Shown one piece after another: positions 1-64,000 of a stretch of 64,000 bases of DNA. The notes beneath the pieces were generated by a model that was given only the letters and a program-made list of their open reading frames with translations, was not told the origin of the DNA and searched no databases. Each line of letters opens with the position of its first letter. Within the stretch, counting starts at the first letter, position 1. The stretch is from Dioscorea cayenensis subsp. rotundata (lineage: Eukaryota > Streptophyta > Magnoliopsida > Dioscoreales > Dioscoreaceae), in the NCBI RefSeq assembly GCF_009730915.1, contig NC_052489.1, positions 992,001 through 1,056,000 on the forward strand. Direction: 5' to 3'. The position numbers and the translations under genes were made by a program.

Positions 1-163
1 AATTAGTGGTGATGATTTTGTCTTTGAGGGAGCATATTTTTAATTCCAAATATAAATTCTACAGAATGTTTGGATTAGCTATGTTTTAAGGAGTAAATAA
101 ATAAGCATTTGAACTAGAGATTAAGCATCAAAACTCAAAATAAAGAAAATATCATAGCAGTAC

Positions 164-232
164 CTTCGCCAAATCTCTATCCCATTTCCTCGAAGTCATA
201 GCAAGTGAATCCCGCTCCTTGGACAGCTTAAT
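164..232 (-). CDS. Possible internal exon of a coiled-coil protein (partial, gene runs off the left edge)
   Basis: On the minus strand a 69-base open stretch is bounded by an AG acceptor (complement of 233-234) and a GTACT donor (complement of 159-163). It encodes 23 residues beginning IKLSKERDSLAM and rich in K, R, D and E, as in a coiled coil. The intron phase is 0 on both sides. I do not recognise the family. The rest of the gene would lie left of the window for the downstream exons; no further exon was found to the right before the ABC transporter fragment. It could also be a chance ORF. Confidence 0.3.
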
Positions 233-459
233 CTTCAAAAACCAAAAACAAGGGCAAAAATCAAAATATCAATCAATGATAAACTCAAAGAAATCAAATA
301 AGCATCCCACACTCTAAATCAACAACACTCTCCCACTCATCACTCATTAATCGTCACTCTCCTACTACTGCTCATCATTCTTCCTCTTCACTCTCCCACT
401 CATCACTCTTCTCCTCTCGGGATTCGGCCGTGAGCTAGCAGAATCTCCCGGTCGGAGAC

Positions 460-770
460 ATGAGCATGGAGATGAAGATGGGGTCGTGGGGAATGGAAGA
501 GGTATTTGTGAGGAGGAGTGGGAGATCGGCGTCATGGAGGTCCGATGAGGCTGGCGACAAGGAGGCATTGCGTTGGGCGGCGATCGAGAAGCTTCATACC
601 TACGATCGCCTCTGGACTAGGTTATTGAAGCGAATTGTGGAGGATGAGGAGGAGGAGGAGAAGGTATGAGCCAAAGAAGGTGGATGTTCCGAAGTTGGGA
701 GAGGAAGAGACGGAGTTCATTGATAGGGTTTTCAAGGTCATTTGAAAGTGGGATAACCTTCGCTTCTTTC
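460..770 (+). pseudogene. N-terminal fragment of a PDR-type (ABCG) ABC transporter
   Basis: The first 60 residues from the ATG at 460 carry the PDR N-terminal signature EALRWAAIEKLHTYDRLWT, which in full-length ABCG/PDR transporters precedes the first nucleotide-binding domain. The similarity continues after a one-base shift near 664-667 (YEPKKVDVPKLGEEETEFID, then RVFKVI, a stop, KWDNLRFF). After that the sequence runs into a long TC microsatellite and no ATP-binding or membrane domain follows, whereas PDR proteins are about 1,400 residues. The CT-rich leader at 300-460 resembles a real 5' UTR. I read it as a truncated, dead first-exon copy. Confidence 0.6.
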
Positions 771-782
771 TCCTCTTTCTTT

Positions 783-785
<3 letters not shown>

Positions 786-842
<57 letters not shown>
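786..842. repeat. (TC)n microsatellite
   Basis: About 28 uninterrupted TC units directly follow the last recognisable transporter codons. They mark the right end of the ABCG fragment. Confidence 0.95.
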
Positions 843-845
<3 letters not shown>

Positions 846-896
846 TTGTTTATTATTTTTGGAGATTTTTTTTTGTATTTATTTTTCATATTTTAA

Positions 897-1221
897 CATT
901 TATTTAGAGTGTGTTTATATATATTCTGTTATACACTTAAACAAATGTAACTATATTTACTCAAACAAAAAAAAAGTGTAAATATTAATAATAAGCTGCA
1001 TTTAGTTTATATTTCTTTTTTATTTTATGACTTATCATTATTTTTTAAGAGGCAGGGGTTTAAGCCATTCCGGATTAAAATATTTAGAGAAAGCTTTATA
1101 GAGGAGGGGACCACTCTTATTCTGAGTAGATTCAAAATTATTTGTTTAAATAATTTGAATTTTTATCACTAGTAAAAAATTTTACAAAATTTTATAATTT
1201 TATTTTATTACTAGGGTGGTG

Positions 1222-1253
<32 letters not shown>

Positions 1254-1490
1254 ATCTTAAATATTTATTTATTTATTTTTGTAAGTTTACTAGAAATTAT
1301 GGTGGTTGATAATATATGTTTTTTTTTCAATTTGTGTTTATTTTTCTAGTAAACTTCTTCAATTTGATATTAAGAAGACTTCTTCAATTTGTGTTTATTT
1401 TAATTCAATTTGGTTGCTTACAACGTCAACTGGTTTCATCCAGTAAGGTTGGATCATTTTAATAATTAAATATAATATACATATATATAT
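897..1490. other. AT-rich stretch without a gene
   Basis: No coding signal was seen on either strand. It contains a TA microsatellite at about 1229-1252 and short direct repeats (CTTCAATTTG, at about 1355 and 1381). The left end of the CACTA element may lie here, but I could not find it. Confidence 0.6.
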
Positions 1491-2383
1491 AACATTTTAT
1501 TAAAATATATTTTGTATATTTATACCAACGAAAGCATAAACATCAGCAAATGTCCAATTTATTCTAATAATTATAAAATTTCATTTGTATAAACCATTTG
1601 TAGTTACACAATTTGACCGTCACTATAGATAAGAATCAATATATAGTAATATTTATACCAATAGAAAAATAGGTGTCATTATATGCTTGATTTATTCTTA
1701 AAATTTTGTCAGTATAAATAGTCTATACCTACAAAATTTGACCGTCACTATAGATAAGCATCGGTATATGACAATAACTATACTAACGGAAGAATATGCA
1801 TCAATAAATATTTAATTTCTTCTGACAGTCATAGAGGTGTGTTGGTATGAAATCCGTCAGTAAATATCTTGTCTATTTTGACAGTTTTAATGTACTGTTG
1901 GTAAAAACAATCTATAGCTACAGAATTTGACTATCACTATAGATAAAAGTCAAAATACAATAATAGTTATATTGACGAAATGAAGTTCGTTAGTAAATAT
2001 CTTGTCTATTCTGACAGTTTTAAAGTATTGTCGGTAAAAATAGTCTATAGCAACGAAATTTGACCGTCACTATAGATACAAGTTAGAATTAAATAATAGC
2101 TATACTAAATAAATAAAATCCATCATTAAATATCTTGTCTATTCTAACAATTTTAAAAGTATTGTTGGTAAAAAAATAGTCTATAACAACGGAATTTGAC
2201 CGTCACTATAGATAAAAAGTCGAGAATACAATAATAATAGCTATACTGACGAAACAAAATTCATCAGTAAATATCTTGTCTGTTTCTGACAGTTTTAAAG
2301 TATTGTTGGTAAAAATAGTTTATAGCTACGAAATTTGGCCGTCACTATAGATAAGTGTCGCTATATGGCAATTTTTTTGTAGT
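1490..2383. mobile_element. Right end of a CACTA (En/Spm) DNA transposon with subterminal repeats
   Basis: The right edge at 2371-2383 reads TTTTTTTGTAGTG, that is CACTACAAAAAAA on the other strand, the hallmark terminus of plant CACTA transposons. Inward from it six copies of a motif built around ATTTGACCGTCACTATAGAT start at 1611, 1735, 1925, 2058, 2193 and 2333, spaced 124-190 bases, with GTCTATTCTGACAGTTTTAA between several of them. Such subterminal arrays are the binding sites of En/Spm-type transposases. No transposase gene is present and I did not find the partner end, so this is a non-autonomous element or a broken end. Confidence 0.65.
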
Positions 2384-5380
2384 GCGAAACGAGGAAGGGG
2401 ACACGACGAACTGTAGCTACGTGATGCCCACAATCACAATGGCAATCTTCCCTGATTCACTCCACACCATTGATTTCTCCTAGTGAGGAATCTGCTGATC
2501 CTTTTTCTCCTTCTCGTGATCATGTCAAGGATGATGATCATCACTCTATACCTCATGCTTCATTAGCGCCTCGTGATGGCAACAAGTCTGTTACTGTTGG
2601 TGATCATTCACCTATTACTGAACCTCAATTGCCTCAAGATAAAGCCTAACTTAACTCAATTGGACTCATGTATTCCTGATTCCGATACCTCTAAACATAA
2701 TCCAATTATTCTTGTTAAGTTAACTAATGATAGTGGCATTCTCTCTCCTGGCATTAAATCTTTACAAAATTTGTCAAATACTCCTAAGAATGATGGTGAA
2801 TTACCAAATCACTTAAAAATTCTTCCCCCCACTTTGGAAATACCCAAGGGATACAAATGGATTTTTGTTCATGGGGGTTGGACCCTAATCCCCAATGTCA
2901 ACACTGAAAAATTTTACTTGCAAGAATCCTCCCCACATAACCCTATCGATGATTTCATTGATGATGAACAATTAGACTGGGGGGAAGATGAGGACTTTCC
3001 AAGGAAGAAATAATAGAGGAGGACCAATTTCTTGATGAAGAAAATCTCTCTATGTTGGAAAATGATATATTTTCCTGTGATCATATCGTTAATCACACTG
3101 ATGATCCCTCTTCAGACCGGCCCTATAATGTCAAGGATTCAGTCGACAAGGCTTCAGAATAGAATAGAACTGAGAGACTTATCAGACGCGGTGAAAGAAC
3201 CAAGAAGCCTTCTACCCGCTGGAATGAAGAAGCTGGATTTGTTCCACTCCCACCCAGATCTTCAAAGAAAAAATTTCCAGAGGGGAGTAGAGAAGGTACA
3301 CCTGTTCTTATTAATTTAGTATTTTCTTCTTGGTCAAATGAACAATTCTTTAATTACAATAATGCATGCGGTGTTTCTTTCAAAGGCTCACCTAATCACA
3401 AAGATAAATGCTTAAAATTGATTCGCAAACTAGAGAATGATAGATCTGATAATTCTCTAAAAGCCATTGGATCCTCTTCGAGATCTAACATTTAGACCCC
3501 GAATTCTATTTATGATTATTCTAAGTTGGAATATTCGTGGGATTAGTAGGCCCTCTAAATGCCATTTAGTTAAAAACGTTATTACTTCTTCCCACGCTAA
3601 CATTATATGCCTCCAAGAAACTAAACTGGAAGACATTCACCGATCTCGTTGAAGATCAATTGGGGGTCCACGCTTGGACACCTATGACTTCTTACTTGCA
3701 TTGGGTACAGCTGGAGGTATCATTTTAGCTTGGGATAGCTTCCAAGTTAGTGGTACACTAATTCATAAAGGCACTTTCTCAATTACCGTAGAATTCACTA
3801 TTTGGGCTAATAATTCAACCTAGGCTTGTACCAGCATTTATGGCCCTAACGACTGCCTTCTTAGATTGGATTTCTGGAATGAACTCCGGACTATTAGAAA
3901 CTCTTTCTCCATACCTTGGGTAATTTGCGGAGATTTCAATACTATTTTTACTCATGAAGATAAAAACAAAGGGGATCTAAATTCCAAAGATTTAGCTATT
4001 TCCAAACAACTAGTTAATGAGCTTAATCTTGTAGACCTTCCTTTACATGGGCGCAGCTACACTTGGACAAATAGTCAAAATGACCCAATCTGGATTCGTC
4101 TAGACAGATTCCTTCACACTCACGACTGGCTCTCTCTTTTTTCCTAGAACTACTCAGTTCGCTCTTCCCAGATTTGGATCAAATCATACCCCTATTTGTC
4201 TAGAGGTTTGAGAAATTTTGGTACTCCAATGATAATCTACATAATCCCATTCAGGATTGGTGGATTAACTTAAACCCTGAAGGCTGTGGAGCATTCATTG
4301 TTTCCAAAAAACTAGCTAATCTAAAAGCCAAACTTCGCATTTGGACTTAGGTTACCTTTAGATCAACTAATCTACTCAAAGAAAGCCTTCTTACTGAATT
4401 TAACTCTCTGGACTCTGAAAGTGAAAACAGATCTTTATCTGAAGGCGAATCCATTCGTTTCTTCCAAATTCAACTTGAACTTCAATCTTTACTTAACCAA
4501 GAAGAAGTTTATTGGAAACAGAGATCCAGAGCTACCTAACTCAAAGAAGATGACTCGACCACTAGATTCTTTCATCATTTAGTGAATGGAAGGAGATCTA
4601 AAAACTTTATTCCTCACATTTCTCATAATGATATTTGGGTAGAGGGAAACAAAGAGATCGGGAAAATTTTCTCTGATCATTTTCAACTTCAATTTGGTAG
4701 CCCAATACCTCACATATTCCTCTTAGACTGGCAAAACCTTTTCTCTTTCAAGGAAAGAATAGACCTTTCCTTTCCCGAACTACCATTTTCAATTGAGGAG
4801 ATTAGACAAGTTGTCTTTGATCTGAATGGAGATAAGGCTCCAGGGCCGGATGGATTCCCAATTTTCATCTTTCAAATATATTGGAATCTCATTCAGGACA
4901 CAATGGTGAAACTTTGCGATGATTTTTACAATGGGACGATTAACTTCGAGCGCATTAACTGGGTTCACATTGCTCTTATAACAAAAAAGAATACACCTCA
5001 AGAAGTTTCGGACTTCAGACCTATCAGCTCTAAAGGAATTAGACTGGTTGCTTGGAAAAGAATCCGTCGACCTAAAATTTTGGGGGTTTGGGGTATTCTC
5101 GATCTTAAGGAATTCAATCATGCACTACTAGGAAAATGGTGGTGGAAGATCATAGCCAACCCTAATAGCTTCTGGGCCAAAATAATCAACGCCAACTACA
5201 ACATTTTTAATCATCCTGACGCTCTATATCATCCAGCGCCCAGAAATAAATCTTTTTTTTGGGCCAAAATTCATGACTCTTTACCCGCTTTTCGTTTATG
5301 CCTTTCTAAATCTATTAACAACGGATCCAACACTTCGTTGAATGATGGTACAATGGACACTCGTTGCATAAAAGCATGCT
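2384..5380 (+). mobile_element. L1-type LINE, internally deleted and decayed
   Basis: Three parts are visible in order. 2440-3320 is an ORF1-like region rich in S, P, D and N without clear domains. 3500-4200 is the APE-type endonuclease: SWNIRGISRPSKCHLVKN, ICLQETKLE, then VICGDFNTIF, RSYTWTN and RLDRFL. 4280-5380 is the reverse-transcriptase part, with the N-terminal block ending in GDKAPGPDGFP and DFRPIS, then a jump straight to the post-RT block WKRIRRPKILGVWGIL. The catalytic YADD core between them is missing. Stops and frame changes interrupt all parts. The 3' end and poly(A) tail are absent: at about 5380 the sequence passes directly into the PPR pseudogene intron. Confidence 0.85.
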
Positions 5381-7353
5381 AATTAGGTTTTATCTGTCTT
5401 CCATAACCTTAAGGCCTTTTTGCTATTATTTCTTTCAGACAACAGAATATAACAAATCCATGTGCCCACCGTGGAATTTGTGTAACTACATCGCCGATGT
5501 TGCATTGCAAGCAGATCATAGCAAATTGGCAATCTTTGCCTTGGAATTTCTTGCTCGGTGGATTGCTTGTGGTGAAAATGCAAGACCACCTGTTCTGCTT
5601 TCAGTAGATGAAGGGTTAGTTGTGTCAGCATTTGGTCCCGCTGGCAGAACCTATAATTCAACTCTATTAGATGCTGCTTGGTCAATCCTGAGGTACTCAT
5701 TGCGTCAGAAGAGGGCTCCAAACCCATAAAAATATATTCGCATGCATCGTTGGGACAGTTTCAACGTGCTTTTAGTACCCTCAGTGAATTTGAAAATGCT
5801 TATGGAAATTCTGGTGAAGTTGAAGAGGAGCTGTTTTCCCCGTTCACCTCTTTATACACACTGGTTGTTGCATGTTGCAAAAATGGTTCTCAACATTGGA
5901 CTCGGTAAGAGTACTTATCCAAACCACTTTGAATTTATGATATTTAAGAAAAGAGTGTTGAATACCATTTATTTATGTCTAATAAGTCAAAAGATTTCAT
6001 TTCTTGGAGTGAACCCCTTTTCTCGTTGTATGTGAACTTCTGTATATATATTGATATTTGCATTCTTCACCTTCATAAGATTTAAACTACAATACAGACA
6101 GAATGCTAGTACTCACTAGGGATTCTCATTGCCACTGTGCAAGATTTCTAAATAGTTTCAGGTATATTAAAACTATCTGCTGTTTGAAATCCTTGTTTTC
6201 TTCAAAGAAAAGTGAGAATCTTAACACTACAATTTTAATCATAGATGTTTGTTTTATATGCATCAAAAATTTGTATATGCGAGTGGCCCGTCACTTTGAA
6301 TGCGTGCTACTACTACCCCACTTTCAATGCCTTACTTTAACCAATTAGATTATAATGGATCAGTTGGCAGCCTGGAACCAGCCTCTTTGGGCAGTGCAAT
6401 ATGAGCACATTGATGACCTATCATGCTGCCCTTATAATAGTATTTTATGAGAATGATTTTTGTTGAATTTTTTTGTGACTCTGTGGCAATATGATGTCAG
6501 GACAATGGGTATGAAGAATCTTTATTTTTTCTACGGCAAACTGAATATTATTATCTTGCAAGAAACCTAAATGGCCTTTTTTTCTTGACTAACTTGTCGA
6601 TTTACAAAGAACAGGTGTATGTTCAACAAGAGAATTTGAGCAATGCAGATCCTCCATACAAATCTGTTGCCGCACTCAACTGTGTAATCCTTTTCTGAGC
6701 CAATATATGGGACCTTGATAGAGCCTATGAGACTTTTGAGGCCATCAGCGGGAAGCTTGGAATGGCACCAGACATCCATTCTTATAATGCTTTAATTTGT
6801 GCATTTGGAAAGCTTAAAAAGGTTTGCATGGCATACATTCCGAGTGTCAATAGTTGTTTCAAATTAATTGTGAGCCCAATATATTTTGTTCCAGCTGTTT
6901 AAGCTGAAACATGTGCCATTTTACTTTTTTAACAGACATCCGAAGCCTCAAAGGTGTTTGAGCATCTAGTAAGCTTGGGCGTGAAGCTGAATGCCACCAC
7001 ATTTGCATTGCTGGTTGATGCGCATCTTATCAACCGAGACCAAAAGGCCGCTCTTTTTTAATAGATGACATGGTACAAGATCTATTTCACTCCTAAAGAG
7101 ACCTTTGCATTAATTCCAAAGATCTCTTGTGTTCACTGTTGAACAAATTTTGTATCAAGTAGGTCAAGGCTGGTTGGGCTCCTTCCAAAGAGACACTGAA
7201 GAAGGTGAGGAGGCGCTGTTCTCCAGAGATGGACTTTGATAGTGACGAAAAGGTTCAGTCGCTCGCTCGGCAGTTTAAATACAGGATGGACGCCAAATTT
7301 AGCAGGGAGATACTTTACAATCTGGAATACATTACTGAGTACTAGGATAAGGT
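5381..7353 (+). pseudogene. Decayed PPR gene, At1g26460-like, 5' end missing
   Basis: Four exons keep splice sites. 5439-5904 encodes TTEYNKSMCPPWNLCNYIAD through ALEFLARWIACGENARPPVL to EEELFSPFTSLY. 6615-6821 encodes ENLSNADPPYKSVAALN and PDIHSYNALICAFGKLKK. 6936 to about 7072 encodes TSEASKVFEHLVSLGVKLNA. 7163-7353 encodes APSKETLKKVRRRC to the end. These match, in order, the C-terminal two thirds of the mitochondrial PPR protein At1g26460. Lesions include a small deletion near 5728, a one-base loss near 5895, a stop after AALNCVILF, and a stop plus frame change near 7057. The upstream exons are replaced by the LINE. A related copy lies at 13480-14046. Confidence 0.85.
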
Positions 7354-8100
7354 AACCATCGAGTGTTTTGTAAGTCTGAATGCAAGGATATGACCCATAA
7401 TTTTTTATCATTGACTTAGCGGCTGACTATTGCTTTCATTTTTATTGAAATAATTTGTACTTACTTTCTTGTTTGCAAGACTACTGAGAACCATCTGCTG
7501 ATCACCGGAAAGTGAGTAGTAAATGTGTAAATTACTCATGTGTATTTGATTTTGACGGTTCTTCTGCATGAAGGTGATGTAGGATTTGGACATTAAGGCT
7601 ATTAATTTTCAAACCTATGTGGTGCTTTGTATTTTTTGGCCTTTGAAGGATGAATGGTAGCGTCCTTTTGCGTAGTTATTTAACTCACAATAAATCAACC
7701 CTACATTAATTTGTTATCAACATAATTGTCTCATGATCAGATTGTTTTTTTAAGATTATTTGTTCTTTTTTCCCCTTAAAATGGTCAATTATTTCATTAG
7801 AAAGTTCCATCTTGGAGCTTTACAATTGATTCTAAGATCAAACATGTTTGGTAGTAAAATTCTCATTGTATTGGACTTCCAAGCATGTGAAAAATTATAA
7901 TATGCCCTCATTGTATGTGTTCCTTATATGCAATATATATCCAGAAAAATACTAAATTTCTGGGAATATGCAGGAAGAATGCATTATTTATTATTCACAC
8001 AACTGGATAGAATCAGAATAAAACATATAGATACATTATTTATACATTTATTATTTATTGCAATCTATATAAACGTGAAGATCCTCTTACAGTGATTCAC
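7354..8100. other. Intergenic stretch, no gene seen
   Basis: AT-rich DNA between the PPR pseudogene and the 3' end of the NLR gene. No coding signal, RNA gene or clear repeat was seen. Confidence 0.6.
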
Positions 8101-8270
8101 AGAGAAAGCATAGAGGTGGTAATAAGTCTGTAGACAGCTAGATATATACCAATGCCAATAGGAGATACTTGGAGCACCGATGGTGGAGTTTTGCATTAAC
8201 TAGATTCAGAATCCTTTTGCATTTAGAAGATGAACCATCTGCACAGAAAACATGCACTTATTAGCACCAT

Positions 8271-8307
<37 letters not shown>

Positions 8308-8320
8308 AGTTGAAATTACC

Positions 8321-11300
8321 TTAAAGGGATGTATATGTATGCCTCTGTAGGGATGTTTGTGGAAGCAATGCAACATCCAACTTAGGACAATCATCAATCT
8401 CGAAATTGCAAGTTGTTGGGAACTCAGAAATAATGAAGAGATTGTGGTTGCTGAAAAATGTGGCGGTTTTTAGTGATGCGAATACTTCAACTTTTTCAAG
8501 GCTATGTGCTTTGTAGATTGTGAGAGTGACCAAATTTTTTGCATGGCAAGCAAGACCTTGAGGAAGGGACTTGAGCTTTGGACAGTTGATGATCTCCAAT
8601 AATTCGAGGACAGGCTTCAACAAATGAGATTGATATGGCTCCCATGTCCACTCTTCCCACTCTGGCATGTCTTTCAGTATTAATGACTTTAAGCTAGGAA
8701 CATTGCTCCAGGGTCCAACGTCTAAATCAATGTGCTTTATGGACCATGCATCTTCAACACGAAGGTGTTCCAACAAAGGAAAGTGGTACAATGCTGGAAG
8801 TTCGGTGCAATATTTACACTTGAGCAAGTCAAGCCTTTTCAATTTAAGAAAAGGTAAATCCATGATCCATCGATGGAATCTTAGGCCGAAGTAACCATTG
8901 ATCTTGATATGTTCGATTAATGTGGACGAAGGGTCGAGAGCCTCAAAGCACTCTTGCATTTTCTCCTTCTCATCTTCTTCATATGGTTGACCCTCTCCTC
9001 GACAAGAAAGTGTGAGATTAGTGAGATTAGTGAGATTAATATGTTCTTGGAGTACCTTGCGAGGAAGATCATTGACAACCTCCAAATTCACAATGTGGAG
9101 GGTTTGGAGCTTCTTCAGTTCGCTAATTTCTGCTAATCTTTCGTAACTTGAAAATTCACTTGCCACGAATCCAACGAGACTAGTCAATTGAGGTAGTTGA
9201 TGTATCCAAAATGGCATGTACGTGAGTGATGTTTGGTGAACGTCAATGCTCCTGAGCTTATGCAATTTTAGAATGCTCTCAGGGAGATATAGTAGACTTC
9301 CACAGTATCTGAGGATTAAGTGTTGTAGATTGATGAGATCCCCTATGGCATCTGGAAGTGTCTTGATGGGTAAACATGACAGATTTAGGTGACGCAGGTG
9401 CAGGAGCTTGAATAGAGATTTTGGTAGAACTTTACAATCAGAGCCGCTTATATCCAAAATCCGCAAGAGCTTGAGCTTTTGGAAGAGATCTTTGGGTAGC
9501 TTGGTTATTTCAAGCTTGCTTGTGAAGACGAGCGTTCTCACTGATGTCTGTTTTTTCACAATATTTGGAAAGACATTCAATGGTGCATGATTTGTGATTA
9601 CCAAATGATGTAGCTTTGGTACGGAAGATGACGAGGGGAAAGTTGTGGCTTCTTCTAATGCTTTAACATCACCTTGAAAATAACCATAATTTTGAACCAA
9701 AGGTTGACCAAACGAGCTCATACTACCATGCATTTGGCACATGGTTTTATCATCATAATAAAAGCATTCTGCAGCAGCTGGTTGTAAAATATTGCTTTCA
9801 ACTAGTTCCATGTAGTAATCATTTGCTACATCTTCCAAAAGCTGCTGTGTCTTTTCCTTCTTTTCCACCAGCCCGGAAATAACCCATTGTTGGATCAAAA
9901 TGTTCTTGTCGAAGATATAATCCTCGGGGAAGAATGCACAGAAGATGACACATTGCTTGATATACGGCGACAAGTTCTCATAAGGGAGCAAATAAACTGG
10001 CTTAGGTAGTGTTATATTTGAGGGTTCTAGTAAAACAATAATATTTTCTAGGACCTTCTCCCACTCACTAAGATTTTTCTCTTTAGTATTTAGGATTCTA
10101 GCAATGGTTTTGATTGAAAGTGGAAGGCCATGACACTTGTTCACCATCTTTTTACCTATTTGTTCAAAGTGTTGCATGTTCCCCTTTTCACCATCATTAA
10201 ATAATAATTTACAAATCAAGGCCCAACCATCCTCCTCGGAGAATAATGGTAACTTATGTTTATAAATGCCCTCATGAGTTATGACACTTTCATACCTAGT
10301 TGTGACTAAAACATTGGCGTTAGTGATTAAATGCATATAGTCAATCATGTCTTTTAGTACTTTTGAATCATTAACATCATTGAGAACCACCAAAATTTCC
10401 TTATCTTGAATTAAATCACCACCAAATTTATTTATGGAATTCATTATTGTATGAAAAGTAGAATTCATGTGAACATCTACCCATATCGGTGGTGGCGACT
10501 GGAATTTATCTTTAATTGTTTGGTGGTTGAAGATTTTTGTAGCTAGAGTTGTTTTGCCAATGCCTCTCTCCCCGACAATCCCATAAACATGAACTCCCGG
10601 AGAACTACGGGTGATCATTAACTTCTTCACTAGGTTTTCGGTATCATGCTCTATTTCACCAACTAGATCAATATCATGTTCTACAGTGGTATTAAGATTA
10701 AATAAAGTCAAACTGTCGTTTAACTCTTGTTTGAGAATATCTTCCAATCTAGAGTTAATGATTTTAAGAGTTTTATTTTGTCTCTTAATTTGCCAGGGAA
10801 AATATATCAGGTGCTGGTATACATAAATGAAAGGAGAATACCAGTGTACCTGCAGTGGTTTATCCACTCTATCAAAAAACTAACTAACTAAATAAATAAA
10901 TAAATAACAATGTACCTCGGATTTCCTTGTCACCATTGTCTCCAATGTATCCTCAAGCTTAAATAATTCATCAATGATGTCTTGCAAGTCATTCGAAACA
11001 GCTCTCAAATTATGAAACAAGGTGTTGGTGGTGCCATACGGGACAATCATCATCTCCTCATCAGCATACTCCAACTTGCGGTAGGCCTTTTCTAGCCTTT
11101 CTTGTAACTTCGTGAGATCATCCCTCACTCTCGCCATTTTCTTCGTCATCTGATCCCGCAACATCCGCGATATGATCCGCAACATCTTAAGAACAACGGC
11201 CGGCATTATATCTTCAAAGACAATTGCTATACAAACGACCAGGCACTCTGCTATGTCTTCTTGTCGCTTCCAGAATTTATCCTTATCGATCATACGAACA

Positions 11301-11464
11301 ACCCTCAACATGATAAGAACAACCCACGACAAGATAAAAATAACCAAGGACATAACCAGCAACATCATAACAACAAAGCCAAACATTAATGGTATAACAA
11401 TGGACAACACAACCCACAACACAACCGAGAGCACAACCCGCAACATCATATCAACAACCCACAT
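8321..11464 (-). CDS. CC-NB-ARC-LRR immune receptor with a hydrophobic N-terminus
   Basis: Two exons, 10916-11464 and 8321-10849, joined in phase 0, give about 1,025 residues. Residues 1-55 are almost wholly hydrophobic (MWVVDMMLRVVLSVVLWVV and on); residues 95-180 resemble an Rx-type coiled coil (KLQERLEKAYRKLEYADEE, DIIDEL). The NB-ARC follows: P-loop GERGIGKTT at about 276-284, kinase-2 LVVLNDV at 336-342 (usually LVVLDDV), RNBS-B NVLVTTR, GLPL at 424-427, RNBS-D CVIFCAFFPEDY, and MHG at 556-558 where MHD is usual. About 12-14 LRRs fill residues 615-1000. The reading frame extends up to 11635; I chose the Met at 11464 because a TATA-like element (11548-11556) would place transcription start near 11520, but the start is uncertain. 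A 3' UTR intron is likely (donor at 8317, acceptor at 8240). Confidence 0.8.
10845..10917 (+). mobile_element. Truncated LINE tail with 7-bp target duplication, acting as the NLR intron
   Basis: The direct repeat TGTACCT stands at 10845-10851 and 10911-10917. Between them lie 59 bases: the LINE tail motif GTGGTTTATCCAC followed by an A-rich tail (CTAA and AAAT units). On the NLR strand the duplication reads AGGTACA, so its two copies give the donor G/GTACA and the acceptor CTGCAG/GTACA. Splicing 10850-10915 (66 bases) removes exactly the insertion plus one duplication copy and restores a continuous frame (KSE joined to VHWY). The reversed tail supplies a T-rich tract inside the intron. Confidence 0.8.
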
Positions 11465-11547
11465 ATTTAATAACACAATCCCACACACTCCCAATGTGTT
11501 TGTTTGTTTTGATTTGTCTGGTGCATTAATTAATTCCATGCATGGAC

Positions 11548-11556
11548 TTATATATA
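11548..11556 (-). promoter_or_regulatory. TATA-like element upstream of the NLR gene
   Basis: TATATATAAG on the minus strand, about 84 bases before the Met at 11464. It also lies inside the longer open frame, so it may be fortuitous. Confidence 0.3.
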
Positions 11557-11639
11557 GAGACTTAGAGAGAAGGATATATACATAACTTGCATGAGTCAGA
11601 GAATTTGTGCTTGCTTGTCTAGCTAACACCACCAAATTA

Positions 11640-12650
11640 ATTTATGTATAAATATTTACTATTATTTTATTGCTGAAGAATTATAAAATATGCATGGCTT
11701 TAATAATTTCTTTTGAGGAGACCGGGCATTGGATATATACCTTGCTTTGCTTTCATTGAACTCCACCTCCAAAGGGATTAGTGACAGAATTAAGATATTT
11801 TAATTAAATCAATCATTTTGAAAATTAATACCTGACTAGTAATTAAGGAGCTATATATATATTGTGTTATAAATTTCTTTAAATTGGCATGTCTAATATT
11901 TTTTTTCTTTTTTTCCATTGAACCTAGCTATTATATTGACATGAATCCCTTAATTTTCATAAAGAACAAATAATTTGAAATCAATATATATATCGTTGAG
12001 TCTTAAACAAACACATCTCTTCAATAAACAACAACAACAACATATCTTCTACATTTAATTGGAAGTAGACTAAATTCATTAAATATTAATCAAAATTATA
12101 TAGGAGAATTTATGCTTGCTTGTGTAAGACCGCCAACCTTTTTTTTCCCAAAGGAGATGGCATTGCATATATGCTTTGCTTTTGGCCTTTGTTTTTGTCT
12201 TTTGCCTTTATGTCTATCTTTGTACTTGCTTTTTTTATTTTTTTAATATAATTTATAGCTTATTTTTTAAAAAAAAATTATATATAATTGCAATAATTTA
12301 TAATAAAAATTGAGGAGTTCTTTTAGGTAAAAGTATACAAACCTTAATTCTCACCATAAAAATTAGTCATAAGATTTACATTTTTATTCAAATATATAAA
12401 GGAAAAATTTACTTTAATCTAAATGTAACTTACTGTGTTAATCAAAAGCAACTCTTGTTTAGTATTGACTTAATTAATTATCAACTAAACAACTGATTGA
12501 AAGCTTTGAAACAACTCCATCTTCTTGGATATCAAACACAAATAAAAAATATTTATATTTATGTTGTCCACCATTAATAAACCTTTAGTTTTGTTAGATT
12601 TTTCAAGCATTTTTACTTAAAAATGAGTTTAGGTGATATAATTCACTGGT
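11640..12650. other. NLR upstream region, AT-rich, no gene seen
   Basis: Contains only AT-rich DNA, a CAA-type run near 12030, and short repeats. It is probably promoter and intergenic sequence of the NLR gene. Confidence 0.5.
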
Positions 12651-12837
12651 CAAAAGCTTTTCAATGTACTTCGGCTATCTGTACAGTCATCGATGAGCCT
12701 CACGAGTGTGAGTTCGATCTAGGGCATTGAGTTGTGAATAGTTGTGCGGGATGGTTCCGTGAGCCCGTCCCCCACTGTCCACGAGACTGTCGCCCCAGGT
12801 CTCAGTGGGTTCGCCTTCTCCCAAAAGCTTTCAATGT
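12651..12837 (+). mobile_element. tRNA-derived SINE with target duplication
   Basis: A GC-richer block (about 12668-12821) stands in AT-rich DNA and is flanked by near-identical direct repeats, CAAAAGCTTTTCAATGT at 12651 and CAAAAGCTTTCAATGT at 12822-12837. It contains GTGAGTTCGATCTAGG, close to the pol III B box (GGTTCGANNCC), and ends in a short TTCTCC tail, as in plant SINEs such as Au. The A box is weak. Confidence 0.55.
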
Positions 12838-13028
12838 TAGAAAGCTAAATTATTGGACAAATTGGAGTTCATGAACCTAGTTAAAAAAAATTGTTACATA
12901 ATTTAGAACATATATATTTCCCAGTTTACAGTCTCTTGAATACATATATTTTGTTATATTTTATTGTACTATTTCAACAATAATCTATTTTTAATTTTTA
13001 TTTTGATTATAATATTAGATGGTAGTAG

Positions 13029-13156
13029 AATTATAGAAATGGTTTTGTGGTGTGAGGGATTTTGTTATGCTTTTGTGTCAGTTTGAGTCTATACTATGTT
13101 TTCAGCTTAATTAAAGTGGTTTATCCACCCTTTCAAAAAAAAAAAAATTATAGAAA
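13029..13156 (+). mobile_element. 5'-truncated LINE tail with 11-bp target duplication
   Basis: AATTATAGAAA occurs at 13029-13039 and 13146-13156. Between them are about 106 bases ending in AAAGTGGTTTATCCACCC, TTTC and a 13-base poly(A). It is the same tail motif as in the NLR intron, and the cleanest example of the family in this window. Confidence 0.8.
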
Positions 13157-13479
13157 GGTGTATATATATGCTAATTTTTTATACGTTGATGATGATAGTT
13201 GAAGTTATCTTTGAAAAACATACATTGACTACTCTATTTTTATACATATATCCAAACATGTCAAATGAAAAAGAAAATTAAGCATGCAGAGTTGGGTTTT
13301 GTTTTTATTTTTTATTTTTTAACAAAGTGGACTCATTAAGAAATTTATTAAAAAGTCAAATATTCAGTTATATATATGATAAAAAAAAAGTAATAATTAA
13401 ACTTTACCTTTTTTAATGCCTGTGGCATTCTTGGGAACACAATTCATTAAAGAGCCAAATATATACTATTTGCAGTTAT

Positions 13480-14046
13480 AAATTAGGTTCTTTGTCTTCC
13501 ATAACATTGAGACATTTCTGTTTTTATTTCTATCAGACAACTGAACAGAACAAATCCATGTGCCCAACCTGAAATTTGTGTAACTACATTGCCGATGTTG
13601 CATTGCAATATATAATTTGCTGCTATATATGATCTGATTAATTGCAAATTGGCATTCTTTGCATTGAAATTTCTTGCTCATGGTGAAAATGCAAGACCAG
13701 TACCGGTTTTTTTCAGTAGATTAAGGATTAATTAGTTATGTTGGCATTTAGAGCCTATGAGACACTTTTGAGGCCATCAGTGGGAAACTTAGAATTACAC
13801 CAGACATCCATTCTTATAATGCTTTAATTTGTGCATTCGGAAAAGCTTATAAATGGTTTGGATGGCATACGTAACTCAAAGGTGTCACTAGTTAGTTGTT
13901 TCAAAGCTGCTTTCTCTCTCTCTCTCTCTCTCTTTGTAATAGTCTAATAGATGATAATATGGTACAAGATCTCTTCCACTCCTAAAAGCAACCTTGCACT
14001 AATTCCAAAGATCTCTTGTGTTCACTATTGAACAAATTTCCCATCC
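13480..14046 (+). pseudogene. Second, heavily deleted copy of the PPR gene
   Basis: It shares exon and intron sequence with 5381-7160: the intron end CTTCCATAAC, the exon start ACAACTGAACAGAACAAATC, the block encoding PDIHSYNALICAF (about 13751-13852), and the stretch AATTCCAAAGATCTCTTGTG. Large parts between are missing and stops are frequent. Because intron sequence is shared, it arose by DNA duplication, not by reverse transcription. A TC run sits at 13913-13933. The NLR gene lies between the two copies. Confidence 0.8.
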
Positions 14047-14244
14047 AGTAAGTAAATGATCATATTGAAAGGGAAGGGGTGCATAATACTGGCTCCTCAC
14101 CACTAGTGGATTGCGGGTGATTACTAGTCTCATTTTTTTGACTACTATGTTATGTAAATAAATTGAACCCTTTGTTACCAATATATGTTCTATGTCATTG
14201 TAATTTTTCAGGAACTCAGGAGAAAAGAGTATTCCAACACAATG

Positions 14245-14457
14245 GGCATCTGAAGCAATGGACTTTCCAGTTATTCCAACACAACAAAGCATAACAAATA
14301 CTCCAAATTAAACAAGCCTTGCTCCAAACTTGCTCTATGAATTTTGGGGGGGTTCAAATCTGTATGAATGGCATTCAGGATCACATTCAAGGATGATTTC
14401 ATTCTGTTTTTGGTTGATTACATGAAGCAATGGACTTTCAAGTTATTACAACACAAA
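14245..14457 (+). repeat. Direct repeat pair around GAAGCAATGGACTTTC
   Basis: A roughly 33-base segment with the core GAAGCAATGGACTTTC occurs near 14253 and again near 14422, with two or three differences. The function is unknown; no ORF of known type overlaps it. Confidence 0.6.
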
Positions 14458-14889
14458 CTGTACTGATTTGATTTGACTGAACTTGTATTGATGAACAAGT
14501 TTGAAATCACTTTGCTGATGAGCATGAATGGTTTGGCGCAATTTAAATTTGTGATTTTAAAACTTACCATGGGTAATTTTACTGTTGTGTTTATAATGAA
14601 ATTTTTTTATTGTGAAAATGGAATGTTGACAATGTATGATGGACTAAAAGGACATAGTCACCTTAATATGGGGACTAATTATGGTATTCTACTGATTTTC
14701 TTTGGTGCGCTAAGGAAATCTTGAGAGTATAAACAGAATCGCCAGGGAAGCACTCTCGGTGTTATGGGTCACATATTGCAGGACACCATGAGAGACGCGT
14801 ATAAATACTTTTGATAATAATAGGGAAAGGAGCAAGCACGAAACTGTTTAAAAATTATTCTGTTCCATTCATAGCCACAGCATTGAAAT

Positions 14890-14915
14890 GCTGTGTGTGT
14901 GTGTGTGTGTGTGTG
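14890..14915. repeat. (TG)n microsatellite
   Basis: About 13 TG units just upstream of the UGT fragment; it probably marks the break point of that fragment. Confidence 0.9.
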
Positions 14916-14969
14916 GGTATATATACATCACATCTAACACTCTTATCACCTCTTGCACATCATCATCAT

Positions 14970-15232
14970 CACCAAGAACAACAACGGAAGGTGTGAGCAA
15001 TGGTGTGCCATTTCTATGTTGGCCTTACTTTGCTCATCAGCATTTGAATCAGATTTACATTTGTGATGTTCGGAAGACTGGTTTGAAGATGAAACATGAT
15101 GAAAATGGCTTGATTACAAAGGAGGAGTTTAGAGATACAGTGGAACAGTTGATTGCCCATGGAAAGATCAAGAGGGCTCTTGCTTTGAAGGAAATGATCA
15201 TCAAGAGTATTGATAAAGGATGGTTCTTTTGA
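14970..15232 (+). pseudogene. C-terminal fragment of a UDP-glycosyltransferase (UGT83-like)
   Basis: The open frame encodes TTEGVSNGVPFLCWPYFAHQ, the second half of the plant PSPG sugar-donor box, then NQIYICDVRKTGLK, GLITKEEFRDTVEQL and KRALALKEMIIKSI, and ends at a TGA at 15230. This is the last 85 residues or so of a family 1 glycosyltransferase of about 460 residues. The N-terminal acceptor domain, catalytic His and first half of the PSPG box (with WAPQ) are absent; a TG microsatellite precedes the fragment. Confidence 0.75.
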
Positions 15233-15547
15233 GAATTCTCATACTCTCATTACCGCCATGAAAGATGGCGTTTAGTGGCTTGTTAATTGGTATTTCTCAG
15301 TTTTGTTTATGGATCATATCAATTGTTCAGATTGAGCTAGAACAATTCTGATCATAATAACTTCAAAAGAGAAAACATTGATCAATTCAAACATGCTGAA
15401 GTGTACATCAGAAGAACAAAAATTCCAATTAAGAAGAAATCTTCATCTAAATTGAGTTCATTCACTAACTCATTCGATTATAGAGGTTGATGAAACTCAG
15501 CAGTAAGCTTCTCATTTGGAGTTCAATTGGATACATTGTATTCAGAA

Positions 15548-16990
15548 TTAAGCCACTACAGGTATGTGCTTGAGCCAAGCATCCAGAGGCTTACCAATGG
15601 AGTAGACGATGAATCCAATTTCCCTGAGCTTCTCTGGGTCAACAACATTCCGGCCATCAAACAAAAATGCAGGTTTTTGCATATTGTCATAAATCTTCTT
15701 GTAATCAAGCTGCTTAAATTCATCCCATTCAGTAAGAATGCAGATTCCATGAGCTCCCTTGGTGGCTTCATACGCGTCCCAGGTGACCGTAACTTGCTTC
15801 ACTGCTGAAGGGCTCATTGGCTGAAGGTGTATCGGATGATCCCAGTCGAACTTGTTCATCGTAAGGTCTCGCTGAATCTGGTCTTCAGTGACCTGAGGAT
15901 CGTATATGCTTATCTTAGCTTTGTCACGTAATAGACCTTTGCAAACATCAATGGCCGCAGTCTCCCTTGTGTCTCCAGTATCCTTCTTGAATGCAAAGCC
16001 AAGAATTGCAATCTTCTTGCCGGAAACAGCGGTGAACATTGATGCCACAACCCTGTTGACAAACCTCGTCTTCTGGTAGTCATTGATCTTGACAACTTGT
16101 TCCCAGTAGTGAGCTACCTCTGGAAGGCCATTGCACTCACAAATGTAAACCAGATTGAGTATATCTTTCTGAAAACAAGACCCTCCGAAGCCAACACTGG
16201 CATTCAAGAACTTGGGACTGATCCTCGTGTCTTTCCCCACAGCATAGGCCACCTCTTTGCAATCGGCTCCAGTGGCTTCACACAATGCCGAAATGGAATT
16301 CACTGATGATATTCTCTGCGCCAGAAATGCATTTGCTGCAAGCTTAGATAGCTCTGCAGACCATAGATTTGTGGTTATGATTCTGTCTTCTGAAACCCAA
16401 TTGGAGTAAACTTCTTTCAGTGTTTCTATAGCTTTCTGACCCCCTGGTGTCTCCCGCCCGCCGATGAGCACACGGTCTGGATAGAAAAGGTCTTGGATGG
16501 CTGTCCCTTCTGCGAGGAACTCTGGGTTTGATAGTATCTGAAAATTGATGCCTTTGCTATTGTGCGTCAAAATCTTCTCAATTGCTTCGGCAGTTTTAAC
16601 CGGAACAGTGGATTTCTCAACCACAATTTTGTCAGACTTTGCAACATCAGCAATCATACGAGCAGCGCTCTCCCAGTATGTTAGATCAGCAGCCTTGCCT
16701 GCACCAATACCACAGGTCTTTGTTGGAGTGTTCACTGAGACAAATATGATATCAGCTTCAGAGATGTGCTTCTCAGTGTCAGTACTGAAGAAGAGATTGA
16801 CTCCTCTGCACTTCTTTACCACATCTTCAAGCCCAGGCTCATAAATTGGCAGTTGGTCACTGTTCCATGCAGTGATGCGAGCAACTGAGATGTCTACAAC
16901 CACAACTTCGATGCTCGGACATTTGAGTGCAATCACAGCCATGGTAGGGCCACCCACATAGCCAGCTCCAATGCAACAGATCTTCACCAT
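15548..16990 (-). CDS. UGD: UDP-glucose 6-dehydrogenase
   Basis: A single coding exon of 480 residues, the normal length for plant UGDs. The enzyme oxidises UDP-glucose twice with NAD+ to UDP-glucuronate in the cytosol, feeding UDP-xylose, UDP-arabinose and pectin/hemicellulose precursors. The N-terminal NAD-binding glycine motif is GAGYVGGP (8-15), the catalytic cysteine is Cys272 in [10 protein letters not shown], with Lys-rich NAD/UDP contacts around EFLAEGTAI (158-165). The start ATG follows an intron acceptor (ACAG at 16997-17000) by six bases; the leader intron would run 16997-17924, a usual arrangement for plant UGDs. No lesions were seen. Confidence 0.95.
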
Positions 16991-17400
16991 TTTTCACTGT
17001 CAAACAACCCTAAGAACAATCAAATTTCTAAGAAACAGGAGCTAAAGTTTCATAATTCACAAAGACAGCCATTTTGAGATCTTTCATGTAACTGATCAGA
17101 AGATCTTCACCATTCTTCTTTGTCAAACAATGCAAAAACAATCAAAGTGAAGAGCAAACCAAACATGCACAGTTTTAAGAAGTAGGATCTAAAACTCACA
17201 TAGAAAAGCATTTTGAGATATTTCATGAAACTCAGACTAATAGCAAACAACACTAATGGCTATATAGTAAGCATATTACAACAGGCACAATGTCAGACAA
17301 ACAATCCAAGTGTAAAACAAATTAAGTGTCTACAGATTAAAGAAGCAGAATCTAAAGTTTCATAATATGCAAAGACAACCATTTCAAGAACTTAGATTGG
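16979..17400 (-). repeat. Degenerate tandem duplication in the UGD leader intron
   Basis: Three copies of a roughly 115-170 base unit start near 16979, 17101 and 17285. Shared blocks are TGTCAAACAA, AGCTAAAGTTTCATAAT and GCCATTTTGAGA. The second copy repeats the region of the true start codon (AGATCTTCACCAT at 17101-17113), so ATGGTGAAGATCT is found inside the intron; the acceptor AG is changed there (GACAA). Confidence 0.65.
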
Positions 17401-18019
17401 AAAACAAAAACAATACCAACATAATAAGGAATCTCAACAAACCTCTTGTCTTCAAAATAAGATCCTCAAGAAAAAGCAGAAAACTTTATTGCTTAAAGCT
17501 CCATTGATTTTCTTATCCATCAAATCCAAGATCAAGAAATAAAAGAATTCCACAAACAAACATAATCCAGAGTTACGTTACATCTGAATTTCATCAAACA
17601 CTTGCAAGGCATCACGTTATAACAAGAACACATCCCAATCTAAACACAATAACCAATACCAATAATAATATAAAAAGAAAAACACTAAAAAATTGAAAGC
17701 ATTCATTCAATTGAACATAACCAGAAGAAAAACTCCAACTTTGAGTTGAAAAATGTTCACAAACATCAATGCTAAGCTCAAGACCCAACAAACAACACAC
17801 AAGATAACAGATCAAACATGGTAATATTATAAAAAAGAATAGCATCAATTCAAACAAATCAACCAGCAAAACAAGGAAAAGAAGCAATCGAGCTGATGAT
17901 GAGTCTAGATAATCACCTTCTTACTAGCAAATCAAATCACTTTCTTGTCCAGTTGAAGCAGAGAAACTCAGAACAAGAACTACGAATTCGAGGTGGAGGT
18001 GGTGATGGTCAAGGTTTGT

Positions 18020-18030
18020 GTATATATATC
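18020..18030 (-). promoter_or_regulatory. TATA box of the UGD gene
   Basis: GATATATATAC on the minus strand, about 95 bases upstream of the proposed leader donor at 17924. It would put the start of the first, non-coding exon near 17990. Confidence 0.5.
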
Positions 18031-18071
18031 CACATGGATTGAAGTAAGGATATCTTTTTATATCTAGATAC

Positions 18072-18118
18072 CCCAACTTAATTTTTTTTTTTAAAAATGG
18101 ATAAACCACGATCATTAA
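18072..18118 (-). mobile_element. Short LINE tail remnant (GTGGTTTATCC family)
   Basis: On the minus strand CGTGGTTTATCCATTTTT is followed by poly(A) (12 T on the plus strand). It is the same tail as at 10.85 and 13.1 kb; no clear target duplication is left. Confidence 0.5.
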
Positions 18119-18129
18119 CATGAAAAAAA

Positions 18130-18658
18130 AAATAAAATAATATCCATTAACTGAAAAGATAAGATAATATCCATTAGCAGTGAAAGATATAGAAATCCAA
18201 AAAGCCGAAGTAAATTTTAATATTACGCATTCATCAATAAACTATTTCAACTAATTATATTTGATTAAAATGATTTAGTGTATTTTTTTACCGTAAACTC
18301 ACACCCATAACTAAAGAGCTGGTATTATCATATAAACCGATAAAACTTGAACTTCATATACTTGAAAATCTCACGTTACAATTTTTATTAGTGAAAATAA
18401 TGCCATTGGGCTATGAACTGATTGGTTCAACTTTTATGGAAAATGATAATCTATGTTCTTTATGGACGTTTTAATTACAGTCGTTGAATTATTATTCAAC
18501 GGTTGGTTGTTTATTTATATAAGTAATATATATATATATATTTTATTGTTTTTATGGTTACTATACGATAGTTGTCAAATTATCATCCAATGGGTTTTTA
18601 GATTTCAAATCTAGAGAAATCTAGAAGCGTCTTTTGATTACCAGTCCTCATTCTCTAA

Positions 18659-18690
<32 letters not shown>

Positions 18691-19085
18691 ATATATATAA
18701 AGCAGTGTATTCTAGGGAAGTATGTAGATTTTTAAATAAAAAATCTATAGACATCCCTTGGATTATTTGCAAGCCCCCAAAATCTCTACCTCAAATTTTT
18801 TTAAAACACCTTATATCGAAAGAACTAATTTTACTTATTTGAATAAATAAATAACCTTCCTTAATTAAAAAACTTTATTATAGAAGGAAATACTATATTT
18901 TGTGTGCAATAATAAACATTGGTGAAACAAAAAAAAAATTATGATAAATAATTAAAGCTTTTGTAGGGAGGAAAAAAAAAGAAATTCATGGAGGCAAGTC
19001 AACAAAAAAAAAATCTCAGGAACGTATAAATAATTAAATGATGATTTATGGGGCTTTCTATAAATAAACGGGAAATGCACGAATC
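18130..19085. other. AT-rich intergenic stretch, no gene seen
   Basis: Holds TA microsatellites (18530, 18658-18700) and short local repeats only. Confidence 0.6.
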
Positions 19086-19192
19086 TTGAAACTCAAAGAA
19101 CGGCATCGGAATCAGCCGCCAAAACCTCTCCCTTTCTCTCCATTTCCCCGCCTCCTTCAACCTCGAGCTCCATCCACCTCTGATCTATATCA

Positions 19193-22100
19193 ATGGCGAT
19201 TCGCAAGCTCCTCTCCCTTTCCTGGATGTCTATTGCCTTCCTGCTCCGCATTGACGGCGATGTCTTTGGCCGATCTCTTGCCAGCACACTCTGATAAGCC
19301 GCCGGTGATGGTGGGATCCAAGATCAAGAGACTGGACAACCCGGACCATCGCTTTCCTCCGCTACGCCTCCCCGCATCCTGTTCTCTCTGATCACGCCTC
19401 CATTCTCGCCGCCCCAGCCACCAGAGTCACCACCCTCGCATTGACGGCGCATTTCCTTGAACGGTGCGGCAGCTTGAAGAGGAGATTGAGAACATCCGCG
19501 GCCATCTCAAATGTGTATACAGGTCGAGGACCCTGCTTTTGATGAGAAACGGGTCAATCGGGAGCGTGATGTCATTCTTCGTGAAATGGAAGAGGTTCTG
19601 AAAACAACTAAACTCTTTTATTATTCATTCTTTGCCATCTTTCTTGTATCTATCTTGTTGAATTTCGTTGCTTCTGATTGTTGTGGATGGATTGATCTGA
19701 AAAAGTTCAAATTTTTATGAATACGATATGAATGCAAATCTTTGGTGGAGGTTTGATGAATTTATCTGCTGGATTTTGTGTTTCCTTATTAATTTATCAA
19801 TCTGAGGATAGGTGGGATTGAACATGACTTTGATTTAGATATATGGATAAATTCCCTTCTCTTTGCTGAAATGTCTGTTAACTGGAAAATATAATAATTT
19901 GCTAGTGTTATGAATTTGACTTACTGTTATGCATTATTATTTGCTGGACAGAGCGTTAAAAAATTGTATTACTCATTATTGTAAGTGTGTTTTTGTTTTC
20001 ACATTGATTTTTGTTTGAGTGTTGTGTCTCTTTTGTTGATCCATTGTTGTCATTCAGATAATTTTGATCAAGATTTGTTGGATTTTAATATTGGATTAGT
20101 ATGGGGTTGTACAACTGTATTTTTCATCAGAGTTCTATTGGTTGGAAATATTTAGGGAAATATCTGAGGGAAGGAGCGCTGTTTTCCTGGTCCATGACTG
20201 TTTGGTAATCCCACCTCAGAATTTTGGACTGCATCCCTAGTATTTGAACTGTGTATCACTCCTTTCATTCCTTACTCGTGATTTGTGAACACATATGCTA
20301 TTCAAAAGATAAAGCAATGTATCATTTTTGTTTTAGTAAAAATGTTAAACGGTTCAGTTTGCACTTCAATGATTAAGGAACAATTCTAATATTTCATGGT
20401 AATATAGATAGTTGATTTAATATTTTATCGCGCAACCTCTGATAGATGTCAAGTGAAAGTGCATCTAAACACTTTAACTGGATGAAGGTTAAGAGAAACT
20501 AAAGTTAATCTTGCAGGCGGAGTGGCAAACAGAAGAAGCATTTTTTACCATTTGCATGCAACTGCTTGCCACTACACTCCACTGGGCAGAACTATTCTTG
20601 GACCTGCTGCCAATATCAGAACAATTACCAAAGAATATATTAAGGCTTAAGGATTATATTTCAACCCATCACACAGCTCCTCGGATGGTATGGGCTCTAA
20701 TTGGGTAGAGTAATAGACCTATTTTTGTCCTGTTTTCATTTTTATTTTATTTTATTTTATTTTTATTTTTTTGCTTTAGCAAGGTGAACTGGTGAAGTAC
20801 TTCTGAGTTTGCAATCATAATGGATATAAGTTCATCAATTCTTCTTGAAGTTATATCTTGTACCAAGCTTCTCCAATGTACTTTCTTCAGGTCATTTCTG
20901 CTGCCTGGGGCTGTTATGCATTAGGATGTAGTTGGGCTGGTGAAGAAGCTTTTTTCTGATCCGACAACTGCGTCTCAGTTTGTCTCCAAGGAGACAGCTA
21001 TTTTTACTGGTTATGAGGTTGGTGGATGCTTGATTCTGTATTCTTTCAATTTGTTCATGTTACAGAGGAATCATTGTTGTGCATTTTGTAGGTTTGCATT
21101 ATAGATGATGATAATCGTTTGCAGTTGCTTTCAATGGGGCATCCTGGACTGACCCTTATTCTGTTGCTTTGATGGTCATTTAATCAGCGCTAGATTCCTG
21201 GAATAAAAGAGTAGCTGGAGGAAAGCACATGGGGTGTGTTATTGCACCAACTTCACTGTTCACAACTTTTGGCTACCACTTCTGATCACCAGTTTTCATC
21301 TTTCTGTTCACAATTTCTCCTTATTTTGATCAATCTTTTAACAGTTCTGAGCTTGCACAGAGGAGTGCAATTAATGAAGTAGCTGAGAGCTTTGCGGCTT
21401 TTACTACATACTATAAGGACACCGGCCTTTGTGGTGTTTATGCAGTTGCAAAGGTTGCTCCAATTTTTGGCTTGCACAGAACCTACTCTAGAAGAGTTTT
21501 TATCCATCATGGTGGTAAATCTGTCTAGTTAAGATGAACATTTCGTTGAATTCTGAGGAATGCTTGTCAAAATATTAAAAAAAAAACCACGCACTTCTTT
21601 TGCTCATTTTAGCACTTCATTTGTCAATTTAAGATGGGCTTCATAAATATCACTTCAAATTTGAATTTTCAACTTGGGGAATATCTTTTTTTTCCTTTGA
21701 ATTGTTAGCTTGTCCAAAGGATGCTAATACCCGTTTCAATACTCATGTTTGCTGAGGTTAGCTGCTGCTTGTATTATACTCATGTTCTAGATGCTGTCTA
21801 TCACTCACTTCTCCACATGCACTTGACATTGCTTGTGAGGCCTTTTCTTCATTAATTTCACATGCCAATTCACAGGATCTTCCATGATAATGTTCTCCAT
21901 TTCCGTTGACTCAAATGCACTTAATGAGTTGATTTGTGTAGCACTAACATTATGCTTATTCTTAGCTGCACATAGGCGTTGAAAGATTTTTACGAATTTG
22001 AATTTTGTGCAAATCTTTAGGTACATATTTATATTTTGGTGACTTATTAAGAGATGCGGAAAAGTATGGTATCTCTGTAGGATGTTAAAACCTTTGTAAT

Positions 22101-22951
22101 ACAATTTCTTCCTCTTCTTCATACAGCCTGATTGCTTGGATGATTTGGTTTATGCTATTATGTACGAGATCAACAAGTTGCCTTACCGTGTTTCAGAAGC
22201 TGATGGAACTTGTGCTTGCAATCAGGTACTACTGGTGCTTCTGGCACATATATTTTGTGAATCATTTAATATGTACTTTGCCAAAGCTTCTGTTATAGAA
22301 GCCCAGCATATGATGTGTACCATTTTTATCATAGAGTAGGCTATGTGCGGCTGCATCTTAGATTTAACAGATGGTATATCCTGAATAGTGTATATTATTA
22401 AATCGCATTTCATAAAGACTCAGTTTGTTTATTCTTAAGATGATGACTGACCACTGGAATTTTTTTATGCATCCTATCCAGTTGTTTGAACATTAAATCA
22501 GCTCTATTCTATGTTGTATCCTTGTAATTTTAATCAATGCATTTTTACAGCTGAAATCTTCTTTTCAACTTCACATCATCCGATTGCTGAGGATATAGGT
22601 AGACAGGCAAAGTAGATAAGAACTTGCTGGTTGACTTTTGGTAATCTAATTTCATTTATAATCCATTATAATTCATTTTCTACATGCAGCTACTTACCTA
22701 TGGTCACAGAATTCCTCTTCCCGAGCTCTTTGCTAGGATCAGCGCAGTTCACGCGGGCACTATCAAGTGTTTAGCAAACTGCATCATCTATGATCAGGTA
22801 ACATATAATGCTCGTCCGATGATGGAAAGCTGCATGAATAGGAGTTTATGTTTACATTCCTCGGCATCTTATATTTTCAATTTCTCTACAGAATGTTGCT
22901 ATCGCTGCCATGGATCCTATTAAGAAGCTCTCAGACTACAACTGGTTGCAG
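19193..22951 (+). pseudogene. Mitochondrial processing peptidase beta subunit pseudogene (introns kept)
   Basis: Exons and splice sites are recognisable in the right order: 19193-19600 (MAIRKLLSLS, ATRVTTL, TAHFLE, RQLEEEIENI, RVNRERDVILREMEEV), 20516-20690 (TPLGRTILGPAANIRTITKE), 20891-21017 (LVKKLFSDPTTASQFVSKE), 21092-21233, 21345-21453 (NEVAESFAAFTTYYKDTG), 22127-22225 (PDCLDDLVYAIMYEINKLP), 22551-22611, 22690-22797, 22892-22951. The first exon has frame changes and has lost the segment after AHFLE, so the second His of the HxxEH zinc site is gone. More frame changes and stops occur in the second, third, fourth and seventh exons, and the last exon (RRTYMLRY in relatives) is missing. Later exons are well kept, so loss is fairly recent or relaxed. 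Confidence 0.9.
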
Positions 22952-23023
22952 GTGCTGCACATTTCTCCTCTGCTGTTAGCTTCCTCATCTGCTCTAATTT
23001 TTTACCATTATTTCAACCTGAAA

Positions 23024-23108
23024 TTTCACCTCCATTTTATTATGATTATTATTATTATTCAATAAAAATGGATAAACTACTGCTTCATTGAATTTAACTT
23101 TCACCTCC
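23024..23108 (-). mobile_element. LINE tail remnant with 10-bp target duplication
   Basis: TTTCACCTCC occurs at 23024-23033 and 23099-23108. Between them 65 bases hold, on the minus strand, the AGTTTATCCATTTTTATTG tail and an AAT-repeat tail. It belongs to the same family as at 10.85, 13.1, 18.1 and 36.8 kb. Confidence 0.75.
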
Positions 23109-23655
23109 CTTTTACTCATTATACTTGTTACAAATTCTTGAACTTTTATACGTTTTCTTTTTCATATATACACCCAATACAACCTCACAATTTTGTCAAT
23201 AATAATATGCACATCCAAGGACCATGTCTTCTCCATGAGAAATTAAGCTACATTGATATAATGATGTGTTCATTTTATTCTTCAATTAAACAGAGTTTTT
23301 TATTTTTTTCCAATGTTTAGTTACAAGACTGAAATGCTTCAATGATAAAAATAAACATTAAAGATATGGAGTACTAGTGTTTTTAACTATATATATTATA
23401 AAAAAGACACGAATCTTAAAGGCAAACGTGTCACGGTAAAAAAGGATACGAGAGTTGATAGGGGAGTTGGCCGTTGAAACCCAAAAGGGCGGAAAGGGCG
23501 AAGCAGTGAGCGCTTCGATCAAATCGAACGGAGGGCTTAGATTTCATCCATCGCCGCTCTTCGTTTCCTCCGCCCTCTCTTCCCATTTTAGTTCCCCCTT
23601 CCTTCCCCTCTTCCTCTCTTCAATCTCTCTCTCTCTCTCTGCTCCTCAATCCCCC

Positions 23656-26555
23656 ATGGCTTCCATCTCTGTCCCCTGCCCTAAGTGCTCTACACCCTCG
23701 CTCTCCACATCCAAACCCGCAGCAGCGCTCCTGCTCCCTGGATCTGTTCGGTTTCCTAGCACGCAGGTTGTCTTCCTCGCTTTTTCTGTTTCTTTTCTTT
23801 TCTTTTGAGTTTCCGATTCTTGGTTTGAGGTTTTAGAGTAGAAAAGATCGTTTCTTTAGTGGCATTGGCAGAGGCTTTGATGTTTAGTAGATTTTTTTTT
23901 TCAGGAATGGGAGTCAAAACTCATTCTTTTTCTGTTGATTGATTGTTTTTGGATGAAAGTTTGTTCTTTTACGTTTCAGGCATCGTAGTTGAATCTTGGG
24001 GTTCTTGTTGATTTATTGGATGTTTTCTTTTAGAGGAAAAAGGTTCTTTACGTTTAGTTGATACATTTTAGGTATCTTATTCAAATTCGTGGACCTTTCG
24101 CTGATTTGTTGGATGCGTGATAGCGAAAAGATTCTTCATTTTCAATTGATAAATTTCATGAATCACTGTCAAATAATGAACCTCTTGCTAATTTCTTGGA
24201 TGTTGTACCGGCAAGCAATTGTTCTTTATATAAATAATTAAATATGTGTTTGTGGATGTTCTTGATGTTCTGTAAATGTGTTGCATGAACCATATTCAAA
24301 TATTGGGCCTCTTGATGAATTTTTGGATGCTGTAAAGGACATGATTGCTTCTCATGAGCTTTAGTAGTATTAATTGTAATCAATTCTTGGGTCTCTTTCT
24401 GAATGGTTGGAGTTTTAGAGGAAGCATTGTTGTAGGTTCTTGGTGTTTAGTAGATGCATTCTATGAGTTATAGCCAACTATCGAGCCTCTTTCTGAATGG
24501 TCAGAGTTTTAGAGGAAGGATCTCATTGATTCTTGATATTTCGTAGATACATTTCATGAATTTAGTCAATCCTCAGGCCTCTTTCTGAATGGTTGGAGTT
24601 TTAGAAGTGTAGGTTCTTGATGTTAGTGATAAAGTCCATGAGTCATGATTAAATCATTAAACCTTTGCCCTCTTGCTGATGCTTTACATGAAAAGATTGT
24701 TATTTATGACCATTGGTAGAGGTTCTTGATGTTAATGGATACATTTCGTGAATCATTTCATGAGTCACTGTTTAGTAGATGGTTTATATCATAGATTAAA
24801 GCTGTGGACAGATTATATCAATTTTAACTCTGATGTGCGCATGTGCGTGTGGATTTCTTTGCAGAAGACAGTATAGTGTTGCTAAGTGGTAGTGAAGCTT
24901 GTCCAACCAAAATCTTTGTGGGAGTCATTTAATTAAAAAGGCTTGCATGAGCTTGTTTTATTTTTTCTGATTCGTAAAATTATGAGTTGAATTCCACATA
25001 ATTATCCCTATCTTGGTATAATGCGCTAATTCTTTTGCAGGGGTTTAATCAGGGTCGTTCCCTTGTTTTGAAAGCCCAGGCTCAGAAGGTATTTTCTGAC
25101 TTCATGCAGATTGTAGTTAGATTCATCAAAAGAAGAAAATACTGTTTTCATGGAAATAAAAAATTTTGGTAACTGTTTGATTGGGCCATTTACTTTTTAG
25201 GCTGTGGAGAGTATGAATTCCTCCCCCAAGTCATCAACCAAACCAGAAACTCCATTATCAACTGGTGATAATGCTGAGGGAGTGGAGAAATCCGCTGGCC
25301 AAGCTGCTGTTTCTGAATCCACCATATCAGCATTCATGGCTGAAGTCGCAGATCTTGTTAAGTAAGAATTTTCTCTTTTGCTTGCAATTACAATTTTTTT
25401 CCTCTGTCACATTGTGGAATAAAAAAGAGCTTATAAATATACGTATGTCATGGAAAAGAATAATGATTTATTATGTCATCCCTTGAATAGAAATCCTTAA
25501 AATCAGAAATTAACTTCTGCCCATCAATTGAATGATGAATATATTACTCCAGAATTTTAGGTCATAAGAAGTACATGATATATACAAATGCTTGAATTGT
25601 TTAGTTTCATATTGTTGCGTACTTAAACAAGGGTTTATATGAACTACATGTTGATGACTTCTTGTTTTGCTATTTAACTCTTGAGTAGGCTCGTGGATTC
25701 AAGAGACATAACTGAATTGCAGCTAAAACAGAACGATTGTGAGCTTATAATCAGGAAGAAAGAAGCATTGCCACAGCCACCCCCTTCACCTTACCTAATG
25801 ATGCAACCTCCACCACAAGCTAGCATTCCCTCCCAACCTCCATTGCCACAATATCCTCCAGGACCCACTCCATCAGCTCCTGCCCCTGCACTTCCTCCCC
25901 CTGCAAAGACGAGCAGTTCATCACTTCCTTCTCTCAAATGCCCCATGGCTGGAAACTTTTACCGATCTCCTGCACCTGGCGAGCCACCCTTTGTCAAGGT
26001 TTTTGTCTTCCTAGACTTCCTGTCCTTCCCAACATTTATCATCTATGATCATCAAATTGATTTACATGTTTCTGTTTGTATTTAGGTTGGAGATAAGGTC
26101 AAAAAAGGACAAGTTGTTTGTATCATCGAGGCCATGAAATTGATGAATGAAATCGAGGTAAGTACCATTTGTTCCACTCCCTCATACTTCTTGATGCTGT
26201 TATATCAACTATAACATCTTTGCTTTACTTCTAAGAAAATGACTCTCCCCTTCTTAGCCGTGTACAGTAAAAGGCAGGAATATATCATTACATCGAACCT
26301 CTTATTTATGTATGTATTTATTTATTTATGGGGATTGGTAATAACATCATTCATCTTTTCTTTGCATGCCAGGCTGATCAATCCGGGACAATAGTTGAGA
26401 TAATCGCGGAGGATGGAAAACCAGTCAGTGTGGACATGGTGTTTATCTTTCCTTTTCTCATCCATTTTCATTTTGATGATACTTCATTAAACCTCGTCTT
26501 ACTTCTTTTTTGTCATTTGTTTTCATTGCAGCCTTTGCTCGTAATCCAGCCTTGA
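23656..26555 (+). CDS. BCCP: Biotin carboxyl carrier protein of plastid acetyl-CoA carboxylase
   Basis: Seven exons: 23656-23766, 25041-25088, 25201-25361, 25689-25998, 26086-26157, 26373-26438, 26532-26555, all with GT-AG borders, giving 263 residues. It carries the carboxybiotin of the heteromeric acetyl-CoA carboxylase that makes malonyl-CoA for fatty acid synthesis in plastids. The N-terminus (MASISVPCPK, S/T-rich) looks like a transit peptide. A Pro/Ala-rich linker (about 135-180) precedes the biotinyl domain with CPMAGNFYRSPAPGEPPFVK, and the biotin site EAMKLM has Lys228. The end is PLLVIQP. The leader at 23455-23655 is CT-rich. It is tail to tail with the beta-glucosidase. All parts look functional. 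Confidence 0.95.
23970..24790 (+). repeat. Degenerate tandem array filling BCCP intron 1
   Basis: About nine units of 85-125 bases repeat the order: GCCTCTTTCTGAATGG or CCTCTTGCTGATTTGTTGG, TTTTAGAGGAA, a run like GGTTCTTGATGTT, and GATACATTTCATGAATCA. Anchors lie near 24059, 24146, 24270, 24453, 24546, 24631 and 24738. The array makes up most of the 1.27-kb intron. Confidence 0.75.
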
Positions 26556-26809
26556 AATCGAAAGCTTAGGACTGTAGAATGTACTCTGAGACTGTTTCTT
26601 CATGAAGATTATGGTTCTTGATTGAAATATTATAAAGATTAAGTATTTCTTAGCATTAGTTCCACCATATTTCTTTGCAAGAATAAACCATAATAGAAGT
26701 GAGTGCATGGAGCAATAAACATGTCATGTGAAAGCCGTTATGAGTTACCTCCCAGTTTGTGTCTTCTATGAAAACCATTATAAAGACTCAAAAGTTTTTT
26801 TTTTTTTTC

Positions 26810-26952
26810 CTACATTTTACTTCCAACATTTCTGTCTGAGTTTAGAATTTTCAGTAAAATTTGTTGATAGAATTGTGGTCTGTAATGGAATAAACAGTGA
26901 TGTTTAGTATTAAGTGCAGGATTTTCTTTTGCCGTCCATTGTATATGTGCAG

Positions 26953-26984
<32 letters not shown>

Positions 26985-27226
26985 TCCATCATAAGCATGT
27001 GGAAGTACACAAGCAGTAATTATGAAAGTTTTGAGGTTTTGTGATTATGATGAAATAATCAAACACACAAAGGATTGAAGATGAAAAATCTACAGAAAAT
27101 ACGAAAATAAGTAATTATGCTGTTTTATTGATAATCATATCTTGATCTATTCTTGAAGCTTTCTAAGAAATTGATTGCTTTGAATCAGAGAGAGATTTAC
27201 AGTAGTGCATTTGATATGATTAAATA
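26810..27226. other. Convergent 3' region between BCCP and the beta-glucosidase
   Basis: AT-rich DNA with a TA microsatellite at about 26956-26984 and the 3' UTRs of the two converging genes. No separate gene was seen. Confidence 0.6.
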
Positions 27227-30156
<2,930 letters not shown>

Positions 30157-30189
30157 GCAAACACTTTATGTTGGTAGAGAATCTATATG

Positions 30190-30223
<34 letters not shown>

Positions 30224-30415
30224 TAAAACTCTCCTTCACTCCAACTCACAGTGACATACAACAGATACACACACACAAAGGAACAAAGAGAACCATGTGC
30301 AATGCCAATCTATGCTACAACTCCCCTTCACTCCAACTCACATTGGCAAATATATATATATAGAGAAATGCACTCTGTATGTATAGACTAAATATATATA
30401 TATATATAGAAAGAG
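30190..30415 (-). repeat. Duplicated segment and TA microsatellites in the beta-glucosidase promoter
   Basis: CTCCTTCACTCCAACTCACA at about 30230 recurs as CCCTTCACTCCAACTCACA near 30323, each next to a TA run followed by ATAGACTAAA. It is a local duplication of about 95-150 bases just upstream of the start codon. Confidence 0.6.
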
Positions 30416-30419
30416 AGAG

Positions 30420-30526
30420 ATACAGGGAATAAAGAAAAAGGTAAATTATTAAATTGCTAATAAATATTGTATTTGGCATTATGTGTTAAAGCTCATGGTG
30501 ACTTTTTCTGTTTACTTACTTTTCAT

Positions 30527-30578
<52 letters not shown>

Positions 30579-30883
30579 TGTACTGTTTCGACCTAGGCTT
30601 TTAATATGTTGTTTTTTTAAGTTTCAGAAGATCTTTTAAAAAGTCATTTCAGTAGTTTAGTCAGTCAGATTTTATATTCTGATTGAAACTTTTACGTAGG
30701 CTAGGTTCGTAGAAATGTTTTAAAAACAGCTCATGTTCTGCTACGACTCATTAAAGTTCTATTTTTCACTCACATGACTGCTTTTTCCACAAGTTCAATA
30801 CAAACATTATTTTTAACCCGTAAGTCATTAACTTATAAAAAGATGGCTGATTTTCCAAAAAGTTTAATCCAAATAAGCCTTTT

Positions 30884-30924
<41 letters not shown>

Positions 30925-33300
30925 ATGTAAATATATTTTTTTTATTATCACCCACCTTCATATTATGAGAAAAAAAGTTAAACCGAGTATTTTTCAGCTT
31001 GATATAGCGATGACTATTTATTTTACATAAAAATATCTTTTTTTTTATTATTACCCTTTATACATGCAAATGAGAGAGAGTCGAACTTGTGTTTTTCAGC
31101 TAGATTACGGCAGCGGTGACTATTTATTTTAATTTATTGTTTTAATATAAACGTTAATCAACTTTTATTATGTATTATTGTATATATATATATATATATA
31201 TGAGTGGATGAGGATGAGAAGAGGAGAGTGTGAAGGGAATGCAAGCATATGTAGAAATCTCATGCTAGCCTACAAAAGACATGAAATAGTGGACCATAGC
31301 AGCGTCTTTTAATCCTTAACTTTAGGATGACATTGTCATACATTCCTGACCAACAACCCACTAACATCACTCTTCTTTTAGTATTATATAGTTCTAACAT
31401 TTTCATAGTGTGAAATCTTGTGAATCATATAGAGGCATTGAATGACTTTTTGTTTTCCAATTTTTATATAATAGAAAAAAGAAAGAAAAACTTTTGTAGA
31501 TGTATAATGGGAGATGAATGTTAATTCATGAAAAAATGATACTAATTTAAGATGTTTTTTTATATTTTGTTAGATTATTTGCTAAGTTGGAATTTGAGCT
31601 TTTTGAAGGATGTCATTAAAGATCATCCTGGGAAATTTCTTTCTGATTTGAAATATTTATATATTTGATCAACTTGTTTATATTTGGTTTGATTGGTTGC
31701 ATGAGAAGTATCATACATTTAAATCTATGATATTAAAAATGAGATTAAAAGCTCATATAAATTAAGAAAATGTATCATATTAATAAACAATATAAGGGAG
31801 TTGATAATACATTCGTTTGTTGTGTTTGAGCATTTGATTTTAGTGAGAATTAAAAGTGTTTCAATTTTTTGAGGAAATGAGATGGTTTGTTAAGCTTGTG
31901 TTCCGTGACCGGCAATTACTCAATTAATATATATATATATATAATTAAAAAAATTTAAAAGTTCTAAAATGCTTGTAACTTGTAATCACTAATGTTTTCC
32001 ACGCATAGACAAATATATATATAGACATATATACTCATTCGAGTTTTATATAAAGACAAATATATATATAGACATATATACTCATTCGAGTTTTATATTT
32101 ACTTTGTTATGATTAAAGTTTAATTACAGCTAGTTGTCGCATGACTCTTTTTTTTTTTCTTATATGAGCTTAAAACATATAATCAGAAAGTTAAAAAATA
32201 AATTTATTTGAAATTAATTGAGAGCAACAACTATTCTTAAAAAAACCAATTAAAATGGTTTGTACATATCTTTAGATAACTAATAGATATTTCCATAAAA
32301 AGAAAAAAAATTAAAAATAATATATTTAAATTTACTTTATCTAGCAATAGAGCACCCTAAAAGAAGAAAGATTCCTGCAGCCAATCCAAAAGAATTGAGA
32401 CTAATACTTTGTTACTGTTGTTATATACTCATTGAAATTTTAATACTAATATAAAATTTGAACTCATTTTGGTGCCTTCCATGAAGTCAAGAACAAAAGT
32501 CTTGATAACTTCCTTGCAAGAGAACTAAATATTCTAAATCTGATCCTAAGATATAGATAAAAACCATGCAAAAAAGAAATATAAATAGTTTTTAATTGTT
32601 TCACCTTTGCATGGGTTATAACTTGAAAGCAATTGATTCTATAATATATATAAAGAGATTGAGAACATGTAGGAAAAAATAAGATGAAAGCCAAATGAAG
32701 CTCTCCGCGTTGAAGGTTATCTTTATTAACATAAAATAATAGATTTATATAAAGACTAAGCAATGATCTTTTTTTGTCTTTGTATTCTTTGAATGTGTCG
32801 TTGAGTGAAGTGAGAGAACATGCAATGAAGAAAAAAACAAGTCCAACAACAAGAAACCTTCTTAGAATAAAAATAAATTATTATTATCATTATTATATAT
32901 ATATATATATATATAGTTTTGTCTTAGATTCCCTTTTTTTCTACTGAACATGCCGGATAAGGAACAAAGATGTATCTGGTTCTTATTCCAAGATAGACAA
33001 GATTTAAAAAGCATAAAAAATGAATTTCTGATCTCAAGCCATGTCTTTATTTGACTTATTTGTTATTACTCTTTATTTATTTATTTATATGATTTTTAAT
33101 AAAATAAGACCGGATGATAAACAATCAAACTGCAAGTGAATTCATACACACAAGTATAACAAAAGCACTCAAAGAACTGCCATTTCAATTAACACTGAGC
33201 CTGTATATCTGAAAATATATCAGCTTTAATCCACAGAAACAACCCAAAAAGAAAAAAAAGAAAAAACATTGACATTGTACAACTTAGATTTATATAGTTT
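30420..33300. other. Long AT-rich intergenic region, no gene seen
   Basis: Several TA microsatellites (30533-30575, 30886-30919, 31178-31201, 31928-31942, 32897-32914) and one 47-base tandem duplication (32007-32100). No ORF of convincing length or known family was found. Confidence 0.6.
32007..32100. repeat. 47-base perfect or near-perfect tandem duplication
   Basis: The unit starts AGACAAATATATATATAG and ends CATTCGAGTTTTATATA; it begins at 32007 and again at 32054. Confidence 0.85.
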
Positions 33301-33347
33301 GCCTGATTTCATTTACAACAACAACAACAACAACAACAACAAAGTTT

Positions 33348-34106
33348 TCATTTCCAGTCAAGCATGTCAAGAAGCCACAGAACCTCATTCTCAGAGCTAG
33401 CAGCATCACAAAAGTCTACCTCAATGCCAAAAACATCGATGATGTTGTCGTTCCCATTGGCCATGAAAAGCAATGACACCCAAGCTCTAATTCCAGAGAT
33501 GAATGGATGGCCAGGAGAGAACTTCAGGTAGTCGTACGCCAATGCCCTGAAAGCGCTTCCGTCTACATAATCAAAGACTGATTTGTTTACAATGCAGGCA
33601 ACCTCATTGGTGTCCCTCCGACCAATGAGAATGGAAACAGTAATGGTCCGGCCGAGAGGTATAGTGAACCTAGGGTCAACATGCATCACCATCTTGTAGT
33701 CAGGGCCATCTAGGTGAACTCTGAGGACATCAGGGATGCCAGGAGGGGGATTCTTTATGCCCATCCGGAGCATAGACCCAGAGATTGCCTCGGAGAATAG
33801 CAGCTGGTCATCAGACCACAGATCAACATAGAACTCTAAGTCATTGAATGATAGCCTTGGTGGCAGGAGAGGCTGTGGGCGCTGGGGTTTTGAGAAGGTT
33901 ACAAACAATTTGTGGTAGCTGAGAGAAGGTGGAGGTCTCTTGCAGATAGAAGGCCATCTTCGGGCACAGATGCATTTCCAGAAGTAGTCATCTTTTGCAA
34001 TGTCTCTCCACTGTCGGCATACCAGCATGCAAGCTATAAGGTCTTTGCCATCCAAAAGTGGGAATATGGCCTTAAGAACTTCACCGTGTGACCAATCTTT
34101 GGCCAT
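33348..34106 (-). CDS. F-box protein, At5g39250-like
   Basis: 252 residues in one coding exon. The N-terminal F-box (residues 6-50) reads LKAIFPLLDGKDLIACMLVC, RQWRDIAKDDYFWKCIC, which would bind SKP1/ASK in an SCF ubiquitin ligase. The rest (RWPSICKRPPPS, LLPPRLSFNDLEFYVDLW, FGIEVDFCDAA, ending LLDMLDWK) matches the conserved plant family of At5g39250. The open frame starts at 34163, but I chose the Met at 34106 because an acceptor (TTCTGCTTAG, complement of about 34126-34135) precedes it and relatives start there. A CAA run lies in the 3' UTR at 33316-33342. Confidence 0.9.
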   Translation of the reverse strand: MAKDWSHGEVLKAIFPLLDGKDLIACMLVCRQWRDIAKDDYFWKCICARRWPSICKRPPPSLSYHKLFVTFSKPQRPQPLLPPRLSFNDLEFYVDLWSDDQLLFSEAISGSMLRMGIKNPPPGIPDVLRVHLDGPDYKMVMHVDPRFTIPLGRTITVSILIGRRDTNEVACIVNKSVFDYVDGSAFRALAYDYLKFSPGHPFISGIRAWVSLLFMANGNDNIIDVFGIEVDFCDAASSENEVLWLLDMLDWK

Positions 34107-34126
34107 ATTCGTACCAAGAGATAATC

Positions 34127-36340
34127 TAAGCAGAACAAGAGTCAAGAACACACTAAACACCAAAAAAAAATAAACTACAAGTTTATGGTGTGATAATGGA
34201 ACAAATGGAATCAGCCGGCACCACCAATAAATCTCCCTGCAAATTATGAGAAACAGACAACATTCTCAGGCAAGAATGGAAGAAAGTTGATGCACAAACA
34301 AGTTAGACTGACATATTCTAATTGACCAAAAAAGAATATAAAGAAGAAAATATCTTTTTGATATGAAACCGGAAAATACAAATGTTTCGGTAAAGAAGTA
34401 GGTAAAGGCTGAAAAGAGCAATGGTGGATATAAAAAGAGTAACTGCGCTTTTGATAAGGCAACCATCCATGAATTTCAATTCTGTTAGGAGCGAGAAAAT
34501 CTACAAAGTACAGTTCAATTTCAAGATGCTTTAAGTTGAAGGATCTTCAATAGCAGGCTAAAAATATAATTAAGCTAATCACAATAGGCGATTAGTTAAA
34601 TGAACAATATAAACATGTGGTCAGGAAGAAAAGCTCCCCAAAGGCTACACAAATACCAAAAATGATAAATTGCATGGCAGCATGTTTGATATTTTGTAAT
34701 ATTTTATTTTTATTAGTAAAAGTTCCATAGCCAGCATGTTTGCTGGTTAGACTTGAATCACAGCTTCTAATAAGCACAACTAATAATAGAACCAAACAAC
34801 ATCAGTCCATGAATCAAACTATAATCATACTGGAAGACGAGTACATGGGTGTTTAGAATTAATAGGTTGAGATTTTATAGTCTCAGTTGCAACGTACGAG
34901 TGCCATACAGTAAAACATTTGGCCCCTTTGCTATGCTTGCTTGATAGTCACTAAAGGATGCCAATATGAACAGCACTACATTTCCTTACAAGTTTAGAAG
35001 CATCTCTTTCTTTTCTTCCTTATCAAATGGAATAATTATATATATATATATTACACTGTCATGTAAAGATTTTCTTTGTTACAGGAACAAGCTCGAACAA
35101 ACTGCTAAAAGCAGCTATTCCCTTCAGCAGGGAATAAAGACCTTTTTAACAAGAGTAAATATGGCATGTAAAACTTATAACTACTAAAGAATAAGAAGGC
35201 AATTTAGCCAAGTATCATTAAATTCCTATTCCATAAATTTATGGCAATTTCAGGAATTCCACTTGTAGGAATCCCTTATAAAAAGGGCATAAAAGATGGT
35301 ACATCAATTTCTTGCTCTGAGAACCAAAACAAACATAAAGTTTTATGTGAATCTACCCAAAGTATATCATGCAATTTCCATCAAAGCATATCATTCAGTG
35401 TACAGAACATGATACCTGATACTGTGCTTCCTACAAAACTTAAGTACCAGCACAACTGATTCATTTTAAAAACCATTAGAAGGTCAGATGCTGAATATTA
35501 ATTATACAATATGCCACCCATGACTTCAATCTTAGCTTCAAAAATCAATCTTCAGCCTCACCAAATGCAAACAGACAATCCAATAGCCAAATCCTAAAAC
35601 TTTATCATGCTCAAATTAAATGATGAAACTAAATATTCATCAATAGAAAACTATTTGTCCAGCAATTCAATCTTTCAACACAAATTCTAAGTGGTCTACA
35701 TACACAATTCATACTGATAATCACCTGAACGTCATCATCCTCAATTAAACAATACGATTACTCTCACTAATTTCAAGTTGATTATGCCCCTTGAGCCCTA
35801 TACCTCAATCTTTGCATCAAAACACAACCTAGAGACTAACCCTAACAATTCACAATAATCAACTCTAAACCTCACCACCCTCAAATTAATTCCAAACAAC
35901 ACATGCACCTTAACTTTCAACGTTAGCATCAAAAAACTCAACATTGATAAAATCCACAATTGCCATCCAAACAAAGTAATAATCACAATTACCAACCCTA
36001 AAACGAATCAAACTGAAATTAAACAACAAAATCACCAAAAAAAATCAAATTCCGGACTAAAAACATCATTTTCACAAGAAAAACACAAACAAATTCGAAA
36101 ACACAAGCCCTAAATCGAAACCAAAGAAAAGAAAAGAGAAACTCACAGAGGCCATCAAATGGGAAGGCAGAGACACCTCAGGAGATCTCATCGAAGAAGG
36201 AGAAGATAAAGAAGAAGAAGATAGAACAAGAAAAAGGCAGAGAGATCCACGAAATCAGGATCGATTTGGAAGATTTAGGGGAAAAAGGTTGGACTTTTCT
36301 CGGAAATTGCGAGGGTTTTACCGTTCCGGCGGCGGCGAGG
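34127..36340 (-). other. Leader exon and long leader intron of the F-box gene
   Basis: A CT-rich non-coding exon at about 36150-36340 ends in the donor CCTCT/GTGAGTTTC (near 36145-36150). The intron runs to the acceptor just before the coding exon. A possible extra small leader exon lies near 34200-34237 (acceptor TTTGCAG/GGAGATTT). No coding gene was seen inside the intron. Confidence 0.6.
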
Positions 36341-36738
36341 ACTCTCTGGGGATTAGAATTTTTGTAGAAAAAAATGAGAGATTGTGACACGTGTAAGTCA
36401 TCCATTGGCTGTTAATTTCTATTGCATTCTCCACAGTGATCTCGACCGTTCATTTTGGCATTATTGCAGATAAATCCTTAGGGATGTTTATTAATGTATG
36501 AGTTTATTAAAAGATTTGTTTGGATGTAAAATAATGTAATTTTATGATTTTATAAGGTTGTAAGGATGTCTTTTTCTTTTTCAGATTTGATTAGCTTTTG
36601 GTTAGGTTTGATTTCTAGAAAAAAACAGTACAAAAATAATAAAAATGTTAGAAGAACTGAAGAAGTATGTTATTCTATTTATAGAATTCCTCAATTTGGT
36701 GTTTATTATATGGTGGCTTTTAAGATCCTATAAGGGCA

Positions 36739-36890
36739 CTATGTTTATTTTTATTTTTATTTTTATTATATATAAAAAAATGGATAAACCACTATATTCG
36801 TAAAAGAAAACAAACAGATCTGCTGTAGGTTATGGATACCAAGAGTCAGCCCACCAAGAATGAGGGAACAAATGAGGACCTATGTTTATT
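36739..36890 (-). mobile_element. 5'-truncated LINE tail with 11-bp target duplication
   Basis: CTATGTTTATT occurs at 36739-36749 and 36880-36890. The 130 bases between carry, on the minus strand, TAGTGGTTTATCCATTTTTT and an AAAAAT-repeat tail. It is a member of the same tail family as at 10.85, 13.1, 18.1 and 23.0 kb. Confidence 0.8.
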
Positions 36891-36899
36891 GTCACACAC

Positions 36900-37790
36900 G
36901 CATATCATATATATATATATATATATATATAAGAGTATGATGGTTTCGTAGATTCAAAATTTACGAACGTTAATCTTCAACTGTTGGATGGAAATCAAAC
37001 CCGTCTTCATCTATTGTTGTTGAAGTTTAATTTCTACTAAACTTACAGTAGTAGGTATAAAAACCAAACAAGACACATAACTATTTGTTCTGAAGAGGAT
37101 ATATTCAAATAGGGTATTGTTTATTGAATTATTAGTGTTGCATCTCTCTTTGATTCAATTTCTCAGTCTTATTTTTTAATATTTGAGACGTTTTATGACT
37201 TTATTATATATGTATTTAATGAAATATTACCAAGACACATGTAAAATGGCTAGATGTTGAGTTAATACTTTAATATAGTTATATTCATCTTACTTTATTT
37301 CCTGTATAAAACCTTACAAATCAAGTACCAATAAACTAGGTCGTTGGTTTTATTAGCATAATTACCTCTTGTGGTTTGTAACTAATGTATGTACTTAATT
37401 TAATTTACTTATGAAAAAACATTTATAGAAATCTTAAATAAACTCACTTTTTATTAGCATATATTGAACATGATATTAATTTTTATTTAATATACTTAAC
37501 TCCAAAAATATTCATTTTTAAATATATTAGAATAAAGATAATTGAAGAAATATGTTATTATAAATATTTTTTTTAATAAAACATGAATTAGTCACTTCAG
37601 GGATATACACATGCATGCATAGAATTAATACCGTAATATATTTATGTCCTCACTTTATATGAGCTAAAATTTGACTCCAATAGACTAAGTAATTATTACA
37701 TTTATAAATATTTATTTATTATAAACATACTAATTAGCTAATTATATTAATAAAAAAAAATATTATGTGTGGGAAAAAAAATGATATAAT
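36900..37790. other. AT-rich intergenic stretch, no gene seen
   Basis: Includes a TA microsatellite at 36907-36930. No coding or RNA gene signal was found. Confidence 0.6.
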
Positions 37791-37794
37791 ACCC

Positions 37795-38075
37795 AAATTG
37801 ATCCCTCTATTTTTCTCTCTTCCCTTTTAGTCCCTCTACTCAGAAATGCTCCCAAGTAGTCCCTCTACTTTTGAAAATGATTCTATTTAGTCCCTTCTAC
37901 TCTAAAATAGGCCAGATTATTCACGTGATTTTTCAAGTGAGAGAGTAGATAGGGAAAGAGATTAAAAGGTAGAGGGAGTAGAATCGAGTCATTTTCAAGT
38001 AGAGGGATTATAGGGAAGCGTTTCGAGTTTGAGGGGCCAAAAGAAAGAGAGAAAAAGTAGAGGGATTATTATCTT
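37795..38075. mobile_element. Foldback or MITE-like inverted repeat
   Basis: Left arm features ATCCCTCTATTTTTCTCTCT, TAGTCCCTCTAC and TACTTTTGAAAATGA; the right arm holds their complements (AGAGAGAAAAAGTAGAGGG, TCATTTTCAAGTAGAGGG, GTAGAGGGAGTAGAAT). The two arms of about 115-120 bases could pair around a centre near 37930, forming a long imperfect hairpin. No transposase gene or sure target duplication was seen. Confidence 0.65.
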
Positions 38076-38793
38076 ATGAAAAAAAACACCCGCTAAAAAA
38101 GATTGACTCACTGATAAAGCTTTTAGCACACACTAAATATATTATTTTAAATAAATAAATAAAAGGTTCTAACCACATATTAACTTACATAAAAAATTAG
38201 ACAAATATAAAAAACAAAACCAAAAAAAAAATACAAACAGTCGGCAAAATAAAATAAAAGAAAAAAAAAAAGGGAAAATGGTGGAAAGAGAGTGACAAGT
38301 GAGGAGGAGTTGAATAGATAAGGTTAGTGTAGGGAATGTGGAGGACATTTTGGTACAATTTTTACAAGCAATGACATGCGGCTGCACATCTCCCATGTGA
38401 TTCCCATGTGCTTTCTCTTTCTCTCTTCACATGCCCCTTCCTTTTTCCCTTTTTACCCTCCCTCCCTTTTCTTCTTCACATCATACATATAATATAAAAA
38501 ATTAAAGTGAAATAAATTAAATTATAATTTTATTTATATTAATATCTATTTTTAAACATTAAAATTAAAATTAAAATTAAAATTGTATTTATCCCATATA
38601 TATATATGTGTGAAATAATTAGAGATTTTTTTGGGAAATTTTCATGGAATATTTAATAAATTAATTAAAACTTTTTAAAATAGTTATTATAGAGAAAATG
38701 TCATGTTGTTGTCTTATAAAAAAATTATTTTTTAAGAGAAAAATGGAGAGAAGGGTAAAAAGGACCATTGAAGGCAAACAAAGCACTGGAGGG

Positions 38794-38799
38794 CACGTG
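38794..38799. promoter_or_regulatory. G-box CACGTG
   Basis: A palindromic G-box, the binding site of bHLH and bZIP factors, lies 0.57 kb upstream of the atypical bHLH gene in an unusually GC-rich patch (38740-38960) of AT-rich DNA. Confidence 0.45.
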
Positions 38800-39291
38800 G
38801 GGGAAATGCTGGGAGAGGAGCAGGGGGTGGCAGGGGTAGTTTGGGAAAAAGACCATGTGAAACATTTGGAATGCTCCACATGTTTCGTCCCACCCTTGCC
38901 AGCCTTTCACCTCTGGCCTTTTTCTTTTTCCCACTTTACCCTCCATCCTCCACTTATTCACCAAACTGCCATTCCTAATTATATTGAATTTATCAAATTA
39001 ACTAAATATTATAAAATGTTTGTGTGTTTTATTAATTTTTCATTAAGAAAATAAACTAAAATTAATAGACCTAATTTTTGAAAATATTTTCTAGTATTAA
39101 TATTAATTTTTAATAAAATCCTTTTTTCCAAAAAAACATTGTATTTTTTTTCCCTAAAAAGGAGGTGGACAAAGAAACAACAAAACTATGACAAGAACAA
39201 GCCACAAACACACACATTGATGGTAGTGCCATTTATGTAATTTTGAACAAAATGAAGGGTAATTGCAAAAGTTAACAGAAGCATGATTAAG

Positions 39292-39299
39292 CTATATAT
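39292..39299 (+). promoter_or_regulatory. TATA box of the bHLH gene
   Basis: CTATATATG lies 70 bases before the start codon at 39363. Confidence 0.5.
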
Positions 39300-39362
39300 G
39301 CCCCTTTCTCAAACTCTCTATCTTGAAAACCAAACTCCAAACTCAACAATAAACCCAAAACC

Positions 39363-39773
39363 ATGACCTTCATCTTCTCATCAACCATTCCATGCAAAAC
39401 TAGTATTAATACTAGTACTACAACTTCAAGAACATCAAGAAGGAAAATAAGAAGAAGAAGAAGAAGAAGATGTAGCAATAGTGGTAATGGAATAAAGAAA
39501 GGAAGAGAAGGAGCACATAATGGAACAAAGAGAACATCATCATCATCATCATCATCATCATGTAAAGAAGTGGAGAAGAGGTTGCAAGCTCTTAAAGATA
39601 TCATTCCAAGAAGAAGTTCTACCATTATGAAGAAAGATGATGATGATGATGATGATGATCAAAGTATCAATGTTGAGAAGTTGTTTGAGGACACTGCTGG
39701 TTATATAGTCTTGCTCAAAGCTCAAGTTGAGGTTTTGAATCATTTAGTGCAACTTTATCAATTTGTATCATAG
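39363..39773 (+). CDS. Atypical (non-DNA-binding) bHLH protein, UPB1/PAR1-like
   Basis: 136 residues, intronless. A basic stretch SRRKIRRRRRRRC (about 24-37) may serve as nuclear signal; Ser and Asp homopolymers come from TCA and GAT microsatellites. The helix-loop-helix is CKEVEKRLQALKDIIP (67-82), a long loop, then VEKLFEDTAGYIVLLKAQVE and VLNHLVQLY (104-132). The His-Glu-Arg triad of DNA-binding bHLH proteins is absent, as in UPBEAT1, PAR1 and IBH1-type factors, which act by dimerising with other bHLH proteins. The exact subfamily is uncertain. Confidence 0.8.
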   Translation: MTFIFSSTIPCKTSINTSTTTSRTSRRKIRRRRRRRCSNSGNGIKKGREGAHNGTKRTSSSSSSSSCKEVEKRLQALKDIIPRRSSTIMKKDDDDDDDDQSINVEKLFEDTAGYIVLLKAQVEVLNHLVQLYQFVS

Positions 39774-39779
39774 TTTTGG

Positions 39780-40700
39780 TTTCATGTATTTTTTTCTTTT
39801 TTTCTTTTTTTCTTTTTTTTTTTTTTAATTTTTATCTTTGTGGGTTTTTCTTTTCTGTATTTTTTCTTTTAGATTATAATATGACTGTTTGTTTGTTTGT
39901 TTTTTTTTCTCAAAGTAGTTGGATTAGTTGATATGGTTTTTTCCCTGTCAAATGTTTATTTAAATGTTTATATATATATATATATATAAGTGTTTATATG
40001 TATAATGTTAAGAATTAAAATTGCTAAAATAACCGAGGTTGTTGATCTTTGGTCAATCTAAATAATAAAGGCTCCGATCACTTAAACAAATAATTTTGAG
40101 TTTAAATCTTGTACATATTAAAAATACATGTTAAAAAAAGTAAAAAATCTATTATTTATTTAATTTTCAGTATCTTATTCTAACTGATTTAAAACTAATA
40201 GCTTTAAAGACTCGTTGGATCAAATACGAAAAACAGAATGAGATGAAAAAAAACTCATATTTATTTTCATAATTATATTTATATATAATTCACTTCTCAT
40301 GACACATGCCTACTTTGGATTGGACAATGAATTGATACACTGACCCATTTAGTTATCCTCTTGAATAACATATTAATTCCCAATAAATTAGATTTATACG
40401 CACCACAGAAAATAACATTTATTTTATTTTTCAAATATGTTTTAGTGTTTTTGATAATTTTAATAATTTTTTTAAAAATTCATATTAATTTTTTTAATTT
40501 TTTTAATGTAAACTAATATTTGAATTTGCCGCAAAACATGAATTCTCTACGCACAGAACCTGTGCCAATAGACGTAAAAGTGATTAGCTGGATTTTTTAT
40601 AATAAAAGAAAAAATTAAAAAACCAGAAAAGCCCTCTAAAAAACTTAAAATTACCAACTCCCCATGCTTTTCCAACAATAGAATTTTTATTTAGGTTCCG
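39780..40700. other. Intergenic, AT-rich, no gene seen
   Basis: Holds T-rich tracts and a TA run at 39971-39987 only. Confidence 0.6.
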
Positions 40701-40922
40701 AGCTGTCTCTTTTCTATAATTTTCTTCAGTTCTTCACGACTCGATCGTTCCCAAACTCTCTAAACCTAATATTAGCGCATCGTTTTCGATCCATATATAT
40801 AAAGATTGCAGCTTTTTCGTTTTTCAATCGTCCCAATCTCTTGAATTTGTGGAATTGGTGAAGGCCCCATCACCAAATTTCCACAAATTTGTGTTTTTTT
40901 TTTTTATTGATTTTATTGGAGG

Positions 40923-43698
40923 ATGGGGTGTTATAGCAGCAAGACCGCGGATTCACCTGCCAATCGTGTCGCTAGGTGGAGATCCACTGGCATCGTTGCC
41001 CTCAGAGACCGCAAATTAAAGGTATTTGATTTTGGTTTTCTAAATTTTGTTTTCCCAATTCTTTTGATCCTATCTTTATTAGGTTTTTTTTAATCTTTTG
41101 ATTTAATTCTGTATGTCTTTATTGAGGTTTTGTGAGATTTTGGTGAATTTGTTCATTTGATTGTATGTTCTGTTGTGCGGAATTGGTATCAAATTACTAA
41201 AATTATGCTTTCTTTTCACATAATCAATGATGTTTCCATTAAATAGTTAAGCTTTTTTCAACAGGAAGTCCCTAGTGAAATTTGTCGAGGTGGATAGATT
41301 TGTGCGGACACTTGATTTAACAAACAACAACATTGGTATGCCAAAGTCTTATTAGTTTGTTTTGCATTCAAGGAATGTAAGATTGAGTAGAACTCATTAT
41401 GTAGTGCTTTCTTATGGGCAAGTTTTTATTTGAAATTTTTTAGATCAAATTTGAGAACTTTCTCATTGTGCATTGAATTTATACACTGTTGTTCACTTGA
41501 TGTTTCTACAGTTGAAATACCCTCAGAGATTAGCAGATTAATCAGTATGCAGCGTCTGGTGAGGCTAACACCTTTCAGGTTCTTGCAATTTTTTGCCATT
41601 TAATGTTTTACAGTTGACTTCTGCTGGCTTTTGGCTTGTCATTTTATTAACTAAATTTTCCATAGAGAAAGGTCCTCTTATTTTATTTACTTTTCTTTTT
41701 AGGTCTTAGCTGAAAATCTAATAGAGCGCTTACCAGCCAACCTGGGGGTCTTTAAGTCTCTGAAGGTTCTCAAACTTGATGGGAATCGGATTAAGACCTT
41801 GCCTGATGATTGTAAGTTTCTATTTTGCAAATTTGATAACTGAGAAATGCATCATATCAGACCCTTGCCTGTTTTTGATCTCTATAGATATCTCTTTGAT
41901 GGTAGAAATATATCTACACATATACATATACATACTTAACAATCCAAACTATATCCTCTAATCATAGAAACCCAAGCTTGATCCACTTTTTGTTGATGTG
42001 AAGCATAAATATTCTTGATGTCCTTTCTTGGGCCATTATAGTGACTTAGTTATTTTTTGTTTGTTTTTGTTTTTTTTTTTTTGTTGTGCAGTGGGCTCCC
42101 TTTCTAGGCTTGAAAAGTTGTCTATTGCTGGAAATTCACTGCTGAGCTTGCCCAAAACAATAGGAGATTTGCACAATGTGAGCATAAGTGGACCAGCCGG
42201 CATTTTTTTTAGCATTTTTAATTGGAGGATATCCACATTTTGAACTTCAATTGATTTATCTGACCACAGTTGTTGCTGCTAAATGTTTCCAACAACAAGT
42301 TAAAGTCCTTTCCAGAATCAATTGGGAGCTGTACTTCCTTGGAAGAATTGCAGGCAGATGGTATTTCTTCCGTCTAATTTTGTTTGCCCATGTGATTTTC
42401 TGAATTAAAGTTTTCATACTTCATCCAAGTAGAAGCTTCAGTGACAATATATCGATTGCTTCCATGATTTTTATTCTATTGGAAATTTCTTATGCCTTCT
42501 TGTATATACTATCTGAGAATTACAATTAATTGGAGTCACTAGCTTGTTTACATTATTATTATTATTATTATTATTTAATATATTTTCTATCAAGAATGCA
42601 AGAGTTTCCATTAAGATACATGCTTTTTTTTTGTGGCATTGCATTTCATTTTTCCAGATATTTTTCCTTTTCATCTGAATTTTGATGTCACTGACTTATT
42701 TTGACTTCTGGATGCAGGCAATCTTGTTGAAGAACTCCCTTCATCAATTTGCAGTCTTACTAACTTAAAATCTCTCTCATTGAACAGTAATAACGTCAAA
42801 AAGGTTGTACATCTGAAGCATGCTTATTTTACTATTACATGACCAATAGAATCTCAGTCGCATTGTATGCCTTGGGGATTGTATATATTGACCTAGGTCT
42901 TTTACTTTTGATTTAGGCTCTACTACTTTTCATTTGGTATCATAGGTTGCCTATTTCAGTTAGTTCTTTTTTTTTTTTTTTTAAGAATAAAATAGTTAAC
43001 TAGACTCAAGATAATGTTATTTTATTTATAAAATTAAAATTTCCAATTATCTCAAGTTTGTCTACTTTTTCAAGTAACATGCATTATGTTTAATTTTGAA
43101 CTGATTAGAATACTTACCAAAATACTTATTAAATGTTGTCAGTTTATTTGGACTGATAGCCTTTGGTTTCAGCTGAATTATTGAACCTTGCTATTGACAA
43201 TTAGCGCTTCTATTTGGCTTGTTTATTTTTTTGTTGAACTTTTCAGTCTTTACTCTTCTCAATATGCAAGAGCTACTTCTTTCCATCATCAAAATTTATT
43301 CTTCAGTTTGGCAAATATTGCTAAGTTTATTGAGCTCTGATGGAAAATTATGTACCAGCTTCCCCAGAATCTGCTGAAAGATTGCAAGGCTCTGCAGAAC
43401 ATCTCCCTTCATGAAAATCCCATTTCAATGGATCAATTTCAGCAAGTTAGTTCTCATTGCATTATTATAACCTTTTCTGATATATATATATATATAGATA
43501 TTTTTGAATATTTACCTGTTTTGATGTGTTCTCTGTATGGTTCTAAAGTTATGGTAAAACTTTTCTTTTCTTTAGATGGAAGGATTTCAAAGTTTTGAAG
43601 CTCGCAGAAAGAAGAAATTCGACAAACAAATCGATTCAAATGTTATGATGAGTTCCTCCGGACTTGATGAAGGTCTTGACCTGAAAAATTCTCGATAA
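40923..43698 (+). CDS. N-myristoylated leucine-rich-repeat protein (plant LRR protein of about 265 aa)
   Basis: Nine exons: 40923-41021, 41269-41335, 41512-41558, 41703-41811, 42092-42177, 42270-42360, 42718-42803, 43359-43445, 43576-43698. The protein starts MGCYSSK, with Gly2 for myristoylation and Cys3 for palmitoylation, then VARWRSTGIVALRD. Eight or so short LRRs of the Ras-group type follow (NLIERLPANLG, GNRIKTLPDDLG, NNKLKSFPESIG), and the end is ARRKKKFDKQIDSN. Known relatives are membrane-attached plant proteins of unknown role. Exon 2 is odd: from the expected acceptor (41265) the frame EVPSEI is broken by an extra T at 41281-41283; an AG four bases downstream keeps the frame but changes those residues to SLVKF. 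Total 264 residues with that acceptor. Confidence 0.85.
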
Positions 43699-43699
43699 G

Positions 43700-44495
43700 C
43701 CCTAAAGGTATGTTGGATTCACCTATTCACTAAATATATCCTACTCCATCAACAATTTTGAACACAGAAACATATGACCAACTTGTTAGAGCTTTACCAT
43801 TTTCTGATTTAAGTATTATGTACCAAAACATTTTCACAATGTCTCTTGATTTTTTTTTCTCTCCTGTCCATTTACGGATACTAATTTTATCTCGTTCTCA
43901 CATTAGCTGCTTTATCTATTTTGTCGGCATAAATTGCACTCTCTTTCAAAATGACACACTCATTAGTGTTCCGTTTCTGCATTAGAACTAAATGTGAAAT
44001 TTCACCAATGCCATTTATTTCTAAGATTTTTTCGACTTCAATTCAGTAAGAGGTTAACTATTCTTTTTTCTGCAGGCTCTCTAAGAATTCGGTGTCGATC
44101 TCAATAGAGGGTAGCAGACAGACATTAACCATCATTCTCAGACTGGCACCTCATTGGCATTTTTTCGAAGATTATCAATCAGTTTCTTCTATGATAAACA
44201 AATGTTATTGATATGTTAATAAACCAAGGTCTGTAAATAATTATTCATCAATGACCCATTGTTTTCCCTTGTCGATAAACCGATCCTATTGTCTTTTGCA
44301 CATTGGGACTTCTAATCAAATAAAAGTGTGGGCATGTTGTATCTAATGGTTTGTACTGGTTGAAATTAAAAATCTAATTGTGTGTATATGTATCCAAATT
44401 TTATAGGATGAAGAAATTTAAAGTCAGAGCCATATTTACAAATATAAACATTTCATTATTTATTTATTTGTTTATTTAAGAGTTGACTTGTTAAG
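43700..44495. other. 3' region of the LRR gene
   Basis: Probably 3' UTR; a possible 3' UTR intron ends near 44074 (CTGCAG/GCTCTC). Nothing else was seen. Confidence 0.4.
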
Positions 44496-44499
44496 TTAA

Positions 44500-45123
44500 C
44501 AGGGCGAGAATTTATCAAAGGGTACATCCTCCGGCCCAATTTTGAAATTTTACTTCTATCCTCGAACCTGGTCTCGAACCCGAATAGGGGGAATTTTTTT
44601 CCGTTCTCGTGGTGATTTTTCGGGTTCGGGATTCTGGCTGATTAATAAATTAAAATATTATATTATTTTAAATAAAAGGTATAAAATATTTGCTAAAATT
44701 ACTATAAAAATTATTAATAATTAAAAAAATCATTTACAAATACAACTTAACACAAAATACCAATATACACAATTACCAATAAATTATTTACAAATTTATA
44801 TAATATAATTAACATAAGTTTATTTTATTTAATTTTATACTAATGTTCATTTAATTATTAATAATTTGCTCATTAAATAAATAAATATATGATTTTTTTC
44901 TAATTTTTATTTAAATATTTATAATATAAATTTAATATTTAATATTTAAATTAAATATTTAATGTTTCGGGCGGGGGAGAGGAGGATATTCCTTGGTCGG
45001 CCTGACTGGGAATATTTTTCAGGCCTCGGCCCCACCCCGACCCCCTAAAAAATTATCTGATCTCGGCCCCAATAAGACGGGAATCGGGTTTTCAGTGGGG
45101 GCCAAGGTTAATTGACATCCCTG
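44500..45123. mobile_element. hAT-like non-autonomous element (tentative)
   Basis: Both ends are GC-rich islands in AT-rich DNA. The ends read CAGGGCGAG and (reversed) CAGGGATGTCAATT, the latter typical of plant hAT-type elements; between them 300 bases are almost pure AT. Flanks share only GTTAA, so a clean 8-base target duplication is not shown. Confidence 0.4.
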
Positions 45124-45454
45124 CTGTTAATCCCTCATGTTGAAAGACAATACATGAAAACTCCTTCATTTTCAAAATTTTATGTATTTTTATATTATGC
45201 CTTTTAAGCACCTCAAAACTATGGAATTTATATGTTAATCCCTAAAATATTATGTATAGTTTCACTCCCAAGTAATTAAACTTTCAAAGTTACTTGTTAA
45301 TCCCTCGCGTTAAGAAACATCACATGCCACTCCTTCCTTTTTTATTACTACTTGGTCCTTCAAACATTTTGTTAAGGCTCTCAAAACGGTGAATATAATT
45401 CATTGGCTTTCATTGAAAAAAACGTTCATGAGCTCTTACAAATATAAGCCATTG

Positions 45455-45790
45455 TTGATGCATTCTAAGATATATATTTCAGGCCATTCTCCAAATAAAG
45501 AAGCTGCTTTTATCTACTTGTGTATATATATATATAACTAACTTAACTGAGAACTAACCCCTCACTGAATTTCATTGAAGAGAAGCATAATGAGTTGTTC
45601 TAAAATATAATTCAATGTAGAAGCATTCTAAGATTCATTTTCATGTCATCCTGCAAATGAAGAAGCCTTTTTAAATAATATATATATGTGAGTGTGTGAA
45701 AAAGTTCCAGTTATATATATATATATACATATAACTAACTAAACTGATAACTAACTTGCATTTGGCTTTTCACTGAGATGTTCTTTCCCG
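45455..45790 (+). repeat. Tandem duplication in the promoter of the C2H2 gene
   Basis: Two diverged copies, offset 163-197 bases, share in order GCATTCTAAGAT, CATTCTCCAAATAAAGAAGC (CATCCTGCAAATGAAGAAGC in copy two), a TA run, ATAACTAACTTAACTGA and a segment ending CTCACTGA. They end about 50 bases before the start codon, so both probably lie in promoter or leader. Confidence 0.75.
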
Positions 45791-45842
45791 GCACTCAAAA
45801 AACTACAAGAATTCATTGGCAATTCACTGAGTTCATTCTGGT

Positions 45843-46391
45843 TTGATGACAATGGAAGGAGATGTGAAGTGCTTTCATTCTGGGAGTTCTCAAGAGATCA
45901 TTACTGAAGTGAAGAACAAGAAGAGAAGATGCATTAAATCTTGCAAGAAGTCAGCATTGGAGGATTTGCTGAATGGAGATCCATGGAGATCAATGGTGCC
46001 AAGGAAGGAGAGATCGACAAAGTTTCCGGTGATCAACATGAAGGAAGAAGAGAAGAAAAAGGCTGCTCTTGCTTTAATGGTGCTATCAAAAGACACTCAT
46101 CCATGGGGAGCTCATTGTTATAGTTCTCAGCCTTTTGATGATACTGATGAGTATTTCAATGCTGCTGTGATTGTTTGTGAGGATCATGAGTTCAAGAAAC
46201 TGGTTCATGATGTCGATGATTTCGTTGGAAAACAATGGAAGAAAGAAGTGATTGATGGAGATGATTGCAGGGAAAGTGGGATTAAAGCAGTCAAGAAGAT
46301 TAAAAGGTTTGAGTGTAGCATCTGTGGAAGAGTGTTTGGTTCAGGACAAGGTTTGGGATGCCATAAAAGAGTTCATAAGGTTGTTGTCTAA
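45843..46391 (+). CDS. Single C2H2 zinc finger protein
   Basis: 182 residues, intronless. The only finger is at the C-terminus: Cys158, Cys161, His174, His178 in FECSICGRVFGSGQGLGCHK. Plant Q-type fingers carry QALGGH; here it is QGLGCH, so DNA contacts may differ. The rest has a basic block NKKRRCIKSCKK (25-36), GDPWRSMVPRKE, and ALALMVLSKDTHPW, resembling the N-terminal box of multi-finger ZAT-like proteins. It may be a shortened member of that family. The start could be either of the first two Mets or the one four codons on. Confidence 0.8.
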   Translation: MMTMEGDVKCFHSGSSQEIITEVKNKKRRCIKSCKKSALEDLLNGDPWRSMVPRKERSTKFPVINMKEEEKKKAALALMVLSKDTHPWGAHCYSSQPFDDTDEYFNAAVIVCEDHEFKKLVHDVDDFVGKQWKKEVIDGDDCRESGIKAVKKIKRFECSICGRVFGSGQGLGCHKRVHKVVV

Positions 46392-46399
46392 TGATATCA

Positions 46400-47170
46400 G
46401 ACTTGATGAGCTTTTCTTTTTCTCTTTTTTTTTTACTGCATTTGTTTAGAAAGATTGAAATTTACTCAGATTTGATCACATTATTGTGAGACTATTGATT
46501 TCAGTTTTTTTTAGCTGAAGTAGAAACACAATTCTAAATGAAATTTTGATGTTTTTGTCTGTATCTTGCTTGGTTTGATCATTGTTATTCTGTCAATTTT
46601 TTTCCCTGCAGTTAATGTTGAGTTTTTTTTAAGAGTTCTTGTTTAATTTGATCATAATACTATGAATTGATTGATACTCTTCAAAAGTTTCATTGTTTTT
46701 CTGCCAAAAATCTTTTCTGCAGTTGATGTTGAGTCCATTGAATTAAACTATTCATCAAAATTTTCATCATTTTTGTTAAGAATTCATTCTTGAAATGCAT
46801 TTGATCACAATTCAATGAATCAAAAAGTTGTTCAAAAAGTTGCATGTTATTGTTCGAAATTCATTAGTAACTTCATTTTCCATATAAATTGAAATTAACA
46901 GCACTCCATAAAATTTAGATAATTTTTTTTTTATAATTCTTTCTCAATTTTCTGATAAAACAAAAAAGTACTATAAATTTTGATAGAAGAATTAACTGAG
47001 AGAGTTTTTACGAGTGTAAAAATATTGCTTTGCAGGCGTTAAAAAGCAAAAAAGTATAATAAAAGGGGTTAATATGAAATTAAAATTTTATAGGGGTATT
47101 TATGCAAAAACTTCGTATATCACAACATTACACTGTTTCTTTCTCTCTGTATTTCCGAGGCTGGGAACTC
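46400..47170. other. Intergenic, no gene seen
   Basis: 3' region of the C2H2 gene and promoter of the next gene; only short T-rich runs and a repeated TTGATGTTGAGT pair (46610 and 46722) were noticed. Confidence 0.5.
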
Positions 47171-47176
47171 GATCGA

Positions 47177-50083
47177 ATGGATCAGAGCGCCGCCGCTCGG
47201 ACGGAGGCTCCGGCGAGCTACGCCGCCGCCGCCGTCCACCCCTACCACTACTCTGCCCCACCGGAGTACCACCATAACCCTACCTTGATTCAGCAGCAGT
47301 TTTACTACCCTTATCCCGCCCCAAACCCTTGCCCTAATGGAACCGCCATGGTTGCCCTCCCGTCGGAGCCGCCACCGGTGCAGGTGGAGGCCTACGTGAC
47401 GGAGCAGCAAGCGCCTGCACCTTTGCAGCCGCCACCGCCGGGCACGGCTGGTGTAGGGTTCTCGCATTACTATCCCCCGATGATGATGATGGGTGCCACG
47501 GATGCAAAAATGGAGGCTTTGAAGCAGGCGGTTCTTCAGTATGGTGTTGATCCTGGTGGGTATGGATCGGTGAGTCTCTTGTTTTCTTCCAATTCTGGGA
47601 TCTTGGTTGTGTTCTTAATGGTTTTCGTACTGAAGTTGATTTTTTTGTTGTCTTGTTTCAATGCTCATTTTCTTGTTAATAATGTTTTGTGTGGTCTTTT
47701 TATGAAGTCTTGCTATTGCTTTATTGTTTCTCCTTGTGCTTTGTTGTATGAGATAGCTTGGATGTTTTTGGATTGAGGGAAAATAGAGGAGAAATGAAAA
47801 CAAAAAGGAAAATTGATTCCTCTTTTGTTTTGTTGGGAAAAGATATGGTTTATGATTAGATTAAACCCAATGTGGTGGTAGTGCCTTTTTGCTTTAGGTT
47901 TGTCGAATTCAGACACTTCTTTAACCCTTTGCTGAGTTCCACTGCATTAGAAGAAGTTGAGTGGTTGACATTTAGATGCAATTCGTTTTCATGTAAATTA
48001 ATGTAATTGTTACCTTGAGGATTATTTTGAGTTTTTTCACTGTTTGGTTATGTAGTCATTGTGTTTGTATTTGGATGAAACTAGGGCAAAATCACTGAGA
48101 GGCGCTACACTGTGTAGGTTGTGGCATAATTCCGATCCAATTTTGTCTGTTATCAGTAGGTTCTGAGTTGTTGGAAAGAATGCAGCTGCATTCAATTAGA
48201 AGAAAGATCTTCTAATGAATAGAATCTTCCAATATAGGTATATCCTTTACCCTCTCATGGTACAACCCTTCTATTGAAGTTTCTTTTATAACTTTATAAT
48301 TTTATTTAGTAGAATGTGAAAATTTCTCTGTTTGCTTATCGGGTGTTGCCATGATTATTACAGTTTTTTTATTCAAATTGTAATGCTTCAAATGAAAGTT
48401 TGTAAGGATATGACTAGAAAGCTCCAAAAAGGATTTTATAAAGCTTTCTGTTAAATTTCATTGATTTTTCTGTGAAGCATAGCTCCATGACTTGAAATTT
48501 CAATTTAGAGCATTGAGGTTGTGAGAAATTTCTTATCAGGACTGCTGAACATGAACTCAAGAAAGCATGTCATGGAAGCATGGTGAGAAATCAGAGAATA
48601 ATAAGGACTTTATTAATAGTTCTGTTTGGATAAGAACCCTGCTATCCTTCCTTTACGAAAGAAAGGAATTATGAATACTTGGGATGGTGTCAGTATTGAC
48701 AAATAACTGAACAAAAGGCAAAACCACTGACTGACTTAGTTCATTTTCCCTCTTTATGCAGAATATAAGTCATTAACAGCTTCCGATTTCCTTGAGGCAA
48801 GAGTAACGCAGAATTTCAATTATGTGATACATCCTATATCCGCATCATCATGATCTGTAACAAACTTGCATTTGAATTAGAATATGAATGTAATGGTGGC
48901 AATTGTTGTCGTGATTTATTTTTTCCAAACAGCAGAGTTATATTAGATAAAGAAAAAAAGGCCATAAAAGAATGGTCATAAAATACAATATTCTGAAAGA
49001 TGGTCACTGGGGGGTATGCCGGACATTAGTAATTGCAATAATGTATTTTATTTGATTGAGATTTGCTTTTGTCATGGACTAATCTAGTCATGCACTGTAT
49101 TTCTGAGTGAAGGTATGGATATTATATGTGTTCACGTATTGTCCTTGGAATTCTTGCAGGCTTCTGTTCAATGTGTCATGAGTATATAATCAAGCATTGG
49201 CATGTGTGTGTTTCTCGTGTTTGTTGCAAACCAATCTTTATCACGCATGCTCGTGAAAATTTCCATGCTTGCCATGCTGAGTTCATGATTTTCTTCTTGT
49301 GAACAAGTTGTCTGCATTAATGCATGTTCTTGTTGGTCAGGGATTGTGTTTCTACACTTACCTAGCACAAGACATTTGCATCTTTGATCAGGGCCACATA
49401 TGATTATTCCCTTCCTTGGAGTTAAAACATTTACATGCTTAAATTACTACTGTGGGTCATGTGACTCTTGTTTGTTTATCATAACCATATCTATTATCGC
49501 AATGCAGTCCCTGACAAGTTCCTCATATGTGGCGGTGCCAACAGTTCAATTTCCAGTGCAACATACTCACCTGATCAATAAGGTGAAGCATCCTCCCATG
49601 AAAAGAGTCAAGCAAAAGTCATCGAAGCCAAAAGCCAAACTCACACAGTCTACATACTGTGGGGTCTGCAAGGTCGAATGTAACAGTGCAGATGTTCTAG
49701 AGAGTCATAGACAAGGTAAGAAACACAAGAAAAACATGCAAAAGTTGCAGGAAGCCATCACGCCAAAGCCTGCGAAACCTCCTCAATCTAATTCCAAGAA
49801 AAAGGGGGAAACCCCTGCTGTGGCTGACAGTGAAAGGAAAGAGCCAATACAAGAGCAGAAAGGGAAGACAACAGCTCCAGCCCCTCCGGAGAATATAGAG
49901 ATGAAGAAACAGAAGGTCTTGCAAGCCGGGGCAAAGGAGAGTGAGGTTAGGGTTTGCACCATATGCAACATTGTCGTCAATAATGAGTCGGTTTTTAATT
50001 ATCATATCGCGGGACAAAAGCATGCATCCATGGTGAAAAAATGGCAGGAGAGTGTAAAAGCAGGGCAGGCAATGGGGAATTGA
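47177..50083 (+). CDS. Two-finger matrin/U1-type zinc finger protein
   Basis: Two exons, 47177-47569 and 49508-50083, in phase 0 give 322 residues. The first exon is Pro/Tyr/Ala-rich and disordered. The second holds two U1-like fingers: Cys182, Cys185, His198, His204 (CGVCKVECNSADVLESH) and Cys281, Cys284, His297, His303 (CTICNIVVNNESVFNYH). The C-x2-C-x12-H-x5-H spacing is that of zf-met/ZnF_U1 domains, which bind double-stranded RNA or take part in splicing. A Lys-rich linker joins them. I start at the Met of MDQSAAAR rather than the upstream Met at 47102, because the longer N-terminus looks like leader. The 1.9-kb intron shows no clear extra exon. Confidence 0.85.
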
Positions 50084-50089
50084 AGATGT

Positions 50090-50750
50090 TCATCTTCTTT
50101 GTTGCATATTCCTTGCAACAAAGAGTACTTCTATGTTTTTCTCTCTTTTTTTTTTAAAAAAAGAAAAAAAGAAAATCCAAGACATGGAGTTTTACTTCTC
50201 ATGTCATCTTGGCTTCATGATCTTATTATTGTAAGAAAAATACCATATCTCGTTGCAAGCTCAATTTATTTCAATGTTTATATTCTGTGGCCAGTGATGA
50301 TAACTCCCTGATTTTGTTTTTCTATAATTGTGTTGAACTCTGAGGTATTTACAGGTAATCATTCATAAGAAGAAATCAGAGAATTATTAGCAATTTTATT
50401 TTTGTTCAGGAACTAATTTGGAATTATTGATAAGTCAGGGAGTTTTTCACAAATAGAAAGGACAATAGTGCAAACTAAAAATAAGCGAAAAAGACCCCCA
50501 AAATTGGAAAATTTATCATCCAAAGTGTTCTCTCAACCAATGATTTCCATTAAGAGTTGGCGAGAAAATCTCAACCGTCAGATCAACATCTTGAGACTAA
50601 ACGAGCGGTGATCCGGTGCATTACTGAAATCCCAAAATAGTCGAAAATTTATGAAATTATTATTGTAAAAATAAATAGGGAAGAAGACAAAGGCCTTCCA
50701 ACGGTCACATTCTCGGCAAAGAGAAGCGCAAAGAGAGAAGAAGAGATCCA
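50090..50750. other. Intergenic and promoter region of the SNAP33 gene
   Basis: 3' UTR of the zinc finger gene followed by AT-rich DNA; no gene was seen. Confidence 0.5.
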
Positions 50751-51495
50751 TTGCTCTCTTCGTCTCTCTTTCGCTCCATCTCTTCATTCTAGTCGGATTG
50801 AAGGCGAGTTCATAGAGAAAGGTGATTCCTTTTGCTCTCCTTTTGATCTCTGGCACTGATTTTTCAGGTTAATTGAATGTCTGAATCCTGCTGCCATTGT
50901 TTTTTTCTTGGGTGATTTTATTTGGTTTTTTTTTAGGGTTTCTTTGTGTGGTCCTTTGTGTTTTGTGATTTTGATTTGGAAGTTTGAATCTTTATGGCTT
51001 TTGCTTGATCACTGGAACTGGAACTGTTCTTTTAGTGCCCTTTTTTTGTGTTTTTTTTTGGGTGTGACATTAGGACTTTGTGAGTTTGAGATGAAATTCT
51101 GTAACATTTTGTTCTATTTAGGATTTAGAATTTGTTACTTAATTTTAGAAAATGGTGGTTTTTCAAGAAGAGGATCCAAGAAATGTTTGGGGATTAAGTC
51201 AATTGGGTGTTTCAAGGTACATTTGGTGAGATCTTTTGTTTTAGGATTCAGAATTAGGGTTTCTGTTTATGAATATTAGATTTTGTGCTCTGATTTAGTG
51301 ATTTATTTCTTGCAAGCACCATCATCTCATTCAATTAACAATCTTTTTTTTTTTTTAATGCATCTTTTTTGCATGTATGGTTTATGAACCAAACAATCAA
51401 ATAGTTTTTCCATTGTTCATGAAATACAAACTATAGACACTGTTTAGGTTCTAAAATTGTATTAGTATCTGCAAACATCTGCAGATCTTACAACA

Positions 51496-52497
51496 ATGTC
51501 CAACATGAACACATCAAAGAAACCTGCAGCCAAAGCGAAGATTGCTAACCCTTTTGATTCTGATTCCGAGAATGAATTTGATCCAAAAAAATCAAATGAT
51601 AAATTCAAGAACAACGGTCGTCGGGACTCTGAAGGATTCGATAACATGTCTGTGCAAGAGCTGCAAAACTACGCAGCAAACAAGGCGGAAGAAACGACAG
51701 AAAAAACACACGATTGCTTGAGGATTGCCGAAATGATTCGTGAAGATGCCTCGAACACTCTTGTAACATTGCATAAACAAGGGGAGCAGATCACAAGAAC
51801 TCATCAATCTGCTGTACAGATCGATCAAGATCTTAGTCGAGTAAGTAGAACACATTCAGAAAAAACATTGTATTTCATCTTTGTAGCATTCTGTTGATCA
51901 GTATGTCAATAATCATGACAGGGTGAGATGCTTTTGGGAAGTCTTGGAGGCTTTTTCTCGAAGCCCTGGAAGGCGAAGAAAACGCGGCAGATCAAAGGAC
52001 CTTCCATTACTGCAGATGATCAACTGAAAACGAAAGTAAGTCACATAGAGCAGAGAGATAAATTGGGATTAACATCGAAATCAAATCCTAGACAGTATGC
52101 TGAAGCTACATCTGCAATGCAGAAAGTTGAGGTATTGTGTTATATCGATGAGAGAAACCAAATACGAAATTTTCTTGAAACAAGCTAATGAATGTCATTT
52201 GTTTGACAGATTGAGAAGGCAAAGCAGGATGATGCCCTCTCAGATTTAAGTAATATATTGGGTGACCTGAAGGGAATGGCTGTGGACATGGGTTCCGAAC
52301 TTGATAGGTTTGTTGTTTGGAAAACTTATCAATCTATCTATTTTTCTGCTTATTAATCTACCATGCTAAATAGTGTTATTTTCTTGGCAACAAACAGGCA
52401 AAACATTGCGCTGGATCATTTGCATGATGATGTTGATGAGCTGAATCAAAGAGTGAAAGGAGCGAATCAACGAGCCCGTCGATTAATCGGAAAATAA
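51496..52497 (+). CDS. SNAP33: SNAP25-type Qb+Qc SNARE (SNAP33-like)
   Basis: Four exons, 51496-51840, 51922-52131, 52210-52307, 52398-52497, give 250 residues. SNAP33 proteins supply two of four helices in plasma-membrane SNARE complexes with syntaxins (KNOLLE, PEN1) and VAMP72 for cell plate formation and defence secretion. The Qb helix covers about 52-113 (SVQELQNYAANKAEETTEKT, ending QIDQDLSR), and the Qc helix 188-248 (DALSDLSNILGDLKGMA, ALDHLHDDVDELNQRV). NPFDSDSENEFD lies near the N-terminus. It is shorter than usual (about 300) because the N-terminus is short. A leader intron runs about 50822-51484 (AAAG/GTGATT to CTGCAG). Confidence 0.95.
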
Positions 52498-52559
52498 GCC
52501 ATGTATACGAAACCTTTATCCATTTATGCAACAATTGCTTGTTTTGTTGTAATTTTTTT

Positions 52560-53070
52560 TTTTCAGCTGAGAAGCTTCAATTCTTATAAACTTCCTGGAT
52601 ATTTTGATTGACTTGATGAATTCATTAAAATATCAATGACCACTCTTCTCAGTTCTAAAGTTAAGTGTGTCTACTTAATCTATAACATTTCAAGTCTAGC
52701 TCACATTCTAAGTTCTAAATAATGTTCGTTACATGAAACCAAAGAACATAACAGAATAAAATGCTCAGTTTAATAGATAAACCCATAAAAGCCAGAACAT
52801 AAAGGAATAAGCACAACCAAACAAGATTCAAGGGTTTAGTTATTATTCTCTAAAGATGAAAATAACTGTACAAGCTATATTGATAATTGAACATCAATTA
52901 ACTGACAATCAGTTTACCAGGTACAAATTCTGCGCTTTGACATCTTACAAAAAAAAGCAGTACCGATTTCTTCATTGAAGAAAATACTTGAGATGCTTCA
53001 GAAACAACAAAAAAGAAAAGAAACATATTTTCTAACTTAAGACACTGGGAAAAAAACAAGTGTCTTATAT
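52560..53070. other. Convergent 3' region between SNAP33 and the NYN gene
   Basis: Only 3' UTR-like AT-rich sequence was seen. Confidence 0.5.
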
Positions 53071-53075
53071 GTTAC

Positions 53076-54703
53076 TCAACAAGAGACGAGATACTTCCTC
53101 TTGCTCCCCTTTTCTTCTCTCAGCTCAACAACATCACTCACCTTCTCAATCAATCCCTCGAGCCCATCCACTCCGAAGGCCTTGAAGTCGAGAGGTTTCT
53201 TGTAACGTTGTTCATAGAGCGAGACAAAATTACCAAAAAGGTACAGGGCAAGAGTAGCACACCAGAAGCTCTTGCACCTCCTGTTTTAGTGCTTCAAACT
53301 GACTGTCATATTCATATGTCACAGACAAAGCCGAATCCACAATCCTCTCATCAAGTCCACAAACTGCATCATCTGAGAAGCCATCCGATGAGCTGCCTGT
53401 ATTAGGATTCACAGTTGAATCCACATTTTCATCTAAAGGTCCCTTCTCTTTTTTATCCTTCCTTAGTATCGTTGGTGTGCTCTGGCACTTCTTTAGTTGA
53501 AGATCTTCAGGGTTTCGGAGGCAAACCCACTTCTTAGGCCCCTTTCCAACAACAAGAAAGCAATCACCCATTTTTCTGATAAGGTTAACAAGCTTGTAAG
53601 CTCCATACTCCGCCATGTAAAGTGGCCGTCCAAAAATCTTAAGATACTCGGATGGGATGCGCACAAGCGGCATAGTTCCACCAGACATCTCTAGTAACCT
53701 GAATATCTGGCCTTTCAGGCCTTGAATATCTCCAGGCTGAACCCATGAAAGATCTTCCATGCCACTCTGATCACCATTGGGTGCTTCACATAAACTAGAA
53801 GGTAGACTCTGAGACCTTGAAGAAGTATGAAAAGGCGTCGTAGAATAGTTATTGCTGCCGTATTCCGCATATGAATAGGAAGTTCTTGAAGGTTCCTTAC
53901 ACATGTAAGATGAGTTGCGAGGGTACATCTGATTGAAGTTTGCTCTTGTGTTGTATTCACTTTGTGAAGCTCCTCTATAAACAATAGCCTCCTCTTCATT
54001 CTGACAATCATGGCTCTCACTGACGTTGCAGTTCATAAGGTAGCCAGAAAGGTCAGTGGCACGTGGTGTGTAATGCTTTGGAGGAACAAAACCTTCTCCA
54101 CGGGCCACACTAGGCCAGTCCCAGACAAACCGTCCAGCATTGCTCAAAGCAGAAGAGACTCCCACTCCGGCAGGGATAACAAGAATGACAGTGTATCCAC
54201 GTTGACCAAGAATATGCAAAGCTGGGGCAAAATCCACATCCCCTGAGATCAACAAGATCGAAGATGGGTGGCCTGTTGTCCAGAGCAAACAAAAACATGT
54301 CAACCAAGATAGCCTTGTCAGCGGCATCCTTCCTGCCATTAGGAACATCTACAAGCTTAACACCAGTTCTCTGGCAACCCTCTCTCAGCCTTCTGGGAAA
54401 AGCATTGAAGTCACCATAAGCAGAGAACATGGTGACAGCTCCCCTGATGACAGGATGGACACGCAATGCCATTCGGATGTTGCCAGCAACATCTTCTGGG
54501 CGGACATCACTTGGAACCGGACAGTTCTCTATGTCCCAAAGAATGGCCACAGGCCCGTGTGAAGCCTCACTTGTCACATTAGGAGCTTGACCTGATTCAG
54601 CGTGTGAAATCATGGACATTGATTCAGCCAGGTTTGAGGCTTCTTGAGTCATGGTATTCGAAGAAGAGCTTGGACGAGCCATCAATTTTTCCTCATAAGA
54701 CAT
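53076..54703 (-). CDS. NYN nuclease-like and OST-HTH (LOTUS) domain protein, with two frame breaks in the given sequence
   Basis: One coding exon. Residues about 50-190 form a MARF1/limkain-type NYN domain: AILWDIENCPVP, GRKDAADKAILVDM, LLISGDVDF, with the acidic residues expected of this PIN-like RNase fold. Residues about 330-420 are an OST-HTH domain (GQIFRLLEMSGGTMPLVRIP, KKWVCLRN). It may act in RNA decay. The frame breaks twice: an extra G in 54266-54268 inside the NYN domain, and an extra A in 53235-53239 near the C-terminus; without these it reads 541 residues to the TGA at 53076. A leader intron runs from about 56111 (CCAG/GTAGG) to the acceptor near 54715. Confidence 0.85.
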
Positions 54704-54714
54704 GTAAGTTTCCT

Positions 54715-56200
54715 ACATTTACAAATAGAAATACACCAGTCAGCAAAGCAACTAAGGTACCATTTGGTAGCTTGTTAGAATTAAATTTATTGACTGTGTG
54801 AATAAAGTTTTCAATCCAGAGTTTTTTTTTCTCTGAATGTTGCCATTCAGTAATCTTTGACAGGCCAGCCAATCATCTGGATGGGAAATCAAACCAGAAA
54901 AAAATAAAATAATTTGGATGGGCATATCTCCATCCTGGATTTAAGTGCCCATCCAATTAAACAGACAATACCTAAAAGGAGGGGGAACAACGACAATAAC
55001 GACAGCAAGAAGAAATGAACAGCAAGGTGACAAAAAAAAATTGACAAACAATTCAACCCAGACTCATCTAACTACCAATTACGGATCGACTAATTTACAA
55101 AGTAATAGCAATAAATTATGAAAATTATAGCAACTAAATAATCTTTAACTGTGGTCCCAGCTTCCAATCAAACATCCCAAACAATGAAGTTTACCACCTG
55201 CCAGAGCTTACATCCTATGGTTATCTCTTCACATAAGATAACACATTTAGATTACCAGGGTCTAATATACTAACCAGTCACATAATAATTACACATTGTT
55301 AAACTTTATCTAACATTTCAGCAATCACCACATACCAGTATAAACTCACAGATAGATCATGGATATGCATCAACAAGGAGAAATCTCACACTTTTGAGTA
55401 TTGACACTTAAAAATAAACTCTTTTGATTTTCCAAAACTAAAACATTCCTAAATATCATGGCTTCTTGCATTTTTTTTTTTTTTAATTCCAGTCCATAAC
55501 TTGATAAAAAACAAGCATCTACTGTTTATTGTCAATCATTATCTCATGGACTTGACCCAATTTTTATAAAGGTGAACCATTGCTTGAATGGTTAGGGTTA
55601 GAGAGTCATAAAGAAACCATGTGATCCCTAACTTGGCAGTGAGCCAGTTTTCAAGCTAATCCACTGAAAATCTTTGTGCCCTAAAATTACTAGCTTGTTC
55701 TTTCTCATATTTCTTGTTGGCCTTCAATCTATTTGTTATAACAACAAGACCAAACATCAAATCACCAAAACCCAAATATGAAATCAATCCATTAGGGTTA
55801 ATTAAGCATGAAATTAATACATGGCATTTCATATCCCATGTAAATGCTGAGATCAAAACCTAACCCTAAATCACCATGACCAACAAAAATCCAAACAAAA
55901 AATGGGAAAATCAATGCAGTATACTTCATAAATTCCTATCATTCCAAAAAAACATTCATTTTCTCAAAAAAGCACCGAATCATGCATGAATAAATCCCTA
56001 AATCGAGATCCAACCCCATTAAATTCAATTGCCCTAAAATCATCAAAGAAAACACCAATCTGGCTCAAAATCAACAACTTTTTCAGCGAAATTGAGGAAT
56101 AAAGGACCTACCTGGTATCGATCCAGCAACGAAATCAGTGGAAAGCGCGCAGCTTGGGAAGGATTTGAGGAACTCCAAAACCAAGTCTTTGGATTAAAGA
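54715..56200 (-). other. Leader exon and leader intron of the NYN gene
   Basis: A non-coding exon at about 56112-56200 ends at the donor CCAG/GTAGGTCC; the intron of about 1.4 kb ends at TGTAG before the start codon. No other gene was seen in it. Confidence 0.6.
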
Positions 56201-56229
56201 CTCTTGCGAGTCTCTACCACCCCCTGAGT

Positions 56230-57125
56230 GTTCTCTAATCAAGATATCTGGACCGTCCGATCAGTCTGATTGAACGCGTTGACGGTTGAGATGGATGGGT
56301 GATTTATCTCACATAAAATTACATTTATACCCCTATAAAATTGGTAATTACTCCATATTTTATTAATCCATATACATCTAACTTGAATTTCTAATAAAAA
56401 CAATAATTTATTTTTTTCATAAATTAAAAGCTATCAAGCAATTTATCTTTTCCCTTTTAATTTGTGAAATAGTATTAATATAAAAAATTATTTCAATATA
56501 TATGTATATATATATATTTTTACAAAAACTACAATCTTCTCAAAAAGTGATGCACCAATTACGGTAACTTAATGCCCTTTAAGAATTATTAACCCTGGAT
56601 AATGATCAGTCTACTATATCAATACTTCCAAAGATGATATATATGGAGCATAACTCCATAATAATAAATACTCCATGCAATCCTGGAGAGACAGAGAATG
56701 CGGCTCTCTTTCCATGGGAATGAATGAATAACATGGTACAATACTTTTATAATATTATAGAGTATTTGTACAATATTGGACAATACCGAAACATGAGAGG
56801 GGGGTTTTGATCCCTAGATGTCGTTAGGGCGTACACACGAGCTGAGAATTGGTCGTTGAACCCAATCGGCAACTCGTTATCATTATTGCTTCCAACGAAT
56901 TCTAAACTTGAGACATTTTGAATGTCTTACTCTCGTTTTTTACAATAAAGCCAAATACTTTTAGGTCTAACCATTTTATATCATCACTAATATAAATTAA
57001 ATTCCATACAAAACACTTTCCAAAGGTTTATTTACCCACTATCCAAACAAAAATCATACACAATTGTTAACAATATATATATATACCCTTTAAACCAAAA
57101 AAAATTACCAAAATACCCTCATTGC
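56230..57125. other. Intergenic, unclassified GC-richer island
   Basis: AT-rich except 56800-56900, which may be part of an unidentified transposable element. No ORF or RNA gene was seen. Confidence 0.4.
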
Positions 57126-57132
57126 ATATGCT

Positions 57133-57139
57133 TATATAC
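57133..57139 (+). promoter_or_regulatory. TATA box of the CLE gene
   Basis: TTATATACT lies about 95 bases before the start codon at 57229. Confidence 0.45.
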
Positions 57140-57228
57140 TCCTTGAAATACGTAATTACCAAAAATACCCTTATTATGCATGTAAAAAGCCTCCCACCAT
57201 CTGAAAGTTCAAACCAAGAACAACATCC

Positions 57229-57507
57229 ATGAAGAACCCCTCCTCCTCCTCCTCCACCACCACCTTCTTTCGGCTTCTCCTCATCATCGTCTTCATCCTC
57301 TCATCGTCTTCGACAATGCACCACTGCCAAACATTACACTCTCAATCCTCACCTCACCTCAACCACCATGTCTCTCAAAGTCATCATCTCCGACCACCTT
57401 CATGGTGCTATTCCTCCACCACTAGCAATCTCCACCTCCCACCTCCGGCGAGCTTCTCCATCGAGTCCCGTCTTGTCCCTAGCGGCCCCAATCCTCTTCA
57501 TAATTGA
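57229..57507 (+). CDS. CLE peptide hormone precursor, CLE9/CLE10 type
   Basis: 92 residues, intronless. A Ser/Thr-rich start and a hydrophobic core FFRLLLIIVFILSSSS (14-29) form a signal peptide; the middle is variable and His/Ser-rich. The last 12 residues, 81-92, are RLVPSGPNPLHN, identical to the mature CLE9/CLE10 peptide of Arabidopsis, with the two prolines that are usually hydroxylated and no extension after it. In Arabidopsis this peptide restrains stomatal lineage divisions via HSL1 and acts on xylem through BAM receptors; the same role here is inference. A (TTC)n run follows 50 bases downstream. Confidence 0.92.
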   Translation: MKNPSSSSSTTTFFRLLLIIVFILSSSSTMHHCQTLHSQSSPHLNHHVSQSHHLRPPSWCYSSTTSNLHLPPPASFSIESRLVPSGPNPLHN

Positions 57508-57557
57508 TCACACCACTTCACCATTAATAATACCTTCTTGTTCTTCTTAATTCTTCC

Positions 57558-57615
57558 TCTTCCTCTTCTTCTTCTTCTTCTTCTTCTTCTTCTTCTTCTT
57601 CTTCTTCTTCTTCCA
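57558..57615. repeat. (TTC)n microsatellite
   Basis: About 18 TTC/CTT units lie in the 3' UTR of the CLE gene; the polyglutamate ORF on the other strand is its shadow. Confidence 0.9.
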
Positions 57616-58019
57616 TTTCAAGAAGGTTTCTCTTGTGTTCTTGAGAAATCAAAGATGGCAATGTGTGTTCATGGCTTTTCATGGTATTATTGCATGTGTG
57701 CTCTCTTTTAAGAAGTCTAATGCATGTGCAGGTATTCTTCCAATTTTGCATGGTTTGGACCTCACTTTATTTTCTTTCCTTTTAGACCTTTTTTTTTTAA
57801 CTTTTTTTTTTTTCATATTTTGGTTTTTTTTAATTGTATATTGATATCTTAAAACTAATGATACAAAAGTTAAGGAATGAAGAATGTCATATAAACTTGA
57901 TCTTTCTTTTTGCATCAAAAAACAAAAACTTCAGCAAAGGAACAGGAACTAAGAACCAGGATTTTTTTTAATTTTTTATCTTTTACTTTTAACATTCAAT
58001 GCATGCATATTAATGGCAA

Positions 58020-59110
58020 AGGATAAATATTACTTGTTTTACAATCAGAGTGAACAAGATCAAACAGCAGAAACATCAGGACCAATTTACCTGCATAAAT
58101 TGATTTAAGAAGCTTACCATTCTATGTATAATTTTGAGATGGTATCAATGAGCAGAAGAAGAATCAGTAGTATAGATTTTACAACCACTGAGCCCACATT
58201 GACAAAGAGAAACAGCAGTGAAGTCAGAATAAGTTCTTGCATGCATTGATATATTCAAAGTGCAGAAAAACCAGAATCAGCATCTTTGTTGTCTGTGCTC
58301 AACATTACTAGTTTTACAACCACAGTGAACAAGATAAACAGCAGAAAAATGGGAATAAGTCTATGCTTAGATTGATTCAAGAAGATTCAAAGTGCAGAAA
58401 AATCAGAATTGAAGTATAGTTTTAGAAACAGAACGGTCATCTTTGTGATATATTTGATGAACATTAGCGGTGAATGTGCTCGACATTACTGGTTTTACAG
58501 CCACAATGAACATGACAAACAGCAAAAAAATATCAGAAAAGGTCCATGCTTAGATTTATTTGAGAAGATTCAAAGTGCAGAAAAATCAGTATCAAAGTCC
58601 AGTTTTAGAAACAGAATGGTCATCTTTGTGACATGCTTGATGAGCACTAATGGTGAATGTGCTTGACATCACTAGTTTTTGAACCACAGCGCAATGATAT
58701 AAACAGTATAAAAATCAGAACTAGTTCAGGTAATTCCTGGGGTTCCTGCATGGATCAAGTTAAGAAGCATGCTTCTGTGTGCAACTCTTACTACCGCTGA
58801 AAAAAAATCAGAATCAAAAGATAGTGTTATAACAAGGTGGTAGCCTGCCCATGTGATATATTCGATGAGTATTAATAGCGAACATGCTTGACTTCACCAG
58901 TTTTACAGCCATAATGCATGAGATAAACAGCATCAAAATCAGAATTATTTCCTGCATGGAATGATTTAAAAAGCATGTTCTCTCACATGATACATTCATA
59001 GTGTAGAAAAATCAGAATCAAAGTATACTATTTCGATATATTCAATAAGCATTAATGGTGAAAAGGCTTGACATTACCAGTTTTACAACCACAGGGGACA
59101 AGATAGACAG
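58020..59110 (-). repeat. Degenerate tandem array of about 130-225 base units
   Basis: Seven copies of a block resembling GCTTGACATTACTAGTTTTA, CAACCACA and AAACAGCA lie near 58031, 58171, 58296, 58477, 58659, 58884 and 59064. Intervening parts share TCAAAGTGCAGAAAAATCAG and GCATGGATTGATT. On the minus strand each block reads as a short hydrophobic segment (ILILLLSILSPVVVKLVMSS in the copy at 59064), partly open. It may derive from duplication of a 3' exon or be non-coding. Confidence 0.65.
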
Positions 59111-59662
59111 CAGCAAAATCAGGATCGATGTCCCTGGACCACATATATCTCTGAGGCTTGTGTTATCCGCAACAGGGCTAAAATTCACAGCAGAGAGAAG
59201 AGAACACCCGGTTCTCATCAGAACAGACATAAATACCATGTTTGACCACAGGGGGAAGAAGTAGCAAGCATCGCTCTTGGCTTTTTGAACTTGAGTGTGA
59301 TAATGGCTCAACAAAGATACACATATTGATGGAACATCTACCAGTATTAAATGTTTTGCAGTCTTCTTCATGAAGGGATACTTGTAGCTTTCGCTTCTAG
59401 GATATAAAAACTTAAAACTACATATTCTGACAAAGGTGGATAAGGCTGTAACATGCCAGGCTCAATCAGGCTCATGCCAGCTTGAGCCAGGCTTGAAAGT
59501 TCAAGCTTTTACCGAACTGAACTCAAGGTACTTGCACACAGTTTGACGGGCTAATGTGATTTACAACTGACTCTACAGGGTGTGTGTGAGTGAACAACCA
59601 TTAGAAGAGTTTTGGAAAAGAATGATAGCAAATGGAGATAAGTTGCCTGGATTATGTAATTA

Positions 59663-62383
59663 TTATACACAGGCCTCTGCTTCAAAGTTTGGAAGGGTGA
59701 CAAATACAATCGATAGAGGAGCTACAATTAGAGGTGAGGCGACAGGAACATGAGCAGGAGTAAGAGGTGGAATACCTCCACCTTCGGTGAGCTGCAAAGG
59801 AGTCCCATTGAGTAGCATGGTTTTGCTTTGAAGATTTCCGTTTTCTGCTGTTAGATGATATTCTTCTCTTGTCTGAACTGCGGTGGATGTAGTTCCAATC
59901 CATGAAACTGCCCACTTAAGACCATCGGTGAAGGAATGGCCTTTGTCATTATGAACTCCAGTGTTAAGGTTTGCATTAATGTCATTCTTGATAGCCACAT
60001 TGTACTCAGTATTGTTGCTCAGGTTGATCAGGAGTAGACTGATGCCTTCCTGCAGGGAAAAAGTGAGTATATACAAATGCATTTCATATTCAAGGAATGA
60101 TCAAATGCATACTTTTTGTTTCCTGCAATGAGTGTAGGCACGCAAATGTGGATGGCCATTGAAATCAACAGAGAGAACCTTTTTGCCCATAAGCCGATGC
60201 CATAGCAACGCACTGCATATATAGAAAGTGCATTAATTAATAAGATCAGTCCATACCATCAAACTTATTACCATCAAACTTGCCTATAGTAATCGGGATT
60301 AGGGATAAACGTATCCCTGTCAAGTAGACCATAATGGCCACCAATCAAAGTCTGTCTGCAGTAAGCCTTTGTATTGTACGTCGAAGCCATTCCAAGTTGA
60401 TCCAAGTACCTAAATTATGTTGTTGAAATTCTTGGTGATTAGTAAGTACAAGGAAAACAAGTATGGTATAACAAGAAAAACACTGGAAATGCAAAATTAA
60501 TCACCAAAAGCTGTCTATGAAGGTATTGGACACCAAACGGCCACCATTATTGGGGACACCACCGGCTTCCCCAACCCAAGCCAATGCCCAAGGTCCATGA
60601 TTTTTTATGGTACTTTGGACATTTTTGTAGATATCTGCTATTCGGTTTAAATACTGTGGGTCCAAGATCTTTTTTGCGAGGTGAGGATCAGTACCTAAGA
60701 TAGGAAGCAGTTATTCTTTGAGAAAACAAAAGCAAAATATTGCAAACACTGATTTCTAGGATCACAACAGCAATTTGTTACAGAAATATTGAAAAAAAAT
60801 ACCACAATTTTGTGCAATTGCTTTCAAGATTACCTCACTAGAATTGAAATAATTGAAATAAAATAAACTGCTCCCTTTGCACCAAAAAGGAGAGCATAGA
60901 ATAAAATTTAGCATGCAAAATTGAGAAATTCGACATGAGATAAGCACAGTTACAACAGACTATTGTAGTGCCATATACATACCTGGCCCTAGATTGTAAA
61001 TGTGGTGAGTCATAGCATTCACGATTCCTGAACCTGAAACTTGAAGGAGCTTAGAGTACCATTGCTCGTCAAAGAACCCTCCAGGAGCTAACAATAGATG
61101 TTGTGTGTGGGACTTCTCATAGAGTTCATCAAGGATTGCTCTAAAATGAATCAAGTCTCTCCCATATTGTTCAGCTTCTACTCTTGCACCGATACCACGA
61201 CCACTCAACTCATTTCCTGTGATTCAGCAAATTCAAGGTTTCAAATGAAAATACTTAAAAGAGGTGAATTTGTTGCATACATACCAAATTCCCATGAATC
61301 AACTTTATATCCTTTCGATATTGTATATTCAATGAAATCACGGGCATTACTAGAATCCCAAGCACCTCCCCAAAGGTGATTCTTTACATGATGCCTACCA
61401 TAGAGTGCATTTATACCAAATGTGACAATAGCTCTGCAAACATAGAACACAGCTATCAATTGTAATGTTATTTTCTAGAACAAAGTTGAACTTTTATGTT
61501 GGCTACAACATTCACAGCACCCAATATTCCTTAATGTTTGCATTAAAATTCTTACCCTGTTCTGTTGAAGAAAGAATTGATCTCATCCCATCTATCCATG
61601 CTCAAACATCCTTTAGAGAAACCAAACAAACTGCCCACTGTTTTTTCAAATGGAAGACATGGATGTTCCAAACCCTTGACACCATACACAACTTGGTCTT
61701 GCAAAGAGCCACCAACTCTTATTCGCAATGTATTAAATGCTGCAATAAAAATTGAAGGAAGGAAACCAATTAACGATACAAAGAGCAGTTCTTGATCAAA
61801 ATCAAGACTACAAACTAACCTTTTGAACTAATTGGCATAATCATTCGCTGACAGCCCTTAATTTTAATATTGATTTTTAGTTTTACACATAATATTAAAA
61901 TTAAATTATCGACAAGAAATGAAGAGATGAAGACTTGGGCATAGGTATACATAACTTTTAGCATCAAATGAAGCTCAATGGATCAGAAAATGTATCCCAC
62001 ATACCTTGGATGGCCGCAGCCAGAAATGGGTGATTGATGTCCTAAGAAAAACATTAAAAAACACAAGGCTTAAGTTCTTGTTTAGGTGGAGTTCCACATG
62101 GTACATTCAAGTTCAACTATATGTCAACATCTTGGATTTTTAGCTTTTAAGAAGAAAGATGAATGTGGCTTACAAGATTCAGCACAGACGACTGTCCCCA
62201 TGGGCACTGATTATAGTTGCACTTTTCAGGAGGCCACCAATCAATAGTAGCACAAACGAAATGCTCATTAGTTTCAGCTACAGAAACAGAGCCCTTGACT
62301 ATGATCGAAACATTTGTAGATTCTAGAGCTAGAATCCCATAGCCAGAGGCGAAAAACAAAAGCAGTGGAAGCCAAAAGCCCAT
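59663..62383 (-). CDS. Heparanase-like protein (GH79 family, AtGUS1-3-like)
   Basis: Nine exons: 62174-62383, 62005-62041, 61556-61739, 61285-61433, 60983-61216, 60505-60694, 60284-60409, 60113-60212, 59663-60049, total 538 residues, the usual length. A signal peptide (MGFWLPLLLFFASGYGILA) leads to secretion. Domain features are CATIDWWPPEKCNYNQCPWG, TLRIRVGGSLQDQVVY, proton donor Glu196 in GNELSG, nucleophile Glu314 in WVGEAGG, and the C-terminal REEYHLT, PLSIVFVTLPNFEAEAC. Plant members act on glucuronic acid side chains, for example of arabinogalactan proteins, in the wall. Exon 7 ends in AG/GCAAGT, a GC donor. A leader intron lies at about 62389-63353 (donor CAAG/GTAAATC). Confidence 0.95.
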
Positions 62384-63449
62384 CCTCTCTGTCAGATCTT
62401 TCCATCACCAAGTAAAATATGCACAAACAGATAGAATATGATAAGAATATGTAAAATTCAAACTCAGAAGTACAGAAAAAAAAATGAAAGAATTGAGGCA
62501 AAATGAGCACGGACAATTGAAAAAGAGTTCGTCTAAACTAAACCGGTGAAATATTAGTCTGTTTGATAGCACCATTATCTAAGGACTGATTGATCATGCC
62601 TTGAGTGAAAGGTGGTCTATCATCAACCAAAAGAAAGATACTTTGCTTTATTTTCCTTTGAATCTAAGATAGCACAGAACTAAAGCTGCCACCATTACCA
62701 TTACCTGAATTACCACTAAAATATCACCCAAATATAATGATCTACTGAAAGAAAAACATGGGAAGAAAAGACAGCCCTTTCAAATCATCAAACATTTTTA
62801 TGGCAAAACTGTTCTCATTCTCAAAGAAATGCAACATCTTAATAATAAGGATAAGTAAACATAAACGTTACACATATCATTTTTCATAACTTCCAAAAAC
62901 CAAATCAATTCAGTAAAGCTTGGAACAATATTTCATTGCAAAACACTACAAATTTCAGGCAAGAAACAAAGCACAATTGAACTAAAAATCTTCAGAACAA
63001 AAAATGGAGGAACCTCACCAAACCTTAAAACCCAAAATTCTAAAGCCATCATACAATTAACACAAAGAAACTTAAGAGCTCTGCATTTCCACAAAATTCC
63101 TTCGTAGCATTCCATTAATCCAACGATGCAATGCAAGGGGAAAAGGTCTAAACTTTCTTCATTAGAATCAGAAAAATGAAACCAAAACAAGCTGGAATCC
63201 TCACCCAAATACTCCACAGAAAAATCAAAGCGAAAAACGGCAATTTAAGCAAAAAGGTGAGATTTTTCTCCCAGATCTCCACTCCAACTTCTCCAAAGAC
63301 GAGCAGAAACAATATAGTCTCACTCAAAGACAATGAATTGTGGAGAGATTTACCTTGTCGAGCTGAAATTCTACGAATATTGCGGCAATTTACGCTTTAT
63401 TCGTCCAAATCCAGCATAGTTCCAGGCTTCCAGCTCTGTGCTCTCACTG

Positions 63450-64000
63450 CAGTGAAACTAGAAAAACTTCGGATTATTAGCGTTTTTTTTTTGTGATATT
63501 TCAATTACAACCTCAAAAATCAGATTTATTTAATATTAATCCAAACAGTTTATTATCTCCTTTTTCTTTTCTTAAAAAAAACTTTTTTAAATATAAATAA
63601 ATAAAAAACAACAAAATTTATCTACAGACTTATCCGCAACTTTAAAGTTGAAAAAGGAAAATAAAAAAAAATTATGATACAAAAAGAAAAAAAAAAAAAG
63701 AAAATCTCATAAACCAACATATCAACATATGAAAAATTAATAATTATTATACATTTAATAGTTTTAATATCTGAAAAGTTTTTTTTTTATCAACCACATT
63801 AAGTAAATTTTTATTTCATTTTTTTTTTATGTGAATCAATCAATATATGACATTTGGCACCAAAGTGGATCATACAAGTCCTCTCACATATTCATGGCCT
63901 TGATTTTTTTTTTTTTAATGTTATTATTATTTTCTGGGACTTATGAGTTATACGTCTGAGATACTCTCAGAGTCCAATAAAAAAGATAGATTTTTTAACA
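63450..64000. other. Heparanase promoter and AT-rich intergenic end of the window
   Basis: A- and T-rich tracts without coding signal. Confidence 0.5.

Follow-up and report, generated by a model that had tools for sequence, protein, structure and literature searches.

The window analyzed here is a 64,000-nucleotide stretch (G000:C19:992001-1056000) of a plant genome of 584 Mb in 2249 contigs. On its minus strand lies a CC-NLR gene whose reading is split over two open reading frames. The downstream ORF (8321-10879) is matched above cut-off by NB-ARC, winged-helix, and LRR models, and the Rx_N match to the upstream ORF (10880-11641) falls below its curated cut-off. The two ORFs share one frame, and their sole separator is a TAG at 10880-10882, at which the unjoined NLR protein ends after 219 amino acids, as a preliminary description of this DNA had predicted for an unspliced receptor. 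That description had also proposed that a 66-base intron splits the gene and that its removal restores the frame exactly, and the joined reading from the ATG at 11539 indeed runs for 1050 codons. The features are as follows (a slash marks a splice junction or a nick).

8321-10849, minus strand: CC-NLR exon 2, which holds the NB-ARC, winged-helix, and LRR regions and the stop codon, from ORFs and domain models.
10916-11539, minus strand: coding exon 1 (hydrophobic N-terminal stretch and Rx_N-like coiled coil; ATG at 11539), from the ORF and the sub-cut-off Rx_N match.
10850-10915, minus strand: inferred spliceosomal intron, 66 nt, GT...CAG, phase 0 (GAG/GTA), from eight of eight site-covering gene copies.
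10852-10902, plus strand: LINE-derived part, 51 bp under a 15-bp duplication model (10852-10910 under a 7-bp model), from the LINE match; 22 nt of LINE 3'UTR end (10852-10873) and then an A-rich tail, antisense to the NLR gene.
10837-10851, plus strand: putative copy of the target duplication on the 5' side of the LINE, AATACCAGTGTACCT; on the gene strand, the acceptor AG and the first exon-2 bases.
10903-10917, plus strand: putative copy of the target duplication on the tail side of the LINE, AATAACAATGTACCT; it holds the donor AG/GT when read in gene direction.
10880-10882, minus strand: in-frame TAG within the insert, where the protein would end if the insert were kept.
13029-13156, plus strand: second short LINE copy with an identical 3' end, upstream of the NLR gene, with the repeat AATTATAGAAA at 13029-13039 and 13146-13156.

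Several further observations concern the gene and its surroundings. The NLR N terminus is strongly hydrophobic before the coiled coil (11285-11497, minus strand), with 19-residue windows above 1.6 starting at residues 15-67 and around residues 95-105. Similar stretches are seen by eye in other copies of the clade described below, except L016, whose N terminus differs; the stretch in the window gene could represent a membrane segment or an artefact of low complexity. The NB-ARC region contains the residues MCQMHGSM, in which we take MHG to occupy the position of the MHD motif. Two similar coding fragments, which by eye we take to be PPR-like, flank the gene on both sides (6720-6830 and 13750-13860), and their similarity suggests that the gene sits between duplicated segments. 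The second LINE copy lies ~1.5 kb upstream of the NLR start codon.

On the plus strand, the heptamer TGTACCT (AGGTACA on the gene strand) occurs at 10845-10851 and again at 10911-10917, with a spacing of 59 bp between the copies (59 + 7 = 66). A GT at 10915-10914 and an AG at 10851-10850 delimit the 66-nt intron, which reads GTACATTG...CCACTGCAG on the gene strand, lies in phase 0 between GAG and GTA, and combines one duplication copy with about 51 bp from the 3' end of a LINE in reverse orientation. An AGGT-containing repeat that supplies both donor and acceptor context was thus correctly recognized in the preliminary description. The donor, AG/GTACAT, lacks the consensus bases at +4 and +5, and the intron is short. 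The LINE 5' junction shows one base of microhomology (locus L032 has TTGCAG), which leaves two possible sources for the acceptor A.

On the plus strand the insert opens with the 22 nt GCAGTGGTTTATCCACTCTATC and continues with the A-rich tail. This body has an exact 17-nt word in common with the 3' ends of LINE copies; scored as a 22-nt non-repeat sequence against 30 LINE-family loci it reaches 17, a value attained by none of 200 shuffles (maximum 13), which bears out the earlier reading of the insert as the tail of a LINE, reversed with respect to the gene. In the genome, the best match for the region of the insert spans 57 bp at 91% (E 7.9e-11) and is partly simple repeat. A genome search with the related locus L032 yielded at least 41 matches, at which the 3' ends read ...TTTTAATATATTGCAGTGGTTTATCCACTTTTTCAAAAA and variants thereof; GTGGTTTATCCAC is exact in 18 of the 30 fetched loci, and copies carrying this 3' end are present on many contigs. 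Because the family varies at that end, an exact-pattern search for it found only two places, both near the NLR gene. One family member has a zf-RVT region split by a stop, the second piece of which matches PF13966 above cut-off (E 1.1e-8), and this fits a LINE. The insert carries the features of a 5'-truncated LINE: the element's 3' end with an A-rich tail, truncation at the 5' side, and a target duplication.

A scan for flanking repeats around 28 LINE copies found seven with a repeat longer than any of 30 shuffles, and the remaining 21 had none above the shuffled controls. L052 (minus strand, 25-bp repeat) was set aside, its two repeat copies lying side by side. In six inspected siblings and the second window copy, the flanking repeats are 11-15 bp long and the inserts range from 64 to 1324 bp (repeat/insert in bp: L058 15/64; L068 14/70; L045 15/280; second window copy 11/106; L050 13/914; L056 15/1324; L070 13/1303). 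The 11-bp repeat of the window copy does not exceed its controls (longest chance match 12 in 30 shuffles), and the L070 repeat is doubtful, with non-A sequence between tail and repeat. LINE target duplications are generally about 7-20 bp long, and both a 15-bp duplication and a very short copy would fit this family.

A DNA search with the gene returned 31 matches, among which eight gene copies, the window gene (L009) included, cover the intron site. The insert lies at the identical codon boundary in all eight, the other seven being 82-90% identical to the window gene at the DNA level. Two of the eight are on contig C877; this contig might represent the C19 cluster in an alternative haplotype, and the distinct loci may therefore be fewer. 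The preliminary description had taken the intron to be new in a single gene; it is instead shared by all eight copies and older than their divergence, exon-2 dS reaching about 0.2 among the four intact copies. The inserts measure 66, 70, 75, 79, 75, 79, 76, and 70 nt, five of these lengths not being multiples of three. All eight begin with GT and end with CAG, and removal keeps a single frame across the site in each. Immediately before the donor the exons differ in length, by eye, in steps of whole codons. After joining, L009, L012, L014, and L016 are open for 1028-1084 codons from stop to stop; these four intact copies retain 822-866 open exon-2 codons at pairwise exon-2 dN of 0.067-0.150. 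L012 lies at C877:11310-14409, L014 at C19:975850-979106, and L016 at C19:5221206-5224094; removal of 66, 70, 76, and 70 nt, respectively, from the four would give the junction GAG/GTA, or GGG/GTA in L014 and AAG/GTA in L016. The remaining four carry further stops downstream, and their exon 2 is open for only 40, 73, 198, and 355 codons.

The splice sites have also changed among the copies. A deletion in L016 leaves CACAG, and an insertion in L013 leaves TACAG. The donor of L014 (C19:974350-980606) now reads GGG/GTAAGT, which we take to be close to consensus, as if the splice site had matured. T content is 46-55% and A+T content 74-83% across the eight introns, in keeping with the earlier expectation that a reversed A-rich tail would give a T-rich tract, and by eye a TTGAT or TTTAT, presumably a branch-like motif, occurs some 15-30 nt before the acceptor. 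Some unspliced readings are open as well. The 75-nt insert of L015 is in frame and free of stops, so that its unspliced reading ends, like the joined one, at a stop 120 nt into exon 2. For L016 and L010, the longest frame that crosses the site without splicing begins just before the insert and continues into exon 2. Values of dN/dS are 0.50-0.74 in exon 2 (six pairs) and 0.40-1.97 in the last 80 codons of exon 1 (15 pairs). These point to weak purifying selection on the NLR copies and therefore do not prove translation of the joined product. Splicing of the insert is nevertheless supported by the comparative conservation of frame and splice sites.

The duplication appears longer than the seven bases first assigned to it. 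The start of the intron, together with the last two exon bases (AGGTACATTGTTATT), and the sequence at which the exon resumes (AGGTACACTGGTATT) are identical at 13 of 15 positions, so the element is flanked by an AGGT-containing repeat of either 7/7 or 13/15 bases. Beyond the GTA, 8 of 10 bases match in the window gene (P 0.0005 with intron letters shuffled), in a comparison whose 15-bp length was picked after looking and whose ten bases include three from the 7-bp repeat. The 7-bp repeat alone is weak evidence because AG/GTA...AG/GTA is expected at many introns; four of its seven identical bases (AGGT) are common at intron ends. The corresponding shuffle P values are 0.0005 for L009, 0.0006 for L012, 0.053 for L011, 0.0052 for L010, 0.018 for L015, 0.0043 for L013, 0.0046 for L014, and 0.62 for L016. 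They come from related sequences and are not independent tests, and the signal is uneven, two of the eight (L011 and L016) exceeding 0.05. The exonic and intronic copies of the window gene differ at two of 15 bases; the exon copy of L014 (GTACGTTGTTATT) is nearer to the intronic copies. Because the inspected sibling copies have repeats of 11-15 bp, and because a nick after ...TTGTTATT would better suit a T-rich primer, we judged the 7-bp repeat less likely to be the full target duplication, which is probably 15 bp.

Sequences outside the clade bear on the polarity of the change. A protein search across the site gave 152 matches (E up to 10), and among those listed, 41 non-clade rows spanning the site were picked by eye (12 at E ≤ 0.001, the weakest at 4.25); all 41 span it in one frame, 40 of them without a stop. 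Eight distant NLRs that we fetched are all open over the stretch read and have no intron there. The preliminary description had pointed to relatives sharing an intron of unrelated sequence as evidence against its proposal; the relatives within the clade share the same LINE-derived intron. It had further looked to close relatives for an intronless site with a single copy of the repeat; an intronless site with one AGGT was found in a distant NLR, L074, the closer relatives on C16 and C424 being broken.

L074, the nearest outgroup, has 37% amino acid identity and is also located on C19, some 117 kb away from the window gene. Its aligned codon reads CAG/GTGTGTTGTT, or in longer form ACTGCTCAG/GTGTGTTGTTTCTCTCC (CAG/GTGTG), in which TTGTT resembles the intronic copy. 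The aligned residues are V-C-C-F-S-P in L074, V-H-W-Y-S-P in the window gene, and V-R-C-Y-S-P in L014. The next outgroup, L075, reads TCTTCA/TTGTGCTGG and lacks AGGT, so that the single-AGGT intronless state is seen in one of the two outgroup sites written out as DNA. With only 24-37% amino acid identity to the intronless relatives, the empty site rests on their alignment. Three other sequences were considered as closer empty sites and rejected, those on C16 and C424 breaking off before or at the site. L041 (C16) breaks off in the coiled coil, before the intron site (locus positions 6900-8200), and is followed by what we take to be a copia-like retroelement; L042 (C424) matches only before and well after the site, the gap between its matches being as in L041; and L043 can be aligned only from about 40 nt past the acceptor onward.

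Because the distant NLRs read through the site, absence of the intron appears to be the older state, and the comparison places the gain in the common ancestor of the eight-copy clade, before the copies diverged. In a tree rooted on L074, L016 is next to the root (support 0.969), and its exon-2 dS from the other three intact copies is 0.195-0.215. At an assumed rate of 6.5e-9 substitutions per site per year, this would give, very roughly and ignoring gene conversion, a lower bound of ~15 million years for the age of the insertion.

We consider it highly probable that a LINE tail inserted at an AGGT-containing site in the ancestor of the clade and that the two copies of the resulting duplication became splice sites. 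The empty site before insertion would have held one AGGTACRTTGTTATT copy. LINE RNA would have been reverse-transcribed, by target-primed reverse transcription, at a T-rich nick on the coding strand (5'-AGGTACATTGTTATT/CTCC-3'), that is, at ...TTGTTATT/CTCC, and the template would have been lost early, after about 22 nt of 3'UTR. Fill-in of the staggered cut could then have duplicated about 15 bp holding AGGT at the codon boundary, giving an intron of 13 nt of duplication, 51 nt of LINE, and the AG of the second copy. In this antisense orientation the A-tail would have turned into the T-rich tract, and the LINE 3'UTR end would have contributed the C before the duplicated AG. With AG/GT in the first copy and CAG/GT in the second, the spliceosome could therefore use the two as donor and acceptor, respectively. 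The insert and one duplication copy would be excised, the protein would be unchanged, and the insertion may have been fixed without loss of function.

Other readings of the locus have to be weighed against this one. The insertion could have been plainly disruptive, leaving pseudogenes truncated after the coiled coil or an exon 2 expressed alone from an internal ATG. The early stop in the unspliced window gene, the additional stops of four of the eight copies, the unspliced frames of L016 and L010 that cross into exon 2, the open, in-frame insert of L015, and the weakness of selection would all agree with this. Yet GT and CAG are kept in all eight copies though five inserts have out-of-frame lengths, indels in the exon next to the donor comprise whole codons, no copy loses the frame on joining, and four copies maintain their long exon-2 readings despite the amino acid divergence among them; we therefore regard disruption as improbable. 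Still less probable is that the intron predates the LINE, which would later have inserted into it or taken its place. With an intron common to all eight copies, a pre-LINE stage is conceivable, but only duplication and LINE sequence lie between the splice sites, and other CC-NLRs in this genome are uninterrupted at that position.

The LINE sequence might alternatively be a scrap of cDNA captured during repair of a staggered double-strand break, with no LINE integration. Integrated 5'-truncated LINEs usually show an exact 3' terminus, an A-rich tail, and a duplication. The end of the insert coincides with the LINE 3' terminus, an A-rich tail is present, and the duplication is of the size found at sibling insertions, including the 64- and 70-bp copies. 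On the other hand, the LINE part is only about 51 bp, and a study of Daphnia describes neointrons made at breaks that show direct repeats at their ends (PMC4202315). We give this origin a small chance, somewhat below that of a disruptive insertion and about that of an older intron. LINE integration with recruitment of the duplicated AGGT as splice sites thus remains our preferred reading.

Introns made by transposons have precedents in plants, which the NLR intron resembles in this respect: Iwamoto et al. reportedly traced a rice CatA intron to a SINE-like element in 1998, and Giroux et al. are said to have described maize Ds introns in 1994. The element classes in those cases differ from a LINE, and here the LINE contributes only about 51 bp. 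The model in which a transposon inserts at AGGT, the protosplice site, is itself published, and a table in that paper counts 35 introns made by transposons, found in Oryza, Drosophila, Oikopleura, and Zea, with the text adding that thousands of novel introns defy the proposed mechanisms (PMC3443670, Table 1). As in the NLR gene, the duplication in that model supplies the AG/GT donor and AG/G acceptor and the coding sequence is restored exactly; unlike the NLR intron, the cases named in the passages available to us include none made by an antisense LINE tail alone in an immune receptor (PMC3443670). Tandem genomic duplication of AGGT segments, as in potato RdRp (PMC4974935), likewise provides two AGGT copies as donor and acceptor, according to the published model (PMC3443670), whereas in the NLR intron a LINE 3' end, not duplicated exon, lies between them.

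The introners of Florenciella lack splice sites of their own and recruit both where they insert, and the same report states that no evidence of introners was found in land plants (PMC9860276). They are like the NLR intron in that both splice sites are recruited at the target and coding length is unchanged, and they are described there as multi-copy intron-making families, many with DNA-transposon marks (PMC9860276). The NLR intron, in contrast, would stem from one retroelement event spread by gene duplication. Among the literature matches listed (titles and abstract openings of open-licence PMC papers), none reports a LINE-made intron in a plant NLR.

The reversed LINE end brings a T-rich tract, a TTGAT or TTTAT resembling a branch site, and a terminal ...CCACTGC resembling an acceptor. 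We entertain as a long shot the idea that it is a ready-made intron, which would give land plants a slow equivalent of introners based on LINEs. A search with the reversed LINE end plus CAGG gave six exact matches, all in the NLR clade, against one match for the control. Four one-mismatch loci elsewhere showed no AGGT duplication by eye, at the one truncation point searched, and no other intron from the same LINE end was seen with this one pattern and the four loci read. If the idea were true, introns would arise whenever a short antisense copy hits AGGT, and such events would be hidden because each is only about 60 bp.

The mechanism is already in print, and the NLR intron is an unusually legible plant case of it. 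Source-traceable intron gains are few, and the case for the transposon-AGGT route has been indirect. For the NLR intron, a single genome holds the source family, the duplication, a related site that lacks the intron, and the subsequent history of eight copies, which makes the route testable by ordinary RT-PCR. The case suggests that splicing can neutralize a very short LINE insertion in a coding exon as soon as it arises.
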